This document shows, piece after piece, positions 1 through 42,513 of a DNA stretch of 42,513 nucleotides. Below the pieces are notes generated by a model. That model did not search any database. It was not told the origin of the DNA and worked only from the letters and a program-made list of their open reading frames with translations. Origin of the DNA: Pseudomonadota bacterium (GTDB lineage Bacteria; Pseudomonadota; Gammaproteobacteria; Acidiferrobacterales; Acidiferrobacteraceae). The first letter of the stretch is position 1. Each line of letters starts with the position of its first letter. The position numbers were made by a program, and so were the translations under genes. The DNA lies in NCBI GenBank assembly GCA_021816425.1, contig JAKAXT010000007.1, positions 1 through 42,513 of the forward strand. The letters are read 5' to 3'.

Positions 1-1
1 T

Positions 2-661
2 CTACTCGTGCTGGCGGCCCACGATCTTCAGGAGCTCGAAGTTCTGCGTATTGCGGGTGCCGATCTGGAGCATGACGCCGGTAGGCGAGCCCGTCCGTTC
101 CAGGGCCTCACGGATCTCATCCAGATGCGAGTCGTGCGTGATCTCCATGGCGATCACGCGGATGCCGTGCTTGCCGGCCAGCTCGAAGACCCAGGGGAGA
201 CAGGACGCGCCATGCCCCTGGAAGGAGTAGGGGTTGGTGCGCGGCTTGTAGGCCCCCATGCGGGTACAGACCTGGCCGTTGTCCGCCAGGGCCTTCATCA
301 TCTCCTCGACGTGGGCGGGATTGTCGACCGCGCAGAGACCGGCGAAGACATTCAGCGTGTCCTGGCCGAATCGCACGCCCTTGTATTCGAAGCCCGTCGG
401 ACGTTGGTCGTCGTGGTGGCGGCCCAGTATCCGATACTCTTCTTCGATACTGACCACCCGCTCGACTCCCGGAAGGGTCTCGAGCTCGTGGAGGTCGAGC
501 GCGCTCGTATCGCCGATCAGATAGACCTCCGTGAGGGTCACAAGGGCCCCGACCTCTTCGTGCACGCGCAGGGTAATGCCGGGTTTCTGCCCGAGGAATG
601 CCATCAGCTCCTGGAACTCGGGACTGGTTTTGGTTACGTGGGATTTCAAGACGACGATCAT
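2..661 (-). CDS. DAHP synthase (type I-beta, AroF-like) frame that ends mid-barrel
   Basis: The protein resembles 3-deoxy-7-phosphoheptulonate synthase, which condenses phosphoenolpyruvate and erythrose-4-phosphate at the entry to the shikimate pathway. An N-terminal ferredoxin-like regulatory part (about residues 1-70) is followed by the start of the TIM barrel, with the metal-ligand Cys in GLCAVDN (usually GPCAVES), then YKPRTNPYSFQG and QIGTRNTQNFELLK. The frame ends at 219 aa with TAG one base inside the window edge. The family normally runs to about 340 aa, and the LKRG, His, Glu and Asp segments that complete the active site are missing. The start is ATG with AAGGA about 7 bases upstream. 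Either the gene carries a nonsense or frameshift mutation, or the downstream sequence is in another frame outside the window. The family call is firm; whether the gene works is doubtful. Confidence 0.75.
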   Translation of the reverse strand: MIVVLKSHVTKTSPEFQELMAFLGQKPGITLRVHEEVGALVTLTEVYLIGDTSALDLHELETLPGVERVVSIEEEYRILGRHHDDQRPTGFEYKGVRFGQDTLNVFAGLCAVDNPAHVEEMMKALADNGQVCTRMGAYKPRTNPYSFQGHGASCLPWVFELAGKHGIRVIAMEITHDSHLDEIREALERTGSPTGVMLQIGTRNTQNFELLKIVGRQHE

Positions 662-697
662 GAATAGTCCTTAAGGCGGCGTCACTGGCCGGGCGCC

Positions 698-726
698 ATT
701 CTAGCAAGTCTCCCGCCGTGAGCCTA
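698..726 (-). promoter_or_regulatory. Promoter for the DAHP synthase-like gene
   Basis: On the minus strand an extended -10 box, TGCTAGAAT (TAGAAT at 703-698), lies 17 bases from a weak -35 TAGGCT (726-721). The start would be near 691, giving a leader of about 30 bases that contains the AAGGA ribosome site. This was read by eye only. Confidence 0.45.
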
Positions 727-946
727 TCTCGCGTCCGCCCACGGCCCAGGGGCCGCTTGCGGCGCCCGGTTTCGGGAAATGTTGACGACAGGCCTAAGGA
801 TTGTTTTGCGGCCGCTGTTGACGTAGCATAAATTTTGCGTTCCTTGGAACGTGGCGGCGTGTCGTGCCTTGCTGTCCCGAGGCCTCCATGGCGCGTACAC
901 CGAAATCACCCGCGAGGCGGGGGTAGGCAATCGAAAAGAGGTTTCT

Positions 947-1150
947 ATGCAGACCGGTACCGTGAAGTGGTTTAATGAAGCGAAGGGTTTTGGCTTTATT
1001 ACGCCGAGCGATGGCAGCGCGGACGTGTTCGTCCATTTCTCGACCATTGAAGGCGAGGGCTTCAAGACGCTTGCCGAGGGTCAGAAAGTCGAGTTCGAGT
1101 CGACCAAGGGGCCCAAGGGAATGCAGGCCGCGCGCGTGGTACCGCGTTAA
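947..1150 (+). CDS. Cold-shock domain protein, CspA family
   Basis: A 67-residue single cold-shock domain (OB fold) that binds single-stranded RNA or DNA as an RNA chaperone. The two RNA-binding motifs are present: RNP1-type KGFGFI and RNP2-type VFVHF. The length is the family norm. The ATG follows AAAGAGG. It stands alone, divergent from the DAHP synthase-like gene, with 285 bases between the two starts. An A/T-rich stretch with CATAAAT near 827-833 could be its -10 region; that would leave an untranslated leader of over 100 bases, as E. coli cspA has, but I see no convincing -35. A second paralogue lies at 28225-28428. The symbol is withheld because csp paralogues cannot be assigned by sequence alone. 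Confidence 0.93.
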
Positions 1151-1363
1151 GGCAAAAACGGGCGTAGCGGGATCGGCGGAGGCTGGTCCCGTGCCGTGAT
1201 CGCGATCCTCCCGCGAGGAGACGGTCGCGTCGCGGCGTGCGCGTGGCGCCTCCCAAGCCGCAGGCTGTGCGGCGGGGCGTCTTGCCAGCGTTTTTGCGCG
1301 CGGTGGGCGGCACGAACGCCCCGATCGTCGCTCATCGCAGGTGGTGGAACGCCTCGTGGAACC

Positions 1364-1912
1364 ATGTCGCTGATCCATCTCATTCATGTCTATGGATACG
1401 TCGCGATCCTGGTCGGTTGCTTCTTCGAAGGCGAGGCCGTGCTCGTATTGGGAGGTATGGCCGCCGAGCAGGGCTATCTCGCGCTTCCGGCGGTCATGGC
1501 CGCCGCCTTCATCGGGAGCCTGAGCGGCGATCAGCTGTTCTTTCAACTGGGCCGGCGCTATGGACCGGAGGCCGTGGCCCGCAAGCCCCGCCTTCGGAAG
1601 GCCAATGCGCGGCTGCAGGGCTGGATCCACCGCCATGAAACTACGCTTGTGCTCGGCTTTCGTTTTCTCTACGGCCTTCGTAGCGCCGCGCCCTTCGTGT
1701 TCGGGGCAAGCCCCATAGGCCGCGCGCGCTTTACGCTCTTGAACGCAATCGGGGCCGCCGTGTGGGCGGTGGCCGTGGGTTACGGCGGATATGTCGCGGG
1801 TCACGCCTTCGCGGCCATCCTCGCCCACTTCGCGCACTATGAATTGCTTCTGCTGCTCGTGGTTGCGGCCGCCGCCGCCGGCCTCTGGCTCCTTACACGC
1901 TATTGGTCCTGA
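1364..1912 (+). CDS. DedA/VTT-family membrane protein
   Basis: A small integral membrane protein (182 aa) of the DedA (SNARE-associated/VTT) family, whose members are implicated in lipid flipping or proton-dependent envelope homeostasis. The typical early segment GCFFEGEAVLVLGG is present, followed by the re-entrant region GSLSGDQLFFQLGRRYG and an arginine-containing stretch FRFLYGLRSAAPF. The last 25 residues form a hydrophobic helix. The open frame extends upstream to 1196, but that part is Arg-rich and unlike the family, so I start at the ATG that begins MSLIHLIH. The ribosome site is weak (GTGGA). The gene is convergent with the rsmB-like gene. The 244 bases between them (1913-2156) hold only weak inverted repeats. 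A second VTT domain occurs in the fusion gene at 12802. Confidence 0.85.
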   Translation: MSLIHLIHVYGYVAILVGCFFEGEAVLVLGGMAAEQGYLALPAVMAAAFIGSLSGDQLFFQLGRRYGPEAVARKPRLRKANARLQGWIHRHETTLVLGFRFLYGLRSAAPFVFGASPIGRARFTLLNAIGAAVWAVAVGYGGYVAGHAFAAILAHFAHYELLLLLVVAAAAAGLWLLTRYWS

Positions 1913-2156
1913 CGCCTGCGGCAGACGGTCCCGTGCGGCGCGTTCGCGGACACTCATGGTCCCGACCGCAGGCCAGGAGCCCGTCCGGGTCCTAGCGTTT
2001 CGGAAGCAGTCGAAATAACCGGGCATGCCGTGCCGAAGGGCACTGCAGATCGCTATCGCCGACCTGGGCGGCGCAGGGGGGGCGGGCGGGGGACGGAAGG
2101 CCTTCCCGTCTCGCGAGCGCGCGGACGAGCGGGGACCGGATAGGCGCTGCTGTCCT

Positions 2157-3419
2157 TTAGGTCCGCTGCAAGACCTGGGCGAAGAAGCCGTCCGTGCCGT
2201 GGCGATGGGGCCAGAGGCGCAGACCGGGGCCTTCGTCGGGGGATGGCGGTGGCAGCGGGACGCCGCGACGGGCGAGGATCTCGTGGGCGTCGAGCGCCGT
2301 GTAGTCGCCGTGTTCGGCAAGGAAGTCCGTGATCACCGCCTCGTTCTCTTCTTTCAGCAGGCTGCAGGTCGCATAGACCAGTCGTCCGCCCGGGCGCACG
2401 AGGCGCGCGGCCTGGCTCAGGATCCCGCGGGCCTCGCGGGCAAGCGTCGTGACGCGCTCCTCGGCGAGCCGCCATTTGGCGTCGGGGCTTCGGCGCAAAG
2501 TCCCGGTGCCGCTGCAGGGGGCATCGACCAGTACGCGGTCGATCTTGCCGTAGAGGCGCTTGATGCGGCCGTCGTGGCCTGCCCCGAGGGTCTGGATGCG
2601 GATGTTGTCGCAGCCGGCGCGCGCGGCGCGCTCGCGCAGTCGGTCCAGGCGTTTTTGCGAGGTATCGAAGGCGTAGAGCGTCCCGGTATTGGCAAGCAGT
2701 GCCGACAGGTGCAGGGTCTTGCCGCCGGCGCCCGCGCAATAGTCGACGATGCGCTCGCCGCGTCGGGGCTCCAAAAGCGGCGCGATGAGCTGGCTGCCCT
2801 CGTCCTGCACTTCGAAATGGCCGGAGGCGAAGGCGTCCGTCCGGAAGAGGCTTGCCCGCGATGCGCGGCGCAGCCCCCAGGGTGACAGGGGCGTGGGTTT
2901 CAGGTCGTGGCCTGCGACCGCCAAGGCCTGCTGCAGCTGCGCGCGATCGGTCTTTAAGGTGTTGGCGCGCACATCGAGCGGCGCGGGCTCGAGCAGGGCA
3001 TCGGCCGCGGCCTGCATCTCGGAGGCGGGGAGCAAGGTCTCCAGGCGCAAGGCGAGCCAATCGGGGAGGCTTACCCGCACGGCCAGCGGGTAACGGGTGC
3101 GGTCGGCGCGGGCGGCGGCCACGAGGGTCTCGGGATGCGCGATCCCCAGGGACGCGAGCTGGCGGGCCGTATAACCCTCGAAGGCGGCAAGCCAGGCGGC
3201 GATGACCGCGCGCGGCTCCGGGTTGTCGGCAAGCGCGCAAAGGAGGCGGTGATGGCGCAGGGTCCCGTAGACGATCTCGGCGATGGCGCCGCGTTCCCTG
3301 GGACCGAGACGGGGCTCGGTGCGGAAGAAGCGATCCATGCGCCCGTCGGCCGCGCCCGCGTTCCTTAGGATATCGGCCAGCAGGCGCGCGCAGGCCTCAT
3401 AGAGGGCGGGCGTGATCAA
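2157..3419 (-). CDS. RsmB/NOP-family rRNA (cytosine-C5) methyltransferase
   Basis: A 420-aa S-adenosylmethionine-dependent RNA m5C methyltransferase. An N-terminal NusB-like helical region (about 1-140) precedes the Rossmann methyltransferase domain. The SAM motif reads DYCAGAGGKT, motif IV DAPCSGTGTLRR and motif VI YATCSLLKEEN, so both conserved cysteines are present. Classical RsmB has CAAPGGKT; the CAGAGGKT form belongs to a sister group, so the exact rRNA target is uncertain. I start at TTG (3419-3417) because this TTG overlaps the aguB stop as TTGA and restores the family N-terminus. The first ATG is 27 codons further in and would remove helix 1. It is the last gene of the aguA-aguB-rsmB-like run, probably translationally coupled to aguB. 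Confidence 0.85.
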   Translation of the reverse strand: MITPALYEACARLLADILRNAGAADGRMDRFFRTEPRLGPRERGAIAEIVYGTLRHHRLLCALADNPEPRAVIAAWLAAFEGYTARQLASLGIAHPETLVAAARADRTRYPLAVRVSLPDWLALRLETLLPASEMQAAADALLEPAPLDVRANTLKTDRAQLQQALAVAGHDLKPTPLSPWGLRRASRASLFRTDAFASGHFEVQDEGSQLIAPLLEPRRGERIVDYCAGAGGKTLHLSALLANTGTLYAFDTSQKRLDRLRERAARAGCDNIRIQTLGAGHDGRIKRLYGKIDRVLVDAPCSGTGTLRRSPDAKWRLAEERVTTLAREARGILSQAARLVRPGGRLVYATCSLLKEENEAVITDFLAEHGDYTALDAHEILARRGVPLPPPSPDEGPGLRLWPHRHGTDGFFAQVLQRT

Positions 3420-4300
3420 TCGCGGTAGCGCTTCTGAAGGTCGGCGTAGGCGTCTATGCGGCGGTCGCGCAAAAACGGCCAGATCTGGCGGGTCTTCTCG
3501 GTCCCGGGCGGATCGAGGCGCGCGATGAGGACCGCGGGCGCCTCGTCGCCGCGCACGAGCCACTCGCCTTGCGGCCCACACGCGAAGCTGCCGCCCCAGA
3601 AGCTGATCCCGGGCGTCGCACCGCTTGGGTCGGGCTCGTGTCCGCAGCGATTGACGGCAAGTACCGGCAGGCCGTTTGCCACCGCGTGGGCGCGCTGGAT
3701 CAATTCCCAGGCCTCTTTCTGGCGGGCCTGCTCGGCTGCGTCGTCCCGCGGATCGAAACCGATCGCCGTAGGATAGACGAGCATGTCGGCGCCGGCGAGC
3801 GCCATGAGCCGTGCGGCCTCCGGGTACCATTGATCCCAGCAGACGAGCACGCCCAGGCGCCCCACGCTCGTATCGAGAGGGGTGAAACCCAGGTCCCCCG
3901 GCGTGAAGTAGTACTTCTCGTAGAAGCTCGGGTCATCCGGGATATGCATCTTCCGATAGCGGCCGACGAGGCGACCATCGCGTTCGATCACGACCGCGGT
4001 ATTGTGATAGAGGCCGGCCGCACGCCGTTCGAACAAGGAGCCCACGATGACCAGCGAGAGTTCTTTGGCGAGCGCGCCCAGACGGTCGGTCGAGGGGCCC
4101 GGGATCGGTTCGGCGCGGGCGAATTCGGCGGCGTTCTCCCACTGGCAGAAATAGGGCCCGTTGTGCAGCTCCTGGAGCACGGCGAGATCGGCGCCCTGCG
4201 CGCGCGCCCGCCTAAGCCCCGCCTCGATCCGCGCCCACACCTCCGCCGCGCCGCCATCCGCGCCATGCTGGATCAGCGCCACGGTCACAGCGGCGGTCAT
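3416..4300 (-). CDS. aguB: N-carbamoylputrescine amidase
   Basis: Hydrolyses N-carbamoylputrescine to putrescine, CO2 and ammonia, the last step of the agmatine deiminase route to polyamines. This 294-aa protein is a nitrilase-superfamily (carbon-nitrogen hydrolase) enzyme with the full catalytic triad: Glu44 in LQELHNGPYF, Lys117 in RKMHIPDDP and Cys154 in VCWDQWYPEAAR. The length matches the family. The ATG follows GAGGA. The gene lies 88 bases downstream of aguA in the same direction, and that pairing supports this substrate over other nitrilase-family substrates. Its stop overlaps the TTG start of the rsmB-like gene. Confidence 0.95.
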   Translation of the reverse strand: MTAAVTVALIQHGADGGAAEVWARIEAGLRRARAQGADLAVLQELHNGPYFCQWENAAEFARAEPIPGPSTDRLGALAKELSLVIVGSLFERRAAGLYHNTAVVIERDGRLVGRYRKMHIPDDPSFYEKYYFTPGDLGFTPLDTSVGRLGVLVCWDQWYPEAARLMALAGADMLVYPTAIGFDPRDDAAEQARQKEAWELIQRAHAVANGLPVLAVNRCGHEPDPSGATPGISFWGGSFACGPQGEWLVRGDEAPAVLIARLDPPGTEKTRQIWPFLRDRRIDAYADLQKRYRD

Positions 4301-4388
4301 ATCGTCCTCGCCGGGCCGTTGGGCGTTCCGGGCTTGTGCGGCGTCGGACCGGGGATCAGGGGGGAGGATGTGCCGATCATGGGGCCTC

Positions 4389-5480
4389 CTACGCGGCGGT
4401 GGATTTCTCGGGCAGGACGCCCCGCGGCAGTTGCATGGTGGCGCAGTGCAGGCTGCCGTGCTGGGCGATCAGGGTGAGCGCGGGGATGCCGACGATCTCG
4501 CGCCCGGGAAAGCAGGTCCCGATCACGCGCAAGGCCTCGGCGTCCTGACGATCATTATAGAGGGGTACCAGCACCGCGCCATTGATGATGAGGAAATTGG
4601 CATAGGTGGCGGGCATGCGCTCGCCGGTGGCGTCGAGCTTCGCGGCGGGCCACGGGAGGGGAACGAGGCGATAGGGCGCGCCCGTGGCGGTGGAGAGCGC
4701 CCGCAGCTCCTCTTCCATGGCCTTCAATTCCTGGTAATGCTCGTCGTCAGGCCACGGGCAGGCGCAATAGGCGATGGTGTCCGGATCGCAGAAGCGCGCG
4801 AGCGTGTCGATGTGGCCGTCGGTGTCATCGCCGGCCAGATAGCCGTGATGGAGCCAGAGGACGCGCCGCGCCCCGAGCCGTTCCTTCAAGACCGCTTCGA
4901 TGTCGGCGGCGCCATGCCTCGGATTGCGCGCGGGGGACAGCAGGCAGCTTGCGGTGACGAGCAGCGTGCCGGCCCCGTCGGATTCGACGCTCCCGCCTTC
5001 AAGCACGAAATCGGTCGACTCGAGGCGCGTCGCGCCAAAGGCCCCCTGGGAGTGCAGGGCGCGCGTGAGGGCATCATCGTCACCGTGGGCATACTTGCGT
5101 CCCCAGCCGTTGAAGGCGAAATCCTGGAGCAGTACGCCGCCTTCGGCCTCCACCGTAAGTGGGCCGTGGTCGCGCACGAAGACATCGTTCGAGGGGGCGA
5201 GGAAGACGCGCACCCGCGCCATGTCGGCCTCGGCCTTGCGCAAGGCGGCCTGTACGCGCGCGCGATGCCCCTCGTCATAGGCCGTGATGAGCACGGGTTC
5301 GTGGCGCGCGATGACCGCGGCGATGGCGGCGAAGGTCGCGTCGGCCTCGTCGAGGACGGAGGCCCAGTCGCCGTGGGCGTGGGGCCAGGTCAACATGACG
5401 CCGGACTGGGGCTCCCACTCGGCGGGGAAGCGGTGGACGGTCGTCGCGCGGTCGTCGCGCCGGATCGAGATGGTCGTCAT
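4389..5480 (-). CDS. aguA: Agmatine deiminase
   Basis: Converts agmatine to N-carbamoylputrescine and ammonia, feeding AguB. At 363 aa it is a peptidylarginine-deiminase-superfamily enzyme. Visible active-site elements are VRDHGP (Asp104), LEGGS (Glu161), GDDTDGHIDTLARF (His223) and the nucleophile Cys346 in QHGSLHCATMQLP. No arginine decarboxylase gene, which would supply agmatine, lies in the window. The ATG at 5480-5478 has no strong ribosome site. A possible -10 (TAAGAT) lies about 30 bases upstream, next to the end of the esterase gene. First gene of the aguA-aguB-rsmB-like operon. Confidence 0.95.
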   Translation of the reverse strand: MTTISIRRDDRATTVHRFPAEWEPQSGVMLTWPHAHGDWASVLDEADATFAAIAAVIARHEPVLITAYDEGHRARVQAALRKAEADMARVRVFLAPSNDVFVRDHGPLTVEAEGGVLLQDFAFNGWGRKYAHGDDDALTRALHSQGAFGATRLESTDFVLEGGSVESDGAGTLLVTASCLLSPARNPRHGAADIEAVLKERLGARRVLWLHHGYLAGDDTDGHIDTLARFCDPDTIAYCACPWPDDEHYQELKAMEEELRALSTATGAPYRLVPLPWPAAKLDATGERMPATYANFLIINGAVLVPLYNDRQDAEALRVIGTCFPGREIVGIPALTLIAQHGSLHCATMQLPRGVLPEKSTAA

Positions 5481-5510
5481 GGCAGTCGCCGCCGGATTGG
5501 GTGTGCGATC

Positions 5511-6215
5511 TTAACGGTTTACGGGCGATGCGCCAAGGTCGGCGCGCACAAGGGCTTGGGTGAGGAAGGCATGGAGGTCGCGGATCTCGGCGTCGCTCAC
5601 GCTATGGTCGATCGGGTAGGTATGAAGCTGGGCGGCGATGCCGTGCGTACCGAGCAGGGCGTGGGTCCTTTGGGCGAAGGGGTAGGGGATCATGGCGTCG
5701 TCCGTGCCGTGTCCGAGGAACACGGGCGTGGCATCGTTGATATGCGGCAGGCCCTCGGCGAAGCGATGGGCGAGCGGCAGGTAGGTCGAGAGCCCGATGG
5801 CCGCCGCCAGGCGCTTCGGGCCGGTCAGGGCCACGTACAGCGCCACCGCCCCACCCTGCGAGAAACCGCCCACGACCACGCGCTCCGGGGGTACGCCGTA
5901 TTCCCTTTGTTCCGCGACCAGCTGGGTGATGGCGTCGGCCGCGCGCTGGATGCCCGCTTCGTCCTGCGCGTCCTCGGGGCGGGTGCCGTAGAGATCGAAC
6001 CACGCCGGCATGCGCGCGCCGCCATTCAGGGTCACGGCCTGGACGGGGGCGTGCGGGAAGACGAAGCGCATGGCCTTGTCGGTGGTGTCGGCGAAGGACT
6101 CGACGAACCCCGCGAAATCGTAGCCATCGGCGCCGAGTCCGTGGAGCCAGATGAATGCGTAATGGGGGTGGGGGCCGGTGGCGTATTGAAGGGCGGGCTT
6201 TTCGAAAAAACTCAT
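5511..6215 (-). CDS. Alpha/beta-hydrolase carboxylesterase (phospholipase/carboxylesterase family)
   Basis: A 234-aa serine esterase of the carboxylesterase 2 / lysophospholipase family, acting on short-chain esters or lysophospholipids. Features are the oxyanion-hole strand FIWLHGLGADGYDF, the nucleophile Ser119 in GGFSQGG, the acid Asp172 in GTDDAMIPY and the base His204 in IDHSVSD. The open frame continues upstream as Arg/Pro-rich sequence unlike the family, so I start at the ATG of MSFFEKPALQ. No ribosome site precedes it. Instead a perfect TATAAT sits 6 bases upstream, so the message may begin at the ATG itself. It lies 30 bases upstream of aguA on the same strand. Substrate unknown. Confidence 0.9.
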   Translation of the reverse strand: MSFFEKPALQYATGPHPHYAFIWLHGLGADGYDFAGFVESFADTTDKAMRFVFPHAPVQAVTLNGGARMPAWFDLYGTRPEDAQDEAGIQRAADAITQLVAEQREYGVPPERVVVGGFSQGGAVALYVALTGPKRLAAAIGLSTYLPLAHRFAEGLPHINDATPVFLGHGTDDAMIPYPFAQRTHALLGTHGIAAQLHTYPIDHSVSDAEIRDLHAFLTQALVRADLGASPVNR

Positions 6216-6221
6216 GGCGGT

Positions 6222-6250
6222 ATTATAGCCGGAGGCGGCGGGTCGGAGAA
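6222..6250 (-). promoter_or_regulatory. Promoter of the esterase gene; start predicted at the ATG
   Basis: Minus strand TATAAT (6227-6222), 17-base spacer, TTCTCC (6250-6245). The expected start of transcription, about 7 bases past the -10, falls at the A of the ATG (6215), and no Shine-Dalgarno sequence is present. This predicts a leaderless message. Confidence 0.5.
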
Positions 6251-6351
6251 GCGGGCAGGCCTTGGCGCGAGGGGCGCGGCCGCCGAGGCGTCGGCGTGAC
6301 GGGTCGCGGGGACGACGCGGGGGGCTCACGCCGCGCGACGTGCGCGCGGGC

Positions 6352-6567
6352 TCATGGCGGGTCCGACGTATCGCGCGGTGGGGCGCGGCGCACGATCAGG
6401 GAGCGGGTCGCGGCGATGGCCAGACGTGCCGTGCCGCGCGCGCTCTCCACGAGGAGGATCTCGAGGGGTCCGTGGGCGAAGAGGTCGGCGGCCCGCGTTT
6501 CGGGATCGGCGGCAGGGTCCAGATCGATCACGATCCGTTCGCCGCGTTTTCGCGTTATTATGAGCAT
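6352..6567 (-). CDS. CsrA-like RNA-binding protein with an insertion after strand 1
   Basis: A 71-residue protein that keeps the CsrA (carbon storage regulator) framework. It opens with MLIITRKRGERIVI, matching strand 1 and its RNA-contacting Leu-Thr-Arg-Arg region. LEILLVES then matches strand 2, TARLAIAAT strand 3, and SLIVRRAPP strand 4 with the arginine that contacts GGA motifs. About 15 extra residues (roughly 15-30, DLDPAADPETRAADLF) separate strands 1 and 2, where ordinary CsrA has a tight turn, and the usual C-terminal helix is replaced by a short Pro/Asp tail. Ordinary CsrA is about 61-65 aa. A role as a post-transcriptional regulator is inferred from the family. I chose the ATG that gives the canonical N-terminus; a TTG 17 codons upstream is possible. 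Confidence 0.7.
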   Translation of the reverse strand: MLIITRKRGERIVIDLDPAADPETRAADLFAHGPLEILLVESARGTARLAIAATRSLIVRRAPPRDTSDPP

Positions 6568-6572
6568 GCGTG

Positions 6573-6601
6573 TTTGTAGCGCCAAAGAGCGCGGCCGTCG
6601 A
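6573..6601 (-). promoter_or_regulatory. Candidate promoter of the CsrA-like gene; start predicted at the ATG
   Basis: Minus strand TACAAA (6578-6573), 17-base spacer, TCGACG (6601-6596). The predicted start falls at or next to the ATG (6567), and there is no ribosome site between. Same arrangement as the esterase gene downstream. Confidence 0.4.
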
Positions 6602-6702
6602 TAGCCGATCGGCGACAAAGGTACAGGTCGGTGCTGGCCGCGCCCGTTTACTTGCGCCAGGAAATGGGTTTGAATGGCGCCCTTCTCGCTTCAGGGGTCC
6701 AC

Positions 6703-7917
6703 ATGAGTCTCATACGTCCTTTCCGCGGTCTGCGGCCCGACGCCGCGCACGCCGCCGCCGTCATCGCGCCGCCCTACGATGTCCTGAGCAGCGCCGAGGC
6801 TCGCGAGGCCGTGATCGGCCGCCCCTTGAGCTTTTTGCGGGTCTCCAAGGCCGAGGTCGACCTGCCCGAGGGCACGGCACCCACGGACGAGGCGGTGTTC
6901 CGCCAGGCGGCGGAGAACTTTGCGCGCCTGCGGCGCGAGATCCTGAGGCAAGACGCCAAGCCCTGTTACTACTGTTACGAGCTCACCATGGGCGGCCATG
7001 TCCAGAAGGGGCTCGTGGCCGTGGCCTCGGTGGACGCCTATGCGCAGGGGCGCATCCGCCGTCATGAGTTGACGCGCCCCGACAAGGAGCGCGATCGGGT
7101 GCGCCATATCGAGGCCTTGAACGCCCAGACGGGCCCGGCGTTTCTCACCTTCCGGGCCGATGCCGAGATTGCGGCCTTGCTCGGGCGGGCCTCGGAGGGC
7201 CCGGCTTCCATCGATGCGGTCTTGCAGGGTGTCCGTCACCGCCTGTGGGTGATCGCAGACGAGGGGCTCGTGGGCGCGCTCACGGCGGCCTTCGACAGGC
7301 TGCCGCGGATCTATATCGCTGACGGACACCACCGCAGCGCCGCGGCCAAGGTGGTGGCCGGGAGTCGTGGCGAAGGCGAGGGGCCGCACCAGTGGTTCCT
7401 CTCGGTGCTGTTCCCGGATAACGAGATGCAGATCCTGAACTACGACCGGGTGGTCGCCGACCTGAACGGTCTGAGTGTCGAAGGCCTGAAAGAGGCCCTG
7501 ACGGCGATCTTCGAGGTGATCCCCGAGGGCGGCCCGGTGCGGCCGGCGGGTGCGGCCGAGTTCGGGATGTATGTGGAGGGGCGCTGGTATCGGCTGCGGT
7601 TGCGCGGCGCCTTGCCCAAGGACCCGGTGGCGCGCCTGGACGTGAGCCTCCTGCAGGACCGGGTGCTGGCGCCGCTTTTCGGGATCACAGACCCGAGGCG
7701 GGATCAGCGCATCGACTTCGTGGGGGGCATCCGGGGACCGGCGGCCCTGGCCGGACGCGTGGACCGCGCCGGAGGCGTGGCGTTTACGCTCCATCCGACG
7801 AGCCTCGCGGACCTCATGGCGGTCGCCGACCAGGGCGAGGTCATGCCGCCGAAGTCCACCTGGTTCGAGCCCAAGCTCGCCGACGGGCTCGTCTCCTACA
7901 GTCTGGACTCCGATTAG
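6703..7917 (+). CDS. DUF1015 family protein
   Basis: A 404-aa soluble protein of the widespread but uncharacterised DUF1015 family. It begins with the family signature PFRGLRP followed by APPYDVLSS, has PLSFLRVSKAE, and carries the strongly conserved IADGHHRSAAA, whose Asp-His-His look like metal or phosphate ligands. The length is normal. I start at the ATG with AGGGG about 7 bases upstream; the open frame extends 24 codons further without family resemblance. It is divergent from the CsrA-like gene and convergent with the DUF3579 gene, and their stop codons overlap. I cannot assign a reaction. Confidence 0.9.
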   Translation: MSLIRPFRGLRPDAAHAAAVIAPPYDVLSSAEAREAVIGRPLSFLRVSKAEVDLPEGTAPTDEAVFRQAAENFARLRREILRQDAKPCYYCYELTMGGHVQKGLVAVASVDAYAQGRIRRHELTRPDKERDRVRHIEALNAQTGPAFLTFRADAEIAALLGRASEGPASIDAVLQGVRHRLWVIADEGLVGALTAAFDRLPRIYIADGHHRSAAAKVVAGSRGEGEGPHQWFLSVLFPDNEMQILNYDRVVADLNGLSVEGLKEALTAIFEVIPEGGPVRPAGAAEFGMYVEGRWYRLRLRGALPKDPVARLDVSLLQDRVLAPLFGITDPRRDQRIDFVGGIRGPAALAGRVDRAGGVAFTLHPTSLADLMAVADQGEVMPPKSTWFEPKLADGLVSYSLDSD

Positions 7918-8246
7918 GCGGGACAGAGGTGCGGCGGGAGGCGCTCGGTCGCGTCACCGCCATTGCCGCCGTTGTCGAGCCCGTGGATCTTCAGCTTGTT
8001 GCCGCGGGCGAAGTCCACGAGAAAACTGAAGGCGCTCGGGTTCACGGCCTTCAGCTCCGGGTCCAGAACCAGGCACTTGCGGCCGTCGATCACCTGTGGT
8101 TGCACGTAGTGCGAGTAGCGGATACGGCGATCCATGCCGAAGGTCGAAAGGCTGCCGCTGATGCGCTCTATCCAGTCGCTCGGCCTAAAGGTACGGCCGT
8201 CCTCGGTTACCCCTTCGATCACGATCTTGTTTCTGACGTCCATCAT
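7914..8246 (-). CDS. DUF3579 family protein
   Basis: A 110-aa protein (109 if the second of two adjacent ATGs is used) resembling DUF3579, a small family found mainly in beta- and gammaproteobacteria. Recognisable parts are the opening IVIEGVTEDGRTFRPSDWIERISG, the central YSHYVQPQVIDGRKCLVLDPELK and the closing FSFLVDFARGNKLKI. There is no signal peptide or membrane segment. GAGGTGAG lies about 7 bases before the start. It is 67 bases downstream of pyrD on the same strand, so co-transcription is possible. The C-terminal 20 residues are Gly/Asn-rich and probably disordered. Function unknown. Confidence 0.85.
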   Translation of the reverse strand: MMDVRNKIVIEGVTEDGRTFRPSDWIERISGSLSTFGMDRRIRYSHYVQPQVIDGRKCLVLDPELKAVNPSAFSFLVDFARGNKLKIHGLDNGGNGGDATERLPPHLCPA

Positions 8247-8313
8247 CGTTTCTCACCTCGCTTTCCACTATCTGACCGCGTCTCTTTGCGTCACATACGA
8301 GGATAGCTCGTTT

Positions 8314-9417
8314 TCATGACGATTTTAGCATATTTGGCTCTTCTCCAGACGAAAGGTTCCGACGGGCCGCGGAAAGCGCACGAGCGAAGTCATCATGGCC
8401 CGTTTCGCGGACACGATCGGCAAGCCCGGTGAGGATCGTGCGCACGAGTCCCGGCCCCTCATAGATCAAGCCGGTATAGATCTGCAGCAGCGACGCGCCC
8501 GCCAGCAAATGCTTCCAAGCTTCTTCTGCATTAACTATGCCACCGACTCCGATGATGGGAATCCCGGGCAACGCCTTGAAAACCTTTGATATTATCTCCC
8601 GGGCCAGGCCGCCGAGCGGGGCCCCGCTCAGGCCGCCCTGCTCTTCGGCCGTGCGTTGATGCCCCACGCCGGGGCGGTCGACGGTCGTATTGGTGGCGAT
8701 GACCGCATCGCATGCGACTTCGCCCAGGACGCCGAGCAGCGCCTCGAGCGTCTCGGGCGCGAAGTCGGGGGCGATCTTCACGGCGATCGGCACGCGGCGG
8801 CCGCTGCGGCGTTCGAGCGCCGCCCGGTCCTCGTGCAGGGCCCCGAGCAGTTCGCGCGCGGCATCGGGCTCCTGGAGCGCGCGCAGACCCGGGGTGTTGG
8901 GCGACGACAGGTTGACGGTGATGTAGTCGGCGTACGGGGCGAGGGCCGCGAAGCCGAGCCGGTAATCGTCCACGGCGCGGGGCAGGGGCGTATCGCGATT
9001 CTTGCCTATGTTAACACCGATGGGCACCGGCCGGCGAGTGGCGCGCAGGCGCGCGGCGAGCCGGTCCATGCCTTCGTTGTTGAAGCCGAGACGGTTGATG
9101 AGCGCGCGTTGTTCGGGGAGGCGGAACAGTCGGGGCCGGGGATTGCCCGCCTGGGCCCGGGGCGTGACGGTCCCGACCTCGAGGAAGCCGAAACCGAGCG
9201 CGGCCAGGCCCCGGATGGCGCGGCCGTTCTTGTCGAAGCCTGCGGCAAGCCCCAGGGGGTTACCGAGGCGGAGGCCGAGCGCCGTCACGGCCAGCAGGGG
9301 GGTCCGGGCGCGGCCGCCGCCGGCGAATAGCCCGAGCGCGCGCAGCGCCACCAGGGCCGCCTCGTGGGCGGCCTCGGGGGGCGCGTGGAACAGCCAGGGT
9401 CGGAGGGCCTTGTACAC
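8314..9417 (-). CDS. pyrD: Dihydroorotate dehydrogenase (quinone), class 2
   Basis: Oxidises dihydroorotate to orotate in pyrimidine synthesis and passes electrons to ubiquinone at the inner membrane. At 367 aa it has the class 2 N-terminal amphipathic helix (YKALRPWLFHAPPEAAH), the FMN barrel with LAAGFDKNG, the active-site loop NLSSPNTPGLR with its catalytic Ser, the ATNTT segment and the phosphate site VGGIVNAEEAW. A C-terminal tail of about 30 residues exceeds the usual 336 aa and looks dispensable. The GTG start directly follows the stop of the RluF-like gene (TAG then GTG), so the two are probably coupled. Confidence 0.96.
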   Translation of the reverse strand: MYKALRPWLFHAPPEAAHEAALVALRALGLFAGGGRARTPLLAVTALGLRLGNPLGLAAGFDKNGRAIRGLAALGFGFLEVGTVTPRAQAGNPRPRLFRLPEQRALINRLGFNNEGMDRLAARLRATRRPVPIGVNIGKNRDTPLPRAVDDYRLGFAALAPYADYITVNLSSPNTPGLRALQEPDAARELLGALHEDRAALERRSGRRVPIAVKIAPDFAPETLEALLGVLGEVACDAVIATNTTVDRPGVGHQRTAEEQGGLSGAPLGGLAREIISKVFKALPGIPIIGVGGIVNAEEAWKHLLAGASLLQIYTGLIYEGPGLVRTILTGLADRVRETGHDDFARALSAARRNLSSGEEPNMLKSS

Positions 9418-10134
9418 CTAGAAGCGCTCGCCCGGGGCAAGCACGCGCCACTGTCCGGGTTTCAGTCCCCCCAGGCGGATGCGACCGATGCGCACCCGCT
9501 TCAAGGCGCGGACATCGTGCCCGACTTGCTTCAGCATGCGCCGGATCTGGCGCTTGCGGCCCTCGGTCAAGGTCATGGCCAGGGAGTCGGCACCGAGGCG
9601 CTCGACGCGCGCGGGCCTCAGGGGCCTGCCATCGAGCGCAAGCGGTCCGCGCAGGGCCTCCAGCGCGGCGTCGTCGATGGGGGCGCCGACACGGACGTGG
9701 TATTCCTTTTCGATGGCATTGCCCCCGATCAGGAGACGCGCCACGCGGCCGTCTTCGGTGAGCACGAGCAGGCCCTGGGAGTCGATGTCGAGACGCCCGG
9801 CGATGGCCAGCCCCTGGGGGACGCGCGGGGGCGGGGCGGGCCCCGCGTAGGCCTCAGGCGTCAAAAGGACATGGGCGCTTTGATAGCCCTTTTCCGGTTG
9901 TCCGGAGACGTAGCCCAGAGGCTTGTTCATGAGGATGGTGACGCGGCGCTCTTGCCGGGCACGCGCCCCGGGCTCGAGCGTTATGCGCGCGTCGGGGGCG
10001 GCGCGTTCGCCCAGGACCGCCGGGCGCCCATCGACCCGCACGAGCCCCTGCTCCAGATAGTAGTCGGCCTCGCGCCGTGAGCAGACCCCACGCGCGGCCA
10101 GCAATTTGGAGATGCGCACGAGGGCGTCGGTCAT
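9418..10134 (-). CDS. RsuA/RluF-type rRNA pseudouridine synthase
   Basis: Isomerises a specific uridine to pseudouridine in ribosomal RNA. An S4 RNA-binding domain (about residues 1-55, [21 protein letters not shown]) precedes the RsuA-family catalytic domain with the active-site Asp in [13 protein letters not shown] and the late motif [26 protein letters not shown] points to the RluF branch, whose E. coli member modifies 23S U2604; the target here is inferred. At 238 aa it lacks the long basic tail of E. coli RluF. I start at ATG 10134-10132; a GTG five codons upstream is equally open, and neither has a good ribosome site. It is divergent from ilvD and upstream of pyrD. Confidence 0.88.
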
Positions 10135-10160
10135 GGGCGGCGGCTTCACATCGCTATCGG

Positions 10161-10190
10161 TTGTCGGGTCGGCGCCTTGCTCGCTACAAT
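10161..10190 (+). promoter_or_regulatory. ilvD promoter
   Basis: TTGTCG (10161-10166), 18-base spacer, TACAAT (10185-10190). The predicted start near 10197 leaves a leader of about 15 bases holding the GGAGG ribosome site. There is no room for an attenuator or leader peptide of the ilv type. Confidence 0.55.
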
Positions 10191-10211
10191 GGCGGCCCCC
10201 GCGGAGGACAT

Positions 10212-11888
10212 ATGATAAAGCTTAACCGTTATAGCGCAAAGATCACCGGACCCAAATCGCAAGGCGCGTCCCAGGCGATGTTGTACGGCACGGGGCTTAC
10301 GCCCGCCGACATGGACAAGGCCCAGGTGGGCATCGGCAGCATGTGGTTCGAGGGTAATACCTGCAACATGCACCTCCTGGATCTTGCGGCCCTCGTCAAA
10401 GACGGGGTGGTCGAGGCCGGACTCGTCGGGATGCGTTTCAACACCATCGGCGTCTCCGATGGCATGTCGATGGGCACGGACGGGATGAGCTTCTCGCTGC
10501 AATCGCGCGATCTGATCGCCGATTCGATCGAGACCATCATGGGGGCGCAGTGGTACGACGCGCAGATCACCCTGCCTGGGTGCGACAAGAACATGCCCGG
10601 CTGCATCATCGGCATGGCCCGCGTCAATCGTCCCGGGCTTATGATCTATGGCGGCTCGATCAAGCCCGGGCAAGCGCGTGGCGAGACCCTGGATATCGTG
10701 TCGGCCTTCCAGGCCTACGGCGCCTTCCTGGTCGGCAAGATCACGGAGGAGGAGCGCAGTGACGTCATCCGTCATGCCTGTCCGGGGGCTGGTGCCTGCG
10801 GGGGCATGTATACCGCCAACACCATGGCCTCGGCCATCGAGGCCCTGGGGATGAGCCTCCCTTACAGTTCGTCCACGCCCGCGGTCGACCCCGCCAAGGG
10901 CGAGGAATGCCGGCGCGCGGGTGCGGTCGTGCGCATGCTGCTCGAGCGCGACATCAAGCCGCGCGACATCATGACGCGCAAGGCCTTTGAGAACGCGCTT
11001 GCCGTCGTCATGGTGCTCGGGGGCTCGACCAACGCGGTCCTGCACCTGCTTGCGATGGCGCGCGCCGTCGACGTGAGCCTCACGCTGGAGGATTTCCAGG
11101 CGATGAGCGACCGGGTCCCGCTGCTCGCCGATCTGAAGCCAAGCGGCAAGTATGTGATGGAGGACCTGCATCTGGCAGGCGGCGTGCCTGCGGTCATGCG
11201 GCTCCTGTGGGAGCGGGGGCTGATCCACGGCGATTGCCTCACGGTGACCGGCAAGACCGTGGCCGAGAATCTCGCGGAGGCGGCCCCCTTGCACGAGGGG
11301 CAGCAGGTGATCCGGCCGTGGGATCAGCCGATCAAGGAGACCGCCCATATCCAGATTCTGTCCGGGAACCTCGCGCCCGGCGGCTCGGTGGCAAAGATCA
11401 CGGGCAAGGAGGGTCTTTCGTTCACGGGACCTGCGCGCGTGTTCGATTCCGAGGAGGCGATGCTTTCGGCGCTCGAGAAGGGCGGCGTCCAGCGCGGCGA
11501 TGTCGTGATCATTCGTTATGAAGGGCCCAAGGGGGGTCCGGGGATGCCCGAGATGCTTACCCCGACCTCGGCGCTGATGGGGGCGGGGCTTGGTTCCGAC
11601 GTGGCGCTCATCACCGACGGCCGGTTCTCCGGCGGATCGCATGGCTTCATCATAGGCCATGTGGTCCCGGAGGCGCAGGAAGGGGGCCCCATCGCGCTCG
11701 TACGGGACGGCGACCGCATCACCATAGACGCGCAGACGCGCAGGCTGTCGGCCGATGTGACCGACGAGGAATGGGCGCGCCGACGCGCCGCGTGGGTGAT
11801 GCCGCCCTATAAGGCGACGCGCGGGACTTTGCGGAAATACATCAAGAATGTCCAGAACGCGTCGCAGGGCTGCGTGACGGACGAATAA
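10212..11888 (+). CDS. ilvD: Dihydroxy-acid dehydratase
   Basis: Dehydrates 2,3-dihydroxy-isovalerate and 2,3-dihydroxy-3-methylvalerate in valine, isoleucine and leucine synthesis. This 558-aa Fe-S enzyme has the three cluster cysteines in GNTCN (Cys51), GCDKNMPGC (Cys124) and [12 protein letters not shown] (Cys196), with Lys126 as the likely carbamylated metal ligand. The C-terminal domain carries [12 protein letters not shown]. Length and the CDKNMPG form resemble the shorter enzymes reported to carry a [2Fe-2S] cluster rather than the 616-aa E. coli enzyme (CDKITPG); the cluster type is inferred. The ATG has GGAGG four bases upstream. The CDGSH gene follows after 16 bases. Confidence 0.97.
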
Positions 11889-11904
11889 CAACCAAGGAGA
11901 ACGT

Positions 11905-12117
11905 ATGGCGAAGATCACCGTGAAGGCGAATGGACCCTATCTCGTCGAGGGCGCCGATATCGTGGACGAGACCGGGGCCTCATTTCCGGTGGAGGCCGGG
12001 AAGCCGGTCGCCCTGTGTCGCTGCGGCGCCTCGGCGCGCAAGCCCTTTTGCGATGGCACGCACGTGAAGATCGGCTTCAAGACCGCCGAGACCGTCGCCT
12101 CCTTCAAGGCAACATGA
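11905..12117 (+). CDS. CDGSH-type iron-sulfur protein
   Basis: A 70-residue protein with one CDGSH iron-sulfur domain, the fold of mitoNEET-like proteins that hold a redox-active, transferable [2Fe-2S] cluster through three Cys and one His. The ligands lie in CRCG...KPFCDGTH: Cys38, Cys40, Cys49 and His53, with Thr in place of the motif's Ser. It is soluble, with no membrane helix. AAGGAGA lies 5 bases upstream of the ATG. The 16-base gap to ilvD suggests one transcript, which makes a link with the Fe-S cluster of IlvD plausible but unproven. Its last 14 bases overlap the end of the convergent EEP gene. Confidence 0.92.
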   Translation: MAKITVKANGPYLVEGADIVDETGASFPVEAGKPVALCRCGASARKPFCDGTHVKIGFKTAETVASFKAT

Positions 12118-12805
12118 CGCCCGCGTGCAGCGGCAGGTGGTCTGAGCAGATGCGCGCCGTGGGCGAGGCCTCGGTGTGGAGGGTGACCTGGGCCTCGGGC
12201 GGACAGACGAAGATGCGGTCGAGCGGCAGAAGCGGGAAGAACGCGGGATAGGTAGGCGGGCTCGGCCGCTGTCCCAGGGTCGCGTACAGGGGCGCGAGGG
12301 TGGGCGCGTGCGACCGCCAGTCGTTGAAGTCGCCCATGACGACCAGGGGTTTTGCGCAGTCATGGGCGAGCGCCTTCATGAGGCGAAGGGCCTGGGCGCG
12401 CCGCTCCGCCGGCCGCAACCCGAAATGGGTCACGACCACCCGCAGCACGCGGTCATGGAGCCCGATGTCGCAGTCCAAGGCCCCGCGTGGTTCGTGGCGC
12501 GCGACACTGAGGTCGATATGGCGCACCGCCAGGATGGGAAGCGTGCTCAAGACCAGATTGCCGTAATGGCCGTGGTGGCGGGTCAGGAGAGGGCCGCGCG
12601 CGGCGTTCATGCCGGTGGCGTGCGGCAGGTAATCCATCTGGCTGCTGTCGAGGCCCGGCCCGGAATGCGTGTCCACCTCCTGCAGGCCCACCACGTCGGC
12701 CCCGAGGTGCCGGATGGTCTCGGCCACGCGATCGGCGTCGCGTCTGCGGTCGCGCCCGATGCAGCCATGGATGTTATAGGAGACGATACTGAAGCTTACG
12801 CTCAT
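12104..12805 (-). CDS. Endonuclease/exonuclease/phosphatase (EEP) family protein
   Basis: A 233-aa metal-dependent phosphodiesterase of the DNase I-like EEP fold, soluble and with no signal peptide. Catalytic segments appear in order: YNIHGC, LQEVD (metal-binding Glu), VTHFGL, MGDFND (Asp/Asn), DRIF and SDHLPL (Asp-His). Substrates in this superfamily range from DNA to phospholipid head groups. The ATG overlaps the stop of the phospholipase D-VTT gene as ATGA, so translation is coupled. E. coli has the same family pair in ybhP-clsB, which suggests a role near cardiolipin metabolism. That is inference from context; the exact substrate is unknown. Confidence 0.88.
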   Translation of the reverse strand: MSVSFSIVSYNIHGCIGRDRRRDADRVAETIRHLGADVVGLQEVDTHSGPGLDSSQMDYLPHATGMNAARGPLLTRHHGHYGNLVLSTLPILAVRHIDLSVARHEPRGALDCDIGLHDRVLRVVVTHFGLRPAERRAQALRLMKALAHDCAKPLVVMGDFNDWRSHAPTLAPLYATLGQRPSPPTYPAFFPLLPLDRIFVCPPEAQVTLHTEASPTARICSDHLPLHAGVMLP

Positions 12806-14943
12806 TTCCGGGCGCAGGCCGCCTGCCTATGCTTCGTGAGGTGCTGGCCCACCCACCGGCGCAAGGCAAGGGCCGAGGCGGCGAGCGTGGCGGCCAGGAA
12901 AACCAGGAACAGGACATGCTTTGCGGCCGGATCATCCAAGGCCGCCGCGAGGCTGCGCGTAAAGAGGGTGAGTATGATGATACCCGGGGCGACCCCGATG
13001 GCGGTGCCTATGAGGAGGTCGCGATAGCGGATCTTGAGGGCGCCGGCCGCGGTCGTCACCAGAGTGAAGGGGGCGACCGGCACTATGCTCACGGCGATCA
13101 TGGCGCCAAGGCCCCGACGCCGCAATCGGTGCCTGAGCTCCCGCCAATGGTTTTTGGCCAACCGGCCGAGGGTGCGCTGCCCGAGTCCGCGACCGATCAG
13201 GTAGTTCAGCGAGGCGCTCGACAGGCACCCGAGAAAGGCGTAGAGCAGGCTCTCCGGGGGGGCGAAGGCCAAGGCCGTCACGACGATGAGCAGGGTGACC
13301 GGGAAGAACACGAGCCCGCCCGCGAGGTAGGCGCCCCATAGGACCACCGGCGCGGCCGCGAAGCGGCTCGTCTCGCGCAGCGCCGCCATGAGTTTCGACA
13401 CGTCAAGCCAGGCGTGCAGGGGCGTGAAATGCCAGGCGGCGCCGAGCGAGCCCAGGATCCCCAGTATGAGCGCGTTACGCAAAAGGTGCGTGGCCAGATG
13501 CTCGCGGGCCGCCTCGGGCACGTAGGTCGCGATCAGCTCGGGCGCGGCCACCGGCCGTTCGGGGTCGGCGAGGAGGGCGTCGGCGACCGGCGACAGGGCC
13601 TCCTCCCAGGTTTCCTCCAGGGGCTCCAGATGGCGGGGATGCGCGCGCCGGGCCTTGATGACATCGATCCACGAGCCCGATTTCCGGTGGTGCCGACGCA
13701 GTTCGGCCGGCGTCCATTCCAGGTGTTCGCCCAGCAGATCGCAGCGCAGTTCATCGATGGCGCGTTCGATCGCAAGGTCACCCTCGCTTTCTATGCTGAT
13801 GTTGCATTCGCTGTCGAGCCCCATGGAGCGATTGTTGATATTCGCCGAGCCTATGGTCGCGAAGGTGTCGTCTGCGATCAAAACCTTCGAATGGACCTTG
13901 ATGCCATTGTGGTCCAGGCCCGGTACGACCGGATAGCAGACATGCAGGCGCCCCTTGCGGTCCTCCGCGCGCAGCTGCTTCAGGAGGCGCGCGCGCAGGA
14001 CGCCCATCGTGTGCCGTTGCAGCCACCCGGGCACGCTTAAGGGGAGGACGATGACGATCTCGGGCGGCTCGTCGCGTCGCAACAGGTCGCGCAGCGCGTT
14101 GCCGACCGCGGCTGCGGTCAGGTATTGGTTCTCGATGTAGACGAAGTGCCGGGCGCGGGCGAGCGCATCGCAGTAGAGGGCGCGGATCTCATCGGTGCCC
14201 GCGCGCCCCTTCTCGGGCGCCTCCGTGCGACTGATGCCGACTCTCACCTGACGCAAGGCCGGTGGCACGGAGAGCGGCCAGGTCCACGACGGCCGTGGGA
14301 CCCCGGGCGGTATGGTCTCGCCGGTCGCGCGCCGCCAGCGTCTGCGCACCAGATCCGCAAGGGCTGCCGCCGCATCCCCGCTCAGTGCGACCTGCACGTC
14401 ATGGAAGGGGCCATAGGGCCGCCCGGCCGGGTTCAGGCGCCGCGGATCCGCGGCGCGGTGCGCGCGCGTGTCCCATCGGTTGATGGTCAGGTCGAGCCCC
14501 CCCACGAAGGCGACGCGATCATCGATAACCACGATCTTCTGGTGATGCGATGCGGTCGGCGGGTGATGGCCGTCCAGATGGAAGTGCAGCCGCCTGTGGG
14601 TGCGCCATCCGAGCTTGAAGGCCGGGAAGGGCTCGCGTTCCAGGGCGAAGATGAGCGAGAAGTCCCAGCTGAGGAGGAAGGCGTGGAGGCGGGGCTTCCG
14701 GCGGATGATACCGTCGAGAAAGGGCCCCAGGCGGGTCTCTGCGCCATGCCCGCCCGCGCCTTGCGTGCCGTCCAGATCCATGCGGCTGTCGACATCCCAT
14801 GCGGATATGAGAATGGCGTCCTCCGCCGCGCCTACGGCCTCCTTGAAGGCGCGAAAATAGTTTTCGCCATCGATCAGAAAGGCGATCTCGCTGGCTTTCA
14901 CGATGCGCCAGCAGTTGCGGCCTTCTACGAGCAGCTTATCCAT
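12802..14943 (-). CDS. Phospholipase D / cardiolipin synthase-like protein fused to a VTT membrane domain
   Basis: A 713-aa two-part protein. Residues about 1-430 are a phospholipase D-superfamily enzyme with two HKD motifs: His134-x-Lys136-x4-Asp141 (SHHQKIVVIDD) and His351-x-Lys353-x4-Asp358 (VHSKVLIADD, then GSANINNRS). Such pairs carry out transphosphatidylation or phosphodiester cleavage, as in cardiolipin synthase. After a linker, residues about 485-705 are a multi-helix VTT (DedA/SNARE-associated) domain with FPVTLLIV and the NYLIGRGLG stretch. I start at the ATG of MDKLLVEGRNC, which matches the family's N-terminal GRNCWRI; another ATG lies 13 codons upstream. The EEP gene is coupled downstream. 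The catalytic part presumably faces membrane lipids. Confidence 0.87.
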   Translation of the reverse strand: MDKLLVEGRNCWRIVKASEIAFLIDGENYFRAFKEAVGAAEDAILISAWDVDSRMDLDGTQGAGGHGAETRLGPFLDGIIRRKPRLHAFLLSWDFSLIFALEREPFPAFKLGWRTHRRLHFHLDGHHPPTASHHQKIVVIDDRVAFVGGLDLTINRWDTRAHRAADPRRLNPAGRPYGPFHDVQVALSGDAAAALADLVRRRWRRATGETIPPGVPRPSWTWPLSVPPALRQVRVGISRTEAPEKGRAGTDEIRALYCDALARARHFVYIENQYLTAAAVGNALRDLLRRDEPPEIVIVLPLSVPGWLQRHTMGVLRARLLKQLRAEDRKGRLHVCYPVVPGLDHNGIKVHSKVLIADDTFATIGSANINNRSMGLDSECNISIESEGDLAIERAIDELRCDLLGEHLEWTPAELRRHHRKSGSWIDVIKARRAHPRHLEPLEETWEEALSPVADALLADPERPVAAPELIATYVPEAAREHLATHLLRNALILGILGSLGAAWHFTPLHAWLDVSKLMAALRETSRFAAAPVVLWGAYLAGGLVFFPVTLLIVVTALAFAPPESLLYAFLGCLSSASLNYLIGRGLGQRTLGRLAKNHWRELRHRLRRRGLGAMIAVSIVPVAPFTLVTTAAGALKIRYRDLLIGTAIGVAPGIIILTLFTRSLAAALDDPAAKHVLFLVFLAATLAASALALRRWVGQHLTKHRQAACARK

Positions 14944-15083
14944 GACGCCCAAGGCTAAGCCCTCGCGCGGGGATCGGACCATCGGGCCGATGGGTGAGGC
15001 GCGATGCGCGTCGGCCCGCGGGTATCGGCATCGACGGCCGCGTCCGCCTGACAAGCGAGCTTCCACAATGGATGAGGGCGTTC

Positions 15084-15089
15084 TATAGT
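15084..15089 (+). promoter_or_regulatory. Candidate -10 box for the zinc-ribbon gene
   Basis: TATAGT, 5 of 6 to consensus, 22 bases before the ATG. The hexamer 17 bases upstream (TTCCAC, 15061-15066) matches the -35 poorly. The leader would be about 15 bases and holds a full AAGGAGGTG ribosome site. Confidence 0.4.
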
Positions 15090-15111
15090 TGGGGTGGTTC
15101 AAGGAGGTGCC

Positions 15112-15681
15112 ATGACCGACGACGCGATTTCCACCCTCTATCGCAAACCGTGCCCGTCGTGTGCGCGTCAATACGCGCGGGATTCGCGCGCCTGTCCGTT
15201 TTGCGGTTACGTGGAGGCTTTGACGAGCGAGACCGAACAGGATCAGGAACGTCTGTACGGGGAGTATCTGGCCGCGCGCTTCAAGCAGGCGCAGGAGGAA
15301 GTCGAGCATCTGCGCCGCGCGGCCGGCCTCCATCCCGAGGACCGGGCGCACGCGCGGGCGCTGGCGCTCGCGGCAGCCGATCTGGAGGCCCTGGGGCGCG
15401 ACTTCGCCGCCTATCGGCAGAATCAGCACCAGACCACCCGTACCGAGCCCCCGCGGCGCGCCACGGCGGACAAGGAATGCCCGGTATGCACGGCGACCTT
15501 GCCGAAGACGGTCGGGCGTTGCGCCTGCGGCTATGTCTTTGGCGCCGAGGTGGTGACGACGTCGAGCACCTGTCCGCATTGCACGGCATCGGTCGCAGCC
15601 GGGGCCGAGCGCTGCACCTGCGGCTACCTCCTCGCCGCGCCTTCACCGGTCTCCGGCATCCCGAGTCTGCGCCGCCGCTAG
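15112..15681 (+). CDS. Unknown protein with three zinc-ribbon modules
   Basis: I do not recognise a named family. The 189-aa protein has twelve cysteines in three four-Cys sets, each fitting a zinc ribbon: Cys14/17/28/31 (CPSC, CPFC), Cys123/126/137/139 (CPVC, CAC) and Cys154/157/168/170 (CPHC, CTC). The second and third share the pattern CxxC-x10-CxCGY and look like an internal duplication. Residues about 40-110 are rich in Glu, Ala, Arg and Leu and probably form a helical or coiled spacer. There is no signal or membrane segment. The ribosome site AAGGAGGTG is perfect. It is divergent from the phospholipase D-VTT gene, and its stop shares the tetranucleotide CTAG with the convergent cbpM stop. 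A scaffold or nucleic-acid-binding role is possible. Confidence 0.82.
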   Translation: MTDDAISTLYRKPCPSCARQYARDSRACPFCGYVEALTSETEQDQERLYGEYLAARFKQAQEEVEHLRRAAGLHPEDRAHARALALAAADLEALGRDFAAYRQNQHQTTRTEPPRRATADKECPVCTATLPKTVGRCACGYVFGAEVVTTSSTCPHCTASVAAGAERCTCGYLLAAPSPVSGIPSLRRR

Positions 15682-16034
15682 TTGCGGCGCACCCCGTTCC
15701 CTCCCGGGAGGTCGGGCGCGTCATGGGATGACAGCCGCGGCCGCTCGCGGGCTTTCATGCCGTAGAGCTCGCTTTTCAGCGCCTCGATCTCCTGCAGGAG
15801 GTCCATGATGACGGCCACCGACTCCCAGTCGGCCTCGAGCCCTCGTTTCAGGCGCGCCGCGCGCCGCACGATACTGAGGCACACCGCGGGATAGCCATCG
15901 GCGCGCTCAGGGATGACCCCGAGCGCCGCCAGCACATCCAGCTCCTCGGGAGTCACCCATCCGTTAGCGCAGAGTTCGCTGCGGCTCACCACCGCGAATT
16001 CGTCCAGGAGGAGCCCCTTTAACGGATCATTCAT
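15678..16034 (-). CDS. cbpM: CbpM-type chaperone modulator (MerR-like)
   Basis: A 118-aa protein resembling CbpM, the small modulator that binds the J-domain of CbpA and blocks its co-chaperone and DNA-binding activities. It has an N-terminal winged-helix-like part (SRSELCANGWVTPEELDVLAALGVI) with a conserved FPA/YPA-type segment (GYPAVCLSIVRRAARLKRGLEADW), then a helix (VIMDLLQEIEALKSEL) as in the family. The C-terminal 25 residues are polar and probably disordered. It follows cbpA on the same strand but with a 228-base gap, unlike the tight pairing I would expect. The ATG lacks a strong ribosome site and is overlapped by the end of a possible 62-codon ORF. Confidence 0.8.
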   Translation of the reverse strand: MNDPLKGLLLDEFAVVSRSELCANGWVTPEELDVLAALGVIPERADGYPAVCLSIVRRAARLKRGLEADWESVAVIMDLLQEIEALKSELYGMKARERPRLSSHDAPDLPGGNGVRRN

Positions 16035-16215
16035 AGATTTCTCGCAAGGAAACCCGCAGTTTCAGTCGCGGAGGGAATGGTGCCGAACGGGAGGCGCCGC
16101 CCGGAGCCCGGTGGGGCGGGGCGATGCGACCGCAGCGCGGGCCCCGCAGGGAAATACCCGGGGCCGGAGGCCTCGGCCTTTGGGCTACCTCCAGCATGTT
16201 CGGCGAATGCCTCAT
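16027..16215 (-). CDS. Possible small ORF bridging cbpA and cbpM
   Basis: An open frame of 62 codons fills most of the cbpA-cbpM gap. Its ATG is preceded at 7 bases by GGAGGA (16228-16223), a stronger ribosome site than that of either neighbour, and its stop overlaps the cbpM ATG by 8 bases, an arrangement suited to translational coupling. The product is Pro/Arg-rich with no recognisable domain, and its third-position GC bias is weak, so the frame could instead be chance in a GC-rich spacer or act only as a coupling ORF. Confidence 0.3.
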   Translation of the reverse strand: MRHSPNMLEVAQRPRPPAPGISLRGPRCGRIAPPHRAPGGASRSAPFPPRLKLRVSLREIYE

Positions 16216-16262
16216 CGCTGTGTCCTCCAGAATAAGGCCCGCGGCCCAGGGCGCGGCCTGGT

Positions 16263-17180
16263 TTACGCAGTCCCCCAGTGTGCGCGAGGATCGAAGGCCA
16301 GATCCTGCGCCATGGCACGGTACAGTTCGCGCGCCCTGTCGCTGTCGGTCTTTGGATTAACGATCTCGATCAGGACGTACTGGTCACCGGGGGGCGTGCC
16401 CGGCATGCCGCGCCCCTTCAGGCGCAGCTTCTGGCCCGACTGGGAGCCCTCCGGCAGGCGCACCTCGACCGTCCCGGCCAGGGTCGGCACCTTGAGGCGC
16501 GCGCCGAGCGCGGCCTCCCAGGGGCTCACCGGGGCCGTGAGATAGAGATCGCGCCCGTCGAGCCGGTAGAGGGGGTGCGGGGCGATCGCGATCTCGAGAT
16601 ACAGGTCGCCCGCCCCGCCCCGCCCGGGGTTGCCTTGCCCGGCCAGGCGGATCTGTTGGCCCTGCTGTATGCCCTTGGGGATGCGCACGTTCAGTGTGCG
16701 CTGCTCCGGGACCAGGCGCCCATGGGCGTCGCGCTGCGGGACGGAGAGCCGCACCGGTTTCGTGGCCCCGTGGAAGGCATCTTCGAGCGTGATCGTGAGA
16801 TGGGCGGCCTCATCGGCGCCGCGCGCCGCCGTGCCGCGACGGCCGCCGCCGAACAGGCTCTCGAAAAAGTCGCTGAATTCCTGGCCTTCGAAGATGTGGG
16901 CGCCCCCACCCCGGCCCGCGGTCCCGCGCCAGTCCGGCGGCGGGGTGAAGTCCTGTTCGGGCTGCCATTGGCTGCCGAGCCTGTCGTAGGCGGCGCGCTT
17001 TTCCGGGTCGCGCAGGACCTCATAGGCCTCGCCGATCTCCTTGAAGCGTTCCTCGGCCTTGGGTTCCTTGCTGACGTCCGGGTGGTAGCGGCGCGCAAGC
17101 TTGCGGTAGGCGCGCTTGACGTCCTCCGCGCTCGCCGTCCGCTCAAGCCCCATGATCCGATAATAGTCGCGGTAATGCAT
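16263..17180 (-). CDS. cbpA: DnaJ-family co-chaperone, curved-DNA-binding protein
   Basis: A 305-aa type II J-protein that stimulates DnaK; E. coli CbpA (306 aa) also binds curved DNA. The J-domain (1-70) carries the HPD tripeptide at 33-35 (RRYHPDVSK). A Gly/Phe-rich linker follows (about 100-135, with FEGQEFSDFFESLFGG), then two C-terminal substrate-binding beta domains with FHGATKPVRL and LRLKGRGMPG. There is no zinc-finger region, which separates it from DnaJ proper. I start at the ATG of MHYRDYYRIMGL; upstream codons do not resemble the family. It begins 31 bases after the purB stop on the same strand, and cbpM lies downstream, supporting the CbpA assignment. Confidence 0.92.
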   Translation of the reverse strand: MHYRDYYRIMGLERTASAEDVKRAYRKLARRYHPDVSKEPKAEERFKEIGEAYEVLRDPEKRAAYDRLGSQWQPEQDFTPPPDWRGTAGRGGGAHIFEGQEFSDFFESLFGGGRRGTAARGADEAAHLTITLEDAFHGATKPVRLSVPQRDAHGRLVPEQRTLNVRIPKGIQQGQQIRLAGQGNPGRGGAGDLYLEIAIAPHPLYRLDGRDLYLTAPVSPWEAALGARLKVPTLAGTVEVRLPEGSQSGQKLRLKGRGMPGTPPGDQYVLIEIVNPKTDSDRARELYRAMAQDLAFDPRAHWGTA

Positions 17181-17211
17181 GACACCAATGTGCGGACGGC
17201 CGCCCGCTTCT

Positions 17212-18582
17212 TCAAGAGCGCGGGCGGGCCTTCGCCTGAGTCGGCGCGTTGCCGACATAGGTCGCAGGGCTCAGGTGCTCGAGTGCCGCGCGGGCCTCGG
17301 GCGGGAGCGACAGCCGCGCTATGAAGTCGCGCAGGTCCGCGCCCGTGAGCACGCGCCCGCGGCTCAAGTCCTTCAGTTCCTCGTAGCCGCCCGCCAGGCC
17401 GTAGCGCCGCATGACGGTCTGCACGGCCTCGGTCAGGACCTCGACGTGGCAGTCGAGGTCGGCGCGCACCCGTTGCTCGTCGATGGAGAGCTTGCCAAGC
17501 CCGCGCGCGCAGGCGCGGTAGGCGAGGAGCGCGTAGCCGAAGGCGCTGCCGACGTTGCGCAGCACGGTCGAGTCGCTCAAATCGCGCTGGAAGCGGCTGA
17601 TCGGGAGCTTGGCGGCGAGGTGGTCGAGGAGGGCGTTTGCAAGGCCCAGATTGCCCTCGGCGTTTTCGAAGTCGATGGGATTGACCTTGTGCGGCATGGT
17701 CGACGAGCCGACCTCGCCTTCGCGCGTCTTTTGGCGAAAATATCCGAGCGAGATGTAGCCCCACAGGTCGCGCGCGAGATCGATCAGGATGGTGTTGGCG
17801 CGCGCCACCGCATGGCAGAGCTCGGCCAGACCATCGTGCGGCTCGATCTGGGTCGTGTGCGGGTTTTGGGTGAGGCCGAGCCCTCCGAGCACGCGCTTTG
17901 ACACCGCCGGCCAGTCGATCTCGGGATAGGCCGCGTAGTGGGCGTTGTAATTGCCGACCGCGCCATTCATCTTGGCCGGCAGCGGCACGGCCTGGATCTC
18001 TCCCCGGGCGCGGGTGAGTCGCGCCACGAACACCCGGATCTCCTTGCCGACCGTGGTCGGGGAGGCCGGCTGCCCGTGGGTGCGCGCGAGCATCGATACC
18101 GAGGCGGTGGCGCAGGCGAGGTCGTCCAGGGCGTTTATGATCGTGTCCAGCGCCGGAATGAGCACATGGTCGCGTCCGTTCCGGGCCATGAGGGCGTAGG
18201 CCACGTTGTTGACGTCCTCCGAGGTGAGCGCGAAGTGCACGAATTCGGAGGCGGCCTTCAGGTCTTCGTGGTCATTCATGAAGCCCCTCAGGTAATACTC
18301 GATGGCCTTCACGTCGTGGTTCGTCTTGGCCTCTATGGCCTTTATGGCCGTTGCCGCCTGGTCATCGAAGTTCGCAAGGAGTGTGGCGAGGCGCTCGCGC
18401 GCGGCGGCCGGAAAGGGCGGCAGTTCGGCAACCCCCGGCTCCTCGCTCAGGCCCACGAGCCAGGCGATCTCGGCTTGCAGGCGCGCGCGCATGAGCCCCC
18501 ATTCACTGAAGATCGGCGTAAGCGCCCGAGTGTCCCGCGCATAGCGCCCGTCGAGAGGAGAGAGTGCTGAGAGTTCGCTCAC
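17212..18582 (-). CDS. purB: Adenylosuccinate lyase
   Basis: Catalyses two beta-eliminations of fumarate in purine synthesis, from SAICAR to AICAR and from adenylosuccinate to AMP. At 456 aa it equals E. coli PurB. The fumarase/aspartase signature GSSTMPHKVNPIDFEN lies at 292-307 with the catalytic Ser in the mobile loop (Ser295), and the general-acid region ARTHGQPASP contains His169. It begins with GTG (18582-18580), chosen because AAGGA lies 5-6 bases upstream and MSELSALSPLDGRY is the family N-terminus. It is divergent from the uracil-DNA-glycosylase-like gene and in E. coli-like synteny with mnmA. cbpA follows after 31 bases. Confidence 0.97.
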   Translation of the reverse strand: MSELSALSPLDGRYARDTRALTPIFSEWGLMRARLQAEIAWLVGLSEEPGVAELPPFPAAARERLATLLANFDDQAATAIKAIEAKTNHDVKAIEYYLRGFMNDHEDLKAASEFVHFALTSEDVNNVAYALMARNGRDHVLIPALDTIINALDDLACATASVSMLARTHGQPASPTTVGKEIRVFVARLTRARGEIQAVPLPAKMNGAVGNYNAHYAAYPEIDWPAVSKRVLGGLGLTQNPHTTQIEPHDGLAELCHAVARANTILIDLARDLWGYISLGYFRQKTREGEVGSSTMPHKVNPIDFENAEGNLGLANALLDHLAAKLPISRFQRDLSDSTVLRNVGSAFGYALLAYRACARGLGKLSIDEQRVRADLDCHVEVLTEAVQTVMRRYGLAGGYEELKDLSRGRVLTGADLRDFIARLSLPPEARAALEHLSPATYVGNAPTQAKARPRS

Positions 18583-18637
18583 AAAAGTCCTTCCGGCGTC
18601 TGGCCGCCGTCGTGCGTTGTCGTCTATCCTGGGGCCT

Positions 18638-19258
18638 GTGACGGACCCCGAATCTTGTGCGTTGAAGGCCCTGCTCGCCCAGGTGCGCGCTTGCCGCGCC
18701 TGCGACGATCTGCCCTGCGGTCCACGCCCGGTCGTCCAGGCGCAGGCCGGCGCGCGCCTCCTGATCGTGGGCCAAGCCCCGGGGCGGCGGGTCCACGAGA
18801 CCGGGATCCCCTGGAATGACCCGAGCGGTGACCGGCTGCGGGCCTGGCTCGGGGTCGATCGCGCCACCTTCTATGGTCCGGATTTCGCCATCATCCCCGT
18901 GGGGCTTTGTTATCCGGGCTCGGGGCCCCGCGGGGACCGGCCTCCCCGGCCACGCTGCGCGCCGCTGTGGTTCGCGCGGCTGCGGGTCTTGCTTCCGCAG
19001 ACCCGGCTCACCCTCCTGGTCGGCCGTTACGCGCAAGCCTACCACCTCCCGCCCGCCGATGCGCGCCTGGGGGTGGCGGCGGCCGTGCGCCGTGGCGCCG
19101 ATTATGGCGCGCTTTGGCCCCTGCCGCACCCCTCCGGCCGCAACAACCAGTGGCTCAAACGCAACCCCTGGTTCGAAGCCGAGATCCTGCCGGCCTTGAG
19201 GCGGCGCGTGCGCGCGCTCCTGGGGGACCCCCTACGCCTCGATGATGGCGCCGCCTAG
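18638..19258 (+). CDS. Uracil-DNA glycosylase-superfamily protein with a possible Fe-S cysteine set
   Basis: A 206-aa member of the uracil-DNA glycosylase superfamily, DNA repair enzymes that excise damaged bases. Motif 1 is GQAPGR (45-50), followed by GIPWNDPSGDRLRAWLG; motif 2 is PLPHPSGRN (161-169). Four cysteines, Cys19, Cys22, Cys91 and Cys107, have the spacing CxxC-x68-C-x15-C, close to the [4Fe-4S] pattern of family 4 and 5 enzymes. The activity is inferred; this subgroup is usually annotated only by superfamily. I start at GTG 18638 after GGGG; a TTG lies 7 codons upstream. It sits where many gammaproteobacteria carry hflD, but on the opposite strand, and overlaps the end of mnmA by 27 bases. 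Confidence 0.82.
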   Translation: MTDPESCALKALLAQVRACRACDDLPCGPRPVVQAQAGARLLIVGQAPGRRVHETGIPWNDPSGDRLRAWLGVDRATFYGPDFAIIPVGLCYPGSGPRGDRPPRPRCAPLWFARLRVLLPQTRLTLLVGRYAQAYHLPPADARLGVAAAVRRGADYGALWPLPHPSGRNNQWLKRNPWFEAEILPALRRRVRALLGDPLRLDDGAA

Positions 19259-20302
19259 GCAGGCCCCCTCGGCATCGTAGAAGACCGCCGACTGCCCCGG
19301 GGTCACGGCGCGCTGCGGTTTTGGGAATGCGAGCAGAAGCCCCTGCGGCCGGTCGAAGTCGGCCTGGATGCGCACCGGGAAGGCCTGCTGGCGGTAGCGG
19401 ATCTTGGCCAGGCCCTGCCAGGGGAGTGCCGGGGGCGGGCCGAGCCAGTGCGGGGCGCCGGTCCGGCACCCGGACTTGTACAGGCTCGGGTGCTCGCCGC
19501 CCTGCGCCACGATGAGGGCCTTATCCGCGAGACGCTTGTCGACCACGTACCAGGCCTCGCCCGGGCCGCCGAGCCCGAGCCCCCGGCGCTGCCCCAGGGT
19601 GTAGAACATGAGGCCCTCATGGTGCCCCAGAGGTTCGCCATCGATCGAATAGATGGGGCCGGGGGCGGTCTTCAGGTAGCGCTTCAGAAACGGCGGAAAG
19701 CGCCGTTCGCCGATGAAGCAGATGCCGCTGCTACCCTTGCGCCCGGCATTCGGTAGCCCGAGCGCCTGCGCGCGCGCACGGATCTCGGTCTTGGTGAAGT
19801 CCCCCACGGGAAAGCGCAGAAAGGGCAGTATCGCGGGGTCTATGGTGTGCAGGAAATAGCTCTGGTCTTTGTCGGGGTCGCGCCCCGCAAACAGGCGTAG
19901 CGCCCCGTGGTGTTGCGCGAGGCGCGCGTAATGGCCGGTTGCCATGAGGTCCGCGCCCAGCGCCTGGGCGCGGCGCCAGAAGACGTCGAACTTGATCTCG
20001 CGATTACAGAGGACGTCGGGGTTCGGGGTGAGGCCGGCCTCGCAGTCTTGCAGGAAGCGCGCAAAGACCCGCGTTCTATACTCTTTCGCGAAATTGGCCG
20101 CATGCAGGGGAATCTCGAGGATCTCGGCTACCGCGCGCGCCGACTGGTAATCCTCGGCGGAGGGACAGAAGCCGTCGCGATCGTCGTCCTCCCAGTTCTT
20201 CATGAAGAGGCCCGTGACCCGAAAACCCTGCTCGAGCAGCAAGGCCGCGCCCACCGCTGAATCGACGCCGCCTGAAAGGGCGACCACGATATGGTGCTTC
20301 AC
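19232..20302 (-). CDS. mnmA: tRNA 2-thiouridylase
   Basis: Transfers sulfur to C2 of the wobble uridine of tRNA-Lys, -Glu and -Gln, using ATP and a sulfur relay. At 356 aa (E. coli 368) it has the PP-loop ALSGGVDSAVGAALL, the catalytic Cys99 in DVLCNREIKF and the second Cys195 in SSGICFIGERRF, with ATGHYAR, DQSYFLH and YTLGQRRGLGLGG as further family marks. The GTG start (20302-20300) overlaps the nudJ stop as GTGA; the open frame continues upstream only as Arg-rich sequence antisense or overlapping to nudJ. Third gene of the rluE-nudJ-mnmA operon. Confidence 0.97.
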   Translation of the reverse strand: MKHHIVVALSGGVDSAVGAALLLEQGFRVTGLFMKNWEDDDRDGFCPSAEDYQSARAVAEILEIPLHAANFAKEYRTRVFARFLQDCEAGLTPNPDVLCNREIKFDVFWRRAQALGADLMATGHYARLAQHHGALRLFAGRDPDKDQSYFLHTIDPAILPFLRFPVGDFTKTEIRARAQALGLPNAGRKGSSGICFIGERRFPPFLKRYLKTAPGPIYSIDGEPLGHHEGLMFYTLGQRRGLGLGGPGEAWYVVDKRLADKALIVAQGGEHPSLYKSGCRTGAPHWLGPPPALPWQGLAKIRYRQQAFPVRIQADFDRPQGLLLAFPKPQRAVTPGQSAVFYDAEGACLGGAIIEA

Positions 20303-20742
20303 GACCAGCCCACAAGGGCGTCCAAGGGATAGCGGCGCCCGCTTTCGTAGTCGTCGACGGCGCGCAGCACCTGCGGTCCGCGATGGCAGGCGGCGCGCGC
20401 GACAAGTTGCGCGCGCGTGAGCCACAAGGCCCGTTCGATGCCCTGATCGAGGGCGCGTTCCGGGTGATGGCCCGTCACTTCGCCCGCGAACGCGAATCGC
20501 ACGTAGGCGACCCCTTCGGCGCTTTCGTACTGGTAGATACCGACCAGCGCCTGCGGCACGAAGTCCCACGCGGTCTCTTCGAGGGTCTCGCGCACCGCCG
20601 CCTCGGCGAGCGTTTCGCCAAGCTCGAGGTGGCCGGCCGGCTGGTTCAAGACGAGGCGGCCGCCGACCGTCTCCTCGACGATCAGGTAGCGGTCGTCGCG
20701 CCGGACGATCGCCGCCACGGTCACATGAATGTCAGGCCCCAT
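20299..20742 (-). CDS. nudJ: Nudix hydrolase, NudJ type
   Basis: A 147-aa Nudix enzyme that hydrolyses nucleoside di- or triphosphates or thiamin pyrophosphate-like substrates; E. coli NudJ acts on HMP-PP. The Nudix box is present from [13 protein letters not shown] to [10 protein letters not shown], with Ala at the place of the last consensus Gly (EEXG). QPAGHLE upstream is typical of the NudJ group. The ATG has GGAGG 7 bases upstream. It overlaps the end of rluE by 11 bases and the start of mnmA by 4, the order known from E. coli (rluE-nudJ-mnmA), which supports the NudJ name more than sequence alone. Confidence 0.88.
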
Positions 20743-21283
20743 GGCTGCCCTCCGCGACGCGATAGCGGCCCGAGGCAAGCCCCTCCAGCGTGTAGCGGCC
20801 GACGGAGTAGCGGACCAGCCGCAGCGTGGGGTGGCCGACCGCGGCGGTCATGCGTCGTACCTGCCGATTGCGGCCCTCCGAGAGCGTGAGCGTGATCCAG
20901 CTCGTCGGGACCGTGAGGCGCATGCGGATGGGCGGGTTGCGGGGCCAGAGGTCGGGTTCGGCCAGGCGCGCGATGCGCGCCCTGCGGGTGGTCTTGCCAT
21001 CCAGCGACACGCCGCGCGCGAGCGTCGACAGGGCCTCATCGCTCGGCACGCCCTCGACCTGCGCCCAATAGGTCTTGGGCCAGCCCTGGCCGGGGCGCGT
21101 GATGAGGGTCGCGAGCCTCGGCGAGTCCGTCAGCAGCAGGAGACCTTCGGAGTCCAGATCGAGGCGGCCGGCGGGATAGACGTGCGGGATCGGGATGTAG
21201 TCTTTGAGCGTGCGCCGACCGTGGGGGTCGGTGAAACGCGTGAGCACCCCATAGGGTTTGTTGAAGAGGATGAGCTGCGTCAT
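20732..21283 (-). CDS. rluE: 23S rRNA pseudouridine synthase RluE
   Basis: Predicted to form pseudouridine 2457 of 23S rRNA, as in E. coli. At 183 aa it is an RsuA-family catalytic domain without an S4 domain, a feature of RluE. Visible motifs are [15 protein letters not shown], the active-site Asp in [14 protein letters not shown] and the C-terminal [21 protein letters not shown]. The ATG of [12 protein letters not shown] is chosen; codons upstream do not fit. First gene of the rluE-nudJ-mnmA operon and divergent from icd, exactly as in E. coli. Confidence 0.93.
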
Positions 21284-21310
21284 GTCCTGTCTTGTCCGTC
21301 CAAGGTTCGC

Positions 21311-21316
21311 TACAAT
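21311..21316 (+). promoter_or_regulatory. Candidate -10 box for icd
   Basis: TACAAT (5 of 6) in the 87-base rluE-icd spacer, 54 bases before the icd ATG. No good -35 is visible at 16-18 bases. It sits within about 20 bases of the rluE -10 on the other strand, so the two promoters overlap. Confidence 0.4.
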
Positions 21317-21329
21317 CGCCGGAGGCGGG

Positions 21330-21358
21330 ATTATATCGCGCGGCACGGGTCGCGCCTA
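21330..21358 (-). promoter_or_regulatory. Promoter of the rluE-nudJ-mnmA operon
   Basis: Perfect TATAAT on the minus strand (21335-21330), with TAGGCG (21358-21353) 17 bases upstream, a half-matching -35. The predicted start near 21323 leaves a leader of about 40 bases before the rluE ATG. Confidence 0.5.
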
Positions 21359-21370
21359 AACGAGGAAAGC

Positions 21371-22606
<1,236 letters not shown>

Positions 22607-22639
22607 GATCCGCATGCCGGTGCGCATCGTGGGCGGATC
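22607..22639 (+). repeat. Inverted repeat between icd and the efflux operon
   Basis: GATCCGC (22607-22613) is repeated inverted as GCGGATC (22633-22639), enclosing a smaller ATGC...GCAT pair. It begins directly after the icd stop. There is no T-run, so it may be an mRNA 3' stability hairpin or a weak terminator rather than a strong stop. Confidence 0.4.
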
Positions 22640-22653
22640 AGGGTGATGGGCGC

Positions 22654-24078
22654 GTGACGGAGGATGGCGCGGCCACGGCGCGCGGCCTTGCCCGCAGGCT
22701 TGGGCCGGCCCGCCGGATCGTCGCCGCCGCCCTATGGCTTGCCTCGGCGGCCTGCGCGCACTATACCGCCCGGCCGCTGACACCGCAGGCCGTCAAGGCG
22801 GCGCTCGCCACGCGTCCGCCGACCGCGCTCTGGGTGCGTCGCGCCCAGCTGCTGCTGCCGTCCTTGCCGCCGCTCGTCGTCCACAAGGGGCAGCGGCTCA
22901 CCCCGGATCTCGCCGCGGTGGTGGCGGTGGTGGCCGACCCCGCGCTGCGCGCCGAGCGCGCTCAGGAGGCCGTGGCCCGGGCGCAGGTCCTGACCGCCGG
23001 CCTCTTGCCCAATCCTGCCTTCTCTTATGGGGTTGGACTGCCGCTTCCCGGGGCGGGTCTCACGCGGGCGTTTCGCGTGGGTCTCGGCCTGCCGATCCAG
23101 TCGCTCGTGACGCGCGGGCCGCGCCTGCGTGCCGCACGCCTCCATGCCCAGGCCGTCGACTTGACGGTCGCCTGGCAGGAGTGGCGGGTGGCCGCAGAGG
23201 CCAAGTCGCTCGTCTACGCCCTGCTCGTCGGACGCGCGCAACGGCGGCTGCTGGCCCGCGAGGTCCATGCCTTGCGCCATAGCGTCGCGATTCTGGCGGA
23301 CGGCGAGGCCGCGGGCTACGTGACGCTCGGGGTGGCGGGCGCCGCGCGCCTGGCGCTGCGTCACACCGAGGTAGTCGCGCTTTCGGTGCATCGCCATCTG
23401 GCGGAGGTGGCGCTTGCGTTGCGCGGCCTGCTCGGATTGGGGGCACGCGCCCCCTTGCCGCTCACGCGCCACGATGTGCCCGCCTGGCATGGGCGCGGCT
23501 GCATGCGCGCGACGCCCTGGCTGAAAGGCCTCGCGCGGCGACGATTGGATCTGCTTGCGCTGCGCAAGGGCTACCGGAGTCAGGATGCGGTCCTGCGGGA
23601 GGCCATCGCCGCGCAGTTCCCGGCGATCACGGTGGGCGTGAACCGCGCGCGCGACACGAGCAATGTCAATACGATAGGGGCGGGCGTCTCGATTACGCTG
23701 CCGATCTTCAATGACAACCAGGGGGCCATCGCCCAGGCCCGGGCGACGCGCCGCGCGCTGTTCCGGGCCTATGCCGCGCGGGTGTTCACGGCGCGCGCCG
23801 GCATCCACCAGCTGACGGTGCGCATGCGCTACGTGCGCCGCGAGCTCGTAAGGACCGAATCGTCCGTACATGCCCTGACCCATCTGGAGACGGTCTATCA
23901 TACGGCGCTTGCCAAGCACAGCATCGCCGCGCTCACCTATTATCAGCTTCTGGAGCAACTCGTGAAGGAGCGCCTGGTGCTTTTGCAGGACCGCGCGGAG
24001 CTCGACCAGTTGGCGGTGGCCGTGGAGGCGGCCAGCGGGAGGTTCGAATGGCCAAAGACGTGCATCGCCCCCTCCTGA
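22654..24078 (+). CDS. TolC/OprM-like outer membrane efflux protein of an RND system
   Basis: A 474-aa outer membrane factor that would form the exit duct for the adaptor and pump encoded next. An Arg-rich N-terminus and hydrophobic stretch (about 21-33) end at Cys34 (ASAAC), a loose lipobox, suggesting a lipoprotein as in OprM. The long Ala/Arg/Leu-rich helices are typical of the family, as are AGLLPNPAFSYGVG, VGLGLPIQ, PAITVGVN...GAGVSITLPIFN and the second repeat ending with YYQLLEQLVKERL. The GTG start follows AGGGTGAT. The last 31 bases overlap the adaptor gene. It keeps a similar spacing from icd and may share its transcript. Confidence 0.88.
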   Translation: MTEDGAATARGLARRLGPARRIVAAALWLASAACAHYTARPLTPQAVKAALATRPPTALWVRRAQLLLPSLPPLVVHKGQRLTPDLAAVVAVVADPALRAERAQEAVARAQVLTAGLLPNPAFSYGVGLPLPGAGLTRAFRVGLGLPIQSLVTRGPRLRAARLHAQAVDLTVAWQEWRVAAEAKSLVYALLVGRAQRRLLAREVHALRHSVAILADGEAAGYVTLGVAGAARLALRHTEVVALSVHRHLAEVALALRGLLGLGARAPLPLTRHDVPAWHGRGCMRATPWLKGLARRRLDLLALRKGYRSQDAVLREAIAAQFPAITVGVNRARDTSNVNTIGAGVSITLPIFNDNQGAIAQARATRRALFRAYAARVFTARAGIHQLTVRMRYVRRELVRTESSVHALTHLETVYHTALAKHSIAALTYYQLLEQLVKERLVLLQDRAELDQLAVAVEAASGRFEWPKTCIAPS

Positions 24079-25127
24079 GGCCCGCGATGGGCGCGGTCGT
24101 CGTGCTTGCGGCCCTTGGGGCCGCCTGGGCGCTGCTGCAGGGGCCGCAGGCCGTGAAGCAAGGCGCGCGGCCGCCGACGGCGACCGTGAAGGTCGTACCC
24201 ATACGCCGGGCTTCGGTGATCAAGCGGCTCGTGGCCTATGGGCGCGTGGTGCCCGCGCCCTGGGCGGTCCATAGCCTGGTGGAGCCGTTCGAGGTCTCGA
24301 TAACGCGCGTCTTCGTCAATCGCGGCCAGAGTGTGGGCCGGGGAGCGACCTTGCTCGAGGTGCGGCCCGGGCCTTCCGCGCGGCTTGCGCTCCTGCGGGC
24401 GCAAAACGATTATCGGCTGGCCAAGATCGCCCTGCGCGACGAACAGATGCGCCTGCGCCTGAAGCTTGCCACCCGCGCGGGCCTGCTGCGCGCCCGCAAG
24501 GCCTTCGACGCGGCGCGGCTGTCCTTGCAGATCTTTCAGGCGGAGGGACTGCATCGGCGCATGCTCGTGACGGCGCCGGTCGATGGCGTCGTGAGCCGCA
24601 TCGGGGTGGAGGAGGGGTCGACCGTGAGCCCGGGGCGCGCGCTCGTGTCCCTCATCGCCGGCAATCGCCTGGAGGTACGGCTGGGACTGGAGCCGGAGGA
24701 TGTGCCCAATATACGCGTGGGCGAACGCGTGCGCCTGTCGTCGTTCGAGGGGGTGGCAGGTCAGCGCACTCATGGCCTGGTGTCCGTGATCTCGCGGGTG
24801 ATGGACCCCGCGACGCATATGATCAACGTGTTCGTGACCTTGCCGCGCTCCAACTCCTACCTGCTTGGAGAGTATGTGGAGGGCCGGTTCACGGCCGCCT
24901 CGCGCCCGGGATTGGTGGTGCCGCGCTCGGCGGTCCTGCCGTCCGGACACCACTTCGTGCTTTATACCGTGGCCCATGGGCGGGCGGTACGCCGCCGCGT
25001 CGCTCTCGGGCCCCATAACGGTTATGTGGCGCAGGTCGCGGCGCCGCACCTGCGGCCCGGGATGCCGGTCGTGGTGCTGGGCAACTACGAGCTTGCGCCG
25101 GGCATGGCCGTACGGATCGCGAAATGA
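24048..25127 (+). CDS. RND efflux periplasmic adaptor subunit (membrane fusion protein)
   Basis: A 359-aa HlyD/AcrA-family adaptor that links pump and outer membrane duct. An N-terminal membrane anchor (about 13-31) is followed by the first lipoyl half (EPFEVSITRVFVNRGQSVGRGATLLEVRPG), an alpha-hairpin (about 115-165), the second lipoyl half (VTAPVDGVVSRIGVEEGSTVSPG) and beta-barrel plus membrane-proximal domains, ending in GMPVVVLGNYELAPGM. No lipobox Cys. ATG with GGGAGG five bases upstream, inside the end of the outer membrane factor gene; its stop overlaps the pump ATG as ATGA. Confidence 0.92.
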   Translation: MAKDVHRPLLRPAMGAVVVLAALGAAWALLQGPQAVKQGARPPTATVKVVPIRRASVIKRLVAYGRVVPAPWAVHSLVEPFEVSITRVFVNRGQSVGRGATLLEVRPGPSARLALLRAQNDYRLAKIALRDEQMRLRLKLATRAGLLRARKAFDAARLSLQIFQAEGLHRRMLVTAPVDGVVSRIGVEEGSTVSPGRALVSLIAGNRLEVRLGLEPEDVPNIRVGERVRLSSFEGVAGQRTHGLVSVISRVMDPATHMINVFVTLPRSNSYLLGEYVEGRFTAASRPGLVVPRSAVLPSGHHFVLYTVAHGRAVRRRVALGPHNGYVAQVAAPHLRPGMPVVVLGNYELAPGMAVRIAK

Positions 25128-28100
25128 CGCTGACCGGCTGGATCCAGCGTCACCGGCGTTCCTTGCTCTTCCTTCTCGCGCTGCTGGTGCTGGGCGGCGT
25201 GTACTCCGCGACGCGCCTGCCGGTCGCGCTCTTTCCGCATGTCGCCTTCCCGCGCGTGGAGATCTATGCCAACGCCGGCGACCGGCCGGCCAAGCGCATG
25301 CTGATCCAGGTCACCTATCCGGTCGAGCAGGCGGTGCGCGGGATCCCCGGGGTCGTCGGGGTCCGGTCGACGACCAGTCGCGGCAGCGCCGACTTCTTCG
25401 TGAACTTCCATTGGGGCGAGAACATGACGACGGCGACGCTGGAGGTCCAGGCCGCCCTGGCCGGCATCAGCGGCCGTCTGCCCGCCGACACGACCTTCGA
25501 GGTGCGGCGCATGCGCCCGACGATCTTCCGCATGCTCGCCTATACCTTCACCTCGCGCCGCGTGTCGCAGGTGACGCTGCGCGACATCGCCCGCTATCAG
25601 TTGCGTCCGCTCTTGTCGGCGATCCCCGGGGTCGCGCGCGTGGGCGTCATAGGCGGACGCATCGAAGAGTATAGGGTCACCGTGAACCCGGCGCGGCTCG
25701 CCGAATACGGGCTCACCATAGGCGATGTGAGCCGCGCGCTCGCCAACAGCAACGTCCTGCGCACGGTGGGCCATCTCCAGGAGAACTACCGGTTCTATCT
25801 GGTCATCTCCAACACAAGGCTCCATCGACTGCGGGACATCCGTCGCACCGTGCTGCGTTCCGGGGGTAACGGCATCGTGCGCCTGGACGAAGTGGCGACG
25901 GTGGCGCGCGCCCTGAAGCCGCAGTGGACGCAGGTGCTGGCCGACGGCCAGCCCGCGGTGAGTGTGCAGATCTACCAGCAGCCGGGCGGCAATACCGTCG
26001 CCATCACGCGCGCCGTGAAGAAGGTCCTGCAGCGATTCGAGCAGAGCCTCCCGCGGGGCGTCCACGTGAAGAAGTGGTACGACCAGAGCACCCTGATCCA
26101 GGGCGCGGCCAACAGCGTCCGCGACGCGGTCTTGATCGGCGCCCTGCTCGCGGCGCTCGTGTTGTTCGTCTTTCTGCGCAACGCGCGCGTCACCTTCATC
26201 GCCCTGATCACGGTGCCAAGCGTGCTCGCGGCGACCATCCTGCTTCTGTTCGTTCTCCATATGAGCTTCAATATCATGACGCTGGGCGGCATGGCGGCCT
26301 CGGTGGGCCTCATCATCGATGACACCATCGTCATGCTCGAACACATCATGCGCAGGCTGCATGAAAAGCGCCCCGAGCCGCGTCAAGAGCGCGTCATGGT
26401 GGCCGTCCGGCAGTTCACGCGGCCGCTTGCCGGTTCGTCGGCCTCGACGATCATCATCTTCGCGCCGCTCGCCTTCCTGTCCGGCGTCACGGGGGCCTTC
26501 TTCCGCGCGCTGTCGCTGACCATGGCGGCAAGCCTCATCATCTCTTTTTTCGTGGCCTGGCTTGCCGTGCCCATCCTCGCCGACCACTTGCTGCAGGCGC
26601 GCGACCTGGAAGCCGGCGAGGGCGGGGTGTGGACGCGCCGGGCGCACGCCTTCTACGAACGAATCATGCGCGCCGTGTTCCGCGCGCCGCGCCGGCTGTT
26701 CATCGTGATCGTGGGCTTCGTGGCGCTCGGGATCATCGGCTTCACGCTCACCGGATCGGGATTCATGCCGGCCATGGATGAGGGCGGTTTCGTGCTGAAC
26801 TACCGGGCCGCGCCCGGCACCTCGCTGAAAGAGACCGCGCGGCTGCTCGAGAAGGTGCAGCACATTTTGAGCGCGAACCATTATGTGCGGACCGACTCGC
26901 TGCGCACCGGCCTGCAGCTCGGGGGCGGCATCACGGGCACCAACGAGGGCGACTTCTTCGTGTTGCTGAAGCCTTATCCGCGGCCGACCATCTGGCAGAT
27001 CATGACGAGCGTGCGACGACAGATCGGCGAGCACGTGCCGGGCCTTAAGATCAGCACGAACCAGCCCATGCAGGACTTGATCGGCGACCTGACCGGGGCC
27101 CCGCAGCCCGTGGAGATCAAGGTGTTCTCGGACAACGGGGCGCTGCTGCGCCGTCTGGGTCCCGAGATCGCCGCCAAGCTCAGGCGCATCCGCGGCATCG
27201 TCAACGCGCGCGACGGCATCGTGTACGCGGGTGACGCGCTGGACATCCGCGTGAATCGCGCCAAGGCCGCCCTGGAGGGCGTGGACCCGCAGAGCGTCAC
27301 AAGCCAGCTGCGGGCGTATCTGAACGGCACGGTGGCGACGGCGGTGCAGCGCGACGTGCGCATGATCGGGGTGCGGGTATGGGTGCCGCGGCCCATCCGG
27401 CGGTCCTTGCATGCCATCCGCAATCTGCGGCTGCGCGCGGCCAACGGCCGCCTGTTCCCGTTGCGGGCGATCGCCACGGTGACTCGCCTGAATGGTCAGC
27501 CCGAGATCGCCCGCGACAACCTGAAGCGCATGATCCCGATCACGGCGCGCATCTCCGGTCGCAGCCTGGGCGGGGTCATGCATGACGTGAAGCGGCTCAT
27601 GGCGCGCCCGGGCCTTCTGCCCCCCGGCGTCTACGCGACCCTGGGCGGCCTCTATGTGCAGCAGCAGATCGCCTTCGCGGGCCTCATAGCCGTGTTCGTG
27701 GCCGCGGTGGCGTTGGTCTTTCTGTTGCTGCTCTTTCTCTATGAGCGTTTCCTTGTGACCTTTGCCCTGATGGGCACGACCCTGCTTGCCTTGTCCGCCG
27801 TGTTCGTGGGTCTCTGGGCGACCGGGACGCAGCTCAACATCTCGTCCATGATGGGGATGACCATGGTGGTCGGTATCGTCACGGAGGTCGCCATTTTCTA
27901 CTACTCGGAATATCAGGATATCGAGAATGGCGACCCGGTGGAGGGCCTGATCGCGGCGGGGAAGAACCGCCTGCGGCCGATCGCCATGACCACCCTGGCG
28001 GCGATCCTGGCGCTTCTGCCGCTCGCCTCGGGCTGGGGGCAGGGCTCTGCCATGCAGCAGCCGCTTGCGATCGCCATCATCTCGGGCCTGCTCGTCCAGC

Positions 28101-28171
28101 TGCCGCTGGCCCTGGTGGCCTTGCCGCTCTTCCTGTCGTGGGGGATCGGGCGCCGCTCGTCCGGCTCTTAA
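25124..28171 (+). CDS. RND-family efflux pump permease
   Basis: A 1015-aa inner membrane proton-driven exporter with the AcrB-like plan: one N-terminal helix (about 12-30), a large periplasmic domain, helices 2-6, a second periplasmic domain and helices 8-12. The proton-relay pair in helix 4 is present as Asp399-Asp400 (GLIIDDTIVMLEH), which fits hydrophobe/amphiphile exporters more than heavy-metal ones. The lysine expected in helix 10 (AcrB Lys940) appears to be Glu921 (VTEVAIFYYSEY). KNRLRPIAMTTLAAILALLPL closes the family pattern. Substrate cannot be told from sequence. Coupled to the adaptor gene by ATGA and followed immediately by a terminator. Confidence 0.95.
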   Translation: MTLTGWIQRHRRSLLFLLALLVLGGVYSATRLPVALFPHVAFPRVEIYANAGDRPAKRMLIQVTYPVEQAVRGIPGVVGVRSTTSRGSADFFVNFHWGENMTTATLEVQAALAGISGRLPADTTFEVRRMRPTIFRMLAYTFTSRRVSQVTLRDIARYQLRPLLSAIPGVARVGVIGGRIEEYRVTVNPARLAEYGLTIGDVSRALANSNVLRTVGHLQENYRFYLVISNTRLHRLRDIRRTVLRSGGNGIVRLDEVATVARALKPQWTQVLADGQPAVSVQIYQQPGGNTVAITRAVKKVLQRFEQSLPRGVHVKKWYDQSTLIQGAANSVRDAVLIGALLAALVLFVFLRNARVTFIALITVPSVLAATILLLFVLHMSFNIMTLGGMAASVGLIIDDTIVMLEHIMRRLHEKRPEPRQERVMVAVRQFTRPLAGSSASTIIIFAPLAFLSGVTGAFFRALSLTMAASLIISFFVAWLAVPILADHLLQARDLEAGEGGVWTRRAHAFYERIMRAVFRAPRRLFIVIVGFVALGIIGFTLTGSGFMPAMDEGGFVLNYRAAPGTSLKETARLLEKVQHILSANHYVRTDSLRTGLQLGGGITGTNEGDFFVLLKPYPRPTIWQIMTSVRRQIGEHVPGLKISTNQPMQDLIGDLTGAPQPVEIKVFSDNGALLRRLGPEIAAKLRRIRGIVNARDGIVYAGDALDIRVNRAKAALEGVDPQSVTSQLRAYLNGTVATAVQRDVRMIGVRVWVPRPIRRSLHAIRNLRLRAANGRLFPLRAIATVTRLNGQPEIARDNLKRMIPITARISGRSLGGVMHDVKRLMARPGLLPPGVYATLGGLYVQQQIAFAGLIAVFVAAVALVFLLLLFLYERFLVTFALMGTTLLALSAVFVGLWATGTQLNISSMMGMTMVVGIVTEVAIFYYSEYQDIENGDPVEGLIAAGKNRLRPIAMTTLAAILALLPLASGWGQGSAMQQPLAIAIISGLLVQLPLALVALPLFLSWGIGRRSSGS

Positions 28172-28174
28172 GAA

Positions 28175-28195
28175 AAACCCGGCCAAGCCGGGTTT
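28175..28195. terminator. Bidirectional terminator between the RND pump and the csp gene
   Basis: Perfect 9-bp stem AAACCCGGC / GCCGGGTTT with a 3-base loop, 3 bases past the pump stop. On the minus strand the stem ends in TTTTTCTT, so it is also a good intrinsic terminator for the convergent csp gene. Confidence 0.85.
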
Positions 28196-28224
28196 CAAGG
28201 TGCTATGATGAGGTTCTGTGGGAT

Positions 28225-28428
28225 TCAGACGGCGCGAATGTTCGATGCCTGCGGCCCCTTGGGACCGTGTTGCACCTCGAATTCGACCTCTTGACCCTCT
28301 TTCAGGGTCTTGTAGCCGTCCATCTGAATCGCCGAGAAATGGGCAAAGACGTCATCGCCCCCGCTGCTGGGCGAGATGAAGCCGTAGCCTTTGCTCGCGT
28401 TGAACCATTTCACAATACCCGTTGCCAT
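28225..28428 (-). CDS. Cold-shock domain protein in the cspD position
   Basis: A 67-residue cold-shock domain with KGYGFIS (RNP1) and DVFAHF (RNP2; the usual VFVHF has Ala at the third position), binding single-stranded nucleic acid. It is divergent from clpS, the place taken by cspD in E. coli and Pseudomonas, which suggests the CspD role (DNA-replication inhibition in stationary phase), but the sequence is as short as CspA, so I give no symbol. AGGGGGAT lies about 8 bases before the ATG. A perfect -35 TTGACA lies on the minus strand at 28557-28552 with only a poor -10, and the implied leader is over 90 bases. It ends at the shared terminator. Confidence 0.92.
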
Positions 28429-28551
28429 ACCGTGATCCCCCTGCTGATAACGTGTCACCGGCGCAGCCGTGCTTGAAAGCCGCTCGTATTTCAGGTAATG
28501 CTGATATAGGAGTCGTGGAGCGGGCCCAGCGCTATTCATGCCTATTTCTTT

Positions 28552-28557
28552 TGTCAA
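28552..28557 (-). promoter_or_regulatory. Candidate -35 box upstream of the csp gene
   Basis: TTGACA, perfect match, on the minus strand. The best hexamer 16 bases downstream (ATAGCG) is a weak -10, and TATATC further down (28508-28503) lacks a partner. A long untranslated leader would result either way. Confidence 0.35.
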
Positions 28558-28657
28558 GTCAAGATGGCGGCGGCAGGGCCCTGGGGGGCCTGGACGGGTG
28601 GCGGCGATGGGCAGAGAATTCCGCGCAGGAACGCGCTTTTTTGAGAAGGAGGCCACC

Positions 28658-28690
28658 GTGTTAGCAGGACGGACCGATCATGCCCGATAG
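28658..28690 (+). CDS. Candidate 10-codon leader ORF overlapping the clpS start
   Basis: GTG at 28658 is preceded at 5 bases by AAGGAGG (28646-28652), the strongest ribosome site nearby. The frame encodes [10 protein letters not shown] and stops at TAG 28688-28690, 11 bases into clpS in another frame. The clpS ATG itself has only AGGA at 10 bases. Terminating ribosomes could restart on the clpS ATG. No homology evidence is possible at this length. Confidence 0.4.
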
Positions 28691-28997
28691 GCGGCCAGGC
28701 GATCTCTCCGATCTGGATGTCCAGGAGGCGAAGCCCGAGGTCGCTTTACCGCCTCTTTACAAGGTGGTTATCCTGAACGACGACTATACTCCGATGGATT
28801 TCGTGGTTCAGGTGCTCGAGCGCTTCTTCAACAAGAATCGCGAGGAGGCGACGCGCATCATGCTGCATGTGCATCAGCGCGGGGTCGGCGTTTGTGGCGT
28901 ATATACAAGGGAAGTCGCCGAGACTAAAGTAAGACAAGTGACGATTTTTTCGGGCGAGAACCAGCACCCACTGCAGTGCACGCTGGAGCCCGAGTAG
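28680..28997 (+). CDS. clpS: ATP-dependent Clp protease adaptor ClpS
   Basis: A 105-aa adaptor that recognises destabilising N-terminal residues (Leu, Phe, Tyr, Trp) and hands substrates to ClpA. A disordered N-terminal tail (about 1-25) precedes the core, with the substrate pocket residues in [18 protein letters not shown] and the conserved [23 protein letters not shown]. The in-frame upstream codon at 28662 is a stop, so the ATG at 28680 is the earliest possible start. It precedes clpA by 36 bases, the usual order, and lies near aat and bpt, whose products create ClpS substrates. Confidence 0.97.
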
Positions 28998-29033
28998 GGT
29001 CGGACTTTACATGATTTGGAGGTGTTCCTTCCC

Positions 29034-31295
29034 ATGTTATCCCAGGAACTCGAATTTTCCCTCAACATGGCGTTTCAGGAGGCTCGTGAGAAGCGCCATG
29101 AGTTCATAACCGTCGAGCACCTCCTTGCGGCCCTCCTCGACAACCCGAGCGCCGCGCGCGTGCTGCGCGCCTGCGGGGGGAACATCGAGGAACTGCGTCG
29201 CAGCCTGACGGCGTTTTTGCGCGAGAACATCCCGACGCTCGCGCCCGGAAGCCAGGTCGAGACCCAACCCACCCTCGGATTCCAGCGCGTCATCCAGCGC
29301 GCGGTGCTGCATGTGCAGGGCGTGGGCAAGAAGGAAGTCACGGGCGCGAACGTGCTGGTGGCGATCTTCAGCGAAAAGGAGTCGCACGCGGTCTACTTTC
29401 TGCAAAAGCAGAACATCACGCGCTTCGATGTCGTGAATTACATCTCCCATGGCATCTCGAAGGTGCCGGGCGAGGGCCACGAGTTGTCGGCCTCCGAGGA
29501 GCAGGAGGAGGGGGTGAGCGCCGCCGAGCGTGGCGCCCTGGACGTCTTTGCCGTGAACCTGAACGAGCAGGCGCGACTCGGGAAGATCGACCCCTTGATA
29601 GGACGTGACCACGAGATGAGCCGCACCGTGCAGATCCTCTGCCGGCGGCGCAAGAACAACCCTCTGTACGTGGGCGAGGCCGGCGTGGGCAAGACCGCCA
29701 TCGCCGAAGGGCTTGCGAAGAAGATCGTGGACGGCGATGTGCCGGAGGTGTTGGCGCACAGCACCATCTACGCGCTCGACATGGGCGCGCTCCTCGCCGG
29801 AACGAAGTACCGCGGCGATTTCGAGAAGCGGCTGAAGGCCGTCATCACCCACATGAAGAAGCAGGAGAACGCCATCCTCTTCATCGATGAGATCCATACC
29901 ATCATCGGTGCGGGCGCCGCCTCGGGCGGGGCCATGGATGCCTCCAATCTTCTGAAGCCCGCGCTCGCCTCGGGCGACTTGAAGTGCATAGGCTCCACCA
30001 CCTATCAGGAATACCGGGGCATCTTCGAAAAGGACCGGGCGCTCGCGCGCAGGTTCCAGAAGATCGATGTGCCCGAGCCCTCCGTGGAGGAGGCCGTGCA
30101 GATCCTGCGCGGGCTGAAAGGACGTTTCGAGAAACACCATGGCGTGCGCTATACGCAGCAGGCGCTGCGAACGGCGGTGGAGCTCTCGAACCGGTACATA
30201 GGGGACCGCCATCTGCCGGACAAGGCGATCGACGTCATCGACGAGGCGGGGGCGAGCGTGCATCTGGCCGCGCCGAGCAAGCGCAGGAAGACCATCGGCG
30301 TGCCCGAGATCGAGGAGATCGTGGCGCGGATCGCGCGGATCCCGCAAAAGCACGTCTCGACATCGGATCGCGAGGCCTTGCGGAATCTCGAGCGTGACCT
30401 GAAGCTCGTGGTCTTCGGGCAGGACGCGGCCGTCGATGCGCTTGCCGCGTCGATCAAGATGGCCCGCTCGGGGCTGCGCGAAGGCGAGAAGCCGATCGGG
30501 TCCTACCTGTTCTCCGGCCCCACGGGCGTGGGCAAGACCGAGGTCACAAGGCAGCTCGCCTACATCCTCGGCCTGCAGCTCGTGCGCTTCGATATGTCGG
30601 AATACATGGAGCGCCACACCGTGTCGCGCCTCATTGGCGCGCCCCCGGGCTATGTGGGTTTCGACCAGGGCGGGCTTCTCACCGACGCGATCAACAAGCA
30701 CCCGCACTGCGTCCTTTTGCTGGACGAGATCGAAAAGGCGCACCCGGGGGTCTTCAATCTGCTCTTGCAGGTCATGGACCACGGGACGCTCACCGACAAC
30801 AACGGCCGTAAGGCCGACTTCCGGCACGTGATCATCGTCATGACCACGAACGCAGGCGCCGAGCAGATGGGTCGGTCGGGGATGGGCTTCATGCCGGCGG
30901 AGCGCGCCGGAGAGGAGTTCGTGGCGATCAAGCAGACGTTTACGCCGGAATTCCGCAACCGCCTCGATGCCATCATAAGCTTCAGTCCGCTGTCGCCCGA
31001 GACGATCGCGCATGTGGTCGACAAATTCGTGGTCGAGCTCGAGGGGCAGCTCGAGGAGAAGGGCGTATCGATCGAAGTCGAGGCCTCGGCGCGGACGTGG
31101 CTTGCGCGAAACGGCTACGATGCGGCGATGGGGGCGCGGCCCATGGCGCGTCTCATCCAGGAGCGCATCAAGAAGCCGCTCGCCAACGAGCTCCTGTTCG
31201 GGCGCCTGGCAAACGGCGGCACCGTGAGCGTGCGGGAAGAGAACGACGGCCTTGTGTTCGACTATGCCGAAAAGCCGGTGGGCGTACAGGAGTAG
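29034..31295 (+). CDS. clpA: ATP-dependent Clp protease ATP-binding subunit ClpA
   Basis: A 753-aa AAA+ unfoldase that feeds proteins into ClpP. The N-domain (about 1-145, [19 protein letters not shown]) is where ClpS docks. The first AAA module has Walker A GEAGVGKT at 214-221 and Walker [11 protein letters not shown]; the second has Walker A GPTGVGKT at 495-502 and [12 protein letters not shown]. The ClpP-binding tripeptide loop common to ClpA lies in the second module. Length equals the E. coli protein (758). The ATG is 11 bases after GGAGG, slightly long spacing; an ATG at 29011 is out of frame. No clpP in the window. Confidence 0.98.
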
Positions 31296-31413
31296 CCTCG
31301 AGGCTTGGCGGCAGCAGGCCCTGCGCGGTTCGGCGCAGGGCCTGGAGCCCTCGTGTCCGCTCTACGAACGCGTCCCGACGCGCGACGAATCGGGCCATAG
31401 GTTGAGTGATTTC

Positions 31414-31647
31414 ATGATGCTGTTCCCGGGGCTCAGGGAACGTTCGGGGCGCGAGCGTCGCGCGGTCCTGAGGCAGGTCGATGCCGTGCTGAAGGCCTTT
31501 CCCGAGGTCGTGTTCGCGGATATGAACCTGAGGCTCAATCTCTTATGGGTCAGCGTGCGGGCGCGACCCGGCGTCATCCTCGACATCGCGTGCTGTCTGA
31601 AATTCCACGTGCCGGAGGCGCTTCTGGTCGGTCCCAAGACCGCGTGA
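31414..31647 (+). CDS. Small unknown protein between clpA and infA
   Basis: I do not recognise this 77-aa product. The frame begins MMLFPGLRERSGRERR and contains FADMNLRLNLLWVSVRARPG and a Cys-Cys pair near the end (DIACCLKFHVPEALLV). Codons show strong G/C at third positions, as in neighbouring real genes, which argues for coding. There is no signal peptide; the middle is hydrophobic but short. The start is uncertain: this ATG, or TTG at 31402. Neither has a strong ribosome site. It lies 118 bases after clpA and is convergent with infA (18-base gap). Confidence 0.5.
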   Translation: MMLFPGLRERSGRERRAVLRQVDAVLKAFPEVVFADMNLRLNLLWVSVRARPGVILDIACCLKFHVPEALLVGPKTA

Positions 31648-31665
31648 TGCAAGGCGGGGTCGCGC

Positions 31666-31884
31666 TCAGCGGGCGCGGAAGACGATGCGCCCCTTGGTGA
31701 GGTCGTAAGGCGTGAGCTGTACCGTGACCTTGTCGCCCGTCAGGATGCGGATGTAGTTCTTGCGCATCTTCCCGGATATATGGGCCGTGACGACATGCCC
31801 GTTGTCGAGCTTTACACGAAACAGGGTGTTGGGCAGGGTGTCGACGATCGTACCCTCCATTTCGATATGTTCTTCCTTAGACAC
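31666..31884 (-). CDS. infA: Translation initiation factor IF-1
   Basis: A 72-aa S1/OB-fold protein that occupies the ribosomal A site during initiation and assists IF-2 and IF-3. The sequence is standard: [63 protein letters not shown]. It starts at GTG (31884-31882), which gives the exact E. coli length, with GGGAG upstream. It has its own promoter and lies downstream of bpt. Confidence 0.98.
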
Positions 31885-31911
31885 TCTCTCGCGCTCCCGA
31901 AGAAGGCGCTT

Positions 31912-31940
31912 ATGATGCCCGAAGCCCGAGGGCTCGTAAA
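31912..31940 (-). promoter_or_regulatory. infA promoter
   Basis: TTTACG (31940-31935), 17-base spacer, CATCAT (31917-31912), each 4 of 6 to consensus. The predicted start near 31905 leaves a leader of about 21 bases with the GGGAG site. Its place downstream of the bpt hairpin fits separate expression of infA. Confidence 0.45.
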
Positions 31941-32004
31941 GACATTTTCGGCCCACGACCACGCCACGTGGCCCCGTTTCGCGCAAAAGGGCGCGCCATC
32001 GGAG

Positions 32005-32032
32005 GGCCGCCGGCGTCTGCGGTCCGGCGGCC
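32005..32032 (-). terminator. Strong hairpin after bpt
   Basis: Perfect 9-bp inverted repeat GGCCGCCGG (32005-32013) and CCGGCGGCC (32024-32032) with a 10-base loop, beginning 6 bases past the bpt stop. No T-run follows, so it may terminate inefficiently, need Rho, or protect the mRNA end. Confidence 0.5.
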
Positions 32033-32038
32033 GCCGCG

Positions 32039-32755
32039 TCAGGCCTCGGAAAGCGGGGACCAGCGACCGTTGCGGTAGGCCTCGAGGGGCTTGAAGCGCC
32101 TCTTGTAGGCCATTTTCGCGCTGTCTTTGACCCAGTAGCCGAGATAGACGTAGGGGAGATTGCGTCGGCGGGCCTCGTCGATCTGCCAGAGGACGGCGTA
32201 GGTGCCAAGCCCGCGCTCCGCAAGCGATGGATCGTAGAAGGTGTAGACCGCGGACAGTCCATCCGGGAGATGGTCGACGACCGCGACGGCGGCGAGCGCG
32301 CCGCCGTCGCGGAATTCGTAGAAGGTCGTGTCGCAGTGGCGGCCGACCAGAAAGCGCAGGTAGGTCGGCGGATCGGGGTTGGCCATGGTGCCTTCCGGAT
32401 GCCGCGCGCTCTGGTAACGCAGGAACAACACGAAGTGTTCGGCGTCGAAGCGCGCCGGGCTCGCGTTTACGCGCAGGTCCCGGTTGCGGTCGAGGGTGCG
32501 TCTCTGGGCGCGGGTGGCGACGAAGGTCTCGGTCGGGATGCGCACGGGGACGCAGGCCTGGCAGTTCGGGCAGTGCGGCCGGTAGATGAGATCCCCGCTG
32601 CGGCGGAAGCCGCGGCGATTGAAGTCGCCGAAGAGTTCCGGGGTGACGGGGAAGCGTGGGTCGATAAAGAGCGTGCTCGCCGTCTGGTCGGGCAAGTAGC
32701 TGCAGGCGTGGGCCGTGGACAGAAAGAGGTGCGGCGCCGTGTTCGCGACGCTCAT
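32039..32755 (-). CDS. bpt: Aspartate/glutamate leucyltransferase
   Basis: Transfers Leu from leucyl-tRNA to proteins with N-terminal Asp or Glu, making them ClpS substrates. At 238 aa it is the short bacterial type rather than the eukaryotic arginyltransferase. The N-terminal domain has the conserved cysteines in [16 protein letters not shown] and CSYLPDQTA; the C-terminal GNAT-like half has [28 protein letters not shown] and [11 protein letters not shown]. The ATG follows GGAG and overlaps the aat stop as ATGA. The family used to be called ate; the Leu specificity is inferred from type. Confidence 0.95.
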
Positions 32756-33444
32756 GGTGACGTCTCCGATGGGGCGGACCAGCGGCCGGGCGGGGTCGGT
32801 CGATCGACCGCGGCGCGCAAGTGTTGGAGAAAGGCGTGGCGAGGGATGGTCCGCGCCCCGAGCGACGCCATATGGTCCGACGGGACCTGGCAATCGATCA
32901 GGGAGAAACCATTCTCGCGCAGCCAGAAGACGAGGCGCGCGAAGGCGATCTTCGACGCGTAGCTTATCGTGCTGAACATGGATTCGCCGAAGAAGGCGCC
33001 GCCCAGGGCGACGCCGTAGAGCCCGCCCACCAGCACCCCGTCCTGCCAAGCCTCGACGCTGTGGGCATGGCCGCGGCGGAACAGATCGGCGTAGGCGACC
33101 ATCATGTCGGGCGTGATCCAGGTCCCGTCGGCGCTCGCGCGCGGGGCCGCGCAGGCGCGGATCACCGCCGGAAACGCCCTGTCGAAGGTGATGTCGAGCG
33201 TCCGCTTGCGCATGGCTTTGGCGAGACTGCGGTTCACGCGCAGCTCGTCGGGAAACAGCACCATGCGGGGATCGGGGGACCACCACAGGATGGGCGGCTC
33301 GTTGTACCAGGGGAAGATGCCCGCCCGATAGGCGCGGAGCAGGCGCGCGGCCGACAGGTCCCCGCCGACGGCGAGCGGGGCATCCGGCGGCGCGTCGTCG
33401 GCCGAGGGAAACATGAGGGAGTCGGGCGCGAGCCAGGCGATCAC
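32752..33444 (-). CDS. aat: Leucyl/phenylalanyl-tRNA-protein transferase
   Basis: Adds Leu or Phe from tRNA to proteins with N-terminal Lys or Arg, creating N-degrons read by ClpS. At 230 aa it has the family core: PDAPLAVGGDLSAARLLRAYRAGIFPWY, PILWWSPDPR, the central TWITPDMMVAYADLFRRGHAHSVEAW, GGLYGVALGGAFFGESMFS and FSLIDCQVPSDHMASLGA. It starts with GTG, with GGAG 8 bases upstream. Coupled to bpt by ATGA, 118 bases downstream of the acyltransferase-like gene. Confidence 0.97.
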   Translation of the reverse strand: MIAWLAPDSLMFPSADDAPPDAPLAVGGDLSAARLLRAYRAGIFPWYNEPPILWWSPDPRMVLFPDELRVNRSLAKAMRKRTLDITFDRAFPAVIRACAAPRASADGTWITPDMMVAYADLFRRGHAHSVEAWQDGVLVGGLYGVALGGAFFGESMFSTISYASKIAFARLVFWLRENGFSLIDCQVPSDHMASLGARTIPRHAFLQHLRAAVDRPTPPGRWSAPSETSP

Positions 33445-33562
33445 GCGGGACTCCGGCGTCGGGCGCGCGGGGACCGCACCCCAGGCGCGGCACGAAAGTC
33501 GCGGAGCGGGCGATGGGTGGCGGCGCGCGCGGGCACGGGGCCCGCCTCTGGTGCGATGGGCG

Positions 33563-34711
33563 TCATGAGGGATTGCGAAACGGTGTGTGCTCGTTCAATT
33601 CGTTCAGGGTGATTTCAAGACCGGCGTTTTCCCGCAGAAGAAACTGGTCCACCGCCCGGTGGAATTGCGGATGATCGAGCCAGTGCATGGAATAGGTCGG
33701 CGTCGGCAGAAAACCCCGGCTCAACTTGTGTGGGCCCTGCGCGCCGGCCTCGAAGCGACCGAGACCGTGGGCGAGGCAGTAATCGATCGCCTGGTAGTAG
33801 CAGGTCTCGAAGTGTAGCCCGGGCAGGGCCGCAAGAGCCCCCCAATACCGACCGTACAGCGTCTGGTCGTCACGGAAGAAGAGCGCGCCCGCCACGACTT
33901 TCGCATCTTGGCTTGCCATGAGCAGGACCACTCCCGGGACCGTGGCACCGATGCGGGAGAAGAAGTCGCGCGTGAGGTAGGGTATCGCGCCATATTTCGA
34001 GATCGTGGCGATGTAGAGGCCGTAGAAGGCGTCCCAGAGGGCCTCGGTCAAATCCCGTCCTTCGTAGAAGGCGTATCGGACCCCGGCGCAGGCGACCTGG
34101 CGGCGCTCGCGCCGGATGTTCTTGCGTTTCGGGGCGGAGAGCGCGGCCAGATAATCCGCGAAGTTCGACCAGCCGGCGTTCTGCCAATGGAACTGGAAGC
34201 CGGTGCGTTGCGAAAAGCCCTCGCGCGCCAGGATCTCGCAGTCATCGGCGGTGGTGAAGAGCCAATGAACGGACGATGCATGGGTCCTTGCCGCGTGCGC
34301 GCGCAGCGCAGCTATGGCAGTCCGCGCGAGACGCGACTTGTCCGACGTGTCGCGGCATAAAAGCCTGGGCCCCGTGATCGGCGTGAACGGGATCGCCGCG
34401 ACCAGCTTGGGATAATAGTTCAGGCCGGCGTCCTGGTAGGCGTGTGCCCACGCCCAATCAAAGACGTATTCGCCGTAGGAGTGGGACTTGCGATAGAGGG
34501 GGACGATCGCCGACAGCTGCGCGCCTTCATACACCGCCAAAGGCTCCGGGCGCCAGCCCGTGCCGCCACCGACCGATCCGCTTTCCTCGAGGGCCAGAAG
34601 GAATTCGTGGCGCAGGAAGGGCTGGGGGCCTGATAGGGCGTTCCACATGTCCTGCGGCACCTCCGCCACGCTGCCGAGGAATGAGCAGCTGATGGCCGCG
34701 GAGTCTATCAT
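33563..34711 (-). CDS. FemAB-like (DUF482) GNAT-fold acyltransferase-like protein
   Basis: A 382-aa cytosolic protein of the family often labelled peptidogalycan biosynthesis / FemAB-like (PF04339). Marks are FLRHEFLLALEESGSVGGGTGW, VPLYRKSHSYGEYVFDWAWAHAY, the fixed block ITGPRLL, LSAPKRKNIRRERR, and late HKLSRGFLPTPTYSMHWL. The fold resembles two GNAT domains that transfer an aminoacyl or acyl group; substrate and role are not established. Its ATG overlaps the TolC-like stop as ATGA, so it is translated with the efflux pair upstream, and aat follows after 118 bases. In my memory of other gammaproteobacteria this family often adjoins aat/bpt, so the N-degron genes may be its true partners. 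Confidence 0.85.
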   Translation of the reverse strand: MIDSAAISCSFLGSVAEVPQDMWNALSGPQPFLRHEFLLALEESGSVGGGTGWRPEPLAVYEGAQLSAIVPLYRKSHSYGEYVFDWAWAHAYQDAGLNYYPKLVAAIPFTPITGPRLLCRDTSDKSRLARTAIAALRAHAARTHASSVHWLFTTADDCEILAREGFSQRTGFQFHWQNAGWSNFADYLAALSAPKRKNIRRERRQVACAGVRYAFYEGRDLTEALWDAFYGLYIATISKYGAIPYLTRDFFSRIGATVPGVVLLMASQDAKVVAGALFFRDDQTLYGRYWGALAALPGLHFETCYYQAIDYCLAHGLGRFEAGAQGPHKLSRGFLPTPTYSMHWLDHPQFHRAVDQFLLRENAGLEITLNELNEHTPFRNPS

Positions 34712-36111
34712 GGGTGCGTGCCGACCCCCGTCGCCGCGTGTCCGTTGCTCGGCGTGGATGACGCGGACGGCGGCTTTAAGAGCGCATTGAGCCGGTCGAT
34801 ATCGCCAGCCGTCAGGTGACTCATCGCCGCCTTTAGCTCGAGCTGACCGAGAAGATAATCGTAGGTGGCGCGCGCGAAGTCCCGCCGGGACCGGTAATAG
34901 GCCTGTTCGGCGCGCAGCACATCGAGGTTGTTGCGAATGCCGACCCGGGCCCCGAGGCGCTCGGAGGCGAGGGCCTGGCGCGCCGCCGCGCGAGCGGCCT
35001 TCAGCGCCCGGATCTCGTCGTAGCCATTACGCACATTCAAGAAGGCCTGGCGGACATCGAAGCGAACGCGGCGCTGGATGCGCAACGCGGCCACATGCGC
35101 GCGAAAGGCCGCCGCGCTTGCGTGCGCGCTCTTCGCCGAAAGCTCGCCACCCTGGTAGATCGGCAGGTTGAGGTCGATCCCTATGGTCTTGTCGCGCAGG
35201 ACGGTCCCGAAACCGAACTCGCCATTGTCTGCCCGGCTGTAGCTATAGGCGGCCTCGGCCCTGATGGTGGGGTAACGGCCGGCAGACGCGGCGCGCGCGG
35301 CGGCGGCGGCCGCTGCGGCCTCTCTGCGCGCGGCTTGCAGGACCAGGTTGTGATCGAAGGCGTGGGCCTCGTCTGCGGCAAGCACGCCCGTGCGCGGGCG
35401 CGGAAGCGCGTGATGGAGATCGAGGGACCAGAGGCCATGCGCGGGCGCGCCCGTCATGCGCTCGATGCGCGCGCGGGCGAGACGCAGGGCGTTCCGGGCA
35501 GCGAGGGTGGCGGCGCGGACCGCCTCGTATTGCGCGCGCGCCTCGTTGGCGTCGGTGATGGGGGCGCGCCCCAGATGGAAGCTGTGCATCGCCGAGGCGT
35601 ATTCGGCGCGTAACGCGCGCTCCTCGGCCCTTCTAAGGTGCAAGTCGTCGCGCGCGAGGAGATAGCCGAAGTACTTGGCGCACACGGCGAGGACGAGGTC
35701 GCTCTTGGCGAGGTCGTAACGGCTGCGCGCCGCGCGTATGGTGTCGCCGGCGGCACGGTAGGCATAGAGGGCCTGGATGTCGAGCAAGGTCTCGGTGATC
35801 GACACGCCGTAACCGTGCGCGTTGAACGTGAAGTGGCCGCTTGGGAAGACGAAGGTCGACGAACCCCCGAGGATGCGGCTCGTGAGGTCGTTGTAGCTCG
35901 TATTGGCCTGTGCCGAGATGCGGGGCAGAAAGGCGGAGCGCGCCTCGGGTCCTAGGGTGCGCGCCTCGCGGTAGGATGCCGCCGATTGCCGATAACGCAT
36001 GTCATGGGCGCGGGCGGCAAGAAAGATGGACTTCAGATCGGCGGCGGGCGCCTGTCGGGCGGCGCAGGCGAGTACTGTCGGAATGAGCGCGAAGAGCAGT
36101 CGTTTTTTCAT
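34708..36111 (-). CDS. TolC-family outer membrane protein
   Basis: A 467-aa outer membrane channel of the TolC type I-secretion/efflux group. A signal peptide (KKRLLFALIPTVLACA, cleavage near APA-AD) is followed by LKSIFLAARAHDMRYR, LPRISAQANTSYND, GYGVSITETLLD, the long helices with a second repeat PTIRAEAAYSYSRADN, LNLPIYQGGELSAK and the closing RVGIRNNLDVLRAEQAYYRSRRDF. I start at the ATG of MKKRLL; another ATG 7 codons upstream (36132) has a slightly better ribosome site. It follows the adaptor gene and overlaps the acyltransferase-like gene as ATGA. There is no pump gene in this operon. Confidence 0.92.
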   Translation of the reverse strand: MKKRLLFALIPTVLACAARQAPAADLKSIFLAARAHDMRYRQSAASYREARTLGPEARSAFLPRISAQANTSYNDLTSRILGGSSTFVFPSGHFTFNAHGYGVSITETLLDIQALYAYRAAGDTIRAARSRYDLAKSDLVLAVCAKYFGYLLARDDLHLRRAEERALRAEYASAMHSFHLGRAPITDANEARAQYEAVRAATLAARNALRLARARIERMTGAPAHGLWSLDLHHALPRPRTGVLAADEAHAFDHNLVLQAARREAAAAAAAARAASAGRYPTIRAEAAYSYSRADNGEFGFGTVLRDKTIGIDLNLPIYQGGELSAKSAHASAAAFRAHVAALRIQRRVRFDVRQAFLNVRNGYDEIRALKAARAAARQALASERLGARVGIRNNLDVLRAEQAYYRSRRDFARATYDYLLGQLELKAAMSHLTAGDIDRLNALLKPPSASSTPSNGHAATGVGTHP

Positions 36112-36206
36112 GACCGGACGAAAACCTCCCATGATGATCCCGCGCTTTAAGGGCGCCTAGGATAGCATTTTCGGGGCAGGCCACGGGGCGTGGCGTCTGA
36201 CGGGCT

Positions 36207-37079
36207 TCAAGGATCGTGCGGCCCTTTCACCCGCACCCGCATGCCGTCGACCAGGCGGGTCGGGGCATGGATCACGATCTCGGTCGTGACGCGCAGCCCC
36301 GAGCGCACCACCATGCCTTGTGGCACGCTTTGCCCCATCGCGATGCGGCGTTCCTGCACCCGCCCCTTGTGCACCACGAACACGACGGCGCCGGGGCCGC
36401 GCAAGGAGATCGCCTCGCGCGGGATCACGAGTCTCGCGCGAGTCGCCGTCACCACATCGACCCGCAGGGGGCTGCCTACGGCAAAGCCGCGGCGCGGCGG
36501 CAAATCGATCCAGGCATAGACGGCATGCCCTTTCTTGGGGTTTGTGAGGCGGGCGATGGTGGCCTTGAGGGGTGTGCGCGGCGCAAGCGGGCTGTGCACG
36601 AAGACCCGCTCGCCGACGCGCAAGGCCGGGCGCAGACTGGCCGGGAACGGGGCCCGGGCCTTGCGGATCGAGGCGCCGGAGAGTGCGAACAGGCGTTGCC
36701 AGGGCTGCACGCGCTGGCCCGCGCTTACGAATACCCGCGTCACGGTGGCGGTCACGGGCGCCCGAATCGCGATGCGCGGTCGAGCCCGCCCCGGCGGGCC
36801 CGCCAGGCGCAGGCGGCCGACGATCTGCCCGCGCGTGACGACCGACCCCGTCTGCACCGCGACGCGGGTCAGGACCCCGGCGCGCGGCGCGGTAATGACC
36901 GGGCTTGCGCCACGCTCGACGTCGCCCACGGCGCTTCGCGTCTGCGCGACCTCTGTCGCCACCGGATGCCCGACGTCGACTGCGACCGGCGTCCCGGCCC
37001 CGTGGGCGTCGTGACGCGAGCAGGCCGCGAGGAGCGCGCTTAGGACGGCAAGCGCAGCGCGGCGTCGAAAGCTGGACAC
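36207..37079 (-). CDS. RND-type periplasmic adaptor lipoprotein, short
   Basis: A 290-aa HlyD/AcrA-like adaptor. It begins with a lipoprotein signal ending in LLAAC (Cys20), then a lipoyl-like half (ASPVITAPRAGVLTRVAVQTGSVVTRGQIVGRL), a second (IAIRAPVTATVTRVFVSAGQRVQPWQRLFAL), a beta-barrel part and VIPREAISLRGPGAVVFVV...GLRVTTEIVIHAPTRLVDGMRV. The alpha-hairpin is nearly absent, so it is well under the usual 350-400 aa, a form seen in some copper/heavy-metal adaptors. GTG start with GAGGG about 8 bases upstream. First gene before the TolC-like gene; divergent from sucC. Which pump it serves is unknown. Confidence 0.85.
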   Translation of the reverse strand: MSSFRRRAALAVLSALLAACSRHDAHGAGTPVAVDVGHPVATEVAQTRSAVGDVERGASPVITAPRAGVLTRVAVQTGSVVTRGQIVGRLRLAGPPGRARPRIAIRAPVTATVTRVFVSAGQRVQPWQRLFALSGASIRKARAPFPASLRPALRVGERVFVHSPLAPRTPLKATIARLTNPKKGHAVYAWIDLPPRRGFAVGSPLRVDVVTATRARLVIPREAISLRGPGAVVFVVHKGRVQERRIAMGQSVPQGMVVRSGLRVTTEIVIHAPTRLVDGMRVRVKGPHDP

Positions 37080-37106
37080 GGGGTACCCTCATTGAGCGTG
37101 GTCGTC

Positions 37107-37135
37107 ATGGTAGCGATGGCCCCGGGGCGCTGCAA
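37107..37135 (-). promoter_or_regulatory. Promoter of the adaptor-TolC operon
   Basis: TTGCAG (37135-37130), 17-base spacer, TACCAT (37112-37107) on the minus strand. The predicted start near 37100 leaves a leader of about 20 bases before the GTG. It lies within the 114-base spacer shared with sucC. Confidence 0.45.
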
Positions 37136-37155
37136 GATGCGCCGGCACTCTGTGG

Positions 37156-37161
37156 CATAAT
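37156..37161 (+). promoter_or_regulatory. Candidate -10 box for sucC
   Basis: CATAAT, 5 of 6 to consensus, 32 bases before the sucC TTG and followed by GGCGGC as at other promoters here. No acceptable -35 is seen at 16-18 bases. Confidence 0.35.
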
Positions 37162-37193
37162 GGCGGCGGAATTCGCTGGTCGAGGAGGTTGCG

Positions 37194-38342
37194 TTGCGTC
37201 TGCATGAATATCAGGCCAAGGCCTTGTTCGCGGCTCGCGGTATCGCGACGCCGCCCGGAGTGGTCGTGACGGCGGTGGAGGAGGTCGCGTCGGCGCTCGC
37301 GGCGCTTGCGACGCCGCAGTGCGTGGTGAAGGCCCAGATCCACGCGGGGGCCCGCGGACACGCGGGCGGGGTCCGCGTGGTGCCCTCGGGCGAGGTCGCG
37401 GCGCACGTGAAGGCGCTCCTGGGGACGCGGCTCGTGACGAGCCAGACCGGGGCCTCCGGTCTGCCGGTCGATGCGCTGCTTCTGGAGGCGCCGATGACGG
37501 CCGCAGCCGAACTCTATCTGGCGTGTGTCCTGGATCGGCGCGCAGGCGCGCGCGTCGTGCTCGCCGGACGACAGGGCGGCATGGGGATCGAGGCGGGTGA
37601 GAGACCCGTCTCGCGGGTCATAGATACCCTGCGCGGCTTTTCGGGCTACGAGGGTCGTGACCTGGCCCGGGCGATCGGGCTTTCGGGGCGCGCGGTCGCG
37701 GCCTTCGGCGATGTCGTGTCGGCGCTCGTGGCCCTGGCCGTGGCGCACGATGCGCTGCTCGTCGAGATCAACCCGCTCATGCTGCGCGAGGACGGGACCT
37801 TGGTCGCGGGCGATGGCAAGATCGAGATCGACGACAACGCCCTGTTCCGGCAACCGGCCCTCGAGGCCCTGCGCGACCCGCGCCAAGGCGATGCCAAGGA
37901 CGAAGAGGCGCGGGAGCGCGGCCTCCAGTACATAAGCCTCGACGGCGACATAGGGTGCCTCGTGAACGGGGCGGGGCTTGCCATGGCCACCATGGACCTC
38001 ATCGCCCAGGCCGGCGGACGGCCCGCGAACTTCCTCGACGTAGGGGGCGGTACGACGGCGCAGAAGGTCGCCGAGGCCTTGCGGTTGCTGGCCCGCGACC
38101 CGCGCGTCAAGGTCGTGCTCGTGAACATCTTCGGTGGCATCGTGCGCTGTGACCTCATCGCCGAGGGCCTGTTGTTGGCCGCCTCCAGTCTCGGCCGGCC
38201 GCTGCCTATCGTGGTGCGGCTCGTGGGCACGCGCGAGGAGGAGGGTCGTCGGGCGCTCGCGGAGGGTGGGCTTCTCGGCGATGTCACGCAGGATCTGGAG
38301 GAGGCGGCGCAGCTTGCGGTGCGCCGGGCACAAGCGGCATGA
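37194..38342 (+). CDS. sucC: Succinyl-CoA synthetase beta subunit
   Basis: With SucD, interconverts succinyl-CoA and succinate with formation of ATP or GTP in the TCA cycle. At 382 aa it has an ATP-grasp N-terminal domain ([32 protein letters not shown]), the metal ligands in VEINPLML and [13 protein letters not shown], and the C-terminal domain with [29 protein letters not shown] and [10 protein letters not shown]. It starts with TTG (37194), fixed by GAGGAGG five to six bases upstream and the family N-terminus. The rare TTG may limit its yield. Its stop overlaps sucD as ATGA. Confidence 0.96.
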
Positions 38343-39208
38343 GCGTGCTCATTCACAAGCAGACCCGGGTCCTCTGCCAGGGGTTTACCGGTAAGCAGGG
38401 GACCTTTCACTGTCAGCAGGCCCTGGAGTACGGGACCGACATCGTAGGCGGCGTGACCCCCGGGAAGGGGGGCACGCGGCACCTGGAACGGCCGGTGTTC
38501 GATACCGTGGCCGAGGCCGTGGCCGCCGTGCGCCCGGACGCCTCGGTGATCTACGTCCCGGCGCCCATGGCGGCTGACGCCATCCTCGAGGCGGCCGCGG
38601 CCGGCATCGGTCTTGTGGTGTGTATCACCGAGGGCATCCCGGTGGCGGACATGCTGCGCGTGAAGGCGCTCTTGCCCGCGACCACGCGGCTCATCGGGCC
38701 CAATTGCCCGGGGATCATCACCTCCGGAGAGTGCAAGATCGGGATCATGCCGGGCGCCATCCATAAACCCGGGATCGTGGGCATCGTGTCGCGTTCCGGG
38801 ACCTTGACGTATGAGGCGGTGGCGCAGACCACGGCCGAAGGCCTCGGGCAGACCACCTGCATCGGCATCGGAGGAGATCCCGTGCACGGTCTTGGGTTCA
38901 TCGATTGCCTGGAACTCTTCGAGGCCGACGCGGCCACTCAGGGCATCCTGCTCGTGGGCGAGATCGGAGGCACGGAAGAAGAGGAGGCGGCGGATTACAT
39001 ACGCGAGCACGTGCGAAAGCCCGTGGTCGCCTATATCGCCGGCATGACCGCCCCCCCGGGTCGGCGCATGGGGCACGCGGGCGCGGTCATAGCGGGGGCG
39101 CTCGGCACCGCGCAGGCGAAGAAGTCCGCCCTGCGCGAGGTCGGTGTCACTGTGGTCGACTCGCCGGCGCGGATGGGCCGCGCCTTGGCCGGGAGATTGG
39201 CGCGATAA
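38339..39208 (+). CDS. sucD: Succinyl-CoA synthetase alpha subunit
   Basis: The CoA-binding, phosphorylated subunit of succinyl-CoA synthetase (289 aa; E. coli 289). N-terminal Rossmann domain with [21 protein letters not shown] and [30 protein letters not shown]; and the phosphorylated His246 in GHAGAVI, at the same residue number as in E. coli. Coupled upstream to sucC (ATGA) and downstream to nadE (TAATG, one shared base). The tight three-gene overlap makes one transcript very likely. Confidence 0.97.
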
Positions 39209-40824
39209 TGGCGACGTTGGCGCTCTGCCAGATGCGTTGCGAGGTCGGCAATATCGCCGGCAATGCGCGGCGCATGGCGGCTTTCGCGCGCGAGGCACGC
39301 GATGATCACAAGGCGGATCTGATCGCGTTCCCGGAACTTGCCCTGACCGGCTATCCGCCCGAGGATCTCTTGCTGCGCGCCGAGTTCGTGGCCCGCGCCC
39401 GGGCGGCCGTCCTGGAGCTTGCGGCGCTCTGTCCGGGGATCGATATGCTGGTGGGCCTCCCGTGGGCCGAAAACGGGAAACTCTACAATGCGGTGGCGTG
39501 GGTCCATGGCGGGGTCATCGCGGGGCTCTACCGCAAGCAGGTGCTGCCGAACTACGGGGTGTTCGACGAGCAGCGGTATTTCAAGGCCGGGAGGGGCCCG
39601 CTCGTGCGCCCCGTAAACGGCATCAGGGTCGGCGTCACCATTTGTGAGGACCTGTGGGAACCGGGGCCCGTGGGCGGTGCCGCGGAGGCGGGGGCGAAGG
39701 TCGTGGTGAACGTGAACGCCTCGCCCTACCATCGCGACAAGGATCGCCTGCGATTGCAGGTGGCCGCCGGGCGCGCCATCGACGGCCGCGTGTCGCTTGC
39801 CTACGTGAACATGGTGGGCGGGCAAGATGAGCTCGTATTCGACGGGATGTCGTTCGTCGTGGACGCTGCGGGCGAGAGCCGCGCGCGCGCCGCGGGCTTC
39901 GTGGAGGAGCTCTTGATCGCCCACTTCGACGGAGACGGCCGTCCCGGGAGCGGGGCCTGCGCATCGTGGCCCACCGGCGAGGAGGCGCTTTACGAGGCCT
40001 TGAAGCTCGGTCTCTCCGACTATGTCCGACGTAACGGCTTTGGGACGCTGGTGTTGGGACTCTCCGGCGGTATCGATTCGGCGCTGACGCTCGCCTTGTG
40101 CCGTGATGCCTTGCCGCAGGTGGCGCTGCGACCCGTCATGATGCCATCGCGCTACACGCAGGCGATGAGCATCGAGGATGCGCGCGCCGAGGCGAACGCG
40201 CTCGGCCTTACGCTTCCGGTCATCCCGATCGATGCCCTGTATGACGATTTTGCGTCGGCACTGGATCCGCTTTGGGACGGCCCCGGGCGGGCCTTGGCCG
40301 CCGAGAACCTTCAGGCGCGGATCCGCGGGACTCTGCTCATGACGATCGCCAACGCCCATCGTGGGCTCGTGGTGGTGACCAGCAACAAGAGCGAACTTGC
40401 GGTGGGATACACGACCCTCTACGGGGACATGGCAGGCGGTTATGCGCCTCTAAAGGATGTCTTCAAGACGGACGTCTATGCCCTGGCGCGTTATCGCAAT
40501 CGGCAGGGCGCGATCATCCCCGAGCGCGTCATCGAGCGCGCCCCGAGCGCGGAACTGCGCCTCGACCAAAAGGACAGCGACAGCCTCCCGGCCTATGATC
40601 TGCTGGATGCGGTGCTAAGGCGCTACGTCGAGCAGGATTGGGACGCCGACCGCCTGGTCGCCGCCGGATTCGAGAAGCCGCTGGTCGATGAGGTCTTGCG
40701 GTTGGTGCGCGCCGCCGAACACAAGCGCAAGCAGGCGCCCCTTGGCACGCGCGTCACGGCGCGCGCCTTCGGGCGCGACTGGCGCTATCCGGTGACGGCT
40801 TCCTACGAGCCGCCGAGGACGTGA
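39208..40824 (+). CDS. nadE: Glutamine-dependent NAD+ synthetase
   Basis: Amidates deamido-NAD to NAD+ using glutamine and ATP. This 538-aa two-domain protein has a nitrilase-like glutaminase domain with Glu43 (FPELALTGYPPED), Lys110 (YRKQVLPNYGVFDE) and Cys146 (VTICEDLW), then the synthetase domain with the ATP-pyrophosphatase loop LGLSGGIDS (286-291), VTSNKSELAVGYTTLYGDMAGGYAPLKDV and PSAELRLDQKDSDSLP. The two active sites are complete, so free ammonia is not required. The ATG shares its A with the sucD stop (TAATG). The last 22 bases overlap the end of convergent bamD. Confidence 0.96.
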   Translation: MATLALCQMRCEVGNIAGNARRMAAFAREARDDHKADLIAFPELALTGYPPEDLLLRAEFVARARAAVLELAALCPGIDMLVGLPWAENGKLYNAVAWVHGGVIAGLYRKQVLPNYGVFDEQRYFKAGRGPLVRPVNGIRVGVTICEDLWEPGPVGGAAEAGAKVVVNVNASPYHRDKDRLRLQVAAGRAIDGRVSLAYVNMVGGQDELVFDGMSFVVDAAGESRARAAGFVEELLIAHFDGDGRPGSGACASWPTGEEALYEALKLGLSDYVRRNGFGTLVLGLSGGIDSALTLALCRDALPQVALRPVMMPSRYTQAMSIEDARAEANALGLTLPVIPIDALYDDFASALDPLWDGPGRALAAENLQARIRGTLLMTIANAHRGLVVVTSNKSELAVGYTTLYGDMAGGYAPLKDVFKTDVYALARYRNRQGAIIPERVIERAPSAELRLDQKDSDSLPAYDLLDAVLRRYVEQDWDADRLVAAGFEKPLVDEVLRLVRAAEHKRKQAPLGTRVTARAFGRDWRYPVTASYEPPRT

Positions 40825-41585
40825 GCGCGCCGCAGGCGCTTTAGGTAGCGGCTCGAGGGGAAATTGCGGGCCAGGATGCGCGCCGTATCGCGGCTCAGGT
40901 CGACCATGCCCATGCGCTCATAGGCCATGGCCATGAGCCCCAGGGCGTCGGCAACGGCCGGGGTTCGCGGATAGTGCTCGATCACGCGCTTGCAGCGGTT
41001 GGCGGTCGCGACATAGGCGCCACGGATATAGTAGTAGCGGGCCACCGCGATGCTGTTGCGGGCGAGCATGTCGGTGAGATAGTTGACGCGCTCGGCCGCG
41101 TCGGGCGCGTACTCGCTGTGCGGGTATTTCTTTACGACCGTTTCAAACGCCCTTAGGGCCGCGCGCAACGCCGTGCTATCGCGGCCCTGCAGCTGGTTCA
41201 CGCCAAAGGCGCGCTCTATAATGCTTCTATTTTTATTGAAATCGACGAGCCCTTGGAGATAATAGGCGTAGGCGACGCGCGGATCGGTCGGGTGGAGGCG
41301 TATGAACCGCTTGGTGGCGGCGATGGCGGCGTCCGACTCGCCGGATTTGTAATAGGCGTAGGCCACGACGATCTCCGCCTGGGCGGCGTAGCGGCCGTAG
41401 GGGTAGCTTGCCTCGAGCTCCTCGAGCAGCTGCACGGCATGATGATAATTGCCGGCTTTGAGAGAGCTCACCGCGTTGGCGTAGAATCGCTGGGCCGGCC
41501 AGTGATGGGTCTTGTGATGGTCGCGGCCGCAGGCCGTGAGGCCGGCAAGGGCGAAAACGAGAAAAACGCGGGACAGGGGACGCAT
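40803..41585 (-). CDS. bamD: Outer membrane assembly lipoprotein BamD
   Basis: An essential part of the BAM complex that inserts beta-barrel proteins into the outer membrane. At 260 aa it has a lipoprotein signal ending in LTAC (Cys19), then tetratricopeptide-like repeats: YANAVSSLKAGNYHHAVQLLEELEASYPYGRYAAQAEIVVAYAYYKSGE, FIRLHPTDPRVAYAYYLQGLVDF, and later YPHSEYAPDA and YYIRGAYVATANRCKRVIEHYPRTPAVADAL. ATG with AGAGG 7 bases upstream, chosen because it begins the lipoprotein signal; an upstream in-frame extension of nine codons is unlikely. Divergent from rluD, the usual gammaproteobacterial arrangement. Confidence 0.96.
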   Translation of the reverse strand: MRPLSRVFLVFALAGLTACGRDHHKTHHWPAQRFYANAVSSLKAGNYHHAVQLLEELEASYPYGRYAAQAEIVVAYAYYKSGESDAAIAATKRFIRLHPTDPRVAYAYYLQGLVDFNKNRSIIERAFGVNQLQGRDSTALRAALRAFETVVKKYPHSEYAPDAAERVNYLTDMLARNSIAVARYYYIRGAYVATANRCKRVIEHYPRTPAVADALGLMAMAYERMGMVDLSRDTARILARNFPSSRYLKRLRRAHVLGGS

Positions 41586-41629
41586 GCCTACCTCTCTGAT
41601 ATGCCGGTGCAAGCTTAACCGGATTTGGC

Positions 41630-42513
41630 GTGAGCGGAAAGGGTTTGGACGACGAGCTTAGATTTTGCGTGGAGATGTCGGGCGCCGAGCAGGGGCTGAG
41701 GCTCGACCGGGCGCTTGCGCGCCGCCTGCCGCAGTTTTCGCGCACGACGCTCCAGGGCTGGCTGCGCGACGGGCGCATCACGATCGACGCCAAGCCCGCG
41801 TCGGCGGCGACGCAGGTGCGCGGCGGCGAGCACGTGCAGTTCGACCTGCCAGAGCCGACGCCCGCCGATGTCGTGGCCGAGGACATCCCGCTTTGCGTGA
41901 TTTTCGAGGATGAGGCGTTGATCGTGATCGACAAGCCCGCCGGGCTCGTCGTGCACCCGGGGGCGGGCTGCGCGCAGGGCACCTTGCAAAACGCGCTTTT
42001 GCATCATGCCCCGGAGTTGGCGCCGCTTGCGCGTTCGGGGATCGTGCATCGCCTTGACAAGGACACCTCGGGGGCGCTGGTCGTGGCCCGCACCGAGGTC
42101 GCGCGTCTGTCGCTGATCGGCCAGCTGAAGACCCGCGAGATGGGCCGCGAATACGAGGCGCTCGTGATCGGGCGCCCGCCTGCGAGCGGCGCCGTGGAGG
42201 CCCCCATCGGGCGCGATGTGCGGCATCGGACGCGCATGAGCGTGCGCAGCGGGGGACGGCCGGCGCGCTCCGACTTCGCGGTCGTGGAGCGGCTGGGCGG
42301 CTATAGCCTGCTCAAGGTGCGGCTCCATTCCGGTCGTACGCATCAGATCCGCGTGCATATGGCGCACCTGGGCTTCCCGCTCGTCGGTGACGAGACCTAT
42401 GGTGGGGGACGCGCCCGGCACATCCTCGGGCGCCAGGCGCTGCATGCGCGCAGGCTCTCGCTGCGGCACCCGACGACCGGGGAGGCCATGACATTCGAGG
42501 CGCCGCGGCCGGA
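41630..42513 (+). CDS. rluD: 23S rRNA pseudouridine synthase RluD (3' end outside the window)
   Basis: Forms pseudouridines 1911, 1915 and 1917 in helix 69 of 23S rRNA in E. coli. An S4 domain (LRLDRALARRLPQFSRTTLQGWLRDGRI) precedes the RluA-family catalytic domain with EDEALIVIDKPAGLVVHPGAG, the catalytic Asp in GIVHRLDKDTSGALVVA, and SGRTHQIRVHMAHLGFPLVGDETYGG. About 294 codons are visible, and the frame is open at the window end, so only the last part is missing. Start GTG (41630) matches the family length best; an ATG 15 codons later is possible but would sit directly on its own GGAG. Divergent from bamD. Confidence 0.95.
   Translation, partial: MSGKGLDDELRFCVEMSGAEQGLRLDRALARRLPQFSRTTLQGWLRDGRITIDAKPASAATQVRGGEHVQFDLPEPTPADVVAEDIPLCVIFEDEALIVIDKPAGLVVHPGAGCAQGTLQNALLHHAPELAPLARSGIVHRLDKDTSGALVVARTEVARLSLIGQLKTREMGREYEALVIGRPPASGAVEAPIGRDVRHRTRMSVRSGGRPARSDFAVVERLGGYSLLKVRLHSGRTHQIRVHMAHLGFPLVGDETYGGGRARHILGRQALHARRLSLRHPTTGEAMTFEAPRP

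Follow-up and report, generated by a model that had tools for sequence, protein, structure and literature searches.

The window analysed here, the whole stretch of 42,513 nucleotides from a bacterium of the Acidiferrobacteraceae, carries a short csrA-like gene on the reverse strand. The gene, its neighbours and the element upstream of it are as follows:

5511..6218, reverse strand: Abhydrolase_2 esterase, downstream neighbour
6352..6567, reverse strand: csrA gene of probable RsmN/RsmF type, 71 aa, ATG at 6567, stop at 6352-6354
6568..6611, reverse strand: upstream element GCTATCGAC-(16 nt)-GCTACA(A), conserved in the genus
6703..7917, forward strand: DUF1015 protein, divergent neighbour, likewise adjacent in related genera of this family

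The gene encodes MLIITRKRGERIVIDLDPAADPETRAADLFAHGPLEILLVESARGTARLAIAATRSLIVRRAPPRDTSDPP. An in-frame N-terminal extension to a TTG at 6618 was rejected, because it is not kept in relatives and several of them have stops there. The 71-aa gene was found in 14 of the 14 genomes of the genus searched, the focal one included, and the other 13 copies show about 50-86% identity. Differences among the orthologues were distributed over codon positions 1, 2 and 3 as 509, 274 and 951, and dN/dS against eight orthologues was 0.09-0.44 over 61 codons. The ORF is therefore a real gene under purifying selection. The DNA is GC-rich and the other strand is also open at 6352-6567, as might be the case for a spurious ORF or a decaying gene, but conservation across the genus genomes searched, dN/dS values below 0.5 and the in-frame excess of third-position changes make this explanation practically negligible. 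The opposite-strand open frames are most simply side effects of the high GC content.

The preliminary description had read a CsrA-like ORF on this stretch, and a Pfam search agrees with it. CsrA (PF02599) was the sole family matched by the 71-aa protein (E = 1.4e-5), although the score of 25.3 bits is just below the curated cut-off of 27. The NCBIfam csrA models covered only residues 1 to 15-17 and stayed far under their cut-offs, and the equivalog for canonical CsrA, TIGR00202, gave 17.4 bits against a cut-off of 70.1. Standard CsrA models can thus under-call insert-type proteins. In a single-sequence search of the PDB, the top two matches were RsmF (4k59) and RsmN (4kji), with E values of 0.12 and 0.15 that are weak when taken alone; the alignment covers residues 2-61, is interrupted only once, by a gap of one residue within the insert, and has 17 identical columns out of 60. 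An alignment of 28 insert-type proteins from this order and one outside genome, to which no Pseudomonas RsmN was added (A1), gave a profile that matched P. aeruginosa RsmN in one end-to-end stretch with 43.5 bits. With canonical CsrA the same profile gave a match in two flanking pieces only.

The elements of the protein that are discussed below lie at the following positions:

6547..6564, reverse strand: strand 1, residues 2-7, LIITRK (DSSP on the AlphaFold model)
6520..6537, reverse strand: strand 2, residues 11-16, RIVIDL (model), aligning with canonical CsrA strand 2
6475..6525, reverse strand: 17-residue insert, residues 15-31, between strands 2 and 3 (alignment and model)
6385..6387, reverse strand: R61, equivalent to RsmN R62 and CsrA R44, the essential RNA-binding arginine, invariant in A1 and A2

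The insert consists of 17 columns that are missing from all 20 canonical CsrAs aligned, and it begins after strand 2, where GERIVI of the focal protein corresponds to GETLNI. The preliminary description had counted four CsrA strands and placed the insertion between strands 1 and 2. CsrA has five strands, strand 2 at residues 11-16 had been missed, and both the alignment and the model put the insert behind it, after ERIVI. The insert had also been contrasted with the helix of RsmN as lying elsewhere; its position is in fact collinear with the RsmN insert, and sequence and structure searches both rank RsmN/RsmF first. That relatives keep the insertion was borne out by the alignment of orthologues and relatives, in which an LF..GP signature (L29, F30, G33, P34) that spans the end of the insert is conserved. 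Pooled pN/pS was 0.36 for the insert and 0.35 for the rest of the gene, so the two parts are equally constrained.

The AlphaFold model of the 71-aa protein has a pLDDT of 90.7, a pTM of 0.71 and the order E-E-H-E-E-E. Strands were predicted at residues 2-7, 11-16, 36-43, 46-52 and 57-62, with a short helix in the insert at residues 26-29. No C-terminal helix follows strand 5, as had been noted from the sequence. Foldseek returned four confident PDB matches for this model, all of them RsmN/RsmF (4k59, 4kji, 4krw), with a probability of 1.00 and a TM of about 0.7; the next match had a probability of 0.21. VIA Z was 8.0-8.7 for RsmN/RsmF, and the entry ranked next reached 3.2. The RsmN structures may have been known to AlphaFold from its training. 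As a control, the canonical CsrA of the same genome was modelled with the same program, from 20 aligned rows as against 40 for the 71-aa protein. The control had a pLDDT of 69.5, lacked strands 1 and 5 in the monomer and retained the C-terminal helix, and above noise Foldseek matched it to canonical CsrA chains only. Such a contrast is expected if the sheets of canonical CsrA are completed only by a partner chain, whereas those of the insert-type protein are complete without one. The 71-aa chain is thus predicted to close on itself as RsmN does, without exposing swapped strands, and the insert should change the dimer, as the preliminary description held. The protein might instead swap strands like an ordinary CsrA, with the insert forming no more than a floppy loop, since the model shows only the short helix at residues 26-29 within it. 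We consider this very unlikely, because the confident closed monomer matches only RsmN/RsmF while the canonical control behaves in the opposite way, the C-terminal helix is absent, and the insert is conserved in sequence and constrained like the rest of the gene.

In most members of the genus, the GCTATCGAC...GCTACAA block ends about 5 nt before the ATG, and the exact pattern GCTATCGAC-N16-GCTACAA occurs as a single copy in the genome. The block is possibly a promoter for a leaderless or short-leader mRNA. A consensus promoter scan did not pick the GCTATCGAC/GCTACAA hexamer pair and chose another pair nearby. No Rfam families were found in the window.

Outside the focal genus, 17 of the 19 genomes of the order with an insert-type CsrA have a short XRE gene (HTH_3) immediately upstream of it on the same strand. 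The two genomes that lack this partner, G022 and G035, both belong to family f6. In the ten pairs measured, the XRE stop is at most 11 bases ahead of the CsrA start and at most 7 bases past it. The pairs, and a fusion of the two domains, are:

XRE-csrA pairs: L017-L021, L023, L025-L027, L029, L030, L106, L110-L113 and G034:C56
CsrA-XRE fusion: L074 (G187), reverse strand, protein start at 1501 of the reverse complement

The fusion occurs in a member of the class outside the order and consists of one ORF of 150 aa, counted from the ATG, in which an insert-type CsrA is followed by an XRE domain (Pfam: CsrA, 9e-11; HTH_31, 4e-7). In the focal genus, no XRE gene was found at the csrA-like locus. 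The best matches to the XRE profile lie elsewhere in these genomes (E about 1e-16 to 1e-18), and the paired genes match the profile much more strongly (1e-33 to 1e-45). In sister genera of the same family the XRE gene sits between DUF1015 and the csrA-like gene, so the simplest reading is that it was lost in the focal genus. A literature search, with most subscription journals outside its range, returned nothing relevant on an XRE-CsrA pair or on CsrA in Acidiferrobacter.

The RNA contacts of RsmN have been listed (PMC3791407), and in the alignment R9, R49, R56 and R62 of RsmN correspond to K7, R48, R55 and R61 of the 71-aa protein. The preliminary description had matched the final-strand arginine, and R61 is indeed invariant in alignments A1 and A2. 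Three other RsmN residues, Q47, V61 and E64, are not kept and are replaced by T46, R60 and P63, so RNA affinity or specificity may differ. The Arg8-Glu64 salt bridge has no counterpart here, as R6 is present and P63 occupies the Glu64 position. This pair is conserved in RsmN and RsmA, and a need for it in the fold was not shown there (PMC3791407). Because canonical RsmA shares Glu64, its loss does not separate the RsmN type from canonical CsrA. Acidic residues are retained behind the arginine in some relatives, L015 and L017 among them. At the site of the RsmN Gly-Ile motif, the C-terminal end of the inserted helix, the focal protein has G33-P34-L35 and most relatives have GPI or GPL; the focal protein thus has the glycine and an aliphatic residue of the motif, but separated by a proline. 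The distant insert-type members L081, L082 and L086 are without the final RNA-binding arginine, and their function has perhaps changed.

A normal csrA, which the preliminary description had suggested looking for, is present in the same genome (G000:C124:4342-4500, E = 2e-25). The ORF upstream of it is presumably aspartokinase-like, a name that we take from its sequence and from the usual gammaproteobacterial arrangement. A search of the genome for CsrB-like antagonist RNA, made with one family, gave no match; it is a weak test because it also reports hits in unrelated genomes.

Taken together, our data indicate that the gene very probably encodes an RsmN/RsmF-type member of the CsrA family, the second CsrA of this genome, which is expected to act as a dimer that binds GGA-containing RNA beside canonical CsrA. 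The chain would run through strands 1 and 2, the inserted helix and strands 3-5, and end without a C-terminal helix. Because of the insert, each chain would form a closed unit of five strands, and the dimer would arise by docking of two of these units, without strand swapping. Its basic surface (K7, R48, R55 and R61) is expected to bind sites with GGA in small RNAs or in the leaders of mRNAs, and the dimer would thereby tune the translation of a subset of transcripts beside canonical CsrA. On this RsmN-type reading, the focal bacterium would have a second post-transcriptional regulator. Alternatively, a paralogue with the RsmN fold could have drifted away from GGA-RNA binding and act mainly by contacting proteins; the exposed helix face might, for instance, serve to pair it with canonical CsrA or some other partner. 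The replacement of Q47, V61 and E64, the disappearance from the focal genus of the XRE partner gene of its relatives and the distant members without the final arginine all fit such a drift. The focal protein, however, keeps the essential arginine, which does not vary in A1 or A2, and the other basic contacts, and its gene is under purifying selection, so we regard drift as unlikely and prefer the RNA-binding RsmN type.

Insert-type CsrAs were found in 33 of the 57 genomes of the same order. In an even sample of the class, the insert-type profile matched 31 of 369 genomes at E <= 1e-5; the resulting share of about 8% is an upper estimate, because a few of the weakest matches have no insert (L093) or carry one that is short or different (L092, L090). 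Among genomes sampled evenly across the phylum, six matched, including the focal one; all are from the same class, and the five besides the focal one fall in a single family group (f166). From these five, L087 and L119 (...LFNGGINVRIL...) were inspected and look RsmN-like. The focal protein had no tblastn match in plasmids or phages; two of its relatives had none in plasmids, and one of these had none in phages either. Several further arrangements were seen. L104 (G395:C24, forward strand, 1769-2188) has two tandem insert-type CsrA domains in a 222-residue open frame and is possibly a single-chain dimer. At L077 (G395:C10, 1501-1939), an insert-type csrA and, shortly behind it, a canonical csrA stand in tandem. 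L105 (G045:C67, reverse strand, 1602-2190) is a cluster of several canonical-type CsrA-like domains, and CsrA matches per genome reached 16 in G045 and 12 in G018.

RsmN-like proteins have been described within Pseudomonas, where a duplication of rsmA was proposed (Morris et al., PMC3791407), and the Pseudomonas survey of Sobrero and Valverde repeats this view (PMC7366521). Both treat RsmN as a protein of the Pseudomonas lineage, and the architecture is found here in many further gammaproteobacterial family groups, where in the focal order it accompanies canonical CsrA and mostly has an XRE gene next to it. This spread argues for an older or repeated origin. In a tree of 44 columns with the insert left out, neither the grouping of RsmN with the insert-type rows (AU p 0.38) nor its grouping with the canonical rows (p 0.30) was rejected. 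The RsmN type could be an older second branch of CsrA across the Gammaproteobacteria rather than a late Pseudomonas innovation; in one order it would have been joined to XRE in an operon as a transcriptional and translational switch, of which the focal genus keeps the RNA-binding half. We put this forward tentatively and give it not quite an even chance. The distinct CsrA subgroup suggested in the preliminary description has to be reworded accordingly: its architecture is that of RsmN and so not distinct, but the set of proteins is much broader than Pseudomonas. What is new is the breadth of the RsmN-type architecture and its association with XRE, the architecture itself being known from RsmN/RsmF. 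With this breadth and the XRE coupling, comparative data can address the purpose of the non-swapped dimer and of the helix face.

Among known and related systems, the csrAs paired with XRE in 17 genomes and the fusion L074 share the same insert-type CsrA domain and are directly related to the focal protein, but in the focal genus the csrA-like gene stands next to DUF1015 without the upstream XRE gene. Canonical CsrA/RsmA/RsmE proteins (PF02599, TIGR00202) belong to the same superfamily, with strands 1-5 alignable and the R44 arginine in common. Unlike the focal protein, they have no insert, carry a C-terminal helix and form a strand-swapped dimer. The closest system is RsmN/RsmF of P. aeruginosa (4kji, 4krw, 4k59). 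In RsmN, a helical insert of 16 residues separates strand 2 from strand 3, and the chain lacks a C-terminal helix (Morris 2013, PMC3791407). RsmN does not complement an E. coli K-12 csrA mutant for glycogen (PMC3791407). The focal protein differs from it in its host lineage, in an identity of only 28%, in the loss of Q47, V61 and E64 and in the LF..GP at the end of the insert, where G33-P34-L35 stands in place of Gly-Gly-Ile. It resembles RsmN/RsmF in its length of 71 aa, in an insert of about 16-17 residues with a helix at the same place, in the missing C-terminal helix, in the essential arginine and the set of basic contacts, in its co-existence with a canonical CsrA/RsmA and, by prediction, in its closed monomer.
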